This document shows positions 1-64,000 of a stretch of 64,000 nucleotides of DNA, piece by piece. Positions within the stretch are counted from its first letter, which is position 1, and the number at the start of each line of letters is the position of its first letter. Made by a program: the position numbers and the translations under genes. The notes beneath the pieces were generated by a model. The model was not told the origin of the DNA, searched no databases, and saw only the letters and a program-made list of their open reading frames with translations. The DNA lies in the NCBI GenBank assembly GCA_012520575.1, contig JAAYOB010000015.1, positions 49,426 to 113,425 of the forward strand, written 5' to 3'. Origin of the DNA: Candidatus Stramentimicrobium fermentans. GTDB taxonomy: Bacteria > Atribacterota > Phoenicimicrobiia > Phoenicimicrobiales > Stramentimicrobiaceae.

Positions 1-844
1 GTATCAGCAAAACACGGAACGGTTTGATGCGCATGCCCATACTTTGGGCATAACCTTCACCCAACGCATATGCAGATATAGGTTTGGAGAGTAAGAGTGC
101 CGCCACAATTCCCGGTATACACATCAGCACAGCAGTACTTACATTATCCCAACTGGCCCCGGAGAATGTACCCATAGACCAGTTTTTCAAATTAACTACA
201 TCATGGTCATCCGCAAAAGTAATGCAAAAATCGGTCACCGCACTGCAAATGTAGCCAACCATGATACCGATCACCAACAGCATCGAGACATTCCGCACCT
301 TCTGAGAGAATAGCAGAACGATAGAAGTAATCAGTAAGGAGCCCAGAAATGCAGCCAAAATCAGTGCAAGAGAGCCAACGCTGCCAATATAATGGATCAG
401 AAAAATCAGCGTAATACCCACGACCATCTTTGCACCGGAAGAAATACCCAGGACAAAGGGGCCTGCGATGGGATTACGGAAGAACACCTGAAGAAGATAG
501 CCGGACACGGATAGTGCGCCACCTAAGATTGCGGCAAGTAGCATGCGCGGAATGCGAATACTGAACAGGATTTGGCTTTTGGTAGAGTTCTTAATAACAG
601 CTTCCAGTTCCTGTGCATATCCGCCATTGGTAAACGCATTGGCAATCCCATACCGGATACCCTCCCAAAGCATGCGGAATACATCCTGCACCGCAATAGA
701 AACGGAGCCGATATTGACATTTATAATCAATGCCAGAATCAGCAGGCCGCTTAACAGGAGCATGATAAAAGAAAAACGGCCAATATTGCCGAGCCTGATT
801 TTTTCTTTATTCATAGAGGGTGTACTATTCTTGTTTATTTTCAT
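1..844 (-). CDS. FecCD/BtuC-family ABC permease, 3' end outside window
   Basis: Membrane subunit of a siderophore/heme/corrinoid-type ABC importer. Translating the minus strand from the ATG at 844 gives an open frame to the window edge (about 281 residues) with a first hydrophobic segment near residues 23-45. It carries the family motif region IRIPRMLLAAILGGALSVSG followed by NPIAGPFVLGISSGA, typical of FecCD proteins. A Shine-Dalgarno-like GAAGGG lies about 10 bases upstream. It is the most distal visible gene of the minus-strand operon, 101 bases behind the binding-protein gene. The C-terminal part, including the conserved GLIxFVGLxxPHxxR region, and probably an ATPase gene lie outside the window. 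The substrate cannot be read from the sequence; the B12 riboswitch and cbiK in the same operon favour a corrinoid or other tetrapyrrole. Confidence 0.9.
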   Translation of the reverse strand, partial: MKINKNSTPSMNKEKIRLGNIGRFSFIMLLLSGLLILALIINVNIGSVSIAVQDVFRMLWEGIRYGIANAFTNGGYAQELEAVIKNSTKSQILFSIRIPRMLLAAILGGALSVSGYLLQVFFRNPIAGPFVLGISSGAKMVVGITLIFLIHYIGSVGSLALILAAFLGSLLITSIVLLFSQKVRNVSMLLVIGIMVGYICSAVTDFCITFADDHDVVNLKNWSMGTFSGASWDNVSTAVLMCIPGIVAALLLSKPISAYALGEGYAQSMGMRIKPFRVLLI

Positions 845-945
845 AGCTAGTCGCCCTTCTTTGTGTATTTATATATTCATCGATAAATCTCGAGTTATTT
901 TCAAAGTAATAAGGCAAAAACTCCTGTGGAAGGAGCGGTAGTCGC

Positions 946-2088
946 TCACTGTAACCGATAAAGGTAGGGCAATTCATCCAACTCATCTACTTCACCGGAG
1001 AAAATCTTCCGGAAGCTTTCAATCATCTGACCAAGTCTCATGGTTTCCTGATGCATATTTTTACTCATGCACCAGGCGTTACCGTTTTGGACGGCCTTGA
1101 ATTCTGCCAGGAGCTTATTCTTTGCTAACAATTCATCAATGGTTCTGATTTCCCCGCCAATGGTGCTGTTGTAGATAATATAATCTGCATCTTTTGCCGT
1201 GGCAAAAAACTTTTCCATTTCAATTGGCACGGTCGAGGTTCTGGTTTCGGGATCACCAAGGTTATCGAACACATAGCTGCCGCCAGCCAGTTCCAGCATT
1301 TTTGTTACATAGTCGCCATTTTTTCTGGCAACAACGTAATTGGAAGAGCTGATATGGAAAAATGCAACCGTTTTACCGGAACTTTCTGCACTCATTTCTT
1401 TATTCAGATAATCGACCTGCTCTGCAAACAGGGCGTTTGCGGTTTCTTCTTCATTCAGCAGGGCACCATACAGCTTAATCCATTCCGTGCGTCCAAGGGG
1501 GTGCGGCTCCATACTGGACTGGTCAACAAGCACTGCAATACCCAACTCTTCCAGTTTTTCCTTTACTTCGGAGGCACGTCCGATCATTAGAGATTCAATT
1601 GCCAGAGGGCAACCATAATCTAGCAACATCTCATAGTCCGGCTCGCTGTACTTTCCGGCATATAAGATTTTACCTTCCTGCATTGCCAGTCGGGCATTTT
1701 CAATATGCCAGCCGTCTTCACGGGTTCCGGACAGTCTGATGACATCTAATCGCTCCAGAGCATCAAACAGGCACATAGAGGCGGTTGCTGCCAGATAAAT
1801 ATTCTCCAAAGGCTGATATAGAGGGACGATATCTTTAGCAACCCCTTTGGGTAGCTCAGAGCCATCCGGTATCACCAGGAATCTGCTCCCATCTGCCAGA
1901 GAAATCAACTTATAACCACCCGTGTAATAATCTACGGAAAACTGTGTGGCAAACTGCAGCTCCATACTGCACTCTGGCTCCCAACCGTTCCCCGGACCTT
2001 CTTTCGTTTCAGTTGTTTTGCAACCACAGAGAACCGAGAGTAGCAAGACTACCGTTAAGCAAAATACAATGCAGCGCCTCATACTCAT
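946..2088 (-). CDS. ABC substrate-binding lipoprotein (BtuF/FecB-like)
   Basis: Probable extracytoplasmic binding protein for the adjacent FecCD permease. The N-terminus is a lipoprotein signal with lipobox L-C-G-C near residues 20-23. The mature part has the two-lobed periplasmic-binding pattern of the family: an early segment on a predicted position in the cell envelope (VIPLYQPLENIYLAATASM), a central helix and a second lobe with FAKTAKDADYIIYN-like sequence (residues about 290-305). Its start overlaps the stop of the upstream small lipoprotein gene by four bases (ATGA), so the two are translationally coupled. The C-terminus differs from the two binding proteins at 5.1 and 8.8 kb, so it is not their close copy. 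Substrate is inferred (corrinoid or tetrapyrrole) from the riboswitch and cbiK upstream. Confidence 0.85.
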   Translation of the reverse strand: MSMRRCIVFCLTVVLLLSVLCGCKTTETKEGPGNGWEPECSMELQFATQFSVDYYTGGYKLISLADGSRFLVIPDGSELPKGVAKDIVPLYQPLENIYLAATASMCLFDALERLDVIRLSGTREDGWHIENARLAMQEGKILYAGKYSEPDYEMLLDYGCPLAIESLMIGRASEVKEKLEELGIAVLVDQSSMEPHPLGRTEWIKLYGALLNEEETANALFAEQVDYLNKEMSAESSGKTVAFFHISSSNYVVARKNGDYVTKMLELAGGSYVFDNLGDPETRTSTVPIEMEKFFATAKDADYIIYNSTIGGEIRTIDELLAKNKLLAEFKAVQNGNAWCMSKNMHQETMRLGQMIESFRKIFSGEVDELDELPYLYRLQ

Positions 2089-2477
2089 TCTCCTTTGATT
2101 GCAGAACTATTAAAGTGCAGTGTGTATTCTATCAGATGAGGTTCGCTCATTGCAATGGTAGAAGCACTGACCGCCATATCTTTATCTAAGACAACAGGAA
2201 TTTCAAAAGTTGAGTTGCCCTCAGTCCGGATGGGATTATACTGAACACCGTCAACAAGCATGTATTCATAATAGGGGCTGCTCCACACAATCGTTGCGGT
2301 AATCATTTCGCCTTTCACCATGATTTTTGCAGGAGACTCAACGCTTGCCCGGCCGGAACCGCCGGACAAAGTTACTTCAATTTTATAATTTCCGTCTGTT
2401 AACTCTTTTTCGCTGCAGGCAATAAAAAGGGTACAAATGAGTAAACAGGAAAGCAGGATTGCGATCGTTCGTGTCAT
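2085..2477 (-). CDS. small beta-rich lipoprotein of a corrinoid/tetrapyrrole operon
   Basis: A 130-residue exported lipoprotein: hydrophobic signal with lipobox F-I-A-C near residue 21, then a mature region starting LTDGNYKIEVTLSGGSGRAS. The rest (AKIMVKG, TATIVWSSPYYEYMLVDG, STFEIPVVL) is short alternating strands typical of a beta-sandwich. I do not recognise a named family. The gene upstream encodes a larger protein with the same order of motifs (DGxY, an A-x-[MI]-x-x-S...Y-x-[MV] segment, and a final F-x-[IV]-P-V), so the two are probably paralogous domains. It sits between that paralog and the substrate-binding protein, suggesting a cell-surface role in capturing or handing over the transported ligand. 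That role is inference; it could equally be structural. Confidence 0.75.
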   Translation of the reverse strand: MTRTIAILLSCLLICTLFIACSEKELTDGNYKIEVTLSGGSGRASVESPAKIMVKGEMITATIVWSSPYYEYMLVDGVQYNPIRTEGNSTFEIPVVLDKDMAVSASTIAMSEPHLIEYTLHFNSSAIKGE

Positions 2478-2481
2478 AGGC

Positions 2482-3045
2482 TTACCTCACAATCAGTGCG
2501 TCAGCAGGAAGATCATCCGACTGGAAAATGAGTGTGCGGTCATACCACTTTTTCTTTCTAATACTCCATGCGGCACAGTCCAATTCCATATCAAGTGCTT
2601 CGACGGGAACCGTAAAGGTTTTAGCCCCTTCTTCGTTCAGAACAAAAGGAATATAGTTTTCCTCAGTATCAAGTAAAGCTTCTTTACCGGTACCCATATA
2701 TACCATACCATAGCCGCTGCCGCTCATAGTCATAATGGCTTTCATTGCATTATTTTCTACGATTAATTCACACTTGATTACGCGGAACATAGATGAGCTG
2801 GAATCTAAGGTGATTAGGTATGATCCATCCTTTAAACTGCTTGCGTAAATGGGTTTCAGAATATCATCCTCTGTAACCGTTGTGAAAGTATCATTCGATA
2901 TCACAGAGTTCTCTGTGTTCTCAGAAACATTGGCTTGAGGCACAGGTTCCACGGTATTGTTGTCTACGGGCTCTTTATTTATTGTGTAACCTGATAAGAC
3001 TGTTACCAAACAAAAGAACAGCACGAAAATCAGCGTTTTTTTCAT
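2482..3045 (-). CDS. exported beta-rich protein, paralog of the following small lipoprotein
   Basis: A 187-residue protein with an N-terminal signal segment (residues 1-19) but no lipobox cysteine (sequence ..LSGYTIN..), then an acidic, low-complexity linker of about 50 residues rich in N, T, E and V, then a domain beginning LKDGSYLITLDSSSS. The domain repeats the motif order of the downstream lipoprotein: DGxY, an alanine-methionine rich strand (NNAMKAIMTMSGSGYGMVYMG), a Y-x-P segment and FTVPVEALDMELD. It lies 4 bases upstream of the lipoprotein gene. A linker plus exported domain suggests a surface-displayed module. Function unknown; a ligand-binding or shuttling role in tetrapyrrole uptake is inferred from operon membership only. 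Confidence 0.75.
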   Translation of the reverse strand: MKKTLIFVLFFCLVTVLSGYTINKEPVDNNTVEPVPQANVSENTENSVISNDTFTTVTEDDILKPIYASSLKDGSYLITLDSSSSMFRVIKCELIVENNAMKAIMTMSGSGYGMVYMGTGKEALLDTEENYIPFVLNEEGAKTFTVPVEALDMELDCAAWSIRKKKWYDRTLIFQSDDLPADALIVR

Positions 3046-3063
3046 ATGGAGTACCTGCTTTCT

Positions 3064-3105
3064 AAACTGCTTTTATGTATATACGAATATACATAAAAGC
3101 AGTTT
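3064..3105. repeat. perfect 19-bp inverted repeat between cbiK and the next gene
   Basis: Left arm 3064-3082 and right arm 3087-3105 are exact reverse complements around a 4-base loop (ACGA). The hairpin lies in the 85-base gap between the cbiK-type gene and the downstream exported protein on the minus strand. There is no T-run after it in either direction, so it is not a canonical intrinsic terminator. An mRNA processing or stabilising hairpin that sets unequal expression of cbiK and the genes below is the simplest reading. Confidence 0.8.
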
Positions 3106-3130
3106 CATCATGTTGGTTTGCAAGAAATAC

Positions 3131-4003
3131 CTATTTAGCAATTGCTTCAGCAGTGTGTGTAACAATCATCTGCTGAATGCCTTTGTACTGGCCCAAACCG
3201 TTCAGAACACATTCGACCTCATAACCGGCCTTGGCAAATACATCCTTCCACGATCCTTCCTCATCACCGGCCATATCGTTATTAGCGTGATCACCGGCAA
3301 CAATCATCAGGGGGAGCAGAACGACCTTGTCGTAATTACCGGCATCGACCTTTGTTAGAACTTCATCCACCAGAGGAGTACCCTCAACAGTGCCGACAAA
3401 GTAGTTAACCAGACCGGCGGCATGCAGATGTTTCTCGATTCTGGTGTAACTCTCATTGGCCTCATGATGAGTACCATGACCCATAAAGACAACAGCAGTT
3501 TTCTCGGTGTTGTAAGCAGCAGTCTCTTCCTTCAGGACCTCGACCAGAGTGCCATAGTCCTTATCGGAAGTCAGCAGGGGAGTACCGACCTGCATGCTGT
3601 CGAATTTTTCAGTATAGCCGGAGATATCCTTCAGCAGGTCGTCATATTCGAAGCCGGGAATGACATGGGTGGGCTGAATGATTACTTTCTTAACGCCATC
3701 AGCGACCAGACGTTCCATAGCCTCCTCTACATTGTCGATCTTATGACCATCGCGCTCTTCCAGAATGTCGATGATAATCTGAGAGGTGAAAGCTCTGCGA
3801 ACTTCGTATTCGGGGTACGCCGTCTGCAGGGCAGCCTCAATTGCATCGATGGTTACCTCGCGGGTCTCGTTGTAGCTGGTGCCAAAGCTGACAGCAAGGA
3901 TAACAGGCTTCTGTTCAGCGCTTCCCTGAGCGCCAAATGCTGCCAATCCCAGAACCAGGCATAATGCCGGCATTAGATAAGTAATTTTTTTTGTGAGTCT
4001 CAT
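3131..4003 (-). CDS. cbiK: exported CbiK-type sirohydrochlorin cobaltochelatase
   Basis: Member of the CbiK class II chelatases, which insert cobalt (some also iron) into sirohydrochlorin in anaerobic corrin synthesis. The catalytic domain begins PVILAVSFGTSYNETR near residue 33 and includes the metal-site regions PTHVIPGFEYDDLL, the histidine-rich MGHGTHHEAN and AGDHANNDMAGDE near the C-terminus. Unlike cytoplasmic CbiK it starts with a clear signal peptide (residues 1-29, ending ..FGAQGSA), so it should act outside the cytoplasmic membrane, as reported for periplasmic CbiK of Desulfovibrio. It is the first gene behind a cobalamin riboswitch and attenuator and heads an operon of surface proteins and an importer. 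An extracytoplasmic chelatase beside a transporter may load or bind tetrapyrroles during uptake; that role is inferred. Confidence 0.9.
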   Translation of the reverse strand: MRLTKKITYLMPALCLVLGLAAFGAQGSAEQKPVILAVSFGTSYNETREVTIDAIEAALQTAYPEYEVRRAFTSQIIIDILEERDGHKIDNVEEAMERLVADGVKKVIIQPTHVIPGFEYDDLLKDISGYTEKFDSMQVGTPLLTSDKDYGTLVEVLKEETAAYNTEKTAVVFMGHGTHHEANESYTRIEKHLHAAGLVNYFVGTVEGTPLVDEVLTKVDAGNYDKVVLLPLMIVAGDHANNDMAGDEEGSWKDVFAKAGYEVECVLNGLGQYKGIQQMIVTHTAEAIAK

Positions 4004-4104
4004 TTGAAATTTCCTCCATTTTTTTATTGATAATATATTTTATGGTATACATCACGAAAAACAATTGACAATTAGAGAGAACAATGCAAGAAGTTTTGCT
4101 CTAT

Positions 4105-4141
4105 AAAACAAAAAACTGCGGCAGTCGCAAAACTGCCGCAG
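4105..4141 (-). terminator. intrinsic terminator of the cobalamin riboswitch (attenuator)
   Basis: Read on the minus strand: a 9-bp G/C-rich stem CTGCGGCAG/CTGCCGCAG (arms 4133-4141 and 4116-4124) with an 8-base loop, followed directly by TTTTTTGTTTT. It lies between the riboswitch aptamer and cbiK, as expected for B12-dependent premature termination. Confidence 0.9.
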
Positions 4142-4204
4142 CCGATTTCCTGCAAAGTAAGATGTTTATTTCTCCATAAATCGAGAACAAATAGACAGCA
4201 AACA

Positions 4205-4390
4205 CGTTTAAGCAGGTCTCCTGACTCGCGTATCATAAGCTCTCCGCACTGTCTTCTCAGGATTGCTCCCAATGACTGACTTTCGTCGCGTGCGGTGCCT
4301 CCACGCATACAGTGGCGGTACCGTCCCGGATTTTAACCGGGTTCACTATTCTCCACCAATTCCTGTCAAAATTGGTGACACTTAAACGGT
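4205..4390 (-). promoter_or_regulatory. cobalamin riboswitch upstream of cbiK operon
   Basis: Minus-strand sequence contains the B12-box hallmarks: the GCCACTG element (plus-strand CAGTGGC near 4309-4315), a conserved run around 4325-4350, and AGTCAGGAGACCTGC (complement of 4213-4227) at the 3' side of the aptamer. Order and spacing fit the AdoCbl-type riboswitch class. A promoter lies just upstream and an attenuator just downstream, so the cbiK operon should be switched off when cobalamin is plentiful. Confidence 0.95.
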
Positions 4391-4412
4391 GTATTCTATT
4401 CAACTGTCATTT

Positions 4413-4441
4413 ATAATAACACTGAGAACTTATCCTGTCAA
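4413..4441 (-). promoter_or_regulatory. sigma-70-type promoter of the cbiK operon
   Basis: On the minus strand TTGACA (complement of 4436-4441), a 17-base spacer, then TATTAT (complement of 4413-4418). It sits about 20 bases upstream of the riboswitch aptamer. Confidence 0.75.
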
Positions 4442-4758
4442 TCTTTCTTTTGGAGAGTATTTGGGGAGGGCTTATGTGTTTTTGAGTACAATTATCATAA
4501 GAAACTATGCTGCCCAAAAAGTATCTTGTACGGTACTTATATATACTACAGCTCATATGAAACAGATTCGCTCATCAAATATATATTTTGATGCAAACAA
4601 AATCTTCAAAAAGGCTTACGTATGAACAAAATTCAAATCTCCTCACCGCACATATCAACGAATATGGGCATCAAGCCTTGCGCTCTATAAACAACAAACG
4701 CTATCCGGCCTCACAGAAAGAATGTTAAAGAAGTGAAAAAAATTAATTGTACATTTTC
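4442..4758. other. divergent intergenic stretch between two B12-regulated operons
   Basis: About 320 bases of A/T-rich sequence between the divergent promoters of the two riboswitch operons. I see no convincing gene: the open frames here are short and lack ribosome binding sites. Confidence 0.6.
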
Positions 4759-4787
4759 TTGCAATTTGCATTGATTGACGATATAAT
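4759..4787 (+). promoter_or_regulatory. sigma-70-type promoter of the second corrinoid operon
   Basis: TTGCAA (4759-4764), a 17-base spacer and TATAAT (4782-4787), about 30 bases before the plus-strand cobalamin aptamer. Confidence 0.7.
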
Positions 4788-4819
4788 AAAAAAAATAAAT
4801 ATCGAATATTAAATTTTAC

Positions 4820-4955
4820 AGATCACGGAAGCTGTTGAGAATACAGCACAGCCCCGCTACTGTGATAAGGGACTGATTGGACATAGGCCACTGAAGCAAT
4901 TCGGGAAGGCGTCATAATCGGGATGATCTTTAAGTCAGGAGACGGTCTATAAAAT
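4820..4955 (+). promoter_or_regulatory. cobalamin riboswitch (short form)
   Basis: Shows CACAGCCCCGCTACTGTGAT early, GGCCACTGAAGC (4887-4898), a CGGGAAGGCG segment and the closing AAGTCAGGAGACGG (4931-4944). These are the conserved B12-riboswitch blocks in order; the peripheral stem is shorter than in the minus-strand copy. An attenuator follows at 5009, so it should repress the binding-protein/permease/ATPase operon when cobalamin is abundant. Confidence 0.92.
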
Positions 4956-5008
4956 TCAAAATGGCTTACTTCGAGGGAGGTAGGTGCTTTTTTTTGTGCG
5001 CTTTTAAA

Positions 5009-5050
5009 GCCTCTATCTAAAATACGAAGTATCGATAGAGGCTTTTTTAT
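5009..5050 (+). terminator. attenuator hairpin after the riboswitch
   Basis: Stem GCCTCTATC (5009-5017) with GATAGAGGC (5034-5042), then TTTTTTATT. It ends about 20 bases before the first gene's start codon, placing it to stop transcription before the operon. Confidence 0.9.
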
Positions 5051-5071
5051 TATTTAAAGGAGGAGAAAATA

Positions 5072-6217
5072 ATGAAAACTAAATTTTCAAAAACACTTTT
5101 AGTTCTGCTGTCTATTTTTTTGTTGATGGTGCTGACAGCTCCTTGCAGTTCAAATAATACCGACAAGACAGGTGAAGAAGTCGTTGCCAATGAAAAAACC
5201 CCAGAACCCTCACAATCAACCAGAGAGATTACTGATGCACAGGGGAATACATTGACCGTAGCTAAAAATATTGGAAAAATAGCGGTTGACCAATGGGGTA
5301 CGGCCGATATTGTTGTGTCCGTATTAGGCGAAGAGGCTATGGATAAAATCGTAGCGGTTGGGATAACCAAAAGTTACAACCAGATTAAAGGCATATATGG
5401 CAAATCATACCCGCAAATAAACAACCTGCCGTCAATTGGCGGTGGCAGAAGTAGTCCAATAGATGCAGAAAAAATCATATCGCTCCAACCTGATTTATAT
5501 ATGATTGCTAATTATAGCGAAAACTCCGACGATTTAATTGGAAAACTTGCCAAAGCAAATATCCCCACCGTCATATTGAATATCAGCGAAGAGCCTTCCC
5601 AATCTCCGCAAAACGCTATAAAAATAGTGGGAGAGCTTTTCGGTGTGCAAGAAAGAGCTGACGAAATAGCAGGATTTATAGATTCACAATATAAGTTGAT
5701 TGAGAGTAAAAACCTTGAAGATAAGAGAAACAAGCCTACCGTATACATGGAAAAAGGTTCGGGCACTAAGGACGAGTATGACGTAACCTGGTCAGATCAA
5801 AGTGCCTGGGGCAAAATTGTAACGAAAACTGGCGGAAAAAATATAGTAGATAGTTCACTGGGAAATAGCGTTAAGATAGATTCCGAGTTTTTGTTATCCG
5901 GCAATCCCGACTATATCATAATTGCCGGCAGTGTTGGAATAGGGACTGATTTGGAAGAAGGCCAAGAACTCATCAGATCATATACACAAAGAACGGGTTG
6001 GCAAAATCTGGATGCTGTGAAAAATAACAATATCTTTCTCATCGGTCATGGTCAAGAGAGAGATCAGTTCTGCTTTTTCCCGCACTTAGTCATGGCAAAA
6101 ACCTTTTATCCTGAGGATTTTGTGGATATTGAACCTTTAGAAATATTGAAAGAATTTTACGACAAATATATGTTGTTAGATTTTGAAGACGGACATTGGT
6201 ATATCAAATTAGAATAG
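5072..6217 (+). CDS. ABC substrate-binding protein, corrinoid/iron-complex type (copy 1)
   Basis: A 381-residue extracytoplasmic binding protein for the permease and ATPase that follow. The N-terminus is a signal segment ending LTAPCSSNN; the cysteine is probably lipidated although proline at -1 is atypical for a lipobox. The mature protein starts REITDAQGNTLTVAKN, the usual first strand of periplasmic-binding fold proteins, and continues with SIGGGRSSPIDAEKIISLQPDLYM and PTVILNIS. It is preceded by AGGAGG and the B12 attenuator. It is clearly paralogous to the protein at 8806-9891: both end with the pattern KEFYDK[YF]M..D[FY]EDG.W....LE. Two binding proteins in one operon suggest two related ligands for one importer. 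The ligand is inferred to be a corrinoid. Confidence 0.88.
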   Translation: MKTKFSKTLLVLLSIFLLMVLTAPCSSNNTDKTGEEVVANEKTPEPSQSTREITDAQGNTLTVAKNIGKIAVDQWGTADIVVSVLGEEAMDKIVAVGITKSYNQIKGIYGKSYPQINNLPSIGGGRSSPIDAEKIISLQPDLYMIANYSENSDDLIGKLAKANIPTVILNISEEPSQSPQNAIKIVGELFGVQERADEIAGFIDSQYKLIESKNLEDKRNKPTVYMEKGSGTKDEYDVTWSDQSAWGKIVTKTGGKNIVDSSLGNSVKIDSEFLLSGNPDYIIIAGSVGIGTDLEEGQELIRSYTQRTGWQNLDAVKNNNIFLIGHGQERDQFCFFPHLVMAKTFYPEDFVDIEPLEILKEFYDKYMLLDFEDGHWYIKLE

Positions 6218-6231
6218 AAGGATAGCCTGTC

Positions 6232-7272
6232 ATGCAACTATCTCCGGGCAAAGCCCTGTATAGTAATATTGTCAGCAAGAAAAAATACATAATTGTTTTC
6301 TTAATCATCGCAATTGTTATATCTTTTATTGTCAATCTATTTGTTGGCAGCGCCGGTTTAACTCTAGTAGAAACGATCAATGCTATTTTCGGTGATTCTA
6401 GTAAAATCAACCGTGTCATCGTTTGGAGCATTCGTATGCCTGTCGCGATATCTGCCATTTTAGTAGGGGCTGCTCTTGGAATAGGTGGCTGTGAAATGCA
6501 AACCATATTGAATAATCCCATGGCAAGTCCCTACACCCTGGGTATTTCATCAGCAGCATCTTTCGGAGCTGCCCTAGTCATCATATTAAGAATCAGTATA
6601 TCCCCGTTTTTTGATAATATCTTAATCAGTTTATCCGCATTTTGCTTTTCTATACTGGCTTCCTTTTCTATTTTTACACTATCAAAGCGATTTGGTTGGG
6701 ATCGGGGTGTACTGATATTGTTCGGTATTGCGATGAGTTTTTTGTTTAATGCCCTGACTACCTTTTTGCAATTTATCGCTGACCAAAACGATTTGCAATC
6801 ATTTATATTTTGGTCATTTGGAGATTTAACCAAGATCAATTGGACGCAAATTCTAATCTTGTTTATTGTTTTAATCGTCATTTATACTCTATTTTTCAAA
6901 AAATCCTGGCACCTTACGGCTGTTACTCTTGGCGATTCTGCAGCTTTAAGCTTGGGCATAGATGTTAAAAAAATGAGACGAACCGTTATCATTATGGTCG
7001 CAATACTTTCTGCTACATCGGTCAGTTTTGCCGGAACAATAGGTTTTGTAGGAATCGTTGCCCCGCATATCGCACGCATGATCGGCGGAGAAGATCAGAG
7101 GTTCTTGTTGTCTATTTCCGCATTGGTGGGCGCATTGATGCTGTCTGTAGCATCTACCTTCGGCAAAACTTTAGTTCCGGGGGTTATTCTGCCGATCGGA
7201 CTCGTAACTTCCATGGTAGGGATTCCATTTTTCATTTATTTGATATTACAGCATAGAGGTGGCATGAAATGA
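6232..7272 (+). CDS. FecCD/BtuC-family ABC permease
   Basis: A 346-residue polytopic membrane protein; about ten hydrophobic segments can be seen. Family motifs include VIVWSIRMPVAISAILVGAA (residues about 62-82), NNPMASPYTLGISSAASFGA and, near the C-terminus, GTIGFVGIVAPHIARMIGGE followed by PGVILPIGLVTSMVGIPFFI. It forms the translocation channel with the ATPase encoded immediately downstream, whose ATG overlaps this stop (ATGA). Regulation is by the upstream cobalamin riboswitch. Confidence 0.93.
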   Translation: MQLSPGKALYSNIVSKKKYIIVFLIIAIVISFIVNLFVGSAGLTLVETINAIFGDSSKINRVIVWSIRMPVAISAILVGAALGIGGCEMQTILNNPMASPYTLGISSAASFGAALVIILRISISPFFDNILISLSAFCFSILASFSIFTLSKRFGWDRGVLILFGIAMSFLFNALTTFLQFIADQNDLQSFIFWSFGDLTKINWTQILILFIVLIVIYTLFFKKSWHLTAVTLGDSAALSLGIDVKKMRRTVIIMVAILSATSVSFAGTIGFVGIVAPHIARMIGGEDQRFLLSISALVGALMLSVASTFGKTLVPGVILPIGLVTSMVGIPFFIYLILQHRGGMK

Positions 7273-8060
7273 TACGCACTGAAAATCTCGTATTTGGTTA
7301 CCATAAGCATGTACCCGTACTCAAAGAATTATCTGTCGATTTTGACGCTGATCTCAATGTAATAATAGGGCCTAATGCCTGCGGAAAGTCAACACTGCTC
7401 AAATGCCTATTCGGAATACTTAATTACGAGGGAAAAGTGTTTTGGAACAATCAGGACTTGTCCAAATTGGATTTTGAGGAAAAAGCTCAACTGATGGCGT
7501 ATCTTCCTCAAGGAGATGTAGAAAATACATCACTCACAATCTTTGAAACTGTACTGTTGGGCAAAGTCGCTTCCCTGTCTTGGAAAGTAACCGATGATCA
7601 ACTTGATGAGGTTTATAATGTCCTGAATACCATGAATTTACTCCCTATTTACGACAAAAAGATCAATGAACTTTCCGGAGGTCAGAAAAAGCTGGTAACC
7701 ATAGCCCAAACTCTGATCAGAGAGCCGGAGCTGATTATTATGGACGAACCGACCAATAATCTGGATATTCAAAAACAACTTGAACTTTTCGATATCATCA
7801 GACAAATCATCAAACACAAAAAAATCAAATTCATTATCGTATTGCACGACATCAATGTTTCCACAAGATACGCGGACAAAATCATCGTCCTAAACGACGG
7901 TAAAAAATATGCTTGCGGACAACCTGAGGAAATCATCAATGTCGCTATGCTTAAAGATGTATACGGGGTACACGGCAAATTGGTTAAAGACCAAAATGAT
8001 ACAACCTTTGTCGTAGCAGAATCATCAGTAAATGAAATCAATTTATTTGGAAAGGAGTAA
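7269..8060 (+). CDS. ABC transporter ATPase (FecE/BtuD-like)
   Basis: A 263-residue nucleotide-binding subunit energising the adjacent permease. Visible motifs: Walker A GPNACGKST near residues 35-43, Q-loop YLPQGD, signature LSGGQKK near residue 137, Walker B LIIMDEPTNNLD and the H-loop HDIN. Start codon overlaps the permease stop by four bases. The next gene, a tetrapyrrole methyltransferase, begins four bases after this stop, behind AAAGGAG. Confidence 0.95.
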   Translation: MIRTENLVFGYHKHVPVLKELSVDFDADLNVIIGPNACGKSTLLKCLFGILNYEGKVFWNNQDLSKLDFEEKAQLMAYLPQGDVENTSLTIFETVLLGKVASLSWKVTDDQLDEVYNVLNTMNLLPIYDKKINELSGGQKKLVTIAQTLIREPELIIMDEPTNNLDIQKQLELFDIIRQIIKHKKIKFIIVLHDINVSTRYADKIIVLNDGKKYACGQPEEIINVAMLKDVYGVHGKLVKDQNDTTFVVAESSVNEINLFGKE

Positions 8061-8063
8061 GCA

Positions 8064-8809
8064 ATGTCTCGTGTCTATATCATTGCGGGCGGTCCGGGAG
8101 ACCCGGAGCTTATTACGTTAAAAGCAAAAAAATAATCGATACCTCGGATTATATTTTTACGAGCGAACGATTTATCAATAAAAAAATGTTTGTAGATACG
8201 AAAAGCAGTTGTCGGATATTAGATACTTTTACGTATACGTACGATGAAAAATTGGATTATACGAAAAAAGCAGTAGCGGAAAATAAAATCCTGTCTTTTA
8301 TCACTATGGGAGATCCTGCTTTATATGGCATGGTAGGTGGACTTATTGACAGATTTGAAAAGAACGATATTGCTTTCGAGATTATACCGGGCGTGAATGC
8401 CGCTATTGCATCATCCGCAGTTCTTAAACGCGGGTTAACAGGTATGGGGGTAACAAATACTTTCGTATGCACCAGCTATAACAATCATGACAAATCAAGA
8501 AAAAACCTAGAAAAAATAGCGGCTCTGGGTTGTACTGTATCGGTATTTATGGGGATAGATAATCTGAAAGAAATTATAGACATTTTTGCAGCATATAGAA
8601 GTAAACAGACACCCATAGCCATTGTATCTAATGCTACCTGGCACAATGAAAAAATAATCCATGGTAATCTTGGCAATATTATGGACATATTTAATCACGA
8701 CAAAGTGGAAGGGGGGTTGATTTTAATTGGAGATTTTTTAAATAAAGAATACGATTATGATTTGGAAAGACAGTTTATAGAAATGAAGAAAAAAGAGGTG
8801 AAAAAATGA
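8064..8809 (+). CDS. cbiF: CbiF/CobM-like precorrin-4 methyltransferase, interrupted by a -1 frameshift
   Basis: Tetrapyrrole (corrin/porphyrin) SAM-dependent methylase. The ATG at 8064 follows AAAGGAG and encodes GGPGDPELITLKAKK, the first SAM-binding motif of the family, then hits TAA at 8133. Reading on in the -1 frame from the seven-A run (8126-8132) restores a continuous product of about 248 residues, the normal CbiF length, with GDPALYG, IPGVNAAIASSA and VSNATWHNEKIIHGNLGNI, the last close to the CbiF consensus. The run A-AAA-AAA just before the stop is a classic slippery heptamer, so slippage could give full-length enzyme; a lost A (mutation or sequencing error) is the alternative. Its stop overlaps the next gene's ATG. 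A lone corrin methylase in an uptake operon is unusual and suggests precursor remodelling. Confidence 0.8.
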
Positions 8810-9891
8810 AGAACACAAAAAGATTAATTACAGTAGTATTGGCAATGATGATTATTTTTACCATGAGTGCTTGCGCCGGCGAGCCTGGCAAAACGGAACC
8901 GACTGAACGTACATTTGTAGATGCCGCCGGGAGGGAAGTCACAATCAAACAACCGATAGAAACATTTGTTATCAATAACTATGACCTTGGGGAATCGCTG
9001 GCTATGGTTTTAGGTGATGAATACGCAGACATGGTTACAGGTACAGGGATTCCTAACTATGAAATCAATAAAGAAGTATACGAAAAACATTTTCCGCAAT
9101 TAAAAAATATTAAGAGTCTAGCCGGTGGGCGGGGTCCTTATGACTTGGAGGCGCTATTTAAATTAGAGCCCGATGTTTTTTTTATGAATTCATCTGAACA
9201 TTTCAGACAATCACGCGGAGAGGAAATGGATAAAGTCGAACAGGCAGGCATCCCCGTCTATCTATTTTTTATGTATCAAGACGCTATACAATCACCTAGA
9301 GACACTATCAGACTAGTGGGCGAAGTTTTCGGTAGAGAAGAAAGAGCAAAAGAGGTAACAGATTTCATTGATGCTCAGTTCAATTTGGTTGAAGAAAGGT
9401 TGGCCAATATAGATGAGCCGGTAACATTTTATTATGAAAGAGATAACGGCATGACCTCAGCAAAAGGAGGCTGGACTCAAATATTAAACCAGGCAGGCGG
9501 CCAGTGGATTGCTGAAGATATCATGATTGAAAACTCGGGCAAATTAGACCCGGAAACAGTTCTCGTATCAAATCCTGATTTTATTGTACTATCCGGAGGA
9601 CTCGGCTATAAATCCTCCGGCAATCCTCATACGGTACAGGATCATGTTGATAAAGTGATATCAAGACCGGGCTGGAAAGACCTGGACGCCATAAAAAACA
9701 AAAGACTATTTGTTTTTGCCCACGATTTTTCACGGTCACCGCTTTCATTTTATCCGGTCCTGTACATGGCTAAAGAGTTCTATCCGGAGCGAATGGCAGA
9801 TGTCGACCCGGATGCAATAATGAAAGAGTTCTATGACAAATTTATGATCGTAGATTATGAAGATGGTACTTGGTCCTACAGATTAGAATAG
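8806..9891 (+). CDS. ABC substrate-binding lipoprotein, corrinoid/iron-complex type (copy 2)
   Basis: A 361-residue binding protein with a clear lipobox (M-S-A-C near residue 23) and mature start EPTERTFVDAAGREVTIKQP. The two-lobed binding fold is suggested by NIKSLAGGRGPYDLEALFKL and PVYLFFMYQDA. It parallels the 5072-6217 protein along its length, including GRGxY/GGGRSS regions, the SPRDTIRLVGEVFGREERA segment and the shared C-terminal KEFYDKFM..DYEDG tail, so the two arose by duplication. It is translationally coupled to the methyltransferase gene (ATGA) and is the last gene before a strong terminator. Confidence 0.9.
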   Translation: MKNTKRLITVVLAMMIIFTMSACAGEPGKTEPTERTFVDAAGREVTIKQPIETFVINNYDLGESLAMVLGDEYADMVTGTGIPNYEINKEVYEKHFPQLKNIKSLAGGRGPYDLEALFKLEPDVFFMNSSEHFRQSRGEEMDKVEQAGIPVYLFFMYQDAIQSPRDTIRLVGEVFGREERAKEVTDFIDAQFNLVEERLANIDEPVTFYYERDNGMTSAKGGWTQILNQAGGQWIAEDIMIENSGKLDPETVLVSNPDFIVLSGGLGYKSSGNPHTVQDHVDKVISRPGWKDLDAIKNKRLFVFAHDFSRSPLSFYPVLYMAKEFYPERMADVDPDAIMKEFYDKFMIVDYEDGTWSYRLE

Positions 9892-9930
9892 GAAGTTTTA
9901 AAAACAGAACCAATCAGATGTAGGTGAGAA

Positions 9931-9978
9931 AAAACAGCGGTTAAGATTTAATTTTTAAGCTCAACCGCTGTTTTTTTA
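9931..9978 (+). terminator. intrinsic terminator ending the corrinoid operon
   Basis: Arms AACAGCGGTT (9933-9942) and AACCGCTGTT (9963-9972) form a 10-bp stem with a 20-base A/T-rich loop, then TTTTTT. It lies about 40 bases after the last binding-protein gene. Confidence 0.9.
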
Positions 9979-10283
9979 ATGTGTGCTGGGTTATAGAACA
10001 CACAAAAAAAGTGAATGGTAGAAATAATTCTGTTGAAATATAATCATCAGACCTATTATTTCTTTCATGATTTCTCTTTTCCGGCAGGAGTATTTCTCGG
10101 ATTAAAATCCGTTATAAAAGACTTCTCAAACTAAATTCTACCGCTTATATCAAATCAGAACTTAGTTTGCAAATTAACTATATATATTCAATAAGTTAAA
10201 GAAGTTCTTCTCGCTCCTCACTTATTGACAAAGAATCTCAAAGCATTCACAATTATTAGAGCCACGTATGGAGAGGTATAGAT
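9979..10283. other. intergenic region before the membrane ferredoxin gene
   Basis: About 300 bases with no supported gene. Near its right end TTGACA (10225-10230) stands 17 bases before CACAAT (10248-10253), a plausible sigma-70 promoter for the gene at 10284. Confidence 0.55.
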
Positions 10284-11114
10284 ATGAAAATTAAAAAATA
10301 CTTGCCTGCACTTAGCATGTGGCTCTTGTTTGAAATTATTGCTGTAACGACATGGCTTACAATGGGTCCGATATTTTATCTTTTTAATTTTACGTATATC
10401 GGAACGTCAATTGCGATAGGTTTAATACTATATACCCAAAAGAAAAAATATGCCCGCAGTGTGGTTCAGCTTGCAGTCGGTTTGTATATGCTCGTGTATC
10501 TGGGTATCATCTGCCGGGAAAATATGCAGATAGAGGGCTTTTGGTTTTATCTTTTTCTCGGAGTGTTTTCAGCCGGTACACTCCATTATGCTATTGCAAA
10601 AATTTTCGGTCCTTTGCTCTTTGGTCGCGGTTGGTGTGGCTATGCTTGTTGGACGGCGATGGTATTGGATTTTCTTCCGTTCAAAACGCCTGCCGGCCCT
10701 CGAAAATCCATAGGCTTTATTCGCTACATTGTTTTTATAGCTTCATTCATATTTGTCGCCTTACTCTTTATTCTGCAAGTTCCTGATATAGAGTATATCA
10801 TGTGGTTGTGTTTTATTATTGGAAACATTATCTATTATATAGTCGGAATAGTTTTAGCCTACAAATTTAAGGACAACAGAGCTTTTTGTAAATATATCTG
10901 CCCCATTACTATCTTCTTAAAGCCGATGACCTATTTCTCTCTCACCCGTGTTAGGGTAGATAAAGAGAAATGTATTTCTTGTGGAAAATGCGAACAGGTA
11001 TGTCCAATGGAGGTGGAAATTCTCAATAATTCCCGGAAACGAAAAAACGGCACCGAGTGCATTCAGTGCATGCAATGTGTAGATGCTTGTCCCAAAAATG
11101 CCTTAAAAATTTAG
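10284..11114 (+). CDS. NapH-like membrane protein with two 4Fe-4S clusters
   Basis: A 276-residue integral membrane iron-sulfur protein. Five or so hydrophobic segments occupy residues 8-200, including the conserved GRGWCGYACW motif near residue 115 found in NapH/CcoG/RdxA-type proteins. The C-terminus carries two ferredoxin-like sites, CISCGKCEQVCPMEVEI and CIQCMQCVDACPKNALKI. Such proteins pass electrons from the membrane to soluble or extracytoplasmic acceptors. It follows the B12-regulated operon but has its own promoter-like sequence and sits behind a terminator, so it is probably a separate unit. The specific electron acceptor cannot be read here. Confidence 0.9.
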   Translation: MKIKKYLPALSMWLLFEIIAVTTWLTMGPIFYLFNFTYIGTSIAIGLILYTQKKKYARSVVQLAVGLYMLVYLGIICRENMQIEGFWFYLFLGVFSAGTLHYAIAKIFGPLLFGRGWCGYACWTAMVLDFLPFKTPAGPRKSIGFIRYIVFIASFIFVALLFILQVPDIEYIMWLCFIIGNIIYYIVGIVLAYKFKDNRAFCKYICPITIFLKPMTYFSLTRVRVDKEKCISCGKCEQVCPMEVEILNNSRKRKNGTECIQCMQCVDACPKNALKI

Positions 11115-11403
11115 GCTCTACTCTACTTAAAATGATATCTTTAAAGCAGAATAGACAAATTGCTTTTTCCGGTGGTTCAGAACGTGTATTTTCATATTTG
11201 AGTTCAATGATAGCCAGACTTGTGCTACTCCCTCTGCTCATGAAAACAAAGGTCAAAAAATGTATTTTTCGACTTGTAATTACCGGTCGCCGTTAATAGT
11301 GACATATATAGTTAAGATTTCTTGGGAATACTAAATTGACTTCATGCTTTCTTGACTGAGTCCTTAGTCGATTTTTCAGAAATAGTTTCTATATATATAT
11401 TCT

Positions 11404-11892
11404 TTAAAGTCTATTTCTAGTCGGTCTAAGAGCTTTGGGGGGACCTAAAATTTCCGAAGCTATAATTGCCAAAGGCAGTTGTTGACCCAACAACAACTCT
11501 TTCAGCACTTGTTGAGAATCGGTCGAATCCAAAGATCTTGTTGTTTCTCTCTCTCCTTCCTCATCTAATAACAATGAGGGCATGAATGGTTCTACCTTTT
11601 CTTGTTTGGGCAAAGGTTCAAACTTTTCATCTTCTTCTGCATAGAGGATATCATCCATTACATCCTGTTGTTCTTCTGCTTCTTTGATTTCCGGTTTCTC
11701 GGCAGGTTTTAAAACTCCCATATCTGCGGTCTCTGCTGTATTTTCTGGAGTATCTTCCATTTTATCTTCCGGTGATTCCTCTCCAAAAGACCAGGGGTCA
11801 AAGAAAGGTTCCTTACTTCTAATCCTTCTCGCCTTCTTTCTTAAAGAGGAAAGAAGTGACATCAGGATAAAAGCAAATATTAAAAACTGCAT
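11404..11892 (-). CDS. small acidic membrane-anchored protein downstream of floA
   Basis: A 162-residue protein I do not recognise by name. It has one N-terminal hydrophobic segment (residues 2-15) followed by a basic stretch (RKKARRIRSK), a long acidic and probably disordered middle rich in E, D and P, and a compact C-terminus LGQQLPLAIIASEILGPPKA. The EILGPP-type tail looks like a conserved interaction motif. It is the last gene of the nfeD-floA operon, 64 bases after floA, with GAGGT upstream of the ATG. A role with the flotillin membrane scaffold is inferred from position. Confidence 0.7.
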   Translation of the reverse strand: MQFLIFAFILMSLLSSLRKKARRIRSKEPFFDPWSFGEESPEDKMEDTPENTAETADMGVLKPAEKPEIKEAEEQQDVMDDILYAEEDEKFEPLPKQEKVEPFMPSLLLDEEGERETTRSLDSTDSQQVLKELLLGQQLPLAIIASEILGPPKALRPTRNRL

Positions 11893-11956
11893 CTCATTAC
11901 CTCTAGGTAGTTTCTGACTATCTATTATTTTTATAAATTTTTTATACCGGTAATAC

Positions 11957-12961
11957 TTATTTTTTTGTATTATCTTTTTTAGCAGTATCAGTGCTCATCC
12001 GAGATATGGCTCCCCTCATCTGGGTATCTGATTGAATATTTTGCATCTGATAATAATCCATAACTCCTAATTTTCCTTCTCGCAGTGCCTGTGCCAGGGC
12101 TTTGGGTACCTCAGCCTCAGCCTCTACTACTCTTGCCCTCATCTCCTGCACTGATGCTTTCATCTCCTGCTCTTTGGCTACAGCCATAGCCCTTCTCTCT
12201 TCAGCTTTAGCCTGGGCGATACGTTTATCAGCTTCTGCCTGGTCGGTCTGCAGTCTTGCCCCGATGTTTTTCCCTACATCTACATCAGCGATATCGATGG
12301 ATAAAATTTCAAAGGCTGTGCCGGAATCCAAGCCCTTTTTTAGTATTGTACGAGAGATATCATCCGGGTTCTCCAGCACTTTTTTATGGTTTTCCGCAGA
12401 ACCAATGGTAGTAACTATTCCTTCGCCGACTCGTGCCACAATAGTCTCCTCCCCGGCACCGCCTACTAAACGTTCAATATTAGCTCTAACTGTAACTCTG
12501 GCTTTTGCCTTTAATTCTATGCCATCAATAGCTACGGCAGCTACGGTAGGGGTTTCAATTACCTTAGGATTAACACTCATCTGGACAGCATTTAAAACAT
12601 CCCGACCGGCTAAGTCAATAGCGGCAGCCCTCTCAAATCCCAGGTCAATATTGGCTCTTTGAGCCGCAATGAGGGCATTAACTACCTTATCTACATTTCC
12701 GCCGGCCAAATAATGCCCTTCCAGTTCGTTAACATTCAGATCCAATCCTGCTTTGGTCGCTTTTATCAGGGGTTCCACCACTTTAGAGGGGATAACTCTA
12801 CGCAATCTCATACCGATAAGATTTACCAAACTCACCCTCACTCCCGCTGCTAAGGCGGCAATCCATAATCTTAAAGGAATAAAACTGAATATTACCGAAA
12901 AAACTGTTACCGCAAGAAATATGATTACCAGAAGCGGCAAAGTACTCCCAATGTATAGCAT
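11957..12961 (-). CDS. floA: flotillin-like protein FloA (SPFH/band 7)
   Basis: Bacterial flotillin of the YqfA/FloA type, a membrane scaffold for lipid-raft-like domains. The 334-residue length is standard. Residues 5-40 form a membrane hairpin; the SPFH domain follows ([20 protein letters not shown] and on), then a long coiled coil rich in A, E and K (residues about 230-290, [20 protein letters not shown]) and the C-terminal [18 protein letters not shown] block typical of this family. It is preceded by AAGGAG and lies 28 bases downstream of nfeD, the usual partner. Confidence 0.96.
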
Positions 12962-12989
12962 AGCTAATTTTCTCCTTTCTCCAATATAA

Positions 12990-14312
12990 TTATCTTTGCA
13001 ATTCTTTATTAATTATTTTTCGAACTACAATACGGTATCCTTCTACTTTAATAACTTTCACTTTTTCATTAGATTCTAAAAAACCGCTTTCACTAACCGC
13101 ATCATATCTTTTTCCTTCTATTTCAATCTTACCGGTTAGACGTAAAGGAGTGATGGTTTGACCTTCTTTGCCCAGCAGAAAACTATAATCTGTACCTGAA
13201 CTATAACCGGCCTCACGGGTAGCCGATTGGGATAGTACAAAACTTTTTAAAGCACCTTTACGTTGTAAATATTTGAAGGATAAAAAGCTTCCAATTCCGG
13301 CAATAAGAAGAGAGATTAAAAGCATGTATATTCCGTAAGCAGTCGAGGCAGCTGACAGAATGATAGATATGATAACTGCAACCAGACCGGTTATACCAAA
13401 AATACCAAAACCGGGAATAAATGCCTCTATCACCAGCAGTACAATACCGAAAAGGAAGAGCAGGGTGGCAGGCCAACCGCTGACTCCGGTCAAAAAATGT
13501 CCGCCAAAGTAAAGACCGAAAGAGAATATACCCAAAAGCCCTCCTATACCAAAACCGGGAGTTAATATCTCTACTACCACAAAGAAAAAACCCGACACTA
13601 AGAGCAGGGTGGCAATTATCGGATTTATCAGCCAGCCGCTAAGTCTTTCCCAGAAAGTAGCCGAACTATATATCAATTCGCTCCCCGATAAGTCAACCCG
13701 GTCCAGAAGTTCTGATATAGAATTTACGGTGCCGTCACTGAAAGAGAGTTTTTCTGCCTCCTGAGCGGTAAGGGTTAATAGTTCCCCTACTTTTACCAGT
13801 CCATTGATAGCCAGTTGTCTGCGTACCATGGCTGCTGCAATAAGCGGGTCTTTTCCACGTCTTTCGGCAGTGCTTCTCATCTCGGCTTCCCAAAAGGAGA
13901 TTACCTTTTCGTCTACTTGACCACCGCCTAATAGTATTGGCTCTGCCGCCCCAATGGTAGAGCCGGGAGTCATAAAGAACTTATCAGTAGCTAAGGCCAG
14001 ATACGCACCGGCGGAAAGGGCATCAGTGTTGATATAAGCATATACCGGTATGGTAAATTCATCGAGGAGTTTCTTAGCATCACGGGCTGTGTCTATAAAT
14101 CCTCCCGGTGTGTCTAAATCCAGAACAACAGCTTGTGCCCCGGATTCTTGCGCCATCTTTAGAGAGCGTTCTAAAAAAAGCAGCCAGCCGGGTTCTATCT
14201 GCCCTTTAACCGGTATGACGTAGACTGAAACAGAGCTTGCCTGCAGAACCAGGGAGCTACATAAAAGCAATATGGCTAAAATGACAAAAACAAAAGAGAA
14301 TTTTCTTTTCAA
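12990..14312 (-). CDS. nfeD: NfeD-family membrane serine protease (YqeZ-like)
   Basis: Partner of flotillins; a ClpP-class protease domain fused to a membrane and OB-fold NfeD domain. A signal peptide is followed by the protease fold with [12 protein letters not shown] and the nucleophile region [19 protein letters not shown] (serine in L-S-A-G-A), then [14 protein letters not shown] carrying the probable catalytic lysine. Four or five hydrophobic segments follow, and a C-terminal NfeD domain of about 80 residues. The frame is open from an ATG at 14327, but GGAGG lies inside that extension 8 bases before a TTG at 14312 whose product begins [16 protein letters not shown], a clean signal peptide; I prefer TTG. 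Confidence 0.93.
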
Positions 14313-14694
14313 TAAATTGACCTCCATTTAAATAAAAGAATTTCCGGGAAATTCAATATGAACCTTTATCCATCAAAATACAGATTTATTTAATACTATC
14401 AGTTTCATAAAATTTCGGCAAGCCTGTCTAAAACCCGGAAGATATTTTGTCTGCCAGACTAAAGGTGTATTTTTTACTATCATACATGATAAGGGTAGAC
14501 AGATACCTTTTTTGCCAAGCTTAGATTTATTAATAATATTTGTGAAGCAATCAAAAAAGTATCAGCCGAGAGGATGCTGAAAATCAGAATATTTCCTGAA
14601 AGATGGAGTAGTTGTTGGCAACAAAAGTTGTAAAGTAAATCTCTTAAAAATACACACAGTAAGAGAAAAATGCTATCTAGCTTTAGTCAAACGA
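14313..14694. other. intergenic region between nfeD and the btu operon
   Basis: About 370 bases separate the end of the minus-strand btu transporter operon from nfeD. I see no supported gene and no convincing terminator; the nfeD promoter should lie here. Confidence 0.5.
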
Positions 14695-15480
14695 TTACAT
14701 AATGACTTGTGGAATGGACAGCTCGGGGTGTTGTATGATATATGGTTTGGTGCGGTATACTTTTTTTAAGTTGTATTCATTGATAACCTCTTGCGGAGTA
14801 CCTATCGTTTCAATTCGACCCTTGTTTAATAGAATGAGCTGATCAGAACAGAAGCTCGCTAGATTAAGGTCATGGAAAACAGATATAATACATTTTAATT
14901 CTTTCTTTAAAGCGTCTTGGAGAATTTTGCTGATCTCGTATTTATAACTTAAATCTAAATGTGATGTGAACTCATCCAGCATAAGTATCCGGGGAGTTTG
15001 TGCCAGCGCCCGGGCAATTTGCACCCTTTGTTTCTCACCGCCGCTGATCTGATGGATTCTCTTCTCGGCATAACCTAAAGAATCTGTCCTTTCCATAGCA
15101 TCATACGAAATCTGATAATCTGGAATTGTTTCACCTTTCCACTGATTGATATAGGGAATTCGGCCCATAAAGACTATCTCTTTTATCTTGTAGTTATAGG
15201 CAACATAGGATTCTTGTGGAACCATAGAGATAATCTTAGCCATTTCACGGCGTGGTATTGTTCTAACATTCCGGTTGTCTACTTTTACTTCTCCTTTTTG
15301 AGGGGTAAGAATACCTGATATTAGTTTTAGCATGGTAGTCTTCCCTGAGCCGTTGGGACCAATAATGCCTATAAATTTCCCGGGGAAGAGAGACAAATTT
15401 ATCTCTTGAAGTACCGGTTGGCTATTATAAGAAAAGCTAACTCCTTCCAAAGAGACAATCGGTTTAGAATCAATATCCAT
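14695..15480 (-). CDS. btuD: corrinoid ABC transporter ATPase (BtuD-like)
   Basis: Cytoplasmic ATPase of the third corrinoid-type importer. Motifs: Walker A GPNGSGKTTM, Q-loop MVPQES, signature ISGGEKQRVQIARAL, Walker B ILMLDEFTSHLD (DEF in place of the common DEP) and H-loop FHDLN. The open frame extends to 15525, but AAAGGAGG stands 10 bases before the ATG at 15480, giving MDIDSKPIVSLEGVSFSY, so I use that start. It overlaps the permease stop by 11 bases. Control is by the cobalamin riboswitch at 17.5-17.7 kb. Confidence 0.93.
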   Translation of the reverse strand: MDIDSKPIVSLEGVSFSYNSQPVLQEINLSLFPGKFIGIIGPNGSGKTTMLKLISGILTPQKGEVKVDNRNVRTIPRREMAKIISMVPQESYVAYNYKIKEIVFMGRIPYINQWKGETIPDYQISYDAMERTDSLGYAEKRIHQISGGEKQRVQIARALAQTPRILMLDEFTSHLDLSYKYEISKILQDALKKELKCIISVFHDLNLASFCSDQLILLNKGRIETIGTPQEVINEYNLKKVYRTKPYIIQHPELSIPQVIM

Positions 15481-16528
15481 CAGAATCATTCCTCCTTTTG
15501 AGCAGGTGAATAAAGAGCGGTGCACCTATTAGAGCTGTGATTGCCCCGATAGGTATCTCGTTGGGCGCCATAATACTGCGTGCCAGGGTGTCACAGATAA
15601 GCAAAAAAAGAGAACCCATTAAAGCTGAAGCCGGGAGCATAATACGATGGTCAGGCCCTACCAGCAGGCGGGCAATATGGGGAATTACCAATCCCACAAA
15701 ACCAATTAGCCCGGTAAAAGAGACCACCGCAGCAATCATCATGGAGCCCGTCAGAAATATTTTAAGTCTTAATTTGCCGGTCTGTATACCTAGATGTAAT
15801 GCTTCTTCCTCACCCAGTGCCATAGCATTTAGCTCCAGGGCAGCAGATATCTGATATATGGTTCCTGCAAAGGCCGGTAGAGCAATCCAGGATACTTTTT
15901 GCCAGCTGGCGGTAGATAAATCTCCCATTAGCCAGAATAACATGGAATGTGTTCCCCGTCTGGAAATAGCTAAGAGCAGGGTAATGATAGCCGAGAAGAA
16001 AAAATTAATTGCTACTCCTGATAATAAAAGGTCTGTGGTAGGTAAATGCAATCTTTTCCTGGATAAAAGATATACTAAATAGATAGAAACGAAGGAGCCA
16101 AAAAGGGCAAAGACCGGCAAAAATGGAGCCAGAAACAATCCCATGGTGTATTGAAAAGCAATAGCAATACAAGCCCCTAAAGCCGCTCCTGCCGATACCC
16201 CCAGAATATAGGGATCAGTAAGTGGATTTCTTAGGATTCCCTGAAAACTTCCACCTACCACAGCGAGTGCCATACCTGCAAGCATAGCCATTATTAATCT
16301 TGGTAAGCGCAGTTCCCAGATAATAAGTCCCAAGCTATCATCTGTTTGGTGTTGCCATATGATAGACCATATTTTTTGGGGCTGAATAGCAATAGCACCA
16401 AAATTTAAAGCAATAAAGCCAATAATAAGAATTGAAAAAAAGCCAATAATCAGTATAAAAAAGGCCTTAGAGCGCCAATTGGGATAACCATAATATTCAT
16501 TTTTCTCTGACTTGGGTAAAAATTTCAT
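15470..16528 (-). CDS. btuC: corrinoid ABC transporter permease (BtuC-like)
   Basis: A 352-residue FecCD-family permease with about ten membrane segments. It shows IIWELRLPRLIMAMLAGMAL, NPLTDPYILGVSAGAALGA, and FTGLIGFVGLVIPHIARLLV followed by PNEIPIGAITALIGAPLFIH, all family hallmarks. The start lies inside the 3' end of the binding-protein gene (32-base overlap), a compact operon order btuF-btuC-btuD. Riboswitch control supports corrinoid transport. Confidence 0.94.
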   Translation of the reverse strand: MKFLPKSEKNEYYGYPNWRSKAFFILIIGFFSILIIGFIALNFGAIAIQPQKIWSIIWQHQTDDSLGLIIWELRLPRLIMAMLAGMALAVVGGSFQGILRNPLTDPYILGVSAGAALGACIAIAFQYTMGLFLAPFLPVFALFGSFVSIYLVYLLSRKRLHLPTTDLLLSGVAINFFFSAIITLLLAISRRGTHSMLFWLMGDLSTASWQKVSWIALPAFAGTIYQISAALELNAMALGEEEALHLGIQTGKLRLKIFLTGSMMIAAVVSFTGLIGFVGLVIPHIARLLVGPDHRIMLPASALMGSLFLLICDTLARSIMAPNEIPIGAITALIGAPLFIHLLKRRNDSDGY

Positions 16529-17435
16529 AAAGGAGTTCTAATCCATCGACCAGACGAGGACCTTCACGGTAAAAAAGGTCTTCATTCACGGTAAAAATTT
16601 GATTATTTCTGATAGCCGGTATCTGAGACCAACCCGGATGGTCAATCACATCTTGCTTCATCTTATCAGTCTCTTCAGGGTTCATAATGCCACTGGAAAT
16701 AATAATAATGTCCGGCTCTGCCTGTGCCACTAATTCTGCACTGACAGGTACCCATCCTTCTAAATTCGCCACAATATTTTGCCCACCGGCTAAAGTAATT
16801 AATTCATCAAATATGGTACCCTTACCCGGACTCCAGATGGTCTCATAGTTTGAACCGGTAAATACTTTTAACCTGTCTGTTTCTGTTATTGCGGTATTTA
16901 GAGATGTAATCAGGTTGATACGTTCCTGTAGATTTGCAATCAGTTCTCTTCCTTTTTTCGGTTCTCCACAGGCAGTCGAAATAAGCTCTATAGTAGCTAG
17001 CATTTCATATAGGGAGGTTGGCTCGGTTACCAATACCTTGAAACCCAATTCCCTCAGTCTGGGAATTTCCTTGGCCTGATATCCTCCATAAGCCAAGACT
17101 AAGTCTGGTTTTAAGGAAATAATTTTTTCTAGATTCAAAGGTGACATTAAACCGATATTCTCAATATTTTCGGCTTCAAGAGGATAATTACAAAATTCAC
17201 TCCTACCTACCAGTTTGTTCTCCAGTCCCAAAGCAAAGATGATTTCAGTGGTGTGGGGTGCGATAGAGATGATTCTTTCCGGTTTTTGTAGAAGGGTGAC
17301 TTCTGTGTTCAGGACATCAACTAAAGTGATTGGAAATAAATTATCCTGTGAGTTTCCCCATACCGGAAAAGATATAAGTACAAGCAGAGATAGCGTTAAA
17401 AGTATAGCCATGGGCATCATTAATCTTTTGTGCAT
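16497..17435 (-). CDS. btuF: corrinoid-binding protein (BtuF-like)
   Basis: A 312-residue exported binding protein. The signal peptide ends near residue 28 (..FPVWGNSQ); there is no lipobox cysteine, which would suit a soluble periplasmic protein in a diderm cell. BtuF-like motifs: RIISIAPHTTEIIFALGLENK near residue 55, VGRSEFCNYP, SLKPDLVLAYGGYQ and GQNIVANLEGWVPVSAELV. It is the first gene behind a cobalamin riboswitch, and GGAAGGAG precedes the ATG. Confidence 0.93.
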   Translation of the reverse strand: MHKRLMMPMAILLTLSLLVLISFPVWGNSQDNLFPITLVDVLNTEVTLLQKPERIISIAPHTTEIIFALGLENKLVGRSEFCNYPLEAENIENIGLMSPLNLEKIISLKPDLVLAYGGYQAKEIPRLRELGFKVLVTEPTSLYEMLATIELISTACGEPKKGRELIANLQERINLITSLNTAITETDRLKVFTGSNYETIWSPGKGTIFDELITLAGGQNIVANLEGWVPVSAELVAQAEPDIIIISSGIMNPEETDKMKQDVIDHPGWSQIPAIRNNQIFTVNEDLFYREGPRLVDGLELLYEIFTQVREK

Positions 17436-17504
17436 AATAATTTTTCTCCTTCCTTTATTGGAAAAACCTCATTTATAAAATAAAGAACACACCCTTTGAC
17501 CACG

Positions 17505-17690
17505 AAAGAGTGTAACGGGTTCCCAACAGGCAGGTCTCCTGGCTTGAGGCTGTCTAATTGCTGCGCCTTCCCAAAACTTTTGTTCCAGTGGCGTTATGCA
17601 GCTTTCGGTACCTTTTACAGTAACGGGCTTGCGGTGGATTTGCACCACACTTCCCTTAACCTGTCAGGATAATATATTCAGTTTTCAATC
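17505..17690 (-). promoter_or_regulatory. cobalamin riboswitch upstream of btuFCD
   Basis: Minus-strand B12 elements: TGACAGGTTAAGGGAAG near the 5' side, the GTGGTGCAAATCCACCGCAAGCCC-type block around 17627-17655, GCCACTGGAAC (complement of 17583-17593) and AGCCAGGAGACCTGCCTG (complement of 17530-17547). It ends about 70 bases before btuF; no strong attenuator is visible, so control may be translational. Confidence 0.93.
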
Positions 17691-17846
17691 TACTTTTTGA
17701 TTAACGGGTTCCGGCTATTCAATTGCTGCATAATAAATAAGGTTATACTTGCCGGTAGAGTTTTTACTTGTACAGCATTCTATGTTATTATAAATAATAT
17801 AAGGTAATATTTCAATTAATAATTTCCTTAAATAAGGAGTGAAGTT
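17691..17846. other. divergent region between btuF riboswitch and adenosyltransferase gene
   Basis: About 150 A/T-rich bases between divergent genes of cobalamin metabolism. No gene is visible; promoters for both directions are expected here but none is convincing by eye. Confidence 0.5.
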
Positions 17847-18362
17847 GTGAAAGGCTTGATACAGGTTTATACCGGTAGCGGTAAGGGGAAAACGACCGCA
17901 GCGCTGGGGCAAGCTGTGAGGGCTGCCGGGCGGGATAAAAAAGTCTTAATAGTGCAGTTTATGAAAAAATGGGATTATGGTGAACTGCATTCTCTCAAAA
18001 ATATACCGGAAATAACTCTCAAAACATTTGGTACCAAAGACTTTATCTATAAGGGCAAAGCCAAAGAGATTGATTTTGAAGAGGCCAAAAGGGCTTTTGC
18101 TGAAGGGGTAGAAGGTGCCTTAAGCGGAAAATATGATATAGTTATTTTTGATGAACTAAATGTGGCTCTGGATTTTGGTCTTTTAAAAATCAAGCAGGTA
18201 TTGGATTTTTTAAAAGCAAAACCGAGAACCGTAGAAGTAATAATTACCGGTAGAAATGCTCCTGCAGAAATAATAGATTTAGCAGATTTGGTAACTGAAA
18301 TGAAAGAAATCAAGCACCCCTTCCAGAAGGGTATTTCAGCTAGAATTGGTATAGAGTACTAA
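17847..18362 (+). CDS. cobO: corrinoid adenosyltransferase (CobO/BtuR)
   Basis: ATP:corrinoid adenosyltransferase making adenosylcobalamin or adenosylated precursors. The 171-residue length matches the BtuR/CobO family. The P-loop variant YTGSGKGKTTAALGQAVRAAG is at residues 8-27, followed by VLIVQFMKKW and the DIVIFDELNVALDFGLL segment, with ITGRNAPAEIIDLADLVTEM near the C-terminus. Start is GTG at 17847, with AAGGAG upstream. It is divergent from the riboswitch-controlled importer, so imported corrinoids can be adenosylated on entry. Confidence 0.96.
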   Translation: MKGLIQVYTGSGKGKTTAALGQAVRAAGRDKKVLIVQFMKKWDYGELHSLKNIPEITLKTFGTKDFIYKGKAKEIDFEEAKRAFAEGVEGALSGKYDIVIFDELNVALDFGLLKIKQVLDFLKAKPRTVEVIITGRNAPAEIIDLADLVTEMKEIKHPFQKGISARIGIEY

Positions 18363-18443
18363 TAAATTGGCTCAATTTAGTATAAATTATAGTGAAACAA
18401 GAGCAGTAAAAAATAATTAGGACAGGCGGGAAAAAGAATAAAC

Positions 18444-18692
18444 ATGGATGAAAATAGATTGCAAGATTCAAAAGTAGTCCTGCTCTGCTCAGTAGCAACT
18501 GAAGTAGACGCCCTTCCTATACAAAGTTTGTTAGAAAGTTATGGTATCAAGTGTATATTACAATCAGATGTTACACGTTCCGTTCATCCTTTTGTGGCAG
18601 ATGGATTAGCGGAGGTTAGAATACTGGTTTTAGAGCAGGATTTAGCCAGAGCCAGAGAAGTATTACGGGGCTCAGATTGTGTGCCTACCTAA
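18444..18692 (+). CDS. DUF2007-type small signal-transducing-like protein
   Basis: An 82-residue protein with the pattern of the DUF2007 family: an N-terminal strand VVLLCSVATEVDALPIQSLLESYGI, a central GLAEVRILV strand and a helix ending in ARAREVLRG. Such proteins are often called PII-like signal proteins but the function is not established. It stands alone 80 bases after cobO and upstream of the flavodoxin gene. Confidence 0.75.
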   Translation: MDENRLQDSKVVLLCSVATEVDALPIQSLLESYGIKCILQSDVTRSVHPFVADGLAEVRILVLEQDLARAREVLRGSDCVPT

Positions 18693-18797
18693 TCGGTAGC
18701 CTTAGCTAATAGGATATGCTTTTTTAGAACATATTAAATAAAAAGGTAAATTTTAATAATATCATGGAATAAGGCTAACAATTTAAGGAGGTTATAG

Positions 18798-19274
18798 TTG
18801 GATAAAATTTTAATTATCTATGGTTCCGAAGGCGGCATTGTAGAGAAAATGGCTCAGACTGTCAGAGAAGGGATTATGGAGACCGATGGCTTTGAGGTTA
18901 TACTTAAGAAGGCTGAAGAGGCCAGTCAAGATGACTTAAGGGCAGTCTCAGGTATAGCTATTGGTACACCTGATTATTTTGATTATATGGCCGGTACCGT
19001 GAAGGGTTTTTTTGATAGGACTTTTTATCCCGTTCAGAGTAAGATAAGAGGTAGTCTGACGGCGGATTTGCCCTGTGTACTCTTTGCCTCAGGAGGTACC
19101 GGAGGAGAACCGGCATTGGCCAGTTTAAAAAAGATCAGTCGGGCTTTTAAGTTTAATATCGTAGATACTGTTGCCAGCGGGGCTCGTTTTACAGAAGAGG
19201 TTAAAGAGCAATCTTTTTTATTGGGCAAGAGATTAGCAGAGGAGATTAAGAAGCGAAAAGGAAAATCCCTTTAA
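18798..19274 (+). CDS. flavodoxin-like protein
   Basis: FMN-binding flavodoxin fold protein of 158 residues. The phosphate-binding loop region reads IIYGSEGGIVEKMAQ at residues 5-19, and the second loop contains IGTPDYFDYMAGTVKGFFDR and FASGGTGGEPAL, as in the flavodoxin/NAD(P)H-quinone-oxidoreductase-like group. Start is TTG at 18798, eight bases after AAGGAGG. Together with the NifU-like and rubrerythrin genes downstream it forms a redox/oxygen-protection cluster. Confidence 0.88.
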   Translation: MDKILIIYGSEGGIVEKMAQTVREGIMETDGFEVILKKAEEASQDDLRAVSGIAIGTPDYFDYMAGTVKGFFDRTFYPVQSKIRGSLTADLPCVLFASGGTGGEPALASLKKISRAFKFNIVDTVASGARFTEEVKEQSFLLGKRLAEEIKKRKGKSL

Positions 19275-19312
19275 AATTGTGGAGTTAATAAAAAATCAAA
19301 AGGAGAAACCAC

Positions 19313-19534
19313 ATGAGAGATAAAATAGAAAAAGCATTGGAAAAGATCAGACCCTCTCTCCAAGTCGATGGAGGAGATGTAGAATTGGTTGAAGTAACCG
19401 ATGATGGAATTGTGAAGGTAAAATTGACCGGTGCCTGTCGGGGTTGCCCTATGAGTCAGGTTACTTTAAAGATGGGTATTGAAAGAGCTTTACAGAAAGA
19501 CGTTCCGGAGGTTAAGGAAGTTCAGTCAGTCTGA
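19313..19534 (+). CDS. NifU C-terminal-domain protein (Fe-S scaffold/carrier)
   Basis: A 73-residue stand-alone NifU-C (NfuA-type) domain that can carry a 4Fe-4S cluster between two subunits. Visible hallmarks: RPSLQVDGGDVELVEV and the CRGCPMSQVTLKMGIE block containing the C-x-x-C cluster site. It has AAAAGGAG upstream and lies 38 bases after the flavodoxin gene. It probably serves Fe-S assembly or repair, and may cooperate with the IscA/HesB-like selenoprotein found at 31 kb; that link is inference. Confidence 0.95.
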   Translation: MRDKIEKALEKIRPSLQVDGGDVELVEVTDDGIVKVKLTGACRGCPMSQVTLKMGIERALQKDVPEVKEVQSV

Positions 19535-19611
19535 ATGAGTCCGGTTGATTATTAATTGAGATAAATACAATCTGAATAGATAAACATAATATAAACTGAG
19601 AGGAGAACAAG

Positions 19612-20187
19612 ATGGGAAAATTAAAAGGTACAGAAACAGAAAAAAATTTACTGGCAGCCTTTGCCGGTGAATCACAGGCCAGAAGCAGATATACCTATTT
19701 CGCCAGTGTAGCCAAAAAAGAAGGGTATGAACAGATTAGGGCAATTTTTCAGGAAACCGCTGATAATGAATTGGAACATGCCAAAAGGTTCTTTAAACTA
19801 TTGGAAGGCGGCGAGGTTGAGATTCAAGCCAGCTATCCGGCCGGTATGATTGGCAGCACTGCCCAAAATTTAGAAGCTGCCGCTGAAGGCGAACTATTAG
19901 AATGGGACACTATCTATAAAGAAGCGGCTGAAGTTGCTAGAAAAGAAGGGTTTGAACATGTTGCAGTGCAATTTGAGGAAATTGCTAAAGTGGAGATGCA
20001 GCATGAAGCAAGATTTCGTAAACTATTGGATAATTTAAAGAATGGTAAGGTCTTTAAAAGAGATGAAAAAGTAGCTTGGCATTGTCGAAATTGCGGTTAT
20101 GTCTTAGAATCAAAGAGTGCACCAAGCAAATGTCCGGCTTGTGACCATCCTCAAGCCCATTTCCAATTAAAACCGACAAATTACTAA
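19612..20187 (+). CDS. rbr: rubrerythrin
   Basis: Peroxide-reducing non-heme iron protein. A ferritin-like four-helix domain (residues 1-145) carries the ligand motifs FAGESQARSRY, ETADNELEHAKR and EIAKVEMQHEARF; the C-terminal rubredoxin domain has CRNCGYV and CPACDHPQAHF, supplying four cysteines. Length 191 is standard. An AGGAG site precedes the ATG and an intrinsic terminator follows. Confidence 0.97.
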   Translation: MGKLKGTETEKNLLAAFAGESQARSRYTYFASVAKKEGYEQIRAIFQETADNELEHAKRFFKLLEGGEVEIQASYPAGMIGSTAQNLEAAAEGELLEWDTIYKEAAEVARKEGFEHVAVQFEEIAKVEMQHEARFRKLLDNLKNGKVFKRDEKVAWHCRNCGYVLESKSAPSKCPACDHPQAHFQLKPTNY

Positions 20188-20234
20188 AGGCATAGCCTTA
20201 ACTAAAAATATTTATATCCAGCTATTAATATAAA

Positions 20235-20277
20235 AGAAGCACTTATACGGAATGTAACTTTAAAAGTGCTTCTTTTT
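20235..20277 (+). terminator. intrinsic terminator after rubrerythrin
   Basis: Arms AGAAGCACTT (20235-20244) and AAGTGCTTCT (20264-20273), then TTTT. Ten-bp stem, 19-base loop. Confidence 0.85.
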
Positions 20278-20460
20278 ACATGTTTTCAAGTTTTAATGGA
20301 TAACTTAAGTTATTGCTATAGCTAAGTACTTTGTTTATAATAAAAGAGGTATTACGATATTATTTCTATCGATTGCGAAAAGCTATTTTCATAAATTCCT
20401 ATAGATAAAAGTATTAGAAAGGTTTCTTAAAGAAAATATTTTAAGGAGGTTCCATTAAGT

Positions 20461-21318
20461 ATGGAGTATATTAGTACGTTCTTCTGGATTTTTTTCATTT
20501 TTTCTATGCTGTCACCCTGGTTTAAACAGAGAAACCTGGAATCATCTCGTATCACACTCATTCATCGTCTGGAAAAGAAGAGAGGTTCTCGGGTAATTTC
20601 TATGATTCATAGACAGGAGACCATGAGTATATTGGGAGTACCCTTAGTTCGCTACATTAACATTGAGGACTCGGAGGCCATTCTTAGGGCAATTAGATTG
20701 ACCGATGATAATGTTCCTATAGACATTATTTTGCATACACCGGGCGGACTGGTACTGGCAACTGAACAGATAGCCAATGCCTTAATACGTCATAAAGAGA
20801 AAGTAACCGTATTCGTTCCCCACTACGCCATGAGTGGCGGGACCATGCTCTCTTTAGCGGCGGATGAGATAATTATGGATGAAAATGCCGTTTTAGGTCC
20901 GGTAGACCCGCAATTAGGGCAATACCCGGCTGTTTCTATCCTCAATGTGCTGAAAGATAAAGATAAAAATGAGATTGATGACGAAACCTTGATTCAGGCT
21001 GATATTGCTCGCAAAGCAATTGCGCAGGTCTATAACTTTGTAAAACGGTTACTAATAGAGAACAAATGCAGTGAAGAGAAGGCGGAAAAAATTGCCCAAA
21101 CCCTTACCGAAGGCAGATGGACGCATGATTATCCTATCAAATTTGAAGAAGCAAAAGAATTAGGATTATGTGTATCGACCGATATGCCTAAGGAAATTTA
21201 TGAATTGATGGATCTTTACCCTCAACGTCCGGGAATGAGACCATCTGTCCAGTATATTCCGGTACCTTATAAAAAACCGGGAGCTTCGCCAACCAACAAC
21301 AGTGATACCAGCAATTGA
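20461..21318 (+). CDS. membrane-anchored ClpP-fold serine protease-like protein (SDH_sah family)
   Basis: A 285-residue protein with one N-terminal membrane segment (residues 4-20), then a crotonase/ClpP-fold domain: IDIILHTPGGLVLATEQIA and VFVPHYAMSGGTMLSLAADE, where the serine in A-M-S-G-G is the likely nucleophile, and LGPVDPQLGQYPA. This is the pattern of the serine dehydrogenase proteinase (SDH_sah) family, related to SppA. Substrate unknown. An AAGGAGG site precedes the ATG; the C-terminus is proline/serine-rich and probably disordered. Confidence 0.88.
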   Translation: MEYISTFFWIFFIFSMLSPWFKQRNLESSRITLIHRLEKKRGSRVISMIHRQETMSILGVPLVRYINIEDSEAILRAIRLTDDNVPIDIILHTPGGLVLATEQIANALIRHKEKVTVFVPHYAMSGGTMLSLAADEIIMDENAVLGPVDPQLGQYPAVSILNVLKDKDKNEIDDETLIQADIARKAIAQVYNFVKRLLIENKCSEEKAEKIAQTLTEGRWTHDYPIKFEEAKELGLCVSTDMPKEIYELMDLYPQRPGMRPSVQYIPVPYKKPGASPTNNSDTSN

Positions 21319-21472
21319 TAATCCTGTTAATAATTTCTTTCTGAACATTTATGTTATTAAAAAGGCATTTTCAAAATGAAAAATGAGGATGGGATAGAAA
21401 AAGCGGTCATTACATCAGGCATAAAAATACCGGTATTAAAAAAGTCATTATAGAGAAGAGAAGGGAAATATT

Positions 21473-22990
21473 ATGAGGGATATTCTTTTCTTGAAATTGA
21501 TAAAATCCCGATTATTTGTATCTATCACGATCTCTTTTATACTTGTAATTATTCTTACCGGCTTTAGTATGGCGGAAAGAGCTCAACAGACTACTACCAT
21601 ACAGGATTATCTGCCGGGCAGATTTGACTCAGCACTCTTTCAGATATATTTCAAATCGCTGGAAAAGCTGGATGGACAGGAGATAGAATTTTTAGATTTG
21701 CTTGCCCTTCAACCGCTTGACCGGCAGATGTTTTATGGAAAAAAAGTATATCAGGAAGGTTTTTCTGCCTCTCTTGCTCTTAAATTGAAAGAGGAGGTAG
21801 AAGAGAAAGAAAGGCTATTACTCTTATTAATAGAGGAAGAAGCTGCTCTGCCCCAACCCTCCCTACCCACTCTACCGCCTATGAAACTGGGCGAGAGGAT
21901 ATTTGCTCGCATGATTTCCGTGCAAAAAGCTATCCCTACTATCGGCTATAGCCGTTTTGCCATGTGCGGAGTAGACACTTTCCGGACAGAAAGGGTAGTA
22001 AAGAGGGTAAAAAACTATTTTGATTGGAATAAGCAGTGGTCCAAGGAAGGGTTGGAGGTAGAGCAATTAGCCGAAGCTGCAGAGAAAGAAGGGAATATTT
22101 TTTTAGCTCGCAGTCTTTTTCACGAGGCAGCCGGTTGCTACCATGTCGGCTCCTTTATTAATTTCTATGATGTAGCCCAAAGGATTAAATCACAGGATTC
22201 AGTTAGAAGGTGTTATGCGAGAGCAATCTCTTTATATGAAGAACAGGATAGGCCTGTTCGGGTAGAAATTCCTTTCCGAGGAATACATATTCCGGGATAT
22301 TTGATGCTGGCTAATAAACCCGGAGCACCATTGATTATCTTTGTCAATGTATTGAATAATGCCAAAGAAGTAGAGAATCATTTCTTCGCCCGGGACTTCT
22401 TAAAGGCAGGCTTTAATGTTTTCAGCTTTGATGGCCCCGGACAAGGGGAAATGCACCGGAGTATGCGTTTAATTCCCGACTACGAGCAGACTATCATTAC
22501 TATAATAGATTGGCTGGAAATGAATAATAATTTTCAGATAGATATGGAGCGCATTGGCGTTATCGGGTTAAGTTTTGGCGGTTTATTTTCAGTGACGGCT
22601 GCCGCACTCGATGACCGTATCGATTGTGTGTGCAGTAATGGCGGGTACGCCTATTTTCCTCCGCTTTCCCATATCAGGAAATTGTCCATTCTCACCAAAA
22701 GAGCGGTCTACTATATGAGCGGCTATTCCAATATGAGAGAGTTGTTCGATCAATTTGGTCATCTCGATATTAAAAAATTTCCGCCTTTGAAACGTCCCAT
22801 GTTCATTGTGCAGGGCGGTAAGGACAAGGTCGTTCCACCGGAACATGCCTATTATTTTATGGATTGGGCAACAGGGAAAGACAAAGAGCTGCTCTATATT
22901 GAAGATGCCGACCACTGTTGTCAGGATTATTTTGATATTGTAACTCCTTATACCATTGACTGGTTCAGGAGACATTTACTAAATCTCTGA
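21473..22990 (+). CDS. alpha/beta hydrolase, FrsA-like
   Basis: A 505-residue protein: a hydrophobic N-terminal segment (residues 15-32) that looks like a signal or anchor, a helical region, then an alpha/beta-hydrolase domain from about residue 260. Motifs: FSFDGPGQGEMH, nucleophile elbow GLSFGG (serine near residue 367), VQGGKDKVVPPEHA with a likely catalytic aspartate and DADHCC with the likely catalytic histidine. The helical N-terminal extension and DGPGQG motif resemble FrsA/pseudooxynicotine-hydrolase relatives. The exact substrate cannot be read; probably an esterase or C-C/C-N hydrolase at the cell envelope. Confidence 0.85.
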   Translation: MRDILFLKLIKSRLFVSITISFILVIILTGFSMAERAQQTTTIQDYLPGRFDSALFQIYFKSLEKLDGQEIEFLDLLALQPLDRQMFYGKKVYQEGFSASLALKLKEEVEEKERLLLLLIEEEAALPQPSLPTLPPMKLGERIFARMISVQKAIPTIGYSRFAMCGVDTFRTERVVKRVKNYFDWNKQWSKEGLEVEQLAEAAEKEGNIFLARSLFHEAAGCYHVGSFINFYDVAQRIKSQDSVRRCYARAISLYEEQDRPVRVEIPFRGIHIPGYLMLANKPGAPLIIFVNVLNNAKEVENHFFARDFLKAGFNVFSFDGPGQGEMHRSMRLIPDYEQTIITIIDWLEMNNNFQIDMERIGVIGLSFGGLFSVTAAALDDRIDCVCSNGGYAYFPPLSHIRKLSILTKRAVYYMSGYSNMRELFDQFGHLDIKKFPPLKRPMFIVQGGKDKVVPPEHAYYFMDWATGKDKELLYIEDADHCCQDYFDIVTPYTIDWFRRHLLNL

Positions 22991-23097
22991 AGTATCTTGT
23001 ATTAATGTTACGACTAAAGCATTTTTTGCCATAATTTTCATCTCATAACATAATAGGGAAGAAGTAAATCCATATAAAGTAATAAGGTTAGGATAAG

Positions 23098-24027
23098 ATG
23101 TCCACAGTGATAGTGGTTGGGGCAATAAATCTGGATTGCTTAGTATATATCCCTGGTTTTCCTAACAAAGGGGATAATATGCGGGCCAAAGATCTGAGAT
23201 TTTCTTTAGGTGGGCGGGGTGCCAACCAGGCAGTAGCGCTCACTAATCTTACAGTGGCGGCTTTATTATTAGGAAAAGTGGGAAATGATTTTGCCGGAGA
23301 CTATGTGCTTTCTATTTTAAGAAACTCCAAGATTTCTACTGAGTATATCTTAAAGAGTAATAGCAGCAAGACCGGTATCTGCTCTATCTTAGTTAGTGCT
23401 GATGGAGAAAACACCATTCTGGGGTTTCCGGCCATTAATAGAATGGTTCAGCCCGATTTTTTGTCACGGCTGGAGTATCTCTTTGCCAGGGCACAGTGGC
23501 TCAGTATATCACTGGAATACCCCTTAGATACGGTTGAGCTTGCCCTTAAGTTAGCTAAAAAATATAAATTAAAAACAGTTCTGGATCCTTCTCCTCTGAT
23601 AGAAATACCTGAACATGCTCTCTGGACTATGGTAGATTATGTGCTGCCCAATAAAAAAGAGGTAGAAATCTTAACCGGCGAGAAAGAACTATTGCAAGGG
23701 GCTACGGTGTTGAAAGATTGGGGCGCCAGAGAGGTAATTATTAAACAGGGTGCTCAGGGATGCAGTTTTTTAGAGCGGGACAACTTAATTAATGTCCCTG
23801 CTTTCCCGGTGAAAACAGTAATAGATACTACCGGGGCAGGTGATTTATTTAATGCCGCTTTTATCTATGGTTTAATGGAATCAGATTCTATCCTGAAAGC
23901 GGCACAGATTGCCAATCTAGTTGCCTCCTATTCCGTACAAAAGCCGGGTACATCCGAATCTTTTCCCAGGCGAAGGGAAATTGACTGGGAACAATTGGAA
24001 AAAAGAAAAAGAGGATTGTTATTTTAA
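23098..24027 (+). CDS. PfkB-family carbohydrate kinase (ribokinase-like)
   Basis: A 309-residue sugar or nucleoside kinase. N-terminal GAINLDCLVYIPGFPNKGDN and GGRGANQAVAL are PfkB signature 1; TTGAGDLFNAAFIYG near residue 247 is signature 2 with the catalytic aspartate in GAGD. It most resembles ribokinase-like members; the phosphorylated substrate is not determinable by eye. There is little evidence of a ribosome binding site beyond AGGATAAG. The HIT-protein gene follows after 26 bases. Confidence 0.93.
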   Translation: MSTVIVVGAINLDCLVYIPGFPNKGDNMRAKDLRFSLGGRGANQAVALTNLTVAALLLGKVGNDFAGDYVLSILRNSKISTEYILKSNSSKTGICSILVSADGENTILGFPAINRMVQPDFLSRLEYLFARAQWLSISLEYPLDTVELALKLAKKYKLKTVLDPSPLIEIPEHALWTMVDYVLPNKKEVEILTGEKELLQGATVLKDWGAREVIIKQGAQGCSFLERDNLINVPAFPVKTVIDTTGAGDLFNAAFIYGLMESDSILKAAQIANLVASYSVQKPGTSESFPRRREIDWEQLEKRKRGLLF

Positions 24028-24053
24028 ATTGAAATCAGAGAAGAGGTGTTATT

Positions 24054-24479
24054 ATGTCTGAACAATGTGTCTTCTGTCAGATTATTCGCAAAGAAAAGGA
24101 AGCTTATCTAATTCATGAGGATGAGCAATGTATAGCATTTTTAGATGCCTATCCGGTTACCGAAGGCCATACCCTGGTTATACCAAAAGGGCATTATCAG
24201 AATATCTATGAAATCCCGGAAGATACACTTGCCCATATTATGAAAATCTGTAAAAGATTGGCACTTGATTATCAGCAAATTTTTCAAACCGTCGGTTTGA
24301 ATATCATTCAATCCAATGGCATTGTTGCTAAACAAACCGTCTTTCATTTTCATGTACACCTGGTGCCGCGCTATTATGAAGACGGACTTACTCTTTTTCG
24401 CCACGCTTTTACCAAAAGCGAAAGTAATCTAACCCGGGCTCTCGATAAGATTACTGCCTTCCAGAAGGAAAAGAAATAA
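24054..24479 (+). CDS. HIT-family nucleotide hydrolase/transferase
   Basis: A 141-residue histidine-triad protein. It has the N-terminal CVFCQIIRKEKEAYLIHED with a zinc-type C-x-x-C, the AFLDAYPVTEGHTLVIPKGHY block and the triad HFHVHLVPRYY near residue 105. HIT proteins hydrolyse AMP-linked or dinucleotide substrates. GAGAAGAGG precedes the ATG. It lies within what looks like one transcription unit running from the kinase to the AddB/AddA pair. Confidence 0.96.
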   Translation: MSEQCVFCQIIRKEKEAYLIHEDEQCIAFLDAYPVTEGHTLVIPKGHYQNIYEIPEDTLAHIMKICKRLALDYQQIFQTVGLNIIQSNGIVAKQTVFHFHVHLVPRYYEDGLTLFRHAFTKSESNLTRALDKITAFQKEKK

Positions 24480-24501
24480 ACTCGTTAAATAGGAAGAATA
24501 G

Positions 24502-27500
24502 ATGCACCAATTCTTAGCAAACTTGCAAGATGTATGCGACCAAGCTTTATTTCGGAAGAAAATATTAATAGCTCCTTCCTATTTAGATGGTAATACCTTT
24601 CAGAAAAACCTCACTTTGAGTGGTTTTTCTGCTTTGAATTTATATATATCGACACTCTTTGACGTTGCCCGGGAAATGTGCTCCCCGATTTTATTAAAAA
24701 AAGAATGTCAGATTCTGGATAGTACTTCAGGACAAATACTAATCCTTGAGATTCTAAAGGATCTATCATTACAAGATAAGCTCATTTATTTTAAATTACC
24801 TCTAATATCACCTTCTCTGGCCAGAACCATATTCAGAACTATAAAAGAGATCCGGGTTTCTGGTTTTTCTACACATAAATTGCCCAAAAGCTTACTGCCT
24901 GCGTCACCTAAAATGCAGGATTTATTGCTGGTAATGGCACATTATGAACAAGAACTCAAAAAAAGAAAACTAATAGATGAAGCAGGGCTTTACCACTGGG
25001 CGGAACAAGTGCCGCCGGAAGAATCAGAAGTAGTATTTTTAGTTCCCGCTAATCTGCCTATGAATGAAACAGAATTACACTTTTTTAATAAAAAGATAAG
25101 GCATAGGGCAGTAATATTGGAGATTAATTGTCCGGAAGTCAAAATAGCACCGAACAATTATCCATTGGCTGCTTCTCAAAAAACAGCGCTTCTTGGCAAA
25201 GAAGGAATTTTTGATTTAAGGTATCAGGAAGAAAACGCTAATTTCTCAGAATATCAAGATTTGAATTTGGAATTTTATCAGGTATACGGAGAATATAATG
25301 AAACTAAAGAGGTCTTAAGAAAAATTATTAAGGAGGGGTGTGCTTTAGATGAGGTACAGGTTTTCTATACTACTCAGGAGCCTTATTCTCAGTATTTTTA
25401 CCAATTAGCCCAGCTCTACGGAATACCTATCACTTTTCATAGCGGTATCAATATTAAAAACAGCCACCCTGCCCAATTCTTATTTTCCCTGCTGGACTGG
25501 ATTAATGACAATTATAGTATTAACAGATTGGTTGAACTATTGGTATACACCTCTCTGGTGCCCGAGTTAGAAAATACACGGACACTGCACAAAATTACTT
25601 CTTTGCTTAGGCAATCTCCTATTGGCTGGGGAAGAGAACGTTATATCCCGGGTATTGAATTGGCGATAGCGGAAACGAAAAAAAGAATGGAGAATATTCC
25701 GGAAGAAAAAGAAGAGGAGCTATCCCGGGAGATAGAATATTTACAGGTTTTCCGGGAATGGGTAAATGAGATTTTTTCCGAAATCCCGGAACATAAATTC
25801 GGGCAGCCTGTTTCTCTGACAGAGCTAGCCGGTGGTTTGATTCGGGTTCTAAACGAGTATGCCTTAATAGAGGATAGTGCTTCTGATAAAGAGGCAGCTC
25901 TTATTATCTCTCAAAAGTTGGCTGTTCTGGAGCAAAATACCTCTCTACGGTTGCCGATGGACGAAGCATTGCTCCTCATAAGAAATATTATTACAGAGGA
26001 GCGTATTAACTGCTCTGCGCCCCTGCCCGGGCACCTGCATATAGCCAGCTATAAGAAAGGAATCTGGTTAAATCGTAACTATACTTTTTTGGTGGGTATG
26101 GATTATCAGAAGTTTCCGGGCAGTTCCGGTGATGATACGGTATTACTGGAATTTGAAAGGGGACCTTTTAAACAACTGTTAGGGAATAGAGAAAGGGATA
26201 AATTAGAAGAGTTACGCATGCTGGGGCTTATTTTCTTACAGAAAGGGAAAATATTCCTCTCTTATTCTTGTTTTGATACCGTAAAACAAGCCGAACAGGC
26301 TCCTGCCAACCTAATGCTATGTCTTTACCGACTTCAGAGCAGGAATCCCAATCTTAATTACCAAGCTTTCTACCGGGGCTTAAGCCCGATAAAAGAATTT
26401 ATTCCACAAAACAGTGCGGATATTCTGGACAGCGGTGAGCTCTATCTTCATGCTGCTCATAAAAAACAGAGAGATTTGCGATATCTTTTCAATCAGCAAT
26501 ATGGTGCTTTTCGTGAGGGAATGAAGGCTCATGAAACCAGAACAGAAAAAGGATTCAATGTCTATAATGGCAAAATAGAGGTGAAGGGCAGCATCGTTGA
26601 CCCACGTGAAAATAGAGGTATAGTACTGTCAGCCAGCAAGCTGGAAAGAATAGCCTATTGTCCCTATCTCTATTTTCTGGTAGACATCCTAAAAGTAAAA
26701 CCGATGGAGGAGATGGTCTATGACCCTACCATGTGGTTGAGCCCTTTAGAGAGAGGGTCTTTTCTTCATGATATTTATGAAAAATTTTACAAAACCCTAC
26801 TCAAATACTCTTCGGATAAAAAAGTAATACCCGTTTTTAATAAGCATTGGCAGTTATTAGAGGAGATTATCGAGGAGAGTCTGGCAGAAAAAAGAAAATA
26901 TTTGGCTCCACCGGGGGAATTAGTCTATGAGGCAGAAAAGAGAGATATATTGGATTCCGGCCGGATTTTTTTAGCGGAAGAAGAGAAGAATTTTCAGGGA
27001 CAATTCCCGCAGTATTTTGAATTGAATTTCGGAACCAGAGAGAATGAGCATGAAGTTTTAGGAAAGGTAAAAGCAGTAGAATTAACGCTTTCTAACAAAA
27101 GAAGAGTCAGTGTTCAGGGGAAGATTGACAGGGTAGATCTATTGCCGGATGGGACTTACCGTATAATTGACTATAAGACCGGGAGCTCGAAAGATTTTAA
27201 TGATAGTAACCCTTTTCGAAATGGTCAGCAGATTCAGCATGGACTCTATGCAATTGCTCTGGAAAAGATATTAACCCGGAAGGGAAAAAACTATCAGGCC
27301 AAAGTCAGTGAATCGGGTTATTATTTTCCAACTGTCTCCGGGTTGGGGAAACTCGTCTTATATAAGGAACCTGCCCGAGAACAGGTGTTGGAAATTATAG
27401 AGTTGCTGCTCAATATAGTAGCAAAGGGTTCTTTTGCCATGACCCAAAAGCCGGATGAGTATATGTGCCTGGATTATAAGGATATTCTGGAACAGAATAA

Positions 27501-27588
27501 AATAATAGTTTTAAAAGGGGACAAAGGAAAAGAATATCTCAGTGAACCGGCTCTGGAGGAGATGAGGAGGCTGCAGCACTTTGTTTAA
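24502..27588 (+). CDS. addB: AddB/RexB-like nuclease subunit of a RecBCD-type enzyme
   Basis: A 1028-residue partner of the helicase-nuclease encoded next. The C-terminal PD-(D/E)XK nuclease domain contains GSFLHDIYEKFY, GKIDRVDLLPDGTYRIIDYKTGS (the D..(D/E)xK metal site near residue 889) and the QxxxY-type motif QIQHGLYAIAL. The N-terminal half has the inactive helicase fold typical of the subunit but no Walker A. In classic AddB four cysteines bind a 4Fe-4S cluster; here only one upstream cysteine (AYCPYLYF, near 718) and one C-terminal cysteine (YMCLDYKDIL, near 987) remain, so the cluster is probably lost. Stop overlaps the next gene's TTG by eight bases. Confidence 0.88.
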   Translation: MHQFLANLQDVCDQALFRKKILIAPSYLDGNTFQKNLTLSGFSALNLYISTLFDVAREMCSPILLKKECQILDSTSGQILILEILKDLSLQDKLIYFKLPLISPSLARTIFRTIKEIRVSGFSTHKLPKSLLPASPKMQDLLLVMAHYEQELKKRKLIDEAGLYHWAEQVPPEESEVVFLVPANLPMNETELHFFNKKIRHRAVILEINCPEVKIAPNNYPLAASQKTALLGKEGIFDLRYQEENANFSEYQDLNLEFYQVYGEYNETKEVLRKIIKEGCALDEVQVFYTTQEPYSQYFYQLAQLYGIPITFHSGINIKNSHPAQFLFSLLDWINDNYSINRLVELLVYTSLVPELENTRTLHKITSLLRQSPIGWGRERYIPGIELAIAETKKRMENIPEEKEEELSREIEYLQVFREWVNEIFSEIPEHKFGQPVSLTELAGGLIRVLNEYALIEDSASDKEAALIISQKLAVLEQNTSLRLPMDEALLLIRNIITEERINCSAPLPGHLHIASYKKGIWLNRNYTFLVGMDYQKFPGSSGDDTVLLEFERGPFKQLLGNRERDKLEELRMLGLIFLQKGKIFLSYSCFDTVKQAEQAPANLMLCLYRLQSRNPNLNYQAFYRGLSPIKEFIPQNSADILDSGELYLHAAHKKQRDLRYLFNQQYGAFREGMKAHETRTEKGFNVYNGKIEVKGSIVDPRENRGIVLSASKLERIAYCPYLYFLVDILKVKPMEEMVYDPTMWLSPLERGSFLHDIYEKFYKTLLKYSSDKKVIPVFNKHWQLLEEIIEESLAEKRKYLAPPGELVYEAEKRDILDSGRIFLAEEEKNFQGQFPQYFELNFGTRENEHEVLGKVKAVELTLSNKRRVSVQGKIDRVDLLPDGTYRIIDYKTGSSKDFNDSNPFRNGQQIQHGLYAIALEKILTRKGKNYQAKVSESGYYFPTVSGLGKLVLYKEPAREQVLEIIELLLNIVAKGSFAMTQKPDEYMCLDYKDILEQNKIIVLKGDKGKEYLSEPALEEMRRLQHFV

Positions 27589-30500
27589 AGAAGAGAAGAT
27601 AATTCTGCAAGACCTGTCTGCAAGAAACAAAATATTCAGTGACTTTGAACATAATTTTCTGGTGGAAGCCAGCGCTGGTTCTGGTAAAACATCTTGCCTG
27701 GTAAAGAGAATGGTGGCACTGGTCAAGTCCGGCAGATATACGGTGGCACAGATTGCTGCCATAACCTTCACCCGCAAAGCTGCCCTGGAGCTGAAGGAGC
27801 GTTTTCAGCAAGAAATTGAATCGGAATACAGGCATACAAATATAGCAAAAGAAAAAGAATTACTCTTCAGCGCACTAGACAATATGGGGCAATGCTATAT
27901 TGGCACCATTCACTCTTTTTGTGCCCGGATATTAAGAGAACGTCCCATAGAGGCGGGACTGGACCCTGATTTTAAAGAGATGGATGATATTGATAATGCT
28001 ATTTTTATGGAGCAGGCCTGGGAAGAATACCTGGCTAATTTGAGAATACAGGAGCATGATCATTTCCAAAATTTACGGGCATTGGGGATTCAGATATCCG
28101 ACCTAGAGGAAATCTATAAATTAGTCAGTCAGTTTCCCGAGGTAATGATTGTACAGCAAAAGATTGATAAACCGCCGCTAGATAAGGCAATGGATGAGTT
28201 ATTATTATTTTGTAAAGAGGCGATAGAGTATATACCGGAAATACCGCCGGAAAAAGGATTTGACTCAGTGCAGCAGATTGTTCTCCAGACAGAGAGATTA
28301 AAGATGTCACCTCTCTACGCTCAGAATTATCCTTTTAGAATTTCCCTGCTGGAACAATTTTCTAAGAATTCTCAAAAGACCGGAGCAGTGACCCTCAAAT
28401 GCTGGCGTTCTAAAGATAAAGCTAAAGAATACAGAGATACTATTTTACCAAAATTAAATAAAGAACATATTGAACCGACTCTCACCCGGTGGAGGGAATA
28501 TTGCCATAACCCCATCTTCTGTTTTGTTAAACCGGCAGTCGATTATTACCACCGGTTTAGAGCAAGGCATTCTCTACTCAACTTCCAAGACCTACTATTA
28601 AATACCGCTGCGCTATTGCGAGATAACTTTGAAGTGCGCCGCTATTTTCAACAGAAATACCGGACTATTCTGGTTGATGAATTTCAGGATACCGACCCGA
28701 TTCAGGCAGAGATTATCTTCTTTTTGACCGGTGAACAGCTGGCAGAAAGAGATTGGAAAAAATTATCTCCGCGCAACGGCAGTCTTTTCGTAGTTGGCGA
28801 TCCTCAACAGGCTATATATCATTTTCGCAGGGCAGATATTGCCGTTTATAATCAGGTTAAAATGTTGATAGCTGAAAATAAAGGGCAGGTTCTCCGGCTT
28901 AATGCCAATTTCCGCTCACTCCATTCCCTGGGTCGTTTTATTAACCCGCTTTTTCAGGACCTGTTCCCCGGGCAGGAAGATGAACTGCAGGTAAATTATA
29001 CCCCTATGCAGACTACTCGTGATGACCGGAAAGGCTTTATTTCCGGTGTCTATCAAATTCTTATTTCTCCGGGTAAAGAGAGGGAAGTAACAATTAAAAA
29101 TGATGCCCAGGCCATTGCTTTACTGATTAGAGATTGGATTAATAGTAAGGTAAAAATTGTGCGGACAGAAGAGGAATTAGCACAGGGAATCTCATCTGTG
29201 GTGGAGTATCAGGATTTTATGATTCTGTTACGATATAAAAAAGATATGGATATCTATGCTAAGGTTCTAAGTGAATATAGTATTCCCGTTACCGTATCAG
29301 GCTCAACCGCTCTGAACAAATCACTCTATCTAAGAGAGCTCTTAAAGCTGCTGTGCTTATTGAAAGATCCGGAAAATCAAATACTGCTGGTAGCGGTGTT
29401 AAGAGGAATATTTTTTGGTTTTTCTGACCAGGAGCTTTATGAATATAAGGAGGCCGGCGGTAATTTTACTCTCTTTGCTGATATTCCCGATGATTTAGAA
29501 AATGGATTAGGTCAAAAATTTGAAGATTTCTTCCGGCAAATAAGAGAATATTATTTCTGGAGCTCAGAATATTCACCGGTAACTGCACTGGAAAAAATAA
29601 TGATTAAAACAGGTCTGCTGCCCTATCTCTCAGGGGGAATTACTGAGAATGAGTCGGGTAGTGAATTATTCTTTGTTTTGGAATACTTAAGGAAACTGGA
29701 AATGCGTGATTACTTCAGCTATGCCGGAATGGTAGAGCAGCTGGAGAGATTATGGGAATCCGGTGCAGAGGAAGAGTTTAAGATGGGAGTGACCGAAAAT
29801 GCGGTTCGGATTATGAATCTACATAAAGCCAAGGGGCTGGAATCGCCCATTGTCTTTCTGGCTATGTCCTATAGTATTTCTAAACCAAAACCAAAATACT
29901 ATATTGAACGTTTTGGAGACATTCCTGAAGGCCATTTTACCGTTCAGAGATACAATTATTTTGGCAACGGACCAATCATTGCCCAACCGCCGGATTGGGA
30001 AAAATATAGCCGTTTAGAGTCTTCCTATCTGGAGGCGGAGGAAACCCGGCTGCTCTACGTGGCAGCTACCCGGGCTAAAAATATGCTGGTAATCAGCAGC
30101 CTCGGTGCCGGACAGAATGATAACAGACAGAATGTCTGGGGACCTTTATTAAAAAAACTGGCACCTGAGGCCGTTTTAGAAATTCCTGCCGGGAATAATA
30201 TGCCGCTTGGGATAATAAAAAAGAGCTATAATTTGAAAGAATATAAAACAGAGATGGCGAAATTAGAACAAAGGCGAAAAAAACTTTCCGCAAATACCTA
30301 TCTGGAAACCAGTGCCTCCCGATTAACGGAATTTTTTGAAATTAAACCATCCTTCATTCCCACTATCGATAGGGGCGGTCGGGATTGGGGCAATGCAGTC
30401 CATGAAATTCTGGATTATTTTATAAAAAAACCCGAAGAGGGCGACCTATTAGAAAAGTATATAATTTTTGTGCTGAAAAAGAATAGTATAGAGCTTTCAC

Positions 30501-30892
30501 GTAAAGACGAATTGCAGGGAATAATTCAAAAATTCAGACAATCTGATTTATATAAACGCTTAGAAAGGGCACTGGAGAGGTATACCGAGGTGCCTTTTAA
30601 TCTGAAAATAGTACCGGATGATCCTCTTTACCCTGAATTGATTGGCGGAGAAGCAAAGCAGCACAAAAAAGAGAAAAAGCCGCTTATTTTAACTGGCACC
30701 ATTGACCTAATTTTTCAAGAAGCAGATGGTTGGGTAATAGTAGATTACAAGACCGATTGCCCGCTGAATGTAAAAGATTATGCTAAATTGCGAAAGCTCT
30801 ATCAGCCGCAGATAAAAACTTATGCAGCTATCTGGCAGAGAGTAAGCAAAGAAAGAGTAAAAGAAAGCCACATCTATTTTATAGAAGAATAG
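27581..30892 (+). CDS. addA: AddA-like UvrD-family helicase-nuclease
   Basis: An 1103-residue superfamily 1 helicase with a C-terminal nuclease, the motor subunit for double-strand-break resection. Motif I SAGSGKTSCL near residue 31, Ia AITFTRKAA, II VDEFQDTDPIQ near 366, III GDPQQAIYHFR near 405, IV NFRSLHSL, V NLHKAKGLESP near 747 and VI LYVAATRAKNM near 826. The RecB-type nuclease ends the protein: AVHEILDYF, GTIDLIFQ and VIVDYKTD near 1053. Start is TTG inside the addB stop region, so the subunits are translationally coupled. Product likely works in recombination repair and degrades foreign linear DNA. Confidence 0.95.
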   Translation: MFKEEKIILQDLSARNKIFSDFEHNFLVEASAGSGKTSCLVKRMVALVKSGRYTVAQIAAITFTRKAALELKERFQQEIESEYRHTNIAKEKELLFSALDNMGQCYIGTIHSFCARILRERPIEAGLDPDFKEMDDIDNAIFMEQAWEEYLANLRIQEHDHFQNLRALGIQISDLEEIYKLVSQFPEVMIVQQKIDKPPLDKAMDELLLFCKEAIEYIPEIPPEKGFDSVQQIVLQTERLKMSPLYAQNYPFRISLLEQFSKNSQKTGAVTLKCWRSKDKAKEYRDTILPKLNKEHIEPTLTRWREYCHNPIFCFVKPAVDYYHRFRARHSLLNFQDLLLNTAALLRDNFEVRRYFQQKYRTILVDEFQDTDPIQAEIIFFLTGEQLAERDWKKLSPRNGSLFVVGDPQQAIYHFRRADIAVYNQVKMLIAENKGQVLRLNANFRSLHSLGRFINPLFQDLFPGQEDELQVNYTPMQTTRDDRKGFISGVYQILISPGKEREVTIKNDAQAIALLIRDWINSKVKIVRTEEELAQGISSVVEYQDFMILLRYKKDMDIYAKVLSEYSIPVTVSGSTALNKSLYLRELLKLLCLLKDPENQILLVAVLRGIFFGFSDQELYEYKEAGGNFTLFADIPDDLENGLGQKFEDFFRQIREYYFWSSEYSPVTALEKIMIKTGLLPYLSGGITENESGSELFFVLEYLRKLEMRDYFSYAGMVEQLERLWESGAEEEFKMGVTENAVRIMNLHKAKGLESPIVFLAMSYSISKPKPKYYIERFGDIPEGHFTVQRYNYFGNGPIIAQPPDWEKYSRLESSYLEAEETRLLYVAATRAKNMLVISSLGAGQNDNRQNVWGPLLKKLAPEAVLEIPAGNNMPLGIIKKSYNLKEYKTEMAKLEQRRKKLSANTYLETSASRLTEFFEIKPSFIPTIDRGGRDWGNAVHEILDYFIKKPEEGDLLEKYIIFVLKKNSIELSRKDELQGIIQKFRQSDLYKRLERALERYTEVPFNLKIVPDDPLYPELIGGEAKQHKKEKKPLILTGTIDLIFQEADGWVIVDYKTDCPLNVKDYAKLRKLYQPQIKTYAAIWQRVSKERVKESHIYFIEE

Positions 30893-30949
30893 CAGAGATT
30901 TTAAATAATATTTAATATTATCTTTGAAAAACTTGATTTAATTTTTTTC

Positions 30950-30987
30950 AGCAGTCCTTAGGGGGAACCCTCCCCCTAAGGACTGCT
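30950..30987. repeat. perfect 17-bp inverted repeat between convergent genes
   Basis: Arms 30950-30966 and 30971-30987 are exact reverse complements, G/C-rich, around the loop ACCC. It lies between the converging addA and selenoprotein genes. Neither strand has a T-run after the stem; on the plus strand the T-run precedes it. It may act as a two-way transcription barrier or 3'-end stabiliser rather than an ordinary intrinsic terminator. Confidence 0.85.
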
Positions 30988-30997
30988 ACATACGTTA

Positions 30998-31306
30998 TTA
31001 GCAGCAGCTGTCGTAAGAATCCCAATTCTGATAATAGACTCGAAAACCTTTTGAAAATAAGTAGCTCTTGTAATCAATAGTCAAATGTTTGATAGAATCA
31101 ACTAATTTTTGATGCAAGATAATTTCCAGATCGTCTACATTTAAGCTTATATCATCTTCTTTTTGCTCATCCAGAGCAATGCCAAGTCTGGGACCGCCTC
31201 AGCCAATACCGGTTATTAACACACGGATTTTTTTATCAGATGATTCCTGCTCCTGCAGCATATTCTTCAACTGTTCAGCTGCTTTTTCAGTAATATTTAT
31301 TTCCAC
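30998..31306 (-). CDS. IscA/HesB-like selenoprotein (in-frame UGA)
   Basis: A 102-residue protein of the HesB/IscA-like family, whose members bind iron or Fe-S clusters. GTG start at 31306 lies 7 bases after AAGGAG. The frame reads through one TGA (31199-31201, residue 36) in VLITGIG-U-GGPRLGIALDE, exactly where relatives have the conserved cysteine of GxGCGGPxLG. The remainder, DDISLNVDDLEIILHQKLVD and HLTIDYKSYLFSKGFRVYYQ, matches the family, and it ends with a Cys-Cys pair. A hairpin with G-G in its loop follows the TGA at a distance usual for a bacterial SECIS. HesB-like selenoproteins are a known bacterial group, and tRNA-Sec, selA, selB and selD lie within 6 kb. A sense-codon-only reading truncates it at residue 35. 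Confidence 0.9.
31171..31191 (-). promoter_or_regulatory. candidate SECIS hairpin of the HesB-like selenoprotein
   Basis: Minus strand CCAGA (31191-31187) pairs with TCTGG (31175-31171), extendable by C-G across a one-base bulge, leaving a loop with TTGGCATT. The apical G-G is about 15-20 bases after the UGA, within the range for bacterial SECIS elements. Stem is short, so confidence is moderate. Confidence 0.55.
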
Positions 31307-31368
31307 TTTCTTGCTCCTTATCATTACTTTTAACTTAGCACTACATAATAGTAATTGATTTCCAATAT

Positions 31369-31397
31369 ATCATAACAGGAAAAAGCATAATGTCAAC
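31369..31397 (-). promoter_or_regulatory. promoter of the HesB-like selenoprotein gene
   Basis: On the minus strand TTGACA (complement of 31392-31397), a 17-base spacer and TATGAT (complement of 31369-31374), about 60 bases before the GTG start. Confidence 0.7.
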
Positions 31398-31719
31398 AAA
31401 AGCTCTTGCCATGAGTATCGCAAACATTCATTTTTTGAGACTGCTAAATGTAAATAATGGTGGAATTCATAATTCTATCGGGTTTAGTTTTTATTATCCT
31501 ATACCACCTGACTGTAGGATAAGTTCTTCTGAAAACATAGGGGAAAAATGGGTAAAAAATAATTGAAAAAGAGAGTAAAAAATTTGGCTTGGTTTTTTAA
31601 AAAGGTGGTATAATTAATCATTAATTAAAAATCTTTATAAAAGGTATGATAGAGATTTTTATTTTTAATTTATGACAGTCCGATAAAGTTTAAAAATTAA
31701 GACGGAGGGAGGTGAAAGA
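31398..31719. other. intergenic region upstream of the Ig-like lipoprotein
   Basis: About 320 bases without a supported gene. A TATAAT at 31609-31614 with poorly matching -35 candidates (TGGCTT or TTGGTT) may drive the lipoprotein gene at 31720. Confidence 0.4.
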
Positions 31720-32376
31720 ATGAAAAAAAAGAAAAACTACTTAGTAATTCTTATTATCCTCTTAATTTCTTTGCTGATGAGCGGATGCGCAGTCCCCTTC
31801 TTTTCAGGAAACGAACCGGTATACATAATTTCCAAACCGGTCAAAATTGCAGTTGTTGGAAATCCTTATAGTTATCAGGTTGTAGTAGAAGATGATGGAA
31901 AAACGGAATTGACCTTCAGTCTCACTGTTGCTCCGGAAGGAATGGAAATTAACAGAGGAACCGGATTAATAAATTGGACACCGACTGCCGAACAGATGGG
32001 AGAACATGAGGTAGGTATAGTAGTGAGAGATGGCTGGTACATGGATACACAGAATTATTCTCTTACGGTAAGCACAAAACAGTTGAGTTCAATTACTGTA
32101 ATTCCTTCCAGCATGTCTTTTACTAAAGCTGGTGATACAAAAACAATAACATCTATTACTGCTAAATATAATGATGGTTCCAGTAAGACAGTCGATAAAG
32201 CCGCTTGCACTTTCGTATCTAACAATCCCAGTATTGCCACAGTCGATACAGCAGGTAAGGTAACGTCTAAAGCAAAAGGGAATACCACCATTACCGTCAG
32301 CTATACCGATAATGGTATAACTGAGAGTGCCAAAATTGCTATTACTGTTACTATTGCACCCACCGGCGGTGGCTGA
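31720..32376 (+). CDS. lipoprotein with Ig-like (He_PIG and Big_2) domains
   Basis: A 218-residue surface lipoprotein: signal with lipobox M-S-G-C near residue 24, a putative-Ig domain (PVKIAVVGNPYSYQVVVEDD ... GMEINRGTGLINWTPTAEQ, residues about 40-115) and a bacterial Ig-like group 2 domain (ITVIPSSMSFTKAGDTKTI ... SIATVDTAGKVTSKAKGNTT, residues about 120-210). A good GGAGGGAGG site precedes the ATG. Such domains mediate adhesion or serve as spacers. It ends in a short glycine tail, so no further catalytic domain is present. Confidence 0.9.
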   Translation: MKKKKNYLVILIILLISLLMSGCAVPFFSGNEPVYIISKPVKIAVVGNPYSYQVVVEDDGKTELTFSLTVAPEGMEINRGTGLINWTPTAEQMGEHEVGIVVRDGWYMDTQNYSLTVSTKQLSSITVIPSSMSFTKAGDTKTITSITAKYNDGSSKTVDKAACTFVSNNPSIATVDTAGKVTSKAKGNTTITVSYTDNGITESAKIAITVTIAPTGGG

Positions 32377-32432
32377 CGTAGGTAATAAACCTGATAGTTT
32401 ATCAGGTATGAAAAACTATATTATAACAGGGT

Positions 32433-32528
32433 GGGAGTGGATAGGTTCTGGTGGACCTTGCGGACTTCAAATCCGTGGGCGGTAATTTATCATTACCGCG
32501 GTGGGTTCGATTCCCACCCCTCTCGCCA
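32433..32528 (+). tRNA. selC: tRNA-Sec (anticodon TCA)
   Basis: A 96-base class II-like tRNA with genomically encoded CCA. Anticodon arm GCGGA-CTTCAAA-TCCGT carries TCA, reading UGA. Sec-specific features: a 6-bp D stem (AGGTTC/GGACCT) with a 4-base loop and a long variable arm with an 8-bp stem (GCGGTAAT/ATTACCGC). T arm is GTGGG-TTCGATT-CCCAC. The 8-base acceptor side GGGAGTGG appears to have one T-C mismatch against the 3' strand. It sits directly upstream of selA-selB-selD and is followed by a terminator hairpin. Confidence 0.96.
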
Positions 32529-32543
32529 TTTTAAACTGAAAAT

Positions 32544-32592
32544 ACCCATTCTGGACCGGAAAAGTTTTCCGGTCTGGAATGGGTTTTGTTTA
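32544..32592 (+). terminator. intrinsic terminator after tRNA-Sec
   Basis: Long stem: ACCCATTC...GGACCGGAA pairs with TTCCGGTC...GAATGGGT, followed by TTTTGTTT. It ends about 15 bases after the tRNA 3' end plus spacer. Confidence 0.88.
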
Positions 32593-32713
32593 TTATTAAG
32601 GCTCTATATGGTAGAATATATCATTATTGAAAGATTTATCGGAAGAAATGCGCCTGGAGTTTTTACTAAATCTATTAACAAATATTTTTAAAAGAGGAGA
32701 ATAAATCTCTATT

Positions 32714-34144
32714 TTGGAAAAGAATCGTAAAGATAACCGTACAAACAATATGCATATTCAATTAGCTCAGCTTCCCAGTGTGGAGGAAGTTTTACAACAA
32801 GAAGAGCTGCGCTTATTAAGCGGCCGTTACTCTCGAAGAATGATTACCCCTCTGGTCAGAGAAGTGTTGGCGGAAGAGAGAAAAAGAATCAGAGCCGGCG
32901 CTCTGCCCCCAACAATTTTCGATATCATAAAGAGCTGCACTACTTTAATCGAACAAGAATATCAATCCCTGATTAAGCCTGTTATTAACGGAACAGGGGT
33001 AGTTTTGCATACCAATTTAGGCAGAGCAGCCTTAGGACAGACCTTGTTTGACGATGCACTGCCTGCTTTAACCGGCTTTAATAATTTAGAATATAATCTT
33101 TGGGATGGGCAACGGGGTAAAAGGGGAGAATTTGTAGAGAAGATGCTGTCAGTTTTTAGCGGGGCGGAAAATGCCCTTATCCTTAACAATAATGCTGCTG
33201 CTGTTTTTCTTATCTTAAAGGTATTGGCTAAAGATAAAGAGGTCATTATCTCCAGAGGCGAGCTGGTACAAATAGGCGGCGGATTCCGCATTCCGGATAT
33301 TTTACGGGAAAGCGGAGCTATACTCCGGGAAGTAGGGACTACCAACCAGACTACTATAACTGATTATCATGATGCCATTACTGAAAATACAGGTTTAATC
33401 CTGAAAGTCCATCAGAGTAATTTTGCTTTGGAAGGTTTTACCCGGTCGGTTGATATTAAAGAATTAAAAATATTGGGGAAAAAATATAAATTACCAGTAG
33501 TGGCAGACCTGGGCAGCGGTGCTTTTCTGCAGACTGAGCAGTTTGCTTTAGCCCATGAACCCATGGTGCAGGAAATGGTACGGAGTGATGCCGATTTAGT
33601 CTGCTTCAGTACCGATAAATTATTAGGCGGTCCCCAGGGCGGAATTATTTGCGGGAAATCAGAGTATATTAACCGAATCAGAAAAGACCCTCTCTATCGT
33701 ACCTTTCGGGTAGGTAAACTTACCCTATGCCTGCTGCAATCCACCATATTATACTATTTACAGGAAAGAGCTATAGAAGATTTACCGCTCTGGAGAATGA
33801 TCTCTGTTCCTGCCGAAGATATTAAAAAAAGATGTATGCGTTTAGCTCGCAGCTTAAAAAAGAGAGGGATTCCTGCCTATATCAGTGAGGGAGTATCTCT
33901 TATCGGCGGCGGTTCCTTACCGGGGAAGACCTTGCCTACCTATCTCTTAGGTCTTAAAATAGAGAAAGATGTAGCAGAATTAGATAAAAGATTAAGATTA
34001 TCCGATCCTGCCGTTTTAGGGAGAGTAAAGGATGGACATTTATTCTTTGACCCCAGAACAATCGAACCCCATTATGACAAAAAATTAGTGGAACTCATTC
34101 AATCTGCCTTTTATCAGAAATATAATGAAGAAGAGGTCAGATAA
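32714..34144 (+). CDS. selA: L-seryl-tRNA(Sec) selenium transferase
   Basis: PLP enzyme converting seryl-tRNA(Sec) to selenocysteinyl-tRNA(Sec) with selenophosphate. Length 476 is standard. N-terminal LPSVEEVLQQEELRLLSGRY and NGTGVVLHTNLGRAALG are SelA-specific; the PLP lysine lies in FSTDKLLGGPQGGIICG near residue 300. Start is TTG at 32714; AAAGAGGAG is about 10 bases upstream. It begins the selA-selB-selD operon, selB starting 6 bases after its stop. Confidence 0.97.
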   Translation: MEKNRKDNRTNNMHIQLAQLPSVEEVLQQEELRLLSGRYSRRMITPLVREVLAEERKRIRAGALPPTIFDIIKSCTTLIEQEYQSLIKPVINGTGVVLHTNLGRAALGQTLFDDALPALTGFNNLEYNLWDGQRGKRGEFVEKMLSVFSGAENALILNNNAAAVFLILKVLAKDKEVIISRGELVQIGGGFRIPDILRESGAILREVGTTNQTTITDYHDAITENTGLILKVHQSNFALEGFTRSVDIKELKILGKKYKLPVVADLGSGAFLQTEQFALAHEPMVQEMVRSDADLVCFSTDKLLGGPQGGIICGKSEYINRIRKDPLYRTFRVGKLTLCLLQSTILYYLQERAIEDLPLWRMISVPAEDIKKRCMRLARSLKKRGIPAYISEGVSLIGGGSLPGKTLPTYLLGLKIEKDVAELDKRLRLSDPAVLGRVKDGHLFFDPRTIEPHYDKKLVELIQSAFYQKYNEEEVR

Positions 34145-34150
34145 TTTGCT

Positions 34151-36019
34151 ATGGTTATTTTTGGTACTGCCGGACATATCGACCATGGAAAGACCAGCGT
34201 CATTCAGGGACTAACCGGTATCGATGCCGATCGCCTGCCGGAGGAAAAATCGAGAGGCTTGACTATTGACCTCGGATTTGCCTGGCTGGAAACCACCCGG
34301 GGCGAAAAAATAGGAATAATCGATGTGCCGGGCCACGAAAATTATATTCGCAATATGATTACCGGTATAACCACTGTAGATGCCTTTCTGTTAGTCGTTG
34401 ATGGCAAAGAAGGATGGATGCCTCAAACGGAAGAGCATTTTCAGATTATCAGATTATTAGATATCAATTATGGCTTGGTAATTATTACCAAAACAGATTT
34501 AGCCTCACCGGAGCGTATAGCAGAAACGGAACAGCAAATAAAAGATAAGATTACCGGTATAAATAAGTTTAATATTCCTATTCTTAAGTTCAGTATTAAT
34601 GATAAAGATAGTATAGATCTGTTAAGGCATGAGGTAGAGAGTGTCAGCAGTCTCATTCCCCTTAAAAAAGACCTTAACAAACCCCGTCTTTTTGTGGACC
34701 GGGTTTTTGAGATAAAGGGGAGCGGTACCGTAGTTACCGGAACATTACTTGATGGGAATTTGTATCAGAATCAATCAGCAACACTTTTTCCATCAAAAAA
34801 AACGATTCGCATCAGACAGATACAAAGCTATAATGATTCGGTAGAAAAAGCGATTTTAGGCAGCCGGGTAGCGCTAAATCTTTCCGGTATCAAAAAAGAA
34901 GAAGTTCGGAGAGGGGATTTGATTTCCGGTCTCAAAGCACTTCCTTCGGGGAATTTTCTGGATGTCTCTTTCGCCCTTCTCTCCCGGGAGAATCCTTTTC
35001 GTCTGAAAAATGGTACTGAAGTCGAATTTATTTCACATACTAAAATTTTGAGAGGGACTATTATCTTCTCACAAAAAGAAATGTTGTCCGGGGAAAAATC
35101 TTATGTCCAGCTGCGCTTTAAAGAACCGCTCTGGCTCATAATAGGTGATCACTTTATTATCAGACTGCCAGGCTCCAATGAGACCATAGGTGGCGGAAGA
35201 GTGCTCGCTCTGCAGGAGGATAAGCATAGTTTTCATAATCCTTATTGGGAAAAATGGCTGGAAAGCAGGTCTAAACTGGACATTAACTCACTTATCCTCA
35301 GTGAATTAGAGAAATATAAGACTATCAAAAAAGGCCTCTTGTTATTGAACAGCCCTTTTTCTCAAGTAGAAATCTATCAGCATTTGGATAATTTAAACGA
35401 GAATAGCAGCCTGTTCTTAATTGATGACCGGGTGGTGAATAATCAATTCTGGAATGAATTAATCAGCCGAGTCTTAGCTAATTTAAAACAGAAGCACAGT
35501 GATTATCCTCTAAAAAAGGGATTTCCTTCAATACAGCTGAAAAATGAATTGCCCGGTTTGTCAGAAGAACTGTTTGATAATTTATTAAAATATTTGGTGG
35601 AAGAAAATAGTATAGCAGTGAAGGATGGAATGGTTTCTTTGTTCGAACATACTATTGAACTGACGGAATCAGAAGAGAAAGTGAGAGAGGAAATTTTGCA
35701 ATATCTCAATGAGAACATCAACAGCCTGCCCACCGAGAAGGAGTTGCAAAATGTTTTTTCCAAAAATATAGAGATGATTAACTACTTAAAAGAGATGGGA
35801 GAAGTTATAAAATTAGCAGATGATATCTGTCTGACACCGGCAATATATGAAAATATGAAAGATGAAATCGTAGCTTTTTTAAAAAAGAATAAATCTATCA
35901 CTATTGGCCAGGTCCGTGATTTGCTGCATATCAGTCGAAAATATATTGTACCGCTCTTGACCAGAATGGACGAAGAGGGTATAACCAAAAGAATTGGCAA
36001 TGAGAGAACATTATGCTAA
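34151..36019 (+). CDS. selB: selenocysteine-specific elongation factor
   Basis: GTPase delivering Sec-tRNA to UGA codons that are followed by a SECIS. G1 GTAGHIDHGKTSVIQ at residues 5-19, G3 DVPGHENYIRNM, G4 TKTDL. EF-Tu-like domains 2 and 3 follow (FEIKGSGTVVTGTLLDGNLY), and the C-terminal region from about residue 370 has four winged-helix-type repeats that bind SECIS, ending IGQVRDLLHISRKYIVPLLTRMDE. Length 622 agrees with bacterial SelB. Confidence 0.97.
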   Translation: MVIFGTAGHIDHGKTSVIQGLTGIDADRLPEEKSRGLTIDLGFAWLETTRGEKIGIIDVPGHENYIRNMITGITTVDAFLLVVDGKEGWMPQTEEHFQIIRLLDINYGLVIITKTDLASPERIAETEQQIKDKITGINKFNIPILKFSINDKDSIDLLRHEVESVSSLIPLKKDLNKPRLFVDRVFEIKGSGTVVTGTLLDGNLYQNQSATLFPSKKTIRIRQIQSYNDSVEKAILGSRVALNLSGIKKEEVRRGDLISGLKALPSGNFLDVSFALLSRENPFRLKNGTEVEFISHTKILRGTIIFSQKEMLSGEKSYVQLRFKEPLWLIIGDHFIIRLPGSNETIGGGRVLALQEDKHSFHNPYWEKWLESRSKLDINSLILSELEKYKTIKKGLLLLNSPFSQVEIYQHLDNLNENSSLFLIDDRVVNNQFWNELISRVLANLKQKHSDYPLKKGFPSIQLKNELPGLSEELFDNLLKYLVEENSIAVKDGMVSLFEHTIELTESEEKVREEILQYLNENINSLPTEKELQNVFSKNIEMINYLKEMGEVIKLADDICLTPAIYENMKDEIVAFLKKNKSITIGQVRDLLHISRKYIVPLLTRMDEEGITKRIGNERTLC

Positions 36020-36055
36020 GAAGAATGGATTATAGAAATAGAGGGGGTGAGATGG

Positions 36056-37108
36056 ATGTCCGATAAGAAAGACAATAAGAAGAGATTAATGCAGCTCGTT
36101 ACAGCGGCAGGGTGAGCGGCTAAATGGAGCTATCAGGACCTCGGTGAGGTTCTTAAAAAGATGAATCAAATTTCAGACCATAATTTATTAAGCAGTTTTG
36201 AAAACAATGAAGATGCAGCGGTATACCGTATCAATAGCGATACGGCCATTATCTTTACTACCGACTTTATCACTCCTGTCGTGAACGATCCATTTACCTT
36301 TGGCCAGATTGCTGCTGCCAATGCTTTAAGTGACGTTTTCGCCATGGGCGGCAGGCCCTTAATGGCTTTAAATATCGTCTGCTTTCCTGAAAATAGATTA
36401 GAAGAGTTAGAAAAAATTGTTAGCGGTGGGCTGCAAAAGGTAAAAGAAGCCGGAGCAATATTGGTGGGGGGACATAGCCTGAAAGATTCTGAGCCCAAAT
36501 ACGGTCTAGCAGTCGTGGGGCTAGTGCATCCGGATAAAGTAATCTGCAATAATAATTGTCAGGAGGGAGATAGAATAATATTAACAAAGCCACTGGGAAC
36601 CGGTATTATCTCCACCGCTTTAAAGAGTGAATATTTATCCGAAAATGAAGCTCAGGAAGCAATAGGCTGGATGTCAAAACTCAATGCTGTTTCCGATGAT
36701 ATTTTAAATTTGGCTATAAACAGTATGACCGATATTACCGGATATGGTTTTCTGGGACACCTCAGTGAAATGGTCCAGGGCAGTGATGTCGGTGCAGATA
36801 TTGAGGTTGATAAAATTCCCTTGTTAGCAAATACTGTTGGGCTTGCTCAGGAAGGAGTTATACCAGGGGGAAGTTTCGCTAATCAGGAAATATTCTCCTG
36901 CGGGGTGGAAAAGAAAATTGAGCTGGAACCGGCCAAAGAGATAACACTTTACGATGCTCAAACCTCAGGCGGATTACTCATCTCCATTGCCCAAAGAGAT
37001 GTCGAGCAGGCACTGGACTTGTTGCACAAGGAAGGATTCACTGAAAGCAGTGTGATTGGCAAGATTAGAAAGATAAATATAAATGAGAGAAGAATAAGCC
37101 TGATATAG
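36056..37108 (+). CDS. selD: selenophosphate synthetase, selenocysteine-containing
   Basis: Makes selenophosphate from selenide and ATP. ATG at 36056 follows GAGGGGG; the frame reads MSDKKDNKKRLMQLVTAAG, then TGA at 36113-36115 (residue 20), then AAKWSYQDLGEVL. In SelD this residue is the catalytic Cys or Sec of the (C/U)xxK motif, so the UGA is Sec, and K23 is in place. ATG codons after the UGA would give a truncated protein lacking the active site. Downstream ATP-site motifs: TTDFITPVVNDPFTFGQIAA, FAMGGRPLMALNIVCFP, VGGHSLKDSEPKYGLAVVG and DITGYGFLGHLSEM. Total about 350 residues. Confidence 0.97.
36113..36153 (+). promoter_or_regulatory. UGA codon and SECIS hairpin of selD
   Basis: After the TGA (36113-36115), GGACCTC (36136-36142) pairs with GAGGTTC (36146-36152), extendable by an A-T pair, with apical loop GGT. 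The loop lies about 27 bases after the UGA. A short stem capped by a G-G-T loop is the standard bacterial SECIS form recognised by SelB. Confidence 0.88.
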
Positions 37109-37185
37109 CTTATTCTAATTATACCGAAAAATTTCTTAGAACCATTGTTCTTACTAAATTTAATTCAAAAGGGGTTATAATAGTA

Positions 37186-38241
37186 ATGATAAGAAACAGG
37201 TTTGTGATAATAGTATCGATAATTCTGATTATCCTTTTAGGGATAGGATTTCTAATAAGCAGAATAACCAACAAACTCACCGGTCCGCCGGTACTAGCTG
37301 TCTCGGAAGAAGTGGGTGATTTGGGAATAATACAAGCAGACCAGCCGCAAGCCCATATCTTTACCCTTAAGAATGAGGGAGGAGAAACCCTGATTATTGA
37401 AAGAGTGCAGACATCATGTGGTTGTACCGCTACCGTATTGTCGGATAAGAAACTGCAGCCCGGTGAAACTACTGAATTAGAGGTGAGTTTCAATCCTAAA
37501 GGTTATCAGGGGGACATTTCTCATTCTGTTTATATCTACAGTAATGACCCGGAGAATCACAGGAGGAAGCTTGTTATCAAAGGCACTGTAGAGGTCATAC
37601 CTGCCCCTAAGATTCATTTATCAACAAATCAATGGGATTTTGGCTTACTTTCATCCGGCGATACCTCCTCATTTTCGGTACTAATAACCAATGAAGGGCA
37701 ATTAGACTTAGACATTGAAGATATAGCTTTACCCGAACAAGTTTTCTACCAGCAGGACGAATTAGAACTTCCGGTATCATTAGCCCCGGAAGAGGAATTA
37801 GAAGTAAAATTTGTCTATGATACCGAAAGACAAGCCCTAGGAGTGGTAAGAGAATATATCCGCCTAACTAACAATGATCCTGACCACAAGAATATTACCA
37901 TAAGAATAGAAGGGTACATAAAGGAAAGAGAGGAAACGATTACCATTCGTCCTCTGCAAGGGTTTACAATTACCGGGGAAAAAGATTATCAGATTTCTGA
38001 TGCAAAATTCTTAATCAGTAATAATAGCCATAATACACTTAAGGGAATTATTGCAGGCTCCTCTCAGGATTATATTACACCACTTATTAAAGAGCTCAAT
38101 CTATCCCCCGGTGAAGAGAAAGAGATTACGCTTAGAATTGAACAGCAAAATTTGGCGAAACTTGATTTAAATGAAATCATCCGGGAATATATTTATTTCA
38201 GAGTTCCAATACCGTTAGAGATAGGTTTTGATCTTCCCTAA
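37186..38241 (+). CDS. DUF1573 membrane-anchored protein with two Ig-like/HYDIN-type domains
   Basis: A 351-residue protein anchored by an N-terminal hydrophobic segment (residues 5-25). The first domain (residues about 38-135) holds the DUF1573 signature VGDLGIIQADQPQAHIFTLKN and VQTSCGCTATVLSDKKLQPG with a C-G-C motif; the second (about 140-230) repeats the theme WDFGLLSSGDTSSFSVLITN. A third, more diverged beta region follows. DUF1573 proteins are exported and of unclear function; metal or redox binding by C-G-C is possible. AAAAGGGG lies 12 bases before the ATG. Confidence 0.85.
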   Translation: MIRNRFVIIVSIILIILLGIGFLISRITNKLTGPPVLAVSEEVGDLGIIQADQPQAHIFTLKNEGGETLIIERVQTSCGCTATVLSDKKLQPGETTELEVSFNPKGYQGDISHSVYIYSNDPENHRRKLVIKGTVEVIPAPKIHLSTNQWDFGLLSSGDTSSFSVLITNEGQLDLDIEDIALPEQVFYQQDELELPVSLAPEEELEVKFVYDTERQALGVVREYIRLTNNDPDHKNITIRIEGYIKEREETITIRPLQGFTITGEKDYQISDAKFLISNNSHNTLKGIIAGSSQDYITPLIKELNLSPGEEKEITLRIEQQNLAKLDLNEIIREYIYFRVPIPLEIGFDLP

Positions 38242-38334
38242 AATATTTCTCTAAGCATAATTAAAAAGTTTACGAAGATTTATTTTAAATAACATAATTT
38301 ACGTTTTTTATTTCAGAAGAAAGGAGGTTAAAAT

Positions 38335-38523
38335 ATGCCAATTTTACAGGTGGAGATGTTGAAAGGAAGAACAGTGGAACAGAAAAGGGCGATGGTAAAT
38401 AAGGTAACTGAAGCCATTTCAGAAACCCTTAATTGTCCCAAAGATGCAGTAAGAATAATTATCAGAGAAATGGACACAGAAGATTTTGCTCATGCCGGGG
38501 AATTATACATAGACAAGAAATAG
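38335..38523 (+). CDS. 4-oxalocrotonate tautomerase-family protein
   Basis: A 62-residue protein of the 4-OT family, with the catalytic N-terminal proline (after Met removal) in MPILQVEMLKGRTVEQKRAM and a conserved VRIIIREMDTEDFAHAGEL segment. Such small enzymes act as hexamers on keto-enol substrates. AAGGAGG precedes the ATG. The real substrate cannot be read from sequence. Confidence 0.93.
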   Translation: MPILQVEMLKGRTVEQKRAMVNKVTEAISETLNCPKDAVRIIIREMDTEDFAHAGELYIDKK

Positions 38524-38609
38524 TATGTTTTCGCTGATCAACTAATTGTTACGATAGCTATTTGCAGTCTAAATATTTTTCGTAAGGTAATAAAAGGAGA
38601 AAAATCAGC

Positions 38610-39080
38610 ATAAATTTTTTTAAGGACTTTTTATCAATACTTAATAATAGAGTATTGCTTATTGCTTTTTTGGCCTGGACAGTCAATCAGGGGATTAAAT
38701 TGATTCTATTTTATATGGCAGACAATAAATGGGACTGGGGCAGGATATTCGGAGCCGGAGGAATGCCCAGTACCCATTCAGCCCTTTCGGTCAGCGTTGC
38801 GGTTTCAATTGGGTTTTTAGAGGGCTGGGATACGTCTTTATTTGCTCTGGCCGGAGTATTTGCTGTGGTAGTTATGGCTGATGCAGCAGGTGTGAGAAGG
38901 GCTACCGGAGAGCAGGCCAAGATATTAAATAAGTTAATATCACTTTTTTCTAAAGATGCCAGATTTAAGAGTGAGCGTATGGAAGAGTTAATTGGCCATA
39001 CCCTATTTGAAGTAATAATGGGCGCTATAATCGGTTTTTTAACGGCAACAATACTTTCTATACTTTTCTTGGCAATATAG
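38610..39080 (+). CDS. YuiD/DUF212-type membrane phosphatase-like protein, apparent ATA start
   Basis: A 156-residue membrane protein related to the acid-phosphatase/vanadium-haloperoxidase-like YuiD family: GAGGMPSTHSALSVSVAVSIG (residues about 48-68) and MADAAGVRRATGEQAKILN are the key motifs. The first standard codon in frame is a TTG at 38655, but it has no ribosome binding site and would cut conserved residues. Upstream, AAAGGAG stands 10 bases before ATA at 38610, giving xNFFKDFLSILNNRVLLIA, the expected family N-terminus. ATA is a rare start; an ATG changed by mutation or sequencing error is the alternative. Confidence 0.85.
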   Translation: MNFFKDFLSILNNRVLLIAFLAWTVNQGIKLILFYMADNKWDWGRIFGAGGMPSTHSALSVSVAVSIGFLEGWDTSLFALAGVFAVVVMADAAGVRRATGEQAKILNKLISLFSKDARFKSERMEELIGHTLFEVIMGAIIGFLTATILSILFLAI

Positions 39081-39151
39081 TTAACAGGTTTGCCTTTAAC
39101 CCTGTAATAGATTTGACAGTCGGGTTAATTTTACGGAAGGGTAAGTTATCG

Positions 39152-40039
39152 ATGGATTATAGATTTAGTGATAGAGAGCTTGCTGAGCTTAAAAAAGCCC
39201 AGCAAGATGAGTTGGTGGGACAGCAGGTCTATGGAAAATTGGCAGAGTTAACTAAAGATCCGCATAATTCGAAAATTTTGGCAAAGATTGCCAATGATGA
39301 AAAAGAACACGCCAAAGTGTTTAGGAAATATACTCAAACAGATTTAAAGGTTGACAGGTTTAAGGTGTTCTTTTATGTTTTTGTTGCCCGGGCATTTGGT
39401 CTAACCTTCAGTATTAAATTACAAGAAAAGGGTGAAGCAGCGACACAAAAAAAATATAAACAGATGTTTAATGCTGTTCCGGAAATAAAAAAAATTATTG
39501 AAGATGAGGAAAAACATGAGGCAGAGCTGATAAATATGATCAATGAAGAAAAACTGTCATATATGAGCTCCATAGTATTGGGTTTGAATGATGCCCTAGT
39601 GGAGTTGACCGGGGCACTTGCCGGTTTCACCCTCTCTATTCGGAATTCTCGAATTATTGCCCTCCTGGGATTAATTACCGGTATTTCTGCCTCTCTTTCT
39701 ATGGCAGCTAGCGAGTATTTGTCTAATAAGGCTGACCCTGATCCGGAAAACCGGGAAAAAGCAAAAAGGTCGGCCCTTTATACCGGAACTGCTTATATTT
39801 TAACCGTAATAGCGCTGGTTACTCCTTATTTTTTGTATAAAAATTACTTATTTAGTTTTACCATGACCATTGCAGTAGCGCTGTTCATTATTTTTGTTTT
39901 TAACTATTATATTTCGGTAGTCAATGATTACGATTTTAAAAAAAGATTTTTAGAAATGGCTTCCATTAGTATAGGTGTAGCCGCGCTTTCTTCCCTGATA
40001 GGCTTTTTGGTAAAAACTTTTCTGGGTTTTGAATTATAG
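39152..40039 (+). CDS. ferritin-like/VIT1 fusion, probable iron exporter (Mbfa/erythrin-Vit type)
   Basis: Fusion of an N-terminal ferritin-like diiron domain (residues about 5-135; LKKAQQDELVGQQVYGKLAE, IANDEKEHAKVFRKY, IIEDEEKHEAELINMI supply Glu and His ligands) and a C-terminal VIT1/CCC1 membrane domain with SSIVLGLNDALVELTGALAG, ISASLSMAASEYLSNKAD and about four further hydrophobic segments. Such proteins export iron or manganese and protect from peroxide. I chose the ATG at 39152 (GGAAGG upstream) over a TTG at 39113. A gene of this type near rubrerythrin, Fur and Fe-S genes fits iron homeostasis. Confidence 0.93.
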   Translation: MDYRFSDRELAELKKAQQDELVGQQVYGKLAELTKDPHNSKILAKIANDEKEHAKVFRKYTQTDLKVDRFKVFFYVFVARAFGLTFSIKLQEKGEAATQKKYKQMFNAVPEIKKIIEDEEKHEAELINMINEEKLSYMSSIVLGLNDALVELTGALAGFTLSIRNSRIIALLGLITGISASLSMAASEYLSNKADPDPENREKAKRSALYTGTAYILTVIALVTPYFLYKNYLFSFTMTIAVALFIIFVFNYYISVVNDYDFKKRFLEMASISIGVAALSSLIGFLVKTFLGFEL

Positions 40040-40531
40040 ATAGTCGATAAAGATTAAGATTCCTTAATCAGGTCTGCCCATTAACTCAATCTTTACTTTT
40101 CCGGGTGCTTCAGCGGTAGTCCAAATTCTATTACTCTCTTTGAGATATCCTTTCTAGGCGTAAATTTTACTACCATTCATTGATTGGCATCGGTACCATT
40201 AATGATAATCTCCGCCCTTTTTTAGAAAAACATTTACTAAAAGAACAATTTGAGATAAAATAAAAATAAGTCATCTACCGGTGAGGGGATTGTACGTGTC
40301 AAAACATGGTCAGGGTTCAAGATATCGGCTATAAGCTGTAAGAGATTGATAAAATGGGTTGACCGGGAGGCTTAGCCTTGGCTATCTGCTCTTTTATGTC
40401 ACCATTTAATCTTTATTTAACTTTCAAAAAGGACCTGTCAAGTTCAATATCTTTTATTAAATTGGTAGTTTTTGAATGATAACCACAATTTAAAATATAA
40501 ATACAAGTTAATAAGAAAGGAAATAATTAGA
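40040..40531. other. intergenic region before the aldehyde dehydrogenase, holding direct-repeat copy 1
   Basis: About 490 bases without an intact gene. Positions 40150-40263 are copy 1 of a direct repeat. The rest contains no supported ORF; an in-frame-looking ATGGGTTGACCGGGAGG near 40353 was checked as a Sec candidate and rejected because stops lie just upstream. Confidence 0.6.
40150..40263 (+). repeat. direct repeat copy 1, remnant of a gene 3' end
   Basis: Matches 42166-42279; the core 40184-40230 is identical to 42200-42246 over 47 bases. One frame is open for 37 codons and ends in a proper stop (TAA 40261-40263), with peptide IGTINDNLRPFLEK shared by both copies. Differences between copies are partly synonymous (TTA/TTG, CTA/TTA), as expected for decayed coding DNA. 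Confidence 0.8.
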
Positions 40532-41914
40532 ATGGGTAACGAAAATAAAATTACTGAAATGATTGCTAAAGCCAGAGTAGCACTTAAAGAAATAGAAGGC
40601 TATTCTCAAGAAAGGGTTGACTTTTTGTGCAGAGAAGTAGCCATTGAGTGTCTGAAAAAAAACAATGCCATGAGATGTGCCAAGCTCGCTGTAGAAGAAG
40701 GTTTAATGGGAAAAGTGGAAGACAAGTTTAGTAAGATTCAAAATAAAGTTCGTGGTGCTTGGCGTGACATAAAAGATATGAAAACCATTGGGAAAATAGA
40801 GTATGATCCAGTCAAAAGAATAAGTAAATACGCCAAGCCGGTAGGAGTGGTAGGTGCATTGTTGCCCTGTACTAACTGTGAGGCAACACCAGCCATAAAA
40901 GGTCTTTTTACCATTAAAGGGCGTAATGCTATTATTTTTGCCCCTCATCCCAGAACCAAAAAAACCTCTTGCATGATGGCAGAATTTATGAGAAAGGCAC
41001 TTGCTGAAAACGATGCCCCAGTCGATCTGGTACAATGCATTGAAGAGCCAACCCTCGAACTGAGCGGTCAGCTAATGAGAGATTGTGATTTAGTAGTAGC
41101 TACCGGCGGACCAGGCATGGTTAAAGCAGCCTATAGTTCCGGTTCCCCGGCTTATGGAGTTGGACAAGGGAATGCTCCGGTAATTATAGACGAGACAGCT
41201 GATCTAGCTGCTGCAGCGAACAAAGTAAAGCAGAGTAAAACTTTCGATTATGCTACCAGTTGCTCCACTGAAAACTCCTTAATAGTGGAAGATAGTATCT
41301 ACGATGCCTTTATACAGCTACTCATTAGTGAAGGTGGTTATCTTTTAAGCCAGAAAGAAAAAGATTTGTTAGGCCCGGTTCTTTTCCCAGACGGTGAACA
41401 TCCCAATCCGAAATTAGTTGCACAAGCACCGGAAATCATTGCCAAAGCCGCTTCAATTAACTTGCCGGATGGTAAAGCCTTCTTCATTGTAGAAGAAGAC
41501 GGGGTTGGGCAGGGTTATCCCTTCTCAGGAGAAAAACTTGCCGTAGTTGTTGCAGTTTATAGATACAGTGGGGGTTTTGAAAATGCCCTTGATTTGGTAG
41601 ATAGACTTATTTCCTATCAAGGGTTAGGTCATTCTTGTGGAATTCATACTAATAATGATGAACATATACAAGCTCTTGGAGAAAGAGCTAAAGCTAGCCG
41701 TATAATGGTCAACCAGCCACAGTGCCTGGCCAATAGCGGTAACTGGTATAATGGAATGCCTTTTACTCTAAGCTTGGGATGTGGAACTTGGGGCGGCAAT
41801 ATAGCGACTGAAAATATCGGTATGAAACATTTTCTAAATATCTCCTGGCTTTCTGAACCTTTTGAGCCTGTAAAACCAACCGATATGGAATTATTTGGCA
41901 GAGAAATTGATTAG
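40532..41914 (+). CDS. acylating aldehyde dehydrogenase (CoA-dependent; sulfoacetaldehyde dehydrogenase-like)
   Basis: NAD(P)+- and CoA-dependent aldehyde dehydrogenase of the EutE/PduP/AdhE-N superfamily, oxidising an aldehyde to acyl-CoA. The nucleophile cysteine lies in FDYATSCSTENSLIVEDS near residue 248; VVATGGPGMVKAAYSSGSPA and GVGQGNAPVIIDETADL form the cofactor and active-site loops, and GLGHSCGIHTNN and QPQCLANSGNW are near the end. The ATSCSTEN context is closer to sulfoacetaldehyde dehydrogenase (SauS-type) than to EutE, by memory of the families. The frame is open to a TTG at 40472 but AAGAAAGGA stands before the ATG at 40532, which I use. No shell-protein genes of a microcompartment are visible nearby. 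Confidence 0.9.
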   Translation: MGNENKITEMIAKARVALKEIEGYSQERVDFLCREVAIECLKKNNAMRCAKLAVEEGLMGKVEDKFSKIQNKVRGAWRDIKDMKTIGKIEYDPVKRISKYAKPVGVVGALLPCTNCEATPAIKGLFTIKGRNAIIFAPHPRTKKTSCMMAEFMRKALAENDAPVDLVQCIEEPTLELSGQLMRDCDLVVATGGPGMVKAAYSSGSPAYGVGQGNAPVIIDETADLAAAANKVKQSKTFDYATSCSTENSLIVEDSIYDAFIQLLISEGGYLLSQKEKDLLGPVLFPDGEHPNPKLVAQAPEIIAKAASINLPDGKAFFIVEEDGVGQGYPFSGEKLAVVVAVYRYSGGFENALDLVDRLISYQGLGHSCGIHTNNDEHIQALGERAKASRIMVNQPQCLANSGNWYNGMPFTLSLGCGTWGGNIATENIGMKHFLNISWLSEPFEPVKPTDMELFGREID

Positions 41915-42310
41915 AGTTTAATTAAATTTTTTATCGAAAAGAAATAGAACTGAAATAAAAAGTTTAGCTAATTATTTAGAATAATATAATAGATGATTGT
42001 TAATGCAATTATATTAGCTATCTAAAAAATAAAATTTTATGAGATAAATGGTGGAAACTTGTTGGTGTACTTTATCTATCTTATTTACTCTTACTTATTG
42101 CATGTTTCCTCCGGAGTGGAGATCGGTATAATTCTTTCTCCTACTTATTGACAATGGTCAAAATACTTCTTTAGGTGTAAAATTACCGCCGGCCGTTGGT
42201 TGGCATCGGTACCATTAATGATAATCTCCGCCCTTTTTTAGAAAAATATTTGTTAAAAGAACAATTTAAGATAGAATAATAGAAGATATTCTTTAAGAAG
42301 GGTGGTTTCG
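41915..42310. other. intergenic region between aldehyde dehydrogenase and macrodomain genes, holding direct-repeat copy 2
   Basis: About 390 A/T-rich bases. Apart from the repeat copy at 42166-42279 I see no gene or clear terminator. Confidence 0.6.
42166..42279 (+). repeat. direct repeat copy 2, remnant of a gene 3' end
   Basis: Second copy of the element at 40150-40263, 2016 bases away, with a 47-base identical core (42200-42246). Same reading frame, same stop (TAA 42277-42279), H/Y, E/K and K/E exchanges relative to copy 1. The two copies bracket the aldehyde dehydrogenase gene. Confidence 0.8.
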
Positions 42311-42841
42311 ATGAAGAAAATAGTATACGGAAAAACTATTGAATGTATAATGGGCGATATTGCAGCTCAGGCAGATATGACAGCCGTGGTGAATGCCGCC
42401 AACGCCCAATTAAGAACAGGGGGAGGAGTAGCCGGGGCGTTACATCGGGCAGCTGGACCCGGTTTGGAGGAAGAAGGAAGGGCACTGGCCCCTATCAAAC
42501 CCGGCGAGGCAGTTATTACCGGCGGTTACAATCTTCCCAATAAATATGTCGTTCACTGTCTGGGTCCGGTTTATGGTATGGATAGCCCTGAAGATGTATT
42601 ATTGGCAAATTGTTATCGTAATGCTTTGAAGATAGCAGACGAACATCATATCGGTTCCATTGCCTTCCCGGCAATCTCTACCGGTATCTTTGGTTACCCG
42701 ATGGAAGAAGCCGCTCAAATTACTTTTCGTACCATAAAAAGTTTATTATCTAAATTAACCCATGTAAAACGTATCCGTTTTGTGCTGCACGACCGGAATG
42801 CTCTTTCTGTCTATGAAAAATATCTGGAAAAGATGGGATAA
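42311..42841 (+). CDS. macrodomain protein (O-acetyl-ADP-ribose deacetylase-like, YmdB type)
   Basis: A 176-residue macrodomain that binds ADP-ribose and probably hydrolyses ADP-ribose esters. Motifs: VVNAANAQLRTGGGVAGALH (ADP-ribose loop 1), PGEAVITGGYNLPNKYVVHC and AFPAISTGIFGYPMEEAA (loop 2). Start ATG at 42311 is preceded by AGAAGGGTGG; a GTG three codons earlier is less likely. It converges with the PAS/HD-GYP gene: their stop codons are five bases apart. Confidence 0.95.
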   Translation: MKKIVYGKTIECIMGDIAAQADMTAVVNAANAQLRTGGGVAGALHRAAGPGLEEEGRALAPIKPGEAVITGGYNLPNKYVVHCLGPVYGMDSPEDVLLANCYRNALKIADEHHIGSIAFPAISTGIFGYPMEEAAQITFRTIKSLLSKLTHVKRIRFVLHDRNALSVYEKYLEKMG

Positions 42842-42846
42842 AGAAT

Positions 42847-45800
42847 TTATTTTAACAACTTTTGGTTGACAACTTCGAAGAAAATTTTAACCAGTTCCGG
42901 GTCAAATTGAGTGCCTGCATTTATCCTGATCTCTTCCATTGCTTCTTCCCGGCTTAGTGGTTTTTTGTAATATTTAACTGATTGCATGACATCAAAGGCA
43001 TCCACCAGTCCAATAATCCTGGAAAGCAAAGGAGTTTCTTTCTCTTTTAAACCGGCCGGATATCCTTTACCGTCCCATCGTTCGTGGTGGTAGAGAATTT
43101 CATTGGCAATAGAGGAAAAATCCGGGATATTTTTTGCAATTCGGTATCCGATATTGGGATGGTTTTTTATTATCTTCCAGTCTTCCTCTGTCAAGGGCTC
43201 TGCCTTGAATAAAATATTTTCGGGAATACCAATCTTACCGATATCATGCAACAGGGCTAATAAGCGCAGTCTGTCCAAATCATAAGGGCCTAAACCCATC
43301 CTTTGCCCGATTTTGTAGGCAATATTCACCATCCGCTGAGAGTGTTTTTCGGTATGTATATCCCTGGCACTTAGTATGGAGAGAAAAGCGTCCAAAAGAT
43401 ATTTTTCTCTGCTTTTTACGTTTAATAGTTTATTCTGATACATTCTCTGATCAGCTTCTCTTAAAATTGCCTCATAGTCCAGTAGTTTGCCTTCCTGTGT
43501 AGCAATTCCCATAGAAATATTAGGATTAAGATAGAGCGGTTCAAAATTATTTTGCCGGCAATCATTAGCTATCCTCTGACAAAAAGCTTCTGCTGCTGAA
43601 CCGGTAGTATTAGGCAGAATTATAGCAAATTCATCACCACCTAGTCTTGCCAGCACGTCGACTTCACGGGAATTACGTTTTAATATCACCGATAAATTTT
43701 TTAATAATTGGTCTCCCTGGCTATGTCCGAAGGTGTCATTGATAGCCTTTAAGCCATTAACATCCATCATTACTACACTGAGAGGGTGGAATCGAGGGTT
43801 GTTCATTCTTTTTAATTCTTCTTCAAAATAAGCTCTATTGTAGAGGCCGGTCAGGGAATCATGGAAGCTGATATAAATAATCTTCTCTTCATTCTGTTTT
43901 CGGACCAGGGCAGTAGCTACTTGGGAAGCCATTATCTCCATAAGTTTGATATCTTTTTCTGAGTAACAGGTTGGATTGTGGTAATCCTGGACAATCATGG
44001 CGCCGATAGTTTTTCCTTCAATTTTTAGAGGAACACCCAACCAGCATATTTTTTCCGTTAAAGGACCATAAATTTTAATCTTTTTTTCCAATACCAATCC
44101 ATGTATCTGATTATAATTTAAAAGTAATGATTGCTGCTGTTTAATTAAGTAATGGGTAACTGAATCTTTAAGGTTTAAGCCTACAGGAGAAAAATTGGTA
44201 TTCTGCTCATCACTATAATAGACAAAAGATAATACATCTTTTTCTTCATCCATAAGGGCGATATAAAAACTGGTTGCGTTGATTATTTTTTTCAATTCAG
44301 TATGTATATCCCGGTAGAGTTGGGAAATGGCTATGGGAGCATTGGCAGCTTGAGAAATATTATAGAGGACCTGCCGCAAAGTCTCATTTTGTTTCTGTTC
44401 GGTAATATCCTGGTACAGGGCAACAAATCCTTGCACCTGCCCCTTAATTTTTACCTGAGAGGTGGAAATTTGTACCGGGATATCTTTGCCCTCTTTAGTC
44501 CTGCGGTAAGTTTCGTGCATGAGAGAGTCTGAAGAATGAGCTTTAACAGTCAAATTTTCTCCTTCCTTAATCCTCTCTAAGGGGTAAAAATTGAGCTGGG
44601 CCAGGCGCTTGCCCACCATTTCTTCTCGGGTAAAGCCGAATAGTTTGGTAAATTGAGGGTTCGCATCAAATACCCTATCTTCTTTATCTAAATAGATTGC
44701 AGCCAGAGGATTACTCCTGAAGAGAGATTCGAATCTTTCTTGTGTTTGGCGTATTTCCTCCTCCGCCTGTTTTTTCTCGGTAATATCCTCATAGAGACCA
44801 ATAACTCCACTAATCTGATTTTTAATTTTCATTTGAGAAGAGGAAATCTGTACAGGTATGTCTCTACCGTCTTTGGCTCTACGGATTGTTTCAAATTTGA
44901 GATGGGGAGAGTAGAAGGTCTTTTTAGTTAATCCCTCTCCTTCCTCTTTTTTCCCTTGAGGATAGAAATTGAACTGATTCATTTTTTTACCCAGAATATC
45001 TTTTTTAGTGTAACCGAATAGTTCAGTAAACCTGGGATTAATATCCAGTACTCTATCTTCAATATCCAAATAGACCGCAGCTAAGGGATTGTTGGCAAAG
45101 AGAGAGACAAACTTCTCATGATTTTGATGGATTTCCATTTCAGTTATCTTTCTTTCAATAGCGGCAGCCACAAGTTTGGAAAGAAATACCATGGAATTGA
45201 TATCATTTTCCGAATACATATTCGGTGTGGTATAATTGGCTACAGACATACATCCTTTAAGGTGAATACCGATTTTTAATGGTACTCCCAACCAGCAGGT
45301 TTCTTCAGTCAATTTTCCCTTATCGAACGGTGCCAACTGCCCCATTTTACTAAGTTTTAATATCTGAGCATAATCCGCTAAAAGTGGCTTACCGTTTTCT
45401 ATGATATAGTTTGCCAGACTTTTTAAAAGACTTGGCCTATCGCTTTCTTCGGTAAGTTCGTGCTTTTCATCGATAAAATAGGAAAAAGTTATTTGGTTTT
45501 TTTCTTCATCCCATAGAGCGATATGGAAGTTTTCAGCGAAAATAATTTGGTTTAGCTGCACACGAATAATATCATATAAATCTGATAAAGAAATATCGCT
45601 ATTAGCAGTTCGAAAAATGTTGAATAAGGCTCTGCTGAGTCTTTCATTGTACTTTCTGAGGGAAATATCTTTAAATGCTAATATATTGCCCAGAAAATAT
45701 TCTTTTGAAGTGAAAAAAGGATACCCCGAAATCTCTATATCTAAAGCAGAATGTCCTTTCCTGTCCAATGTTGCTTCCAGGGAGCGTACTTCTTGGGTAG

Positions 45801-46029
45801 GATTTGTTAAATAACTTAGGTAACTCTTGTAATCCTCTTCTGAAAAAGTGAGAATAGTGTCAAGCTCTTTGTTAATCAAATCTTCGGCTTGATAATCAAA
45901 AAGACGGCTGAATTGAGGATTGGCAGCCAGCACTTTTCCGCTTTTATCAATAAGAAGCAATGCTGAGGGATTGTATTGAAAGGTAGGGTTTTTAAATGCG
46001 AAGCCATCTTTTGATAAAAAATCCGGCAT
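42847..46029 (-). CDS. PAS-GAF-PAS-PAS-GAF-GGDEF-HD-GYP signalling protein
   Basis: A roughly 1060-residue cytoplasmic multidomain sensor for cyclic-di-GMP. Order: PAS (FQYNPSALLLIDKSGKVLAA), GAF (residues about 160-300), two tandem PAS with PAC (VYLDIEDRVLDINPRFTELF and IYLDKEDRVFDANPQFTKLF), a second GAF, a GGDEF domain with an intact LARLGGDEFAIILPN (near residue 796) and an HD-GYP domain with LLHDIGKIGIPENIL and YHHERWDGKGYP. It can in principle both make and degrade c-di-GMP, though one half is often regulatory. There is no membrane segment. An upstream TTG at 46056 has no ribosome binding site spacing; ATG at 46029 is preferred. Confidence 0.93.
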   Translation of the reverse strand: MPDFLSKDGFAFKNPTFQYNPSALLLIDKSGKVLAANPQFSRLFDYQAEDLINKELDTILTFSEEDYKSYLSYLTNPTQEVRSLEATLDRKGHSALDIEISGYPFFTSKEYFLGNILAFKDISLRKYNERLSRALFNIFRTANSDISLSDLYDIIRVQLNQIIFAENFHIALWDEEKNQITFSYFIDEKHELTEESDRPSLLKSLANYIIENGKPLLADYAQILKLSKMGQLAPFDKGKLTEETCWLGVPLKIGIHLKGCMSVANYTTPNMYSENDINSMVFLSKLVAAAIERKITEMEIHQNHEKFVSLFANNPLAAVYLDIEDRVLDINPRFTELFGYTKKDILGKKMNQFNFYPQGKKEEGEGLTKKTFYSPHLKFETIRRAKDGRDIPVQISSSQMKIKNQISGVIGLYEDITEKKQAEEEIRQTQERFESLFRSNPLAAIYLDKEDRVFDANPQFTKLFGFTREEMVGKRLAQLNFYPLERIKEGENLTVKAHSSDSLMHETYRRTKEGKDIPVQISTSQVKIKGQVQGFVALYQDITEQKQNETLRQVLYNISQAANAPIAISQLYRDIHTELKKIINATSFYIALMDEEKDVLSFVYYSDEQNTNFSPVGLNLKDSVTHYLIKQQQSLLLNYNQIHGLVLEKKIKIYGPLTEKICWLGVPLKIEGKTIGAMIVQDYHNPTCYSEKDIKLMEIMASQVATALVRKQNEEKIIYISFHDSLTGLYNRAYFEEELKRMNNPRFHPLSVVMMDVNGLKAINDTFGHSQGDQLLKNLSVILKRNSREVDVLARLGGDEFAIILPNTTGSAAEAFCQRIANDCRQNNFEPLYLNPNISMGIATQEGKLLDYEAILREADQRMYQNKLLNVKSREKYLLDAFLSILSARDIHTEKHSQRMVNIAYKIGQRMGLGPYDLDRLRLLALLHDIGKIGIPENILFKAEPLTEEDWKIIKNHPNIGYRIAKNIPDFSSIANEILYHHERWDGKGYPAGLKEKETPLLSRIIGLVDAFDVMQSVKYYKKPLSREEAMEEIRINAGTQFDPELVKIFFEVVNQKLLK

Positions 46030-46114
46030 AAGCTGTTCTTCTTTAAATTCAGACAACCTTGTTTACCAACTTTTTTAATTACTATTAATTCAGCCTGTCG
46101 AAGATTTACACATT

Positions 46115-46143
46115 ATTATAGATTAAATAAAAGGCAAATGCAA
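46115..46143 (-). promoter_or_regulatory. promoter of the GGDEF/HD-GYP gene
   Basis: Minus strand TTGCAT (complement of 46138-46143), 17-base spacer, TATAAT (complement of 46115-46120), about 86 bases before the ATG. Confidence 0.75.
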
Positions 46144-46387
46144 AAAGAATTGCAAAACCAATCTATATAGGCATAGCCGAAAAAGATCCCGTACGGAAGG
46201 CTTCCTCTTTCTATACCTGAGATGGAAAAGTAGTTTGTTGGGCTAGTTTTAATTACTATGCTTTAAATCCTTTGCCATTACCCGGAAATGGGAGGAGCCA
46301 AAAGGAAATACCTATATTTCAGACTTTACGGAAGTCAATATTATAATATACCAAATAAATTGCATAGAACAAAAATGAATACTGCCA
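46144..46387. other. non-coding stretch between MATE and GGDEF/HD-GYP genes
   Basis: About 240 bases, no ORF. It contains short hairpins, e.g. CCATTACCCGGAAATGG around 46275-46291 and GGCATAGCC near 46171. I looked for a c-di-GMP riboswitch here and could not match the class I or II consensus on either strand. Structured RNA cannot be excluded. Confidence 0.45.
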
Positions 46388-47797
46388 TTAATTGCACTTC
46401 TGTAAAGAATCATCCAATTTAGCGGCAGCAGTAACTATTTCACTTTCTACCTCGGTCTGTTCTTCGCTAATTTGTCCTCTAATTCTATTGAATAGTAGTA
46501 CTGCTAAAATAAAAGTAAGAACATTGGCAAAGGGTTGGGCATAAATAAACCCTGATAGCCCAAAATGCTTATTTAGAAAAAAGAGGGACGGGATATAAAA
46601 CAAGCCCTGCCTGGTTAGAGCCAGAATTAAAGCCGGTTTTCCTTTACCCAGGGCTTGGAAGCTGACCCTTATTAAGAATTGTATTCCGGCAAAGGGCAAA
46701 GCTATAAGGAATGCCCGCATAATCCGGATTCCGTGTTCAATTACCTGTTCATTGTTGATAAAGATCCGAATCAAATGTCCGGCAAAGAGAGAGAAGAATA
46801 TTACAAAAAAAAGAGAGATGCCGGTAGCCATAATAACAGCAGTTTTAAAAACCTTATTAAGCCGTTTGATATTACGAGCACCATAACTATAACCAATCAA
46901 GGGCTGAGTTCCATCTGATAACCCAACTAAGGTCATAATACACATTGAAAAGGTTCGCTGAACAATACCGTAGCTCGCTACTATCATATCACTATAGCTG
47001 GCAGCCATATAATTAGCCAGAGTTTGGGAAGTGCTTATCATTAAACTATGGATTGATGCCGGAATACCAATTTTAAAAATATTTAAAAATATTTCACTTT
47101 GCGGAGAAAAGTGTTTCCAATGAATGGATACTAAGCTTCTTCTTTGCAGATAAAAGCTGAAGTAGTATAATAGGCCTGTCCCCTGACCTATAATAGTGGC
47201 GATTGCCGCACCTTTAACCCCATAGCCCAACACCATAATAAAGATAGGGTCCAGAATAATATTTAAACCGGTTCCGATAAACATTCCCATCATAGCTACC
47301 TTGGCAGCCCCCTCAGAACGAAGCATCTGTGTTAACATAAAATTGAGCATAACAATAATGCTGCCGCCGAATATTACCGAAAGGTAATCGTAAGCATATT
47401 TACGTGTTTCCGGAGTTACGCCGATTAAACGTAATATTGGAAAAATAAGTGTCAGACTGATGGTAGTGAATATTAACGCTAAAATCGCACAGGAATAGAA
47501 GGCTGTTGCGCTGGTTTTTTTGGCCGTTAAAAAATCTTGCCTGCCCAATGACCTGGAAATAAAAGAGGCCGCACCAAATCCAAACACCCCGCTAACGGAC
47601 ATTAAAATCATAAATATAGGATAAGCTACCGAAACAGCGGCTACCTTATAGGGATCATTTAGTTTCCCTACAAAAAAAGTGTCGGTAAGATTGTAAAAAA
47701 CCTGAACCCACATGGCTAAAATAGTAGGTACGGACAGACTTAGGATGGCGCTTAAAGGGGGCTTATCCCTGAGAATTTGTATTCTTTTTTCATCCAT
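46388..47797 (-). CDS. MATE-family multidrug efflux transporter
   Basis: A 469-residue polytopic protein with about twelve hydrophobic segments. MATE hallmarks: SVPTILAMWVQVFYNLTDTFFVG in the first helix and EGAAKVAMMGMFIGTGLNIILDPIFI, with a second repeat containing VGLSDGTQPLIGYSYGARN. It is a Na+- or H+-coupled exporter of cationic drugs or related compounds. It lies downstream of the marR gene on the same strand behind one promoter, so the pair is likely a MarR-controlled efflux operon. Confidence 0.95.
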   Translation of the reverse strand: MDEKRIQILRDKPPLSAILSLSVPTILAMWVQVFYNLTDTFFVGKLNDPYKVAAVSVAYPIFMILMSVSGVFGFGAASFISRSLGRQDFLTAKKTSATAFYSCAILALIFTTISLTLIFPILRLIGVTPETRKYAYDYLSVIFGGSIIVMLNFMLTQMLRSEGAAKVAMMGMFIGTGLNIILDPIFIMVLGYGVKGAAIATIIGQGTGLLYYFSFYLQRRSLVSIHWKHFSPQSEIFLNIFKIGIPASIHSLMISTSQTLANYMAASYSDMIVASYGIVQRTFSMCIMTLVGLSDGTQPLIGYSYGARNIKRLNKVFKTAVIMATGISLFFVIFFSLFAGHLIRIFINNEQVIEHGIRIMRAFLIALPFAGIQFLIRVSFQALGKGKPALILALTRQGLFYIPSLFFLNKHFGLSGFIYAQPFANVLTFILAVLLFNRIRGQISEEQTEVESEIVTAAAKLDDSLQKCN

Positions 47798-47943
47798 GCA
47801 TTAATCCTCGATTTACTCTCCCTAGAATATGAATAATTACACCGGTATAATTGAATAATTTTTCCCTTTTCTTATGTTTTGGCAAATAACTTTAGAACCC
47901 AAAGGTAAAGCGATCTATCTCAGGACTATAAATAAAAAAGATA

Positions 47944-48399
47944 TCAATGCTTTATTTTTTTCTTAATCTTGAGCAGGAGTTCAGTAAGAGTATTAATATC
48001 TTTGCCGGACAAATCCTGTAAAAGGTAGGCTTCTGATTCGGTAATACTCTCTTTGCAGATCTTTTTAATTTCCATGCCTTTTTCAGTAAGCATGATTATT
48101 CTGCTTCTGAAATCATCCGAATCAGTTTCTTTCCTAATAAGGTCTTTTGACAGTAGTATACGAATTGATTTGGTCAGAGAAGAGGGCTTAATTTCCAGAA
48201 ATTCATGAATCATTTTCTGATTTATTTTCTGCTCGCCGTGTTCCCATAGGTAAGCTAATACCTTGAACTGAGAGATGGTCAAATTATTCTGACTCAGGTC
48301 TTTATCCAACTGCACCCTGAAATAGCGAGCTATCCTCGAAATAAGTTTGAGAAGACCATATTCAGTATATTTTTCATTATTAGTACTTTCCTTATTCAA
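47944..48399 (-). CDS. MarR-family transcriptional regulator
   Basis: A 151-residue winged-helix regulator: LTISQFKVLAYLWEHGEQKI, then KPSSLTKSIRILLSKDLIRKETDSDD (recognition helix and wing, SRIIMLTEKG). It typically represses its own gene and a linked exporter until a ligand binds. The MATE gene follows on the same strand after about 146 bases. A promoter with nearby direct repeats (48462-48513) is the likely operator. Confidence 0.95.
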   Translation of the reverse strand: MNKESTNNEKYTEYGLLKLISRIARYFRVQLDKDLSQNNLTISQFKVLAYLWEHGEQKINQKMIHEFLEIKPSSLTKSIRILLSKDLIRKETDSDDFRSRIIMLTEKGMEIKKICKESITESEAYLLQDLSGKDINTLTELLLKIKKKIKH

Positions 48400-48461
48400 C
48401 CCTTTTAAGCCTTAATAACCATTTTTGAAAATTTGTTGCAAAGGGCTTGCTTCTTGCTAAA

Positions 48462-48513
48462 CTAAATATTGAGATAGCTAAATATATTATAGGAGCAGAT
48501 TAATGTTTGTCAA
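48462..48513 (-). promoter_or_regulatory. marR-MATE promoter with candidate MarR operator
   Basis: Minus strand TTGACA (complement of 48508-48513), 16-base spacer, TATAAT (complement of 48486-48491). Just downstream in transcription direction, CTAAATAT occurs at 48462-48469 and 48478-48485 (plus-strand coordinates) as direct repeats 16 bases apart, the usual place for an autorepressor site. Operator identity is inferred. Confidence 0.75.
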
Positions 48514-48841
48514 CCGGAACTGCCTATTTTTGTAAAAAAATAAGATTATTTTTAGTCACTTTTAAAAAAGATTCCTCTATATAGTGTGTAAAAATTACCC
48601 GATTGATAAGATAAAACTGTGCGAAGATTTCGCAGCTAAAGTGTGCCGGTATAAAATATCTTTTTAATGGATAAATATTGAGGGGCAACAGATATATTAA
48701 TACTACTTATTTCAAGAGTGTTATAATATTGTAAAATATATTTTAAAAAAATTATTCCTTCTTCCAGTTTTGGCACAAATATTGCTCATCATAGTCTATT
48801 AGAGAAAAATTATCGAAATTCTACAATAGGAGATGATGCTT

Positions 48842-48889
48842 ATGTCAGGTAGTAATACATTAGTAATAAAACCGTTTCTGTCAAATTAA
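48842..48889 (+). CDS. possible 15-residue leader ORF upstream of the exporter operon
   Basis: ATG at 48842 lies 9 bases after AGGAG and reads MSGSNTLVIKPFLSN before TAA at 48887-48889. Six bases later begins TAAGGAGG, the ribosome binding site of the next gene. A short translated leader directly before a strong site could couple or attenuate translation of the exporter genes. It is too short for composition evidence, so it may be chance. Confidence 0.35.
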   Translation: MSGSNTLVIKPFLSN

Positions 48890-48906
48890 TAAGGAGGTTT
48901 GCCACA

Positions 48907-49968
48907 ATGAACAGATGGCTGAGGTGCTTGGGCGTGTCCTTTTTAGCTCTGACCATTCTTAGTTTTCCAGGCCTAACTCAGGAGAAAACCGCTCTGGGTA
49001 TTTCCGATATGATTACTCTGGCAATATCCAATAACATGGACTTTCAAAAAGCCCTCTTGCAATTAAAAAATATAGAGATTGATACCCTTCAGCTGGAAGC
49101 AGAAAATTTATTAACTAAATCCGAGATATTGGCCAAACAAAAAGAAATAAATCTGCTGCAGCAGAAAGATACCTTCCAAAATCAAAAAGACCAATTAATT
49201 ATACAGGCGGTAGATAACTATTTTCGCTTGATGCTGGCAGAGAAAGATATTGTACGCAAAAGAAAGAATGCAGAGTTGGAAAAATCAATTCTGACAGAGG
49301 TAGAGGCACAGGTGGCTGCCGGCTACAGCGTTGACCTGGCACTATTGCAGCAGGGCAATACCTATTACAATGCCCGTTTTTCCTATGAAAAAGCAAAGCT
49401 GGATTATGAACAGTTGCTCATAGAAATTAAGGATAACCTGGGAATTAATCATAATACCAACCTTTCGGTAAAAATTATGGAAATGACACATCTCGCGGAA
49501 ATAGACCTGCCCACAGCACTGGCAAAGGCTCGTGAAAATAGTGCAAGTATAAAGAGTAAAGAGATTGAGGTTGGGCTGGCTAACATCAGACTGGAAGAAG
49601 CAAAGATTAACCGGGAGTCGCAATTGGAGATTGCAAAACTGGAAAATAATCTAAAAGTAGCAGAATTAGAAGAATCCATCTTAAAACAGGACCTAGATTT
49701 TCAAATACAAACCCAATGGCAGAATCACCGGCAGAGTAAAAATGATATTCTTTTAAGCGAACAGAGTTTGAAGCAGATGCAGGAAAATGAAACCACTATA
49801 AGGCGGCAGGTAGAGGCAGGTTTGCGTACTGACGGTGAATTACTCTCAGCAACCATAGGGGTTTTAGATGCCGAATATCGTCTAATCTCATCATTTCGGC
49901 AGTATTATCAATCACATTTAGAGCTAAAGAGAATAATGGGTATGCTGGAAGAAGGAGAGATAAGGTAA
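48907..49968 (+). CDS. TolC/OEP-like protein lacking an obvious beta-barrel segment
   Basis: A 353-residue exported protein (signal peptide ends near residue 25, ..FPGLTQEK) made almost wholly of predicted coiled-coil helices, e.g. KALLQLKNIEIDTLQLEAEN, MLAEKDIVRKRKNAELEKS, GYSVDLALLQQGNTYYNARFSYEKA. The helical repeat pattern is that of the outer-membrane efflux (OEP) family, but it is shorter than usual (about 430) and I see no aromatic, alternating strands for the barrel. It overlaps the next OEP gene by one base. It may be a helical-tip subunit or an adaptor for the larger partner. Family assignment is good; function is inferred. Confidence 0.75.
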   Translation: MNRWLRCLGVSFLALTILSFPGLTQEKTALGISDMITLAISNNMDFQKALLQLKNIEIDTLQLEAENLLTKSEILAKQKEINLLQQKDTFQNQKDQLIIQAVDNYFRLMLAEKDIVRKRKNAELEKSILTEVEAQVAAGYSVDLALLQQGNTYYNARFSYEKAKLDYEQLLIEIKDNLGINHNTNLSVKIMEMTHLAEIDLPTALAKARENSASIKSKEIEVGLANIRLEEAKINRESQLEIAKLENNLKVAELEESILKQDLDFQIQTQWQNHRQSKNDILLSEQSLKQMQENETTIRRQVEAGLRTDGELLSATIGVLDAEYRLISSFRQYYQSHLELKRIMGMLEEGEIR

Positions 49969-51428
49969 TGGAATATAACTATATAAAAATAAAAAGAATA
50001 CTGACAATCTTCGGTATTACCGCAGGAATATTTCTGCTACTTTACCCCGCCCCGCTTTCAGCCCGAGAGATTGGTTTAGAAGAGGCGCTGGAATGGGGAG
50101 TCCGGCATAATCTTGATTTGCAAAATATTCGCTATAGCATTGAAGACATTCAGCGTAATCTGGAAATATTGGAAGCAGGAAAGGCATTTCAAGTGGATTT
50201 AAGTATAACTCCCATCTGGCGTTTAGGAGGAGAGGAAAAACCCTTTCAGGCGGAGATGGCAGAAAACCGATTTGCTCCTGAAACCGAAATGACTCTCTCG
50301 GCTAAAAAACTGTTGACCTCTGATTTAAGTCTGACTAGTAATGTGACCTGGCAGTCTGATAATACCGGCTTATCAGATATTTCTCCGGAGTCCCTGGCCA
50401 AAGAGGTAAATGGCAGTCTCAGGTTAGACCAAAATCTTTATCCCCGGACCTGGAGTGAACAGAAAAAACAGGTTTATGCTCTGGAGAACAGCCTGATTAT
50501 GAAAATTGAGGAGTTAAAATGGGAAGAGGTAGAAAAGCAGATTGAATTTATTCAGAAATACCTAAATATTGTCCATTCCCGGGAACAGCTAGAGCTAATA
50601 GTCCAAAGACAGGCATTGGCGGAGGCCGAGTTAGAGCGGGTCAGGAAAAAGGCAGAATTGGGAGAGGGCGGCTATCAGCAAGAGGCAGAGGCGATAATCG
50701 CCATGGAAGAGGCAAAGAATAAGCTCTGGGGTGCGGAGCAAGACCTTATTCAGGCGCAAAAGCAATGGTCTCTTCTGCTCAGCTTACCTGAAGAAGTTAA
50801 GGTGGACTTTGACCGGAATAGTGATTTTCTGACCACCCTATTCAAACAGATAGACGAATTGGCTATTACAGAAGATATCCAAGATGTATTTGTTGAACAA
50901 GTCTTATCCCAAAATTATCGACTTAAAAATAGTCTGTTGGAAAAAGAAGAAGGATTAAAAGAGCTGGAATGGACCAGAGATTCAGGGAAACCTACCATAA
51001 ACCTATCCGGCGGTTATGCTTATCCGGATGACAGCTGGTTCATTATGCTCGATTTTCAGGTTAAACTGGCGGACGGAGGAGCACAGGAGCTAAAAGTGCA
51101 GCAAAAAGAAGAGTATATAAAACGCAAAGAGCTAAGCATAGATTATTTAAAAGAAACATTAAAGTTGGAAAGCGAACAGCTGCTTAAACAAGACCATTAT
51201 AATCAGTTGGTCTTGCAAACTCAGCAATTAGCATTAGAAAAAGAGCAGGATAAGTTGAACATAATAGAGCAACAATACCAAAGAGGGGCGATTAGCCCGG
51301 TTCAATGGGAGAATAGCCAAATAGGGTTACAGGAAAAAGAACTGGGCGTGAAACAGGCTTATGACCAATGGTTTATTGACCGTATGAAATTAGCGCATTT
51401 TTTGGGTTACTTACCGAAGGGAGCTTAG
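49968..51428 (+). CDS. TolC-like outer-membrane efflux protein
   Basis: A 486-residue protein with signal peptide (..LLYPAPLSAREIGL) and OEP helices such as YLNIVHSREQLELIVQRQAL and LKLESEQLLKQDHYNQLVLQ. Unlike its neighbour it has two stretches of alternating residues typical of barrel strands: FQVDLSITPIWRL through SLTSNVTWQSDNTG, and INLSGGYAYPDDSWFIML. It would form the exit duct for the periplasmic adaptor and MacB-type pump encoded next. Its presence argues for an outer membrane in this organism. Spacing to the adaptor gene is 10 bases. Confidence 0.85.
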   Translation: MEYNYIKIKRILTIFGITAGIFLLLYPAPLSAREIGLEEALEWGVRHNLDLQNIRYSIEDIQRNLEILEAGKAFQVDLSITPIWRLGGEEKPFQAEMAENRFAPETEMTLSAKKLLTSDLSLTSNVTWQSDNTGLSDISPESLAKEVNGSLRLDQNLYPRTWSEQKKQVYALENSLIMKIEELKWEEVEKQIEFIQKYLNIVHSREQLELIVQRQALAEAELERVRKKAELGEGGYQQEAEAIIAMEEAKNKLWGAEQDLIQAQKQWSLLLSLPEEVKVDFDRNSDFLTTLFKQIDELAITEDIQDVFVEQVLSQNYRLKNSLLEKEEGLKELEWTRDSGKPTINLSGGYAYPDDSWFIMLDFQVKLADGGAQELKVQQKEEYIKRKELSIDYLKETLKLESEQLLKQDHYNQLVLQTQQLALEKEQDKLNIIEQQYQRGAISPVQWENSQIGLQEKELGVKQAYDQWFIDRMKLAHFLGYLPKGA

Positions 51429-51438
51429 GAGATAGAAT

Positions 51439-52524
51439 ATGAAAATGAAAAAATTATTAATCTGGTTACTTCTAATTCTGATTATAGGCGCCGCTCTCTA
51501 TTACCGGAGAGATTATCTACCCATACCGCAACTAAATTCTTATCAGGCAGGAGCAGGGAATAGCGAGAGTGCTCCAAACGAAAAGATTGAACCTCAGGCT
51601 GTGATTGCAGTACAAAGGGGCGATATCAAAAAAACGGTTTCTACCAGTGGTTATATCAAACCGGTGAATGAGGTATATCTGAGTTTTGCCAGCACCGGGA
51701 CTACCGGAGGTATGGTAGAAAAGATAATGGTAAAAAGAGGAGAAACGGTAATAGGCGGACAGGAGTTGGTCAAATTAGAAGATAAGCAGGAACATCTCAA
51801 TTACTTGAAATCTAAAAATGAGTTTGAGGTGGCTAAGATTACCGGTTCTCCCAGCCAGATTGAAGAAAAGCAATTGACTATGGAAGTGGCGCAGGACCGC
51901 TATGAATCAAAAACACTGAGGGCACCGTTTTCCGGGAAAATAGTAGACCTCTTTGTAGAGGAAGGTGACTTTATTGAAGGGGCTCGTGATGTAGTTTACC
52001 TGATTGATGACTCAGCATATGAGGTTACTGCCTCTGTCAGTGAAGTAGATTGTTTAGAGGTAGAGGTGGGGCAAAGTGTAGAAATCGAGCTCGATATTAT
52101 GAAAGGACAGGCCTTTCCCGGTACAGTGACTGAGGTAGCGGAATATGCCGAAATGGAAGGAGGAGTGGTTACCGTTCCAGTAAAACTGCTCATTGATGAG
52201 GTATTACCATTCTTTAAACCGGGATTTTCGGCAACTGCAGCCATCATCGTTGATTTGGTAGAAGATGCCCTCATCGTTCCCATAACCGCCATTTTCACCG
52301 GAGACAGAGGCAGTATGGTGCTGAAAGCGGAAGGCGAACAGCCCATTCCCACCCCCATTGAAGCCGGTATTACCGATGGATTCTATCAGGAGGTGATTAG
52401 CGGGTTACAGGAAGGGGATAAGATAATTGTCAATAGTTACCGGATGAATAGTGACAGTCAGGACAGAAGAGGAATGTTTGGCGGTATAGGCGGAGGAATG
52501 CCTATTCCTCCTATGGTAAGGTAA
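51439..52524 (+). CDS. membrane-fusion (periplasmic adaptor) protein, MacA/YknX-like
   Basis: A 361-residue adaptor with one N-terminal membrane segment (residues 4-22). The lipoyl half-domains [18 protein letters not shown] and [19 protein letters not shown] flank a short alpha-hairpin of about 45 residues; then come the beta-barrel and membrane-proximal domains ([34 protein letters not shown]). The short hairpin is more like YknX of monoderms than long-hairpin MacA. It bridges the MacB-type transporter and an outer-membrane factor. C-terminus is glycine/proline rich ([11 protein letters not shown]). Confidence 0.9.
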
Positions 52525-52526
52525 AG

Positions 52527-53213
52527 ATGAACAGAATAATGAGGATAGAGCAACTGAAAAAAATATATCAGCTGAGTAAGGTAAAAGTAGAGGCATTGAG
52601 AGGGATATCTTTTACCATAGAGGAAGGGGAATTTGTTTCCATTATGGGTCCTTCCGGTTCCGGTAAATCTACTTTAATGCACATCATCGGCTGCCTTGAT
52701 TATCCTACTGAGGGAAAATATTATCTTACGGGGCAGGATGTAGCAAAATTGAATGATAATCAGTTAGCCCTATTTCGTAATAAAAAGATTGGATTTGTCT
52801 TCCAACAATTTAATCTCTTGCCCAGAGCAACCAATTTCAATAATGTTGAGCTGCCGCTGATCTATGCCGGTGTGCCTTCCGGGAAGAGGAAGGATATAGT
52901 TTTAAAAGCATTACATAGTGTGGGGTTGAAAAATAGGGAATACCATCGTCCCAATGAAATTTCCGGTGGTGAAAGACAGCGGGTCGCTATTGCTCGCGCG
53001 TTGGTTAATAACCCTTCTATTATCTTAGCCGATGAGCCTACCGGTAATCTGGATTCTAAAACCGGCCATGATATTATGAAGATTTTTCAAAAGCTACACC
53101 AAAGCGGTAATACTATTATTCTTGTTACCCATGAGCGGGAAATAGCTACTTATGGTAAGCGTATTATCTACATAAGGGATGGATTGATAGAAAAGGATGA
53201 GGTGGTGGCATGA
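52527..53213 (+). CDS. MacB-type ABC exporter ATPase (LolD/FtsE-like)
   Basis: A 228-residue ATPase partnering the FtsX-type permease downstream. Walker [13 protein letters not shown] near residue 38, Q-loop [12 protein letters not shown], signature [15 protein letters not shown], Walker [15 protein letters not shown] and H-loop VTHERE. The gene ends overlapping the permease ATG by four bases (ATGA). Substrate unknown; such MacAB-like pumps export peptides, lipids or macrolide-like molecules. Confidence 0.96.
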
Positions 53214-54430
53214 TTTTACAAGGCTTACGTATCGCACTGAACAGTCTATGGGCTAATAAGATGAGGAGTTTCTTATCCATACTGGGTATAGTTATCGGAG
53301 TCGGCGCAGTCATTGCCATAGTATCGGTAGGTACCGGATCAACCCAACAGGTAACTGCTCGAATTGCCAATTTAGGTTCCAATATGATTACCGTCTATCC
53401 GTGGATGACCAGAGGCCAGTTTGGTAGAGTCGGTGGGACGGTTTCCTTACATAAGTTTACCTTAGAATTAGTCGAACATGTTGAATTATTCTGTCCATCC
53501 GTAAAAAAAGCTATTCCGGTAAAAACACTCAATAGCAGATTAATCACTGATGAAGTAAATGTTAATGCTACCATAATAGGAACCAGGATTGATTATGCCG
53601 AGGTAAATAATTATGAAGTAGCTCAGGGGATTTTTATTGGGGAGAGTGACGATCTGGAGAGAAGGCAGGTAATCGTACTGGGTTCACAACTTGCCGCAGA
53701 TCTGTTTGAAGATGATAGTCCCATTGGCGAAACGGTCAGATTGAACTATGAGAACCGAATATTTCAGTTTACGGTTATCGGGGTAATGAGAGAAAAGGGC
53801 GGCTCTATGGCCGGCAATCTGGATGAACGGGCTTATATTCCGGTATCAGTAGCTATGGACAGGCTAACCACCCATAAATATGTTGATTCTTTCATTGGGC
53901 AGGCTTATTCCTCAGAAGGCGCCGTTAATGCTGTGCAGGAATTGGAATACTTCCTGATGAAATATTTACAGGATGAAAAAAAGGAACAGTTTCGAATTAC
54001 CAGTCAAGACGAGCTTCTGGAAACGGTAAGTTCGGTTACTAAGACTATGAGCTTAATGTTAGGGGGTATTGCCGCCATATCATTGTTGGTTGGAGGAATT
54101 GGGATTATGAATATCATGCTGGTCTCAGTCACTGAACGTACCCGGGAAATAGGTATTCGCAAAGCCCTGGGAGCTAAAAATAGAAACATACTGTGGCAGT
54201 TTTTAATGGAATCGCTGAGCTTGAGTAGTTTAGGTGGAATAGCAGGGATGGGCTTTGGCTGGATTGCTGCTTATTTCCTATCCCAATATGGTAACTGGCC
54301 CTTCGTTATCTCCGGTATATCGGTAGTTTTAGCCTTTGGTTTTGCCTTGTTTATAGGTATCTTCTTTGGTCTGTATCCTGCTATGAAAGCAGCAAAGATG
54401 AATCCGGTAGATGCGCTCCGCTACGAATAA
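53210..54430 (+). CDS. MacB-type ABC permease (FtsX/LolC family)
   Basis: A 406-residue mechanotransmission-type ABC permease: one N-terminal helix ([20 protein letters not shown]), a large extracytoplasmic domain (about residues 45-275), then three helices ([60 protein letters not shown]). The [19 protein letters not shown] coupling helix motif is typical. It completes the adaptor-ATPase-permease set of a tripartite exporter. Confidence 0.95.
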
Positions 54431-54964
54431 AAATATGAAATATCTGTAAGTGGGATGGCTTTCAGTTCTTGGTTAACAGTTTTCAGATAGCAGTTCTCAG
54501 TTTTTAATAAAAGTTTACTTCTGAACTCATTATATTCTGCAAATATATTATTCACCTTGTATTTTGAATATGCATTGGCTAAATACAGAAAATTTAGAAC
54601 CAAAAACCGGGAACAAACAACCCATGTTCCCTCCCCCAATTACCACTTACTCATTTGACAATTCATTCATTTTCCAAATAGTGACCTAGACAGAGCAATT
54701 TGTCTTTTAATCTCCTAGGTTAAATTCCCCACAACTCTGTTGCGGGGAGGTTCATTGACTTTAGATAAAACAATATACTATTCTCAATAAATTTTCTAGC
54801 CAGTTTTAAAAGTTTCTTTAATCTATAATATTAGGTAAAAAGTAACCTTTTTTATTCTGACAACCTCACTAAAATTCTATTAAAATATTAATAATGTTTT
54901 TTTCTCTGAATTAAGATAAAATGATAAGGAGTAAACAATTTTATTATTTGGAGGCTTAGGTAAA
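54431..54964. other. intergenic region after the exporter operon
   Basis: About 530 bases without a supported gene. It has CCCCACAACTCTGTTGCGGGG near 54728-54749, a hairpin without a T-run, and short CAGTTTTCAG-like repeats around 54464-54510. An open minus-strand frame at 54421-54639 has a low-complexity translation and no ribosome binding site, so it is not called. Confidence 0.5.
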
Positions 54965-55675
54965 ATGAAAACACGTAAGCTGATGATTTTGTTTGTCAGT
55001 ATTCTGTTTTTTACCACAATATTATTATTCTGTGAATTAGCTGTTTTTGCCGCATCCGAAACTCCTTCCGAAATTATCAGCGACACGAAAGAGGCATTGA
55101 TAGATATGGACATTGCTTTAGATAGCGGTGTATTTAGAAGCGTATTAAGGAAAGCAAAAGGAGTAGCAATATTTCCTTCTTTGACCGAGGTAGCGGTATT
55201 CGGATTAGGCGGACAAGGGGGTAAGGGAATAGTATTGAGAAAAGATCGGGAAACCGGCAAGTGGTATGGTCCTGCTTTTCTAAAGGTGAGCGCTTTCGGA
55301 ATCGGTGCCCGGGCAGGAATACAAAGCATTGATTTATTATTGGTAATTAATAGTACCAGTGGGCTGGAAGCATTTATGGAAAAATCCTTCAAATTCGGGG
55401 GAACGCTCGCCTGGACTCTTGGTCCTATAGGCAGATCTGTATCGGCTGAAATTGATTCTGAATCCGGATCCCCCATATATTCTTACTCGGTAACCAAAGG
55501 TCTTTATTTTGATGCCGGCTCATTACAGGGTTCTACAATTAAAGAATATAGTACCGGTAATAGAAAATTCTGGGGTGAAGAATTGTCCAATCGCACAATT
55601 TTGGAGACAAAAGTAGTCAGCAATCCCGAAGTCTTGAAAATCTGTAATTACATTGATAACCTAGGCGATGATTAA
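54965..55675 (+). CDS. SYLF/Ysc84-domain lipid-binding protein
   Basis: A 236-residue exported protein (signal peptide ends ..AVFAASETPS) with a SYLF/DUF500 domain: GVFRSVLRKAKGVAIFPSLT, GGQGGKGIVLRKDRETGKWY and TLGPIGRSVSAEIDSESGSP, YSYSVTKGLYFDAGSLQGST. SYLF domains bind phospholipids or actin-like partners; in bacteria the role is open, probably envelope-associated. A GGAGG site precedes the ATG. Confidence 0.93.
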   Translation: MKTRKLMILFVSILFFTTILLFCELAVFAASETPSEIISDTKEALIDMDIALDSGVFRSVLRKAKGVAIFPSLTEVAVFGLGGQGGKGIVLRKDRETGKWYGPAFLKVSAFGIGARAGIQSIDLLLVINSTSGLEAFMEKSFKFGGTLAWTLGPIGRSVSAEIDSESGSPIYSYSVTKGLYFDAGSLQGSTIKEYSTGNRKFWGEELSNRTILETKVVSNPEVLKICNYIDNLGDD

Positions 55676-56215
55676 TTTATGAAATACTTATTTATGTTAA
55701 GGAATGCGCCTTTTTATTTAGCTTTATAGGTTGGCAAAGATTGAATGGCCGGATGTATTGATATATTTACTCCTCACGGGGTGCTTCTTTCTCTCGACCA
55801 TCTAACATATATGACGGTTGTTCAGCCAGCAGCTTATATATGTCTTGAAGTTGAGAGAAAAATATTCCCAAAACGGAAAATATCATTATCAGGTATTATA
55901 TTCCTGAGAAAAACTAAGAGAGCTAAGCTCTGAGTTATTCAGGTTATTTATATTTTGGGCTTAATCTCTCAAGTTTTAAACCCATTTATTTTTCTTTATC
56001 GAAAAATCATCTTAATGGGCGTTAGAGAGAATAATATTTATTTCTTTAATCTTATTCATTACCAATAAAGAGATGACGGTATGATAAGAGAAAATAAGCT
56101 ATTTGTAAAAGATTTGAGTTATCGACAGCTTACTAATAACTGCTGAAAAGAAATAGCTTTTTATTTCTATAGTAATAGTATTAACATCGTTAGGAAGGGG
56201 AAGGAGGGTAAGATA
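55676..56215. other. 540-base non-coding region with a large hairpin
   Basis: No supported ORF (the small open frame at 55745-55933 has no ribosome binding site and spans the hairpin). The notable structure is the two-step hairpin at 55788-55860. The remaining A/T-rich sequence up to the aldolase gene shows nothing further. Confidence 0.5.
55788..55860. repeat. nested inverted repeat / possible structured RNA
   Basis: Outer arms TTTCTCTC (55788-55795) and GAGAGAAA (55853-55860) pair exactly; inside, ACATATA (55805-55811) pairs with TATATGT (55837-55843), and an inner GGTT/AGCC stem can close a small loop. Together a 73-base stepped hairpin. No T-run follows, so it is not an ordinary terminator. 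Confidence 0.6.
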
Positions 56216-56992
56216 ATGAAAAATAAGATGAAAGCTAAAATGGAGCAGGGGATAGCTGTAGTTGGGACATTTTGCGGGCTAAACAGTACTTTGGCAGTGG
56301 AATGTTTGGGGCTTTCCGGGTTAGATTTTTTAATAATTGACACAGAACATGGACCTGCTGATGTAGAAAGTGCTATGAACAGTATTCTTGCTGCTGAGGT
56401 ACGCGGTATCACACCGCTGGTGCGTGTTAAAAACCATAGCCGTGATTCCATTTTAAAAATGCTGGATATTGGCGCCCAGGGGCTGGTGATTCCCTGCTTA
56501 GAACAAGTGGACCAGGTAAAAGATATTGTGAGATATGGAAAATATTATCCTGTTGGTCAGCGTGGCGTAGCTATGACTCGCAGCGGTGGTTTTGGTTTTG
56601 CAGATTTTGCCGGCGGTGATTTAGAAGAGTATTTTAGAGTGTGCAACCAAGAAACTATATTAATTCCACAGTGCGAAACCGGAGGTTTTTTAGAAAATAT
56701 TGAAGAGATTTGCTTGATTGAAGGAATAGATGGAATCTTTATCGGTCCTTATGATCTCTCAGTTGCCTTGGGTAAGCCGGCACAATTTGATGCACCCGAG
56801 TTTAGAGCTGCTCTAAAAAGAATTTATAAAGCTGTCCAAGATGCCGGAAAATTCATCTTTATTCATACTACCACCATAGAACAGGCTAAACAATTTATTG
56901 AAGACGGCTTTAATGGTGTTACCTACAATCAGGATGTAGTAGTCCTTACCAAGGTATATCAAGAAGCTATTACTAAAATTAGAAAAGGTTAG
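56216..56992 (+). CDS. HpcH/HpaI-family class II aldolase
   Basis: A 258-residue metal-dependent aldolase that splits or forms 2-keto-3-deoxy or 4-hydroxy-2-oxo acids. Motifs: LDFLIIDTEHGPADVESAM (catalytic histidine in TEHG), PLVRVKNHSR, DIGAQGLVIPCLEQVDQ, GVAMTRSGGFG and GIFIGPYDLSVALG (metal-binding glutamate in QCETGG upstream). GGAGGG precedes the ATG. The gene has no co-directional partner close by; its real substrate cannot be read. Confidence 0.93.
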   Translation: MKNKMKAKMEQGIAVVGTFCGLNSTLAVECLGLSGLDFLIIDTEHGPADVESAMNSILAAEVRGITPLVRVKNHSRDSILKMLDIGAQGLVIPCLEQVDQVKDIVRYGKYYPVGQRGVAMTRSGGFGFADFAGGDLEEYFRVCNQETILIPQCETGGFLENIEEICLIEGIDGIFIGPYDLSVALGKPAQFDAPEFRAALKRIYKAVQDAGKFIFIHTTTIEQAKQFIEDGFNGVTYNQDVVVLTKVYQEAITKIRKG

Positions 56993-57474
56993 TCATTCGC
57001 CCCAAACAAAATTTTACTCTTATTTTTCCAATAAGTTAAATTGTTTATAAAATATCATATTTTAGCTAATTAAGTGAAAATTTACTGTAAATTAGTGAAA
57101 AAATAGTAGCGTTGCTCTTATTTTATGATAGCATATATACTAAATGCTCCATACATTTTAGCTATTCGATTCCGTCTTTGGTTAGCAAATTAATTTTGCA
57201 CTTTAAAAATTTGTTAGATTTGAGGTTTCTCTTTTTTTGTCTATTCTTATTAAAAATGATTATCATTACAAGTTAAGTCTTTTGTATAGATTTTTATCGT
57301 TTTATATTTGATGCAGATACCTTTTCAATTGACTGTTTTTAATATGATTGGTTTTAAATTTTCTATACAGAAAATAACCAAAAGATTTTAGGGGGGATGA
57401 TTCAAATAAAATAAAGTATCTTTTTTAGTGTTTTATTTTCATTATTTTTATTTTTAGAAAAGGAGTTAATTAAA
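56993..57474. other. regulatory region of the brnQ-MBL-fur block
   Basis: About 480 A/T-rich bases with no ORF. It contains a Fur-box-like palindrome at 57255-57267, about 208 bases before brnQ. Confidence 0.55.
57255..57267 (+). promoter_or_regulatory. Fur-box-like palindrome upstream of brnQ
   Basis: AATGATTATCATT is a perfect 6-1-6 palindrome matching the core of the Fur box. It matches 12 of 14 positions of the 7-1-7 consensus when read 57251-57265. Fur is encoded 2.5 kb downstream in the same direction. Confidence 0.65.
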
Positions 57475-58794
57475 ATGGATCAAGAGAACAAAAATTTATT
57501 ATTACCTTGGGGCGCAGTCTTTATAATTTCTGCGGCCATTTTTTCGGGCCACTTTGGTGTTGGAGACCTAATATTTCCACCAATTTTAGGTCGGGATTCA
57601 GGGACAAGTTGGTTTATTGCCGCGCTAGGCTATGGAGTCATCAATAGTTTAGGGGTACTCATTGCCTATTTAGCAGTCTCTATGCAGGACAAATCTCTAT
57701 TTGGCTTAGCATCCAGTGTATTTGGCAAGAACTTCGGTGCTGTTTTTACTACCATGTCCATGTTAATCATAGGGCCTGTTTTTATTCTACCGAGAGTGAG
57801 TTCTGCTACCCATGAAATGGCGGTGGAGCAATTTTTCCCCGGTGTACCGATATGGGTCACCTTGCTTATCTTTTTTGTCTTTAACTTCTATTTTGCATAT
57901 AATCGTTCTAAAGTTATTGATAAGTTAGGGAAATATCTTGCCCCAACCTTAATCGTGTTTATGGTAGTCTTGGTGGTTAAAGGGATAGTTTCGCCTTTAG
58001 CCAGTCCGGTGTCTCCCGGTTCTCCAACTGCGTTTACCGAAGGTATATTAAACGGATATAATACTATGAATGCCTTAGGGGCTTCTCTATTCGGACTTTG
58101 GCTTATCAATGAATTCAATATAAGAGGGCTTAAAAGTAGAGAGGCACGGAAAAACAATTTAATTGTAATCGGCTCTATCACCGCTGTTGCTTTATTCTTG
58201 ACCTCTACCGTTCTTACCTATTTAGGTGCTACTTCCGGTGCCAAATTCCCAGATGCACAAATCGGTATATTGACCGTAGAATTTGCCAGAGGATTGTTAG
58301 GGTTTTTTGGTACCATCGTCTTTGCTATTATCCTTACCTTTGCTAATATTACTACCTCGGTAGGTCTTACCTCTACGGCCGGAGATACCTTTGAACAACT
58401 TACTAATGGTAAATTAAAATATCTTACCACCGTTATATTGAGCAGTATAGTTGGTTTTTTAATTGGAGTTATCGGTCTATCAAAGGTGGTGGGTTATACT
58501 ACACCATGGCTAATGCTCTTATATCCAACTTTATTAGTAATATTGATTATGAACCTCTTTTCTGATTTTAATAGTGTGAAATTAGCTACGCAGGCCGGAG
58601 TTATAGTTGCTATTTTTTTCAGTCTAGGTGATTTTTTGCCGGGCTTAGGGTTCGGTAATACTTTCTTTACCCGTATGAATTCAGCACTACCTCTTGGTAA
58701 GCAAGGATTGGCCTGGTTATTGCCAACTGTTATAGTAATAATAGTTGTACAATTAATTGCTCAATCTTCCAAAACTAAAACTGCAGCAGCATAA
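57475..58794 (+). CDS. brnQ: branched-chain amino-acid:cation symporter, BrnQ/LIVCS family
   Basis: A 439-residue carrier with about twelve hydrophobic segments. BrnQ-type motifs: FSGHFGVGDLIFPPILGRDS in the first helix region, GPVFILPRVSSATHEMAVEQ, NGYNTMNALGASLFGLWLIN. It imports branched-chain amino acids with Na+ or H+. AAAAGGAG precedes the ATG. A Fur-box-like site in its leader and fur two genes downstream make iron regulation likely, which is not usual for BrnQ. Confidence 0.93.
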   Translation: MDQENKNLLLPWGAVFIISAAIFSGHFGVGDLIFPPILGRDSGTSWFIAALGYGVINSLGVLIAYLAVSMQDKSLFGLASSVFGKNFGAVFTTMSMLIIGPVFILPRVSSATHEMAVEQFFPGVPIWVTLLIFFVFNFYFAYNRSKVIDKLGKYLAPTLIVFMVVLVVKGIVSPLASPVSPGSPTAFTEGILNGYNTMNALGASLFGLWLINEFNIRGLKSREARKNNLIVIGSITAVALFLTSTVLTYLGATSGAKFPDAQIGILTVEFARGLLGFFGTIVFAIILTFANITTSVGLTSTAGDTFEQLTNGKLKYLTTVILSSIVGFLIGVIGLSKVVGYTTPWLMLLYPTLLVILIMNLFSDFNSVKLATQAGVIVAIFFSLGDFLPGLGFGNTFFTRMNSALPLGKQGLAWLLPTVIVIIVVQLIAQSSKTKTAAA

Positions 58795-58827
58795 ATGCAC
58801 AATATAAAATAAAAGGAACAAGGAGAA

Positions 58828-59706
58828 ATGTTATTGAAATATTTAGATAAAATGAGTATTACTGTGGTAGCAGAGGATTCTGTCTTATATGAAAGCCCTT
58901 ATTGGGGACAGCATGGCGTTTCTTTTTTAATCGAAGCATGGAGAGCAAATATTAAGAAAAATATATTAGTCGATGTAGGGCAAAACCATGAAGCTCTATT
59001 GCATAATATGAAATTGCTGGATATTAATCCGGAAATACTCGATGCCATAGTACTAACACATTGCCATTATGACCATACTTTGGGTATTGTTGATTTGTTA
59101 AAGGTTATTGGTAAAAGTGATTTTCCAATTGTTGCCCATCCCGGTCTTTTTAGACTAAATTTTATTGATAATCCCTATTTAAGACATGTGGGGGTAATGC
59201 AGGAAGATAGTCGAGATAAGATAGAAGCAAACGGAGGCGCTTTATATTTAACAACTGACCCTCTGCAGATTATGCCCGGACTCGTCACTACCGGTGAAGT
59301 CGAAAGACAAACTGATTTTGAAGAGGTGGGGATTGCCCTAAAGACTATAACTGACAATAATAAAATTATAGAAGATAGAATGAATGATGATATCTCCTTA
59401 GTTGCTAACTTTAAAGATAAAGGGATGGTTATTGTAACCGGGTGCAGCCATGCCGGGATAGTGAATATTGTAAAACAAACCATAGAGATGACCGGTGTGA
59501 AAAAGATAAGATCTATAATCGGTGGCCTTCATCTGGTAGAGGCGCCAATGGAAAGGATAAAGAAGACCGTAGAAGCATTGGCCGGTTTTGATATTGATTC
59601 TATTATGGCTGGACATTGCACCGGGTTTAAAGCACAGGTTGAATTACACAGCCATTTTCAGGAGAAATTCTTGCCGCTGCAGACCGGCATGAAGTTCGAT
59701 TTTTAA
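58828..59706 (+). CDS. metallo-beta-lactamase-fold hydrolase (dihydropterin synthase-like subgroup)
   Basis: A 292-residue MBL-fold protein. The metal site is THCHYDHTLG near residue 78, with VTGCSHAGI (residue about 211), IGGLHLVEA and MAGHCTGF (residue about 268) giving further His/Asp ligands. The C-terminal GLHLV and GHCTG motifs match the subgroup that includes the enzyme annotated as 7,8-dihydropterin-6-methyl-4-(beta-D-ribofuranosyl)aminobenzene 5'-phosphate synthase. Real substrate unknown. It lies 33 bases after brnQ and about 90 bases before fur. Confidence 0.88.
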   Translation: MLLKYLDKMSITVVAEDSVLYESPYWGQHGVSFLIEAWRANIKKNILVDVGQNHEALLHNMKLLDINPEILDAIVLTHCHYDHTLGIVDLLKVIGKSDFPIVAHPGLFRLNFIDNPYLRHVGVMQEDSRDKIEANGGALYLTTDPLQIMPGLVTTGEVERQTDFEEVGIALKTITDNNKIIEDRMNDDISLVANFKDKGMVIVTGCSHAGIVNIVKQTIEMTGVKKIRSIIGGLHLVEAPMERIKKTVEALAGFDIDSIMAGHCTGFKAQVELHSHFQEKFLPLQTGMKFDF

Positions 59707-59760
59707 CAATCGGATATATGAATAAGTTGACAGGAAAAATGATTGAGTGTATTGTGTTGC

Positions 59761-59775
59761 TGGGAATAATTATCA
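59761..59775 (+). promoter_or_regulatory. Fur-box-like site upstream of fur
   Basis: TGGGAATAATTATCA fits the 7-1-7 Fur consensus (TGATAAT-N-ATTATCA) at 12 of 14 positions and ends about 25 bases before the fur ATG. Autoregulation is the likely meaning. Confidence 0.55.
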
Positions 59776-59798
59776 ATAATAATTAGAGGATTGGCAGT

Positions 59799-60287
59799 AT
59801 GATTATGGGCAGAAGATGGGGTGAGGGCAGACCGGGCGGTCGATGGCATGGAGAGTTAAGGGGATGCGGTTACAGAGTTACCATGCCGCGGCAGGTGATA
59901 TTACAGGTTTTAGATGAGGCAAAAAAACATTTGAGTGCTGAAGATATTTTTATAAAAGTACATCAAATATATCCGGCCATAGGGCTGACTACAGTCTATC
60001 GAACTTTAGAATTATTGGTTAGAATGGGTTTGGTACATAAATTTGACTTTGGTGATGGTCGTGCCAGATATGAGTTATGTGACGGAAATAACGAAATGGC
60101 GCACCATCACCATCTGATATGCACTGATTGCGGCAGAGTAATAGACTATGATGATTTTACTGAAGAAGAGACGGAATTAATTAAAAAAACTGAAAAAGAA
60201 CTGGCTAAAAAGTATGATTTTACCGTAAGAAACCATACCATTCAATTTTATGGCTTATGTAAAAAATGTAATGCTCTGAAGAAGTAA
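59799..60287 (+). CDS. fur: Fur-family metal-dependent repressor
   Basis: A 162-residue Fur-type regulator with an N-terminal extension (GRRWGEGRPGGRWHGELRG), then the winged helix RVTMPRQVILQVL, HLSAEDIFIKVHQIYPAIGL and TTVYRTLELLVRMGLVHKF. The C-terminus has AHHHHLICTDCGRVID (metal-binding histidines) and YGLCKKCNALKK, giving the C-x-x-C pairs of the structural zinc site. It probably senses Fe2+ (or another divalent metal), controls brnQ and itself, and may connect to the Fe-S genes that follow. Confidence 0.93.
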   Translation: MIMGRRWGEGRPGGRWHGELRGCGYRVTMPRQVILQVLDEAKKHLSAEDIFIKVHQIYPAIGLTTVYRTLELLVRMGLVHKFDFGDGRARYELCDGNNEMAHHHHLICTDCGRVIDYDDFTEEETELIKKTEKELAKKYDFTVRNHTIQFYGLCKKCNALKK

Positions 60288-60371
60288 AATATATTTTATC
60301 TTTTATTATTGATAAAGGTTGCCATTATCACTATATAGTTAATGTCGAAAAAAGAAAAGGAAGTGAAAAAT

Positions 60372-61325
60372 ATGCCGAGAGGCAATGATGCCGGACCAAT
60401 GGGAGTAGGACCGGGAATGATAATTTCAATTGCGAGTGGAAAAGGCGGAACTGGTAAAACCACTATTGCGGTTAATTTAGCCTTAGTTTTGGCTGAGAAT
60501 AAAAAATATAAGATACACTTCTTAGACTGCGATGTGGAAGAGCCCAATGGGCATCTTTTTTTAAAACCGGTGATACAAAATAAGGAATCAGTTAAGGTTC
60601 CTATTCCCAAGATTGACTACCTGAAATGCAATCTTTGCGGAAAATGCGGACAGGTATGTGTTTTTAATGCAATTGCGGTAACCAAAGAAAAGGTCATAGT
60701 CTTTCCGGAAATTTGCCACGGGTGTGGTGCGTGTACTCTGTTATGCCCCGAAAAGGCGATAACTGAGGAGGGTAGAGAGATAGGAATTTTAGAAGAGGGA
60801 AGGACAGATTCAATTAGTTTTATCCATGGCCGTTTAAATATTGGAGAGCCAATAGCAGTGCCTATAATAAAAGAGATTAAGAGGAAAGCTATGAAGAGAT
60901 ACCGCTGTAGACTGCAAGAAGGTTCTAAGGCTGAAGGGCAAGAAATTATACTTATCGATGCACCGCCGGGAACCTCTTGCCCGGTTATTGAGGCGGTAAA
61001 AGGCAGTGATTATACTGTATTGGTAACAGAGCCAACCCCTTTTGGTCTGCATGACCTGGTTTTAGCGGTAGAAGTTTTGGAAAAATTACGGATCCCACAT
61101 GGTGTAGTTTTGAATAGATGTAATATTGGGGATTCCGGAGTAGAACAATATTGCCGAAAACATAACATACCCATCTTGCTATCTATCCCCCATGATAGGG
61201 AGATTGCTGCAGCATATTCCAGGGGTATACCTATGGTCAGTATAGACTCTGGCTATAAGCACAAATTTAGCAGGCTTTTTGAGAACATTGTCCAGTATGC
61301 CATATATCCTAATAATAAGCAATAG
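60372..61325 (+). CDS. MinD/Mrp-type P-loop ATPase with inserted 2[4Fe-4S] ferredoxin domain (1)
   Basis: A 317-residue protein of the deviant Walker A group: ASGKGGTGKTTIAVNLALVL near residue 20, DCDVEEPNGHLFL, and IDAPPGTSCPVIEAVKGSD near residue 200. Between the P-loop and Switch regions lie two ferredoxin motifs, CNLCGKCGQVCVFNAI and CHGCGACTLLCPEKAI. It starts MPRGNDAGPMGVGPG, close to the N-terminal motif of small DUF5320-type proteins often linked to dinitrogenase-cofactor-like genes. The ATG at 60372 has AAGGAAG upstream, unlike the ATG at 60342. Likely an Fe-S or electron-transfer ATPase, probably paired with the next gene. Confidence 0.92.
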   Translation: MPRGNDAGPMGVGPGMIISIASGKGGTGKTTIAVNLALVLAENKKYKIHFLDCDVEEPNGHLFLKPVIQNKESVKVPIPKIDYLKCNLCGKCGQVCVFNAIAVTKEKVIVFPEICHGCGACTLLCPEKAITEEGREIGILEEGRTDSISFIHGRLNIGEPIAVPIIKEIKRKAMKRYRCRLQEGSKAEGQEIILIDAPPGTSCPVIEAVKGSDYTVLVTEPTPFGLHDLVLAVEVLEKLRIPHGVVLNRCNIGDSGVEQYCRKHNIPILLSIPHDREIAAAYSRGIPMVSIDSGYKHKFSRLFENIVQYAIYPNNKQ

Positions 61326-61350
61326 GACTTGAAGGATTGAGGGTTTTTAA

Positions 61351-62226
61351 ATGAAAGAAATTGTGATTATAAGTGGAAAGGGCGGAACCGGTAAAACTGT
61401 AATAACTGCCAGTTTTGCTGTTTTGGCAAAAAACAAAGTATTGGGAGATTGTGATGTAGATGCCTCCAATCTCGACTTATTGCTTCACCCTAAAGTTAAA
61501 GAGAAACATGATTTTTATGCCGGATTGGTGCCTATCCTTGATATAGATAAATGTACCGACTGCGGCCTCTGCCGGGAAGTATGCCGTTATGATGCCATCA
61601 GTACCATAAATAACCGAACAACCATAGATTTGATTTCCTGTGAGGGGTGCGGTCTGTGTGCCCACATTTGTCCTGAGGCGGCAATTCAGATGCAGAAAAA
61701 CCGCTGCGGAGAATGGTTTATCTCAGAAACTCGTTACGGACCTTTAGTGCATGCCCGGTTAGGTATAGCCGAGGAAAATTCAGGAATATTAGTTACCTTA
61801 GTTCGTCAAAATGCTCAAAGAGTGGCTCAAGAAGAGAATTTAGATCTGATTATAACAGACGGACCCCCGGGGATTGGTTGTCCGTTAATAGCCACCCTAA
61901 CTGGTGCCAATTTAGCGGTGATTGTAACTGAGCCAACTCTGGCCGGAATACATGATTTAGAGAGAGTAGTTAAAGTAACACAACATTTTGGAGTCAAAGC
62001 GGTATCAATAATCAATAAATTTGACCTTAATTTAGAAAACTCAGATCAGATATCACACTGGTGTGATAAAAATAAGGTTGAGGTTATCGGTAAAATACAT
62101 TTTGATAATGTCATTGCCGAAGCCCTGGTAAAGGGGTTGCCGGTAGTAGAGTATAGTAAAAATAGGGTAACTGAAGAAATAAAGGATATTTGGCAGCGGT
62201 TAGAAAAATTGATTAATATTAAATAA
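61351..62226 (+). CDS. MinD/Mrp-type P-loop ATPase with inserted 2[4Fe-4S] ferredoxin domain (2)
   Basis: A 291-residue paralog of the previous protein: SGKGGTGKTVITASFAV at residues 8-24, DCDVDASNLDLLL, inserted CTDCGLCREVCRYDAI and CEGCGLCAHICPEAAI, then ITDGPPGIGCPLIATLTGAN. It lacks the GPMG leader of the first. The two genes are 25 bases apart and probably encode a heteromeric complex. Homologous pairs are common near radical or Fe-S-cluster proteins in anaerobes; the substrate is not known. Confidence 0.92.
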   Translation: MKEIVIISGKGGTGKTVITASFAVLAKNKVLGDCDVDASNLDLLLHPKVKEKHDFYAGLVPILDIDKCTDCGLCREVCRYDAISTINNRTTIDLISCEGCGLCAHICPEAAIQMQKNRCGEWFISETRYGPLVHARLGIAEENSGILVTLVRQNAQRVAQEENLDLIITDGPPGIGCPLIATLTGANLAVIVTEPTLAGIHDLERVVKVTQHFGVKAVSIINKFDLNLENSDQISHWCDKNKVEVIGKIHFDNVIAEALVKGLPVVEYSKNRVTEEIKDIWQRLEKLINIK

Positions 62227-62594
62227 GATAGGAGTAAAAGAGACAGATCTTCCAAGGGGTTTAAGAGAAGATAACAAAGAACAGGGAAGTAGGTGAATAC
62301 ATTTATTATTTTACTTTCGTGCTTGATATGATGGTAACCGATCTTATATGAGAAAATTTCCAAATCGAGAATGATAGAGTCATTCTTCCACACAAGGTAA
62401 AAATGTCAGTTTTCATGTGAAAATTCCCACTAAGATAATAGGGGCATATATTGCTGGCTATTATTAACCTTCCATTTCACTTTAATGAAATTATCATTAG
62501 ACTTCTACGCCAAGTTCATATATAATTTTAAATTATGTTTTATTCTTGTTAACAGAACTAAGCATAATTTTGCAATAAAGTTTTATTAAGATGA
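62227..62594. other. intergenic region before the GNAT-like gene
   Basis: About 370 A/T-rich bases; no ORF, repeat or clear terminator is visible. Confidence 0.5.
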
Positions 62595-63824
62595 TTGCGC
62601 AAAATATTAGAAGTTTTGGAAAATAGTAGAATAATTCACAATAACCAGGTGAGAGAAGTACAATTGATAGAGGCTAGAGAATTAAAAAAGAATAAGCAAG
62701 AACTGTTGGAGTTTATTAATTTTGCCTGGGAGATATATAAAAATGACCCACATTGGGTTCCGCCTTTAAAGAATGATCTGTTGAGCTCTTTCTTGAATAC
62801 TGGCAATAATAGCAATGGAAAGATCAACTGTGGTCCGCACGCCTTTTTTATGGCTTGGGAAAACGATACCCCTTTAGGTAGGGTATTGGTTGGTATAAAT
62901 CAAGAAAAGAATATAAGAATTCGTGATAATGTAGGATATTTTGGTTATTTAGAAGTGGTTAATTCCCAACCGGCTTTAGAGGCAATTATGGACAAAGCTC
63001 TGGAATGGCTTAAAGGGTACGGAATTGATTGTATAGTAGGACCTCTCTGTCCGGATGATGATGTAGAAGGAAGAGGTGTACTTATAAAAGGTTTTGACAG
63101 CCCTCCGATTTTGATGAACCCCTATAATCCACCTTATTACCAGACCCTGTTGAAAAACGCCGGCTTTACTAAAGATATGGATTTTTATGCCTATTACTCT
63201 AATGAACTAGGAAAATTAAAGGGCAAGATCGAGAGATTAGCAGACTATGCTATGAAAAAATTTAATTTTACTGTTGAAAAGGTCAATTTTAAAAAACTTG
63301 ATGCAGAGATTAAAGATGCTTGCCAAATATTTGAAAAGATTATCAAGGCAGGAAATGAAGTGGACAATGGTTTTGAATACTCCAACCCACCGACTTTCGA
63401 ATCATTTTTTGAAGAGATGAAAAAATACCTCCCCTTTTTAGATAAAGATTTAATTTATATAGCCCGTTCAGAAGGCAAGCCAATCGGTTTTGTACTGGCT
63501 ATACCCGATTATAATCAGGTATTAAAAAAAATTAATGGCAAACTATTTCCTTTTGGTCTGTTTAAGTATCTTTGGTACAAGCAAAAGATTAACGGGATAA
63601 GGGGCTTTGCCCAATTTGTCATACCTGAATTTCAAAACAAGGCAGTAAACGGAGCAATGTTTAAGCATATCATAGAAGTATCAGAGAAGAAAGGGTATGA
63701 CTACTTTGAAGCTTCTACTATATGTGAACACAATCTACCTTCCCGCCGCACCTTTGAAAATGAGGGGCTCTCCCCTTATAAGATATATAGGGTCTATCGA
63801 AAAGGTAATCGTAAGAGCAATTAG
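62595..63824 (+). CDS. GNAT-superfamily acetyltransferase-like protein (YghO-like)
   Basis: A roughly 400-residue protein of the large GNAT-like group. Its N-terminus contains ELLEFINFAWEIYKNDPHWV and PPLKNDLLSSFLN, conserved in this family, and GRVLVGINQEKNIRIRDNVGYFGYLEV resembles the GNAT core; the C-terminal half repeats a GNAT-like fold (IYIARSEGKPIGFVLAIPDYN). Acetyl or acyl acceptor unknown. Start is uncertain: TTG at 62595 or GTG at 62649, neither with a clear ribosome binding site; the family N-terminus fits the GTG slightly better. Confidence 0.75.
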   Translation: MRKILEVLENSRIIHNNQVREVQLIEARELKKNKQELLEFINFAWEIYKNDPHWVPPLKNDLLSSFLNTGNNSNGKINCGPHAFFMAWENDTPLGRVLVGINQEKNIRIRDNVGYFGYLEVVNSQPALEAIMDKALEWLKGYGIDCIVGPLCPDDDVEGRGVLIKGFDSPPILMNPYNPPYYQTLLKNAGFTKDMDFYAYYSNELGKLKGKIERLADYAMKKFNFTVEKVNFKKLDAEIKDACQIFEKIIKAGNEVDNGFEYSNPPTFESFFEEMKKYLPFLDKDLIYIARSEGKPIGFVLAIPDYNQVLKKINGKLFPFGLFKYLWYKQKINGIRGFAQFVIPEFQNKAVNGAMFKHIIEVSEKKGYDYFEASTICEHNLPSRRTFENEGLSPYKIYRVYRKGNRKSN

Positions 63825-63876
63825 AAAAAATAAATAATATAGTATTTATATTATCCTCTAATCCACTAAGAACTCC

Positions 63877-63938
63877 CCGCCTGTAAGGGGTGTGGTGTCT
63901 GTGAATCAGAAAATATTGAGGAAAGGCAGTTTTCGATT
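63877..63938 (+). pseudogene. short remnant with a CxxCxxC ferredoxin motif
   Basis: In one frame CKGCGVCESENIEE runs to a stop at 63936-63938, with a stop also at 63869. The cysteine spacing is that of a 4Fe-4S binding site, but only about 20 residues are open and the remaining Cys-Pro is missing. It may be the decayed end of a ferredoxin domain or chance. Confidence 0.3.
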
Positions 63939-63956
63939 TAATTATAAGCTTAAGAT

Positions 63957-64000
63957 ATGGCCATGAAGCAGTATGAAGAAAAACTGAAAAATTTTATCAA
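63957..64000 (+). CDS. possible start of an ORF running off the window
   Basis: ATG at 63957 (or 63963) opens a frame MAMKQYEEKLKNFI to the window edge. There is no clear ribosome binding site and only 14 codons are visible, so this is weak. Confidence 0.25.
   Translation, partial: MAMKQYEEKLKNFI

Follow-up and report, generated by a model that had tools for sequence, protein, structure and literature searches.

Does a frame that is interrupted by one TGA encode a complete selenoprotein of the IscA/HesB type or a broken gene and, if it is complete, what is the role of the protein? This question is raised by a gene, hereafter hesB-U, carried by a 64-kb stretch of DNA (the window) from a 1.58-Mb Atribacterota assembly (50 contigs, 98% complete). 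Taken as a whole, the evidence makes it very probable that hesB-U encodes a HesB-like selenoprotein in which selenocysteine (Sec) takes the place of the first conserved ligand Cys and which most likely binds Fe or an Fe-S cluster. The features discussed are listed in Table 1.

Table 1. Features of the hesB-U locus, with positions in the window.
Feature	Position	Strand	Remarks
hesB-like selenoprotein gene (hesB-U)	30998-31306	minus	102 aa; GTG start, TAA stop; Sec at residue 36
C-terminal Cys101-Cys102 codons and stop	30998-31006	minus	last Cys kept in 14/15 aligned genes
Bacterial SECIS hairpin TTGCTC-TGGAT-GAGCAA	31163-31179	minus	loop 25 nt after UGA; assigned from conservation and published rules
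In-frame TGA read as Sec, UxGP motif	31199-31201	minus	codon 36; TGA in 15/15 aligned genes
Shine-Dalgarno AAGGAG	31314-31319	minus	7 nt before GTG; same in L007
Sigma-70-like promoter candidate TTGACA-16-TATGAT	31369-31396	minus	pattern match only
Ig-like (He_PIG + Big_2) lipoprotein gene	31720-32376	plus	conserved neighbour of hesB-U and sel cluster
tRNA-Sec	32432-32527	plus	anticodon TCA
selA, selenocysteine synthase	32714-34144	plus	PF03841
selB, Sec-specific elongation factor	34151-36019	plus	PF09106, PF09107
selD, selenophosphate synthetase	36056-37108	plus	in-frame TGA 36113-36115; hairpin GACCTC-GGT-GAGGTT

The interrupted frame and its hairpin

The GTG start (31306), the AAGGAG site, the single in-frame TGA (31201-31199) and the TAA stop (31000-30998, minus strand) were located, the first three exactly as proposed in the original prediction. 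With the TGA read as U, the translation is VEINITEKAAEQLKNMLQEQESSDKKIRVLITGIGUGGPRLGIALDEQKEDDISLNVDDLEIILHQKLVDSIKHLTIDYKSYLFSKGFRVYYQNWDSYDSCC. The GTG start is considered right because of the spacing of AAGGAG, because the closest relative (L007) also has a GTG start after AAGGAG and because the other relatives have an ATG start at or adjoining the same place. The upstream promoter that had been claimed does exist as a sequence (11/12 consensus matches, extended -10 TG); it is suggestive only, since five promoter-like sites were found, of which it is the best, against 4.5 expected by chance. With ordinary gene calling, just a 35-aa open frame before the TGA would remain; genes of this kind are therefore easily left out of genomes in Atribacterota, a mostly uncultured phylum.

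Between the convergent ends of hesB-U and a UvrD-like helicase gene lies an inverted repeat (30950-30987) of 17 bp, which is perfect and has a 4-base loop. It is followed by no run of T, has no second copy within the 64-kb window and is possibly a bidirectional transcription barrier.

Under the ordinary code the frame contains a stop codon, as would an IscA-like gene disrupted by a nonsense mutation. This reading is very improbable and is refuted by conservation. The gene was found in 13 of the 50 Atribacterota genomes searched (own genome included), and all 13 matches include exactly one stop, a TGA, and no other; no Cys form was found among them. A TGA at the same codon is also found in loci from three Clostridia-type genomes (a Peptoclostridium MAG, Thermohalobacter and Caloranaerobacter), so that the same TGA recurs across two phyla; in an alignment of 15 genes it occupies one column without exception. 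(The loci L002 and L012 belong to the same contig, that of Candidatus Atribacteria bacterium UBA6251, from the same order as the window's genome, which places the window in Atribacterota.) The frame is conserved both upstream and downstream of the TGA in relatives, in agreement with the continuous HesB-like protein initially described. For most pairs compared in this alignment, dN is well below dS both before and after the TGA (window versus L007: dN 0.10/dS 0.70 upstream, dN 0.20/dS 1.69 downstream); the evidence is weak in a few short upstream comparisons (L013 versus L016: dN 0.21, dS 0.25 over 35 codons).

One Syntrophus MAG carries a shortened copy (L006, G053:C9:37407-37568) that encodes Trp (TGG) at the Sec position and is apparently decayed; the same genome also has an intact UGA-bearing HesB-like gene.

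A hairpin with G-G in its loop had also been predicted after the UGA. It consists of a 6-bp stem (31179-31174 / 31168-31163) and a UGGAU loop (31173-31169), and reaches -7.6 kcal/mol (z = -2.2) when folded alone. It agrees with all four published bSECIS rules (loop of 3-9 nt; G in the first two loop positions; 16-37 nt from the UGA; MFE of -7.5 or lower). The case for it is made by nucleotide conservation, whereas the whole 52-nt stretch, when folded, displays no excess stability (z = 0); the stem hardly varies, which makes covariation unusable. Across the 15 aligned genes the hairpin core GCTCTGGATGAG is free of synonymous change, in contrast to the conserved codons around it, which vary. Residues +8 to +11 after Sec (ALDE) are encoded by GCT CTG GAT GAG in 15/15 genes, although CTG and GAG represent 22% and 36% of their synonymous sets here, whereas several codons are used for the conserved residues G+2, P+3 and D+16. 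At least in part, then, the ALDE motif of the peptide serves as an RNA signal. In a wider set, the same four codons are found in all UGA-bearing genes seen but one (L076, GAC for GAT). The window contains a single copy of the 13-mer GCTCTGGATGAGC.

A Cys-containing HesB-like paralogue (L052, G057:C13) has GCT CTG GAT GAT and retains most of the SECIS hairpin bases; from its sequence, this looks like a SECIS remnant. It adjoins a gene that resembles, by eye, a formate dehydrogenase gene, and its genome also carries a TGA copy. A remnant SECIS in a Cys HesB-like protein has been reported (PMC1794560).

Selenocysteine genes and their linkage to hesB-U

The Sec machinery announced at 1-6 kb was recovered there: tRNA-Sec, selA, selB and selD are all encoded on the plus strand, between 32432 and 37108. 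The selD gene itself encodes a selenoprotein. The CUC..GG..GAG apex of its hairpin matches that of the hesB-U SECIS, at almost the same distance from the UGA. The selD genes of the window and of 11 other Atribacterota loci all contain a UGA with GAYCTC-GGK-GAGRTY downstream, its GG at nearly the same distance.

Sec genes are present in all 13 Atribacterota genomes that carry hesB-U; in 12 of them a tRNA-Sec exceeds the gathering score, and in the 13th selB and selD are found on the same contig. No Atribacterota genome devoid of Sec genes was found to carry hesB-U (Fisher p = 8e-8, phylogeny not corrected). Six Sec-positive genomes have no detectable hesB-U (G004, G037, G041, G042, G044, G047), an absence that is not certain as these are drafts, 76-94% complete.

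These data also bear on plain readthrough or a reading of the UGA as Trp or another amino acid. Nothing specific speaks for it, apart from the Trp at this site in the decayed Syntrophus paralogue; the strict co-occurrence of the gene with Sec genes and the apical motif shared by its SECIS and that of selD speak against it. Readthrough and reassignment, even less probable than a nonsense mutation, are rejected on conservation and co-occurrence. Insertion of Sec at UGA codon 36 is, on sequence grounds, regarded as practically certain, because the TGA is found in 15/15 genes, purifying selection acts on both sides of it, the SECIS is invariant and the gene co-occurs with Sec genes. SelB loaded with Sec-tRNA would recognise the UGGAU hairpin 25 nt downstream and insert Sec at this codon.

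Linkage of hesB-U to the sel cluster is found in all ten Atribacterota genomes whose contigs permit the test, with two gene orders; contig ends prevent it in three others (G006, G007, G002). In family f1 (window, L030, L031), hesB-U and the lipoprotein gene are divergent, and tRNA-Sec, selA, selB and selD come after the latter. In family f2 (L032-L035), all genes are on one strand in the order tRNA-Sec, selA, selB, selD, lipoprotein, hesB-U. The contigs of L041 and L043 begin inside selB, with the order selB, selD, lipoprotein, hesB-U; in L042, hesB-U directly follows selD. The Ig-like lipoprotein gene, single here and sometimes in two copies, neighbours the sel cluster and hesB-U in almost every Atribacterota genome that carries hesB-U. 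It is kept beside selA and selD in the Sec-positive genome G004, in which hesB-U was not detected, and had no match in 26 genomes outside the window's order. The linkage of hesB-U to the sel cluster and this lipoprotein gene in Atribacterota appears undescribed so far. In the library of papers searched, selenoproteins or selenocysteine are nowhere mentioned together with Atribacter-, so hesB-U is a new member in a phylum for which that library does not describe the family.

Two other observations concern the window and the searches. Three cobalamin riboswitches are found in this one 64-kb window (4194-4400, 4802-4965, 17512-17679). A search of a phage collection gave one weak match, in a 3.6-kb unannotated record.

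Fold and possible roles of the protein

The protein scores 33.3 against PF01521 (Fe-S_biosyn; gathering score 26.3), and its PDB relatives detected by profile are IscA, HI1723 and AQ_1857. In the alignment with HI1723, a solved IscA-type protein, Cys occupies the position of Sec36. The AlphaFold2 model (pLDDT 84.9) matches IscA and SufA at TM about 0.6-0.75; the predicted fold is that of IscA/SufA. Residues 98-102 form a disordered tail (pLDDT below 50), and the model does not permit Cys101-102 to be placed near Sec36. Among chalcogen residues, Sec36 and the terminal Cys are the conserved ones; two adjacent Cys are present here (C101-C102) and one in relatives, except for a relative of the same genus (L009), which has no terminal Cys.

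A profile search of the genome gave one A-type protein (hesB-U) and one protein with a NifU/IscU N-terminal domain. SufB/D, present in 14/14 control genomes, was not found by profile search of this 98% complete assembly. That hesB-U encodes the only A-type protein found in a genome with IscU but no SufB/D is a detail that appears undescribed so far. The protein would hold iron or a small Fe-S cluster at the contact of its subunits, with Sec36 and the C-terminal Cys as ligands; IscU is the only other Fe-S scaffold found in this anaerobe. As the simplest reading, it can be inferred that this A-type protein binds Fe or Fe-S in an anaerobe with ISC only, Sec being a softer and more reactive ligand. 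Of the original proposal that Sec replaces Cys at an Fe-S carrier site, the alignment bears out the replacement at the first-ligand Cys; the function as an Fe or Fe-S carrier is a matter of inference, with about an even chance of being right. Disruption of the hesB-like gene of Methanococcus maripaludis gave a viable mutant with unimpaired nitrogen fixation (PMC11097638), a result that lends no support to an essential Fe-S role in this archaeon.

A selenoprotein that is no Fe-S carrier, one whose Sec and terminal Cys make up a site for redox chemistry or metal handling or which serves selenium supply (reduced-selenium carrier for SelD, or Sec-status sensor), is possible but unlikely. It draws on the sel-cluster linkage in all ten testable Atribacterota genomes under two gene orders, on the loss of the CxC end of IscA and on the Clostridia-type loci inspected, in which the gene has no common neighbourhood partner, of Fe-S biogenesis or otherwise. 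On the other hand, the fold is that of IscA, and no sel genes were found in the flanks examined of the Clostridia-type homologs L003-L005; the linkage is thus local to Atribacterota and may be simple co-regulation. More doubtful still is the narrower proposal that in Atribacterota hesB-U belongs functionally to the sel cluster and is devoted to selenium supply or Sec homeostasis (e.g. a selenide carrier or sensor acting with SelD), perhaps with the Ig-like lipoprotein, rather than to general Fe-S assembly. The sel linkage and the absence of another A-type protein give a concrete lead on the function of HesB-like selenoproteins.

Comparison with known systems

The gene almost certainly encodes a HesB-like selenoprotein of the IscA/HesB (A-type) superfamily. 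HesB-like selenoproteins have been listed as a selenoprotein family (PMC1794560, 2006, 11 members; PMC9312934; PMC13188914), with the UxGP motif given in PMC13188914. The existence of such proteins in bacteria, taken as established in the original prediction, has indeed been known for about twenty years, and the family is widespread. As in this literature family, Sec is found at the conserved first Cys with UxGP, a bacterial SECIS lies downstream and selA, selB, selD and tRNA-Sec are in the genome.

Two NCBIfam models exist for the family, TIGR01911 (HesB_rel_seleno) and NF038090 (IscA_HesB_Se); its A-type fold, Sec at the first ligand position, UxGP and bacterial SECIS are shared by the protein described here. 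The differences are that hesB-U is beside the sel cluster and that its product scores below both curated cut-offs (NF038090, 73.8 vs 85 bits; TIGR01911, 45.1 vs 66.35 bits). The NF038090 model has matches in 103 of 398 genomes of the phylum of Thermohalobacter, many with one TGA, so the family is common; since no match in these 398 genomes reached the cut-off, this cut-off excludes many TGA-bearing relatives. The tail is also short here, with one or two terminal Cys, and not Gly/Cys-rich as in L045, L057 and L070.

The M. maripaludis HesB-like protein (MMJJ_08070) is a selenoprotein proven by 75Se labelling, with an unclear function (PMC11097638). The likeness to this protein is one of family name. 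Being archaeal, it uses an archaeal SECIS.

IscA, SufA and ErpA of Escherichia coli share the fold and the aligned first ligand Cys. They have a three-Cys ligand set and no Sec. The protein described here has U36 and C101-C102 instead of three Cys with a C-terminal CxC, and its scores are far below the equivalog cut-offs (IscA, 22 vs 151; SufA, 28 vs 136; ErpA, 49 vs 117 bits). It is a well-supported new example of a known family in a little-studied phylum, not a new kind of protein.
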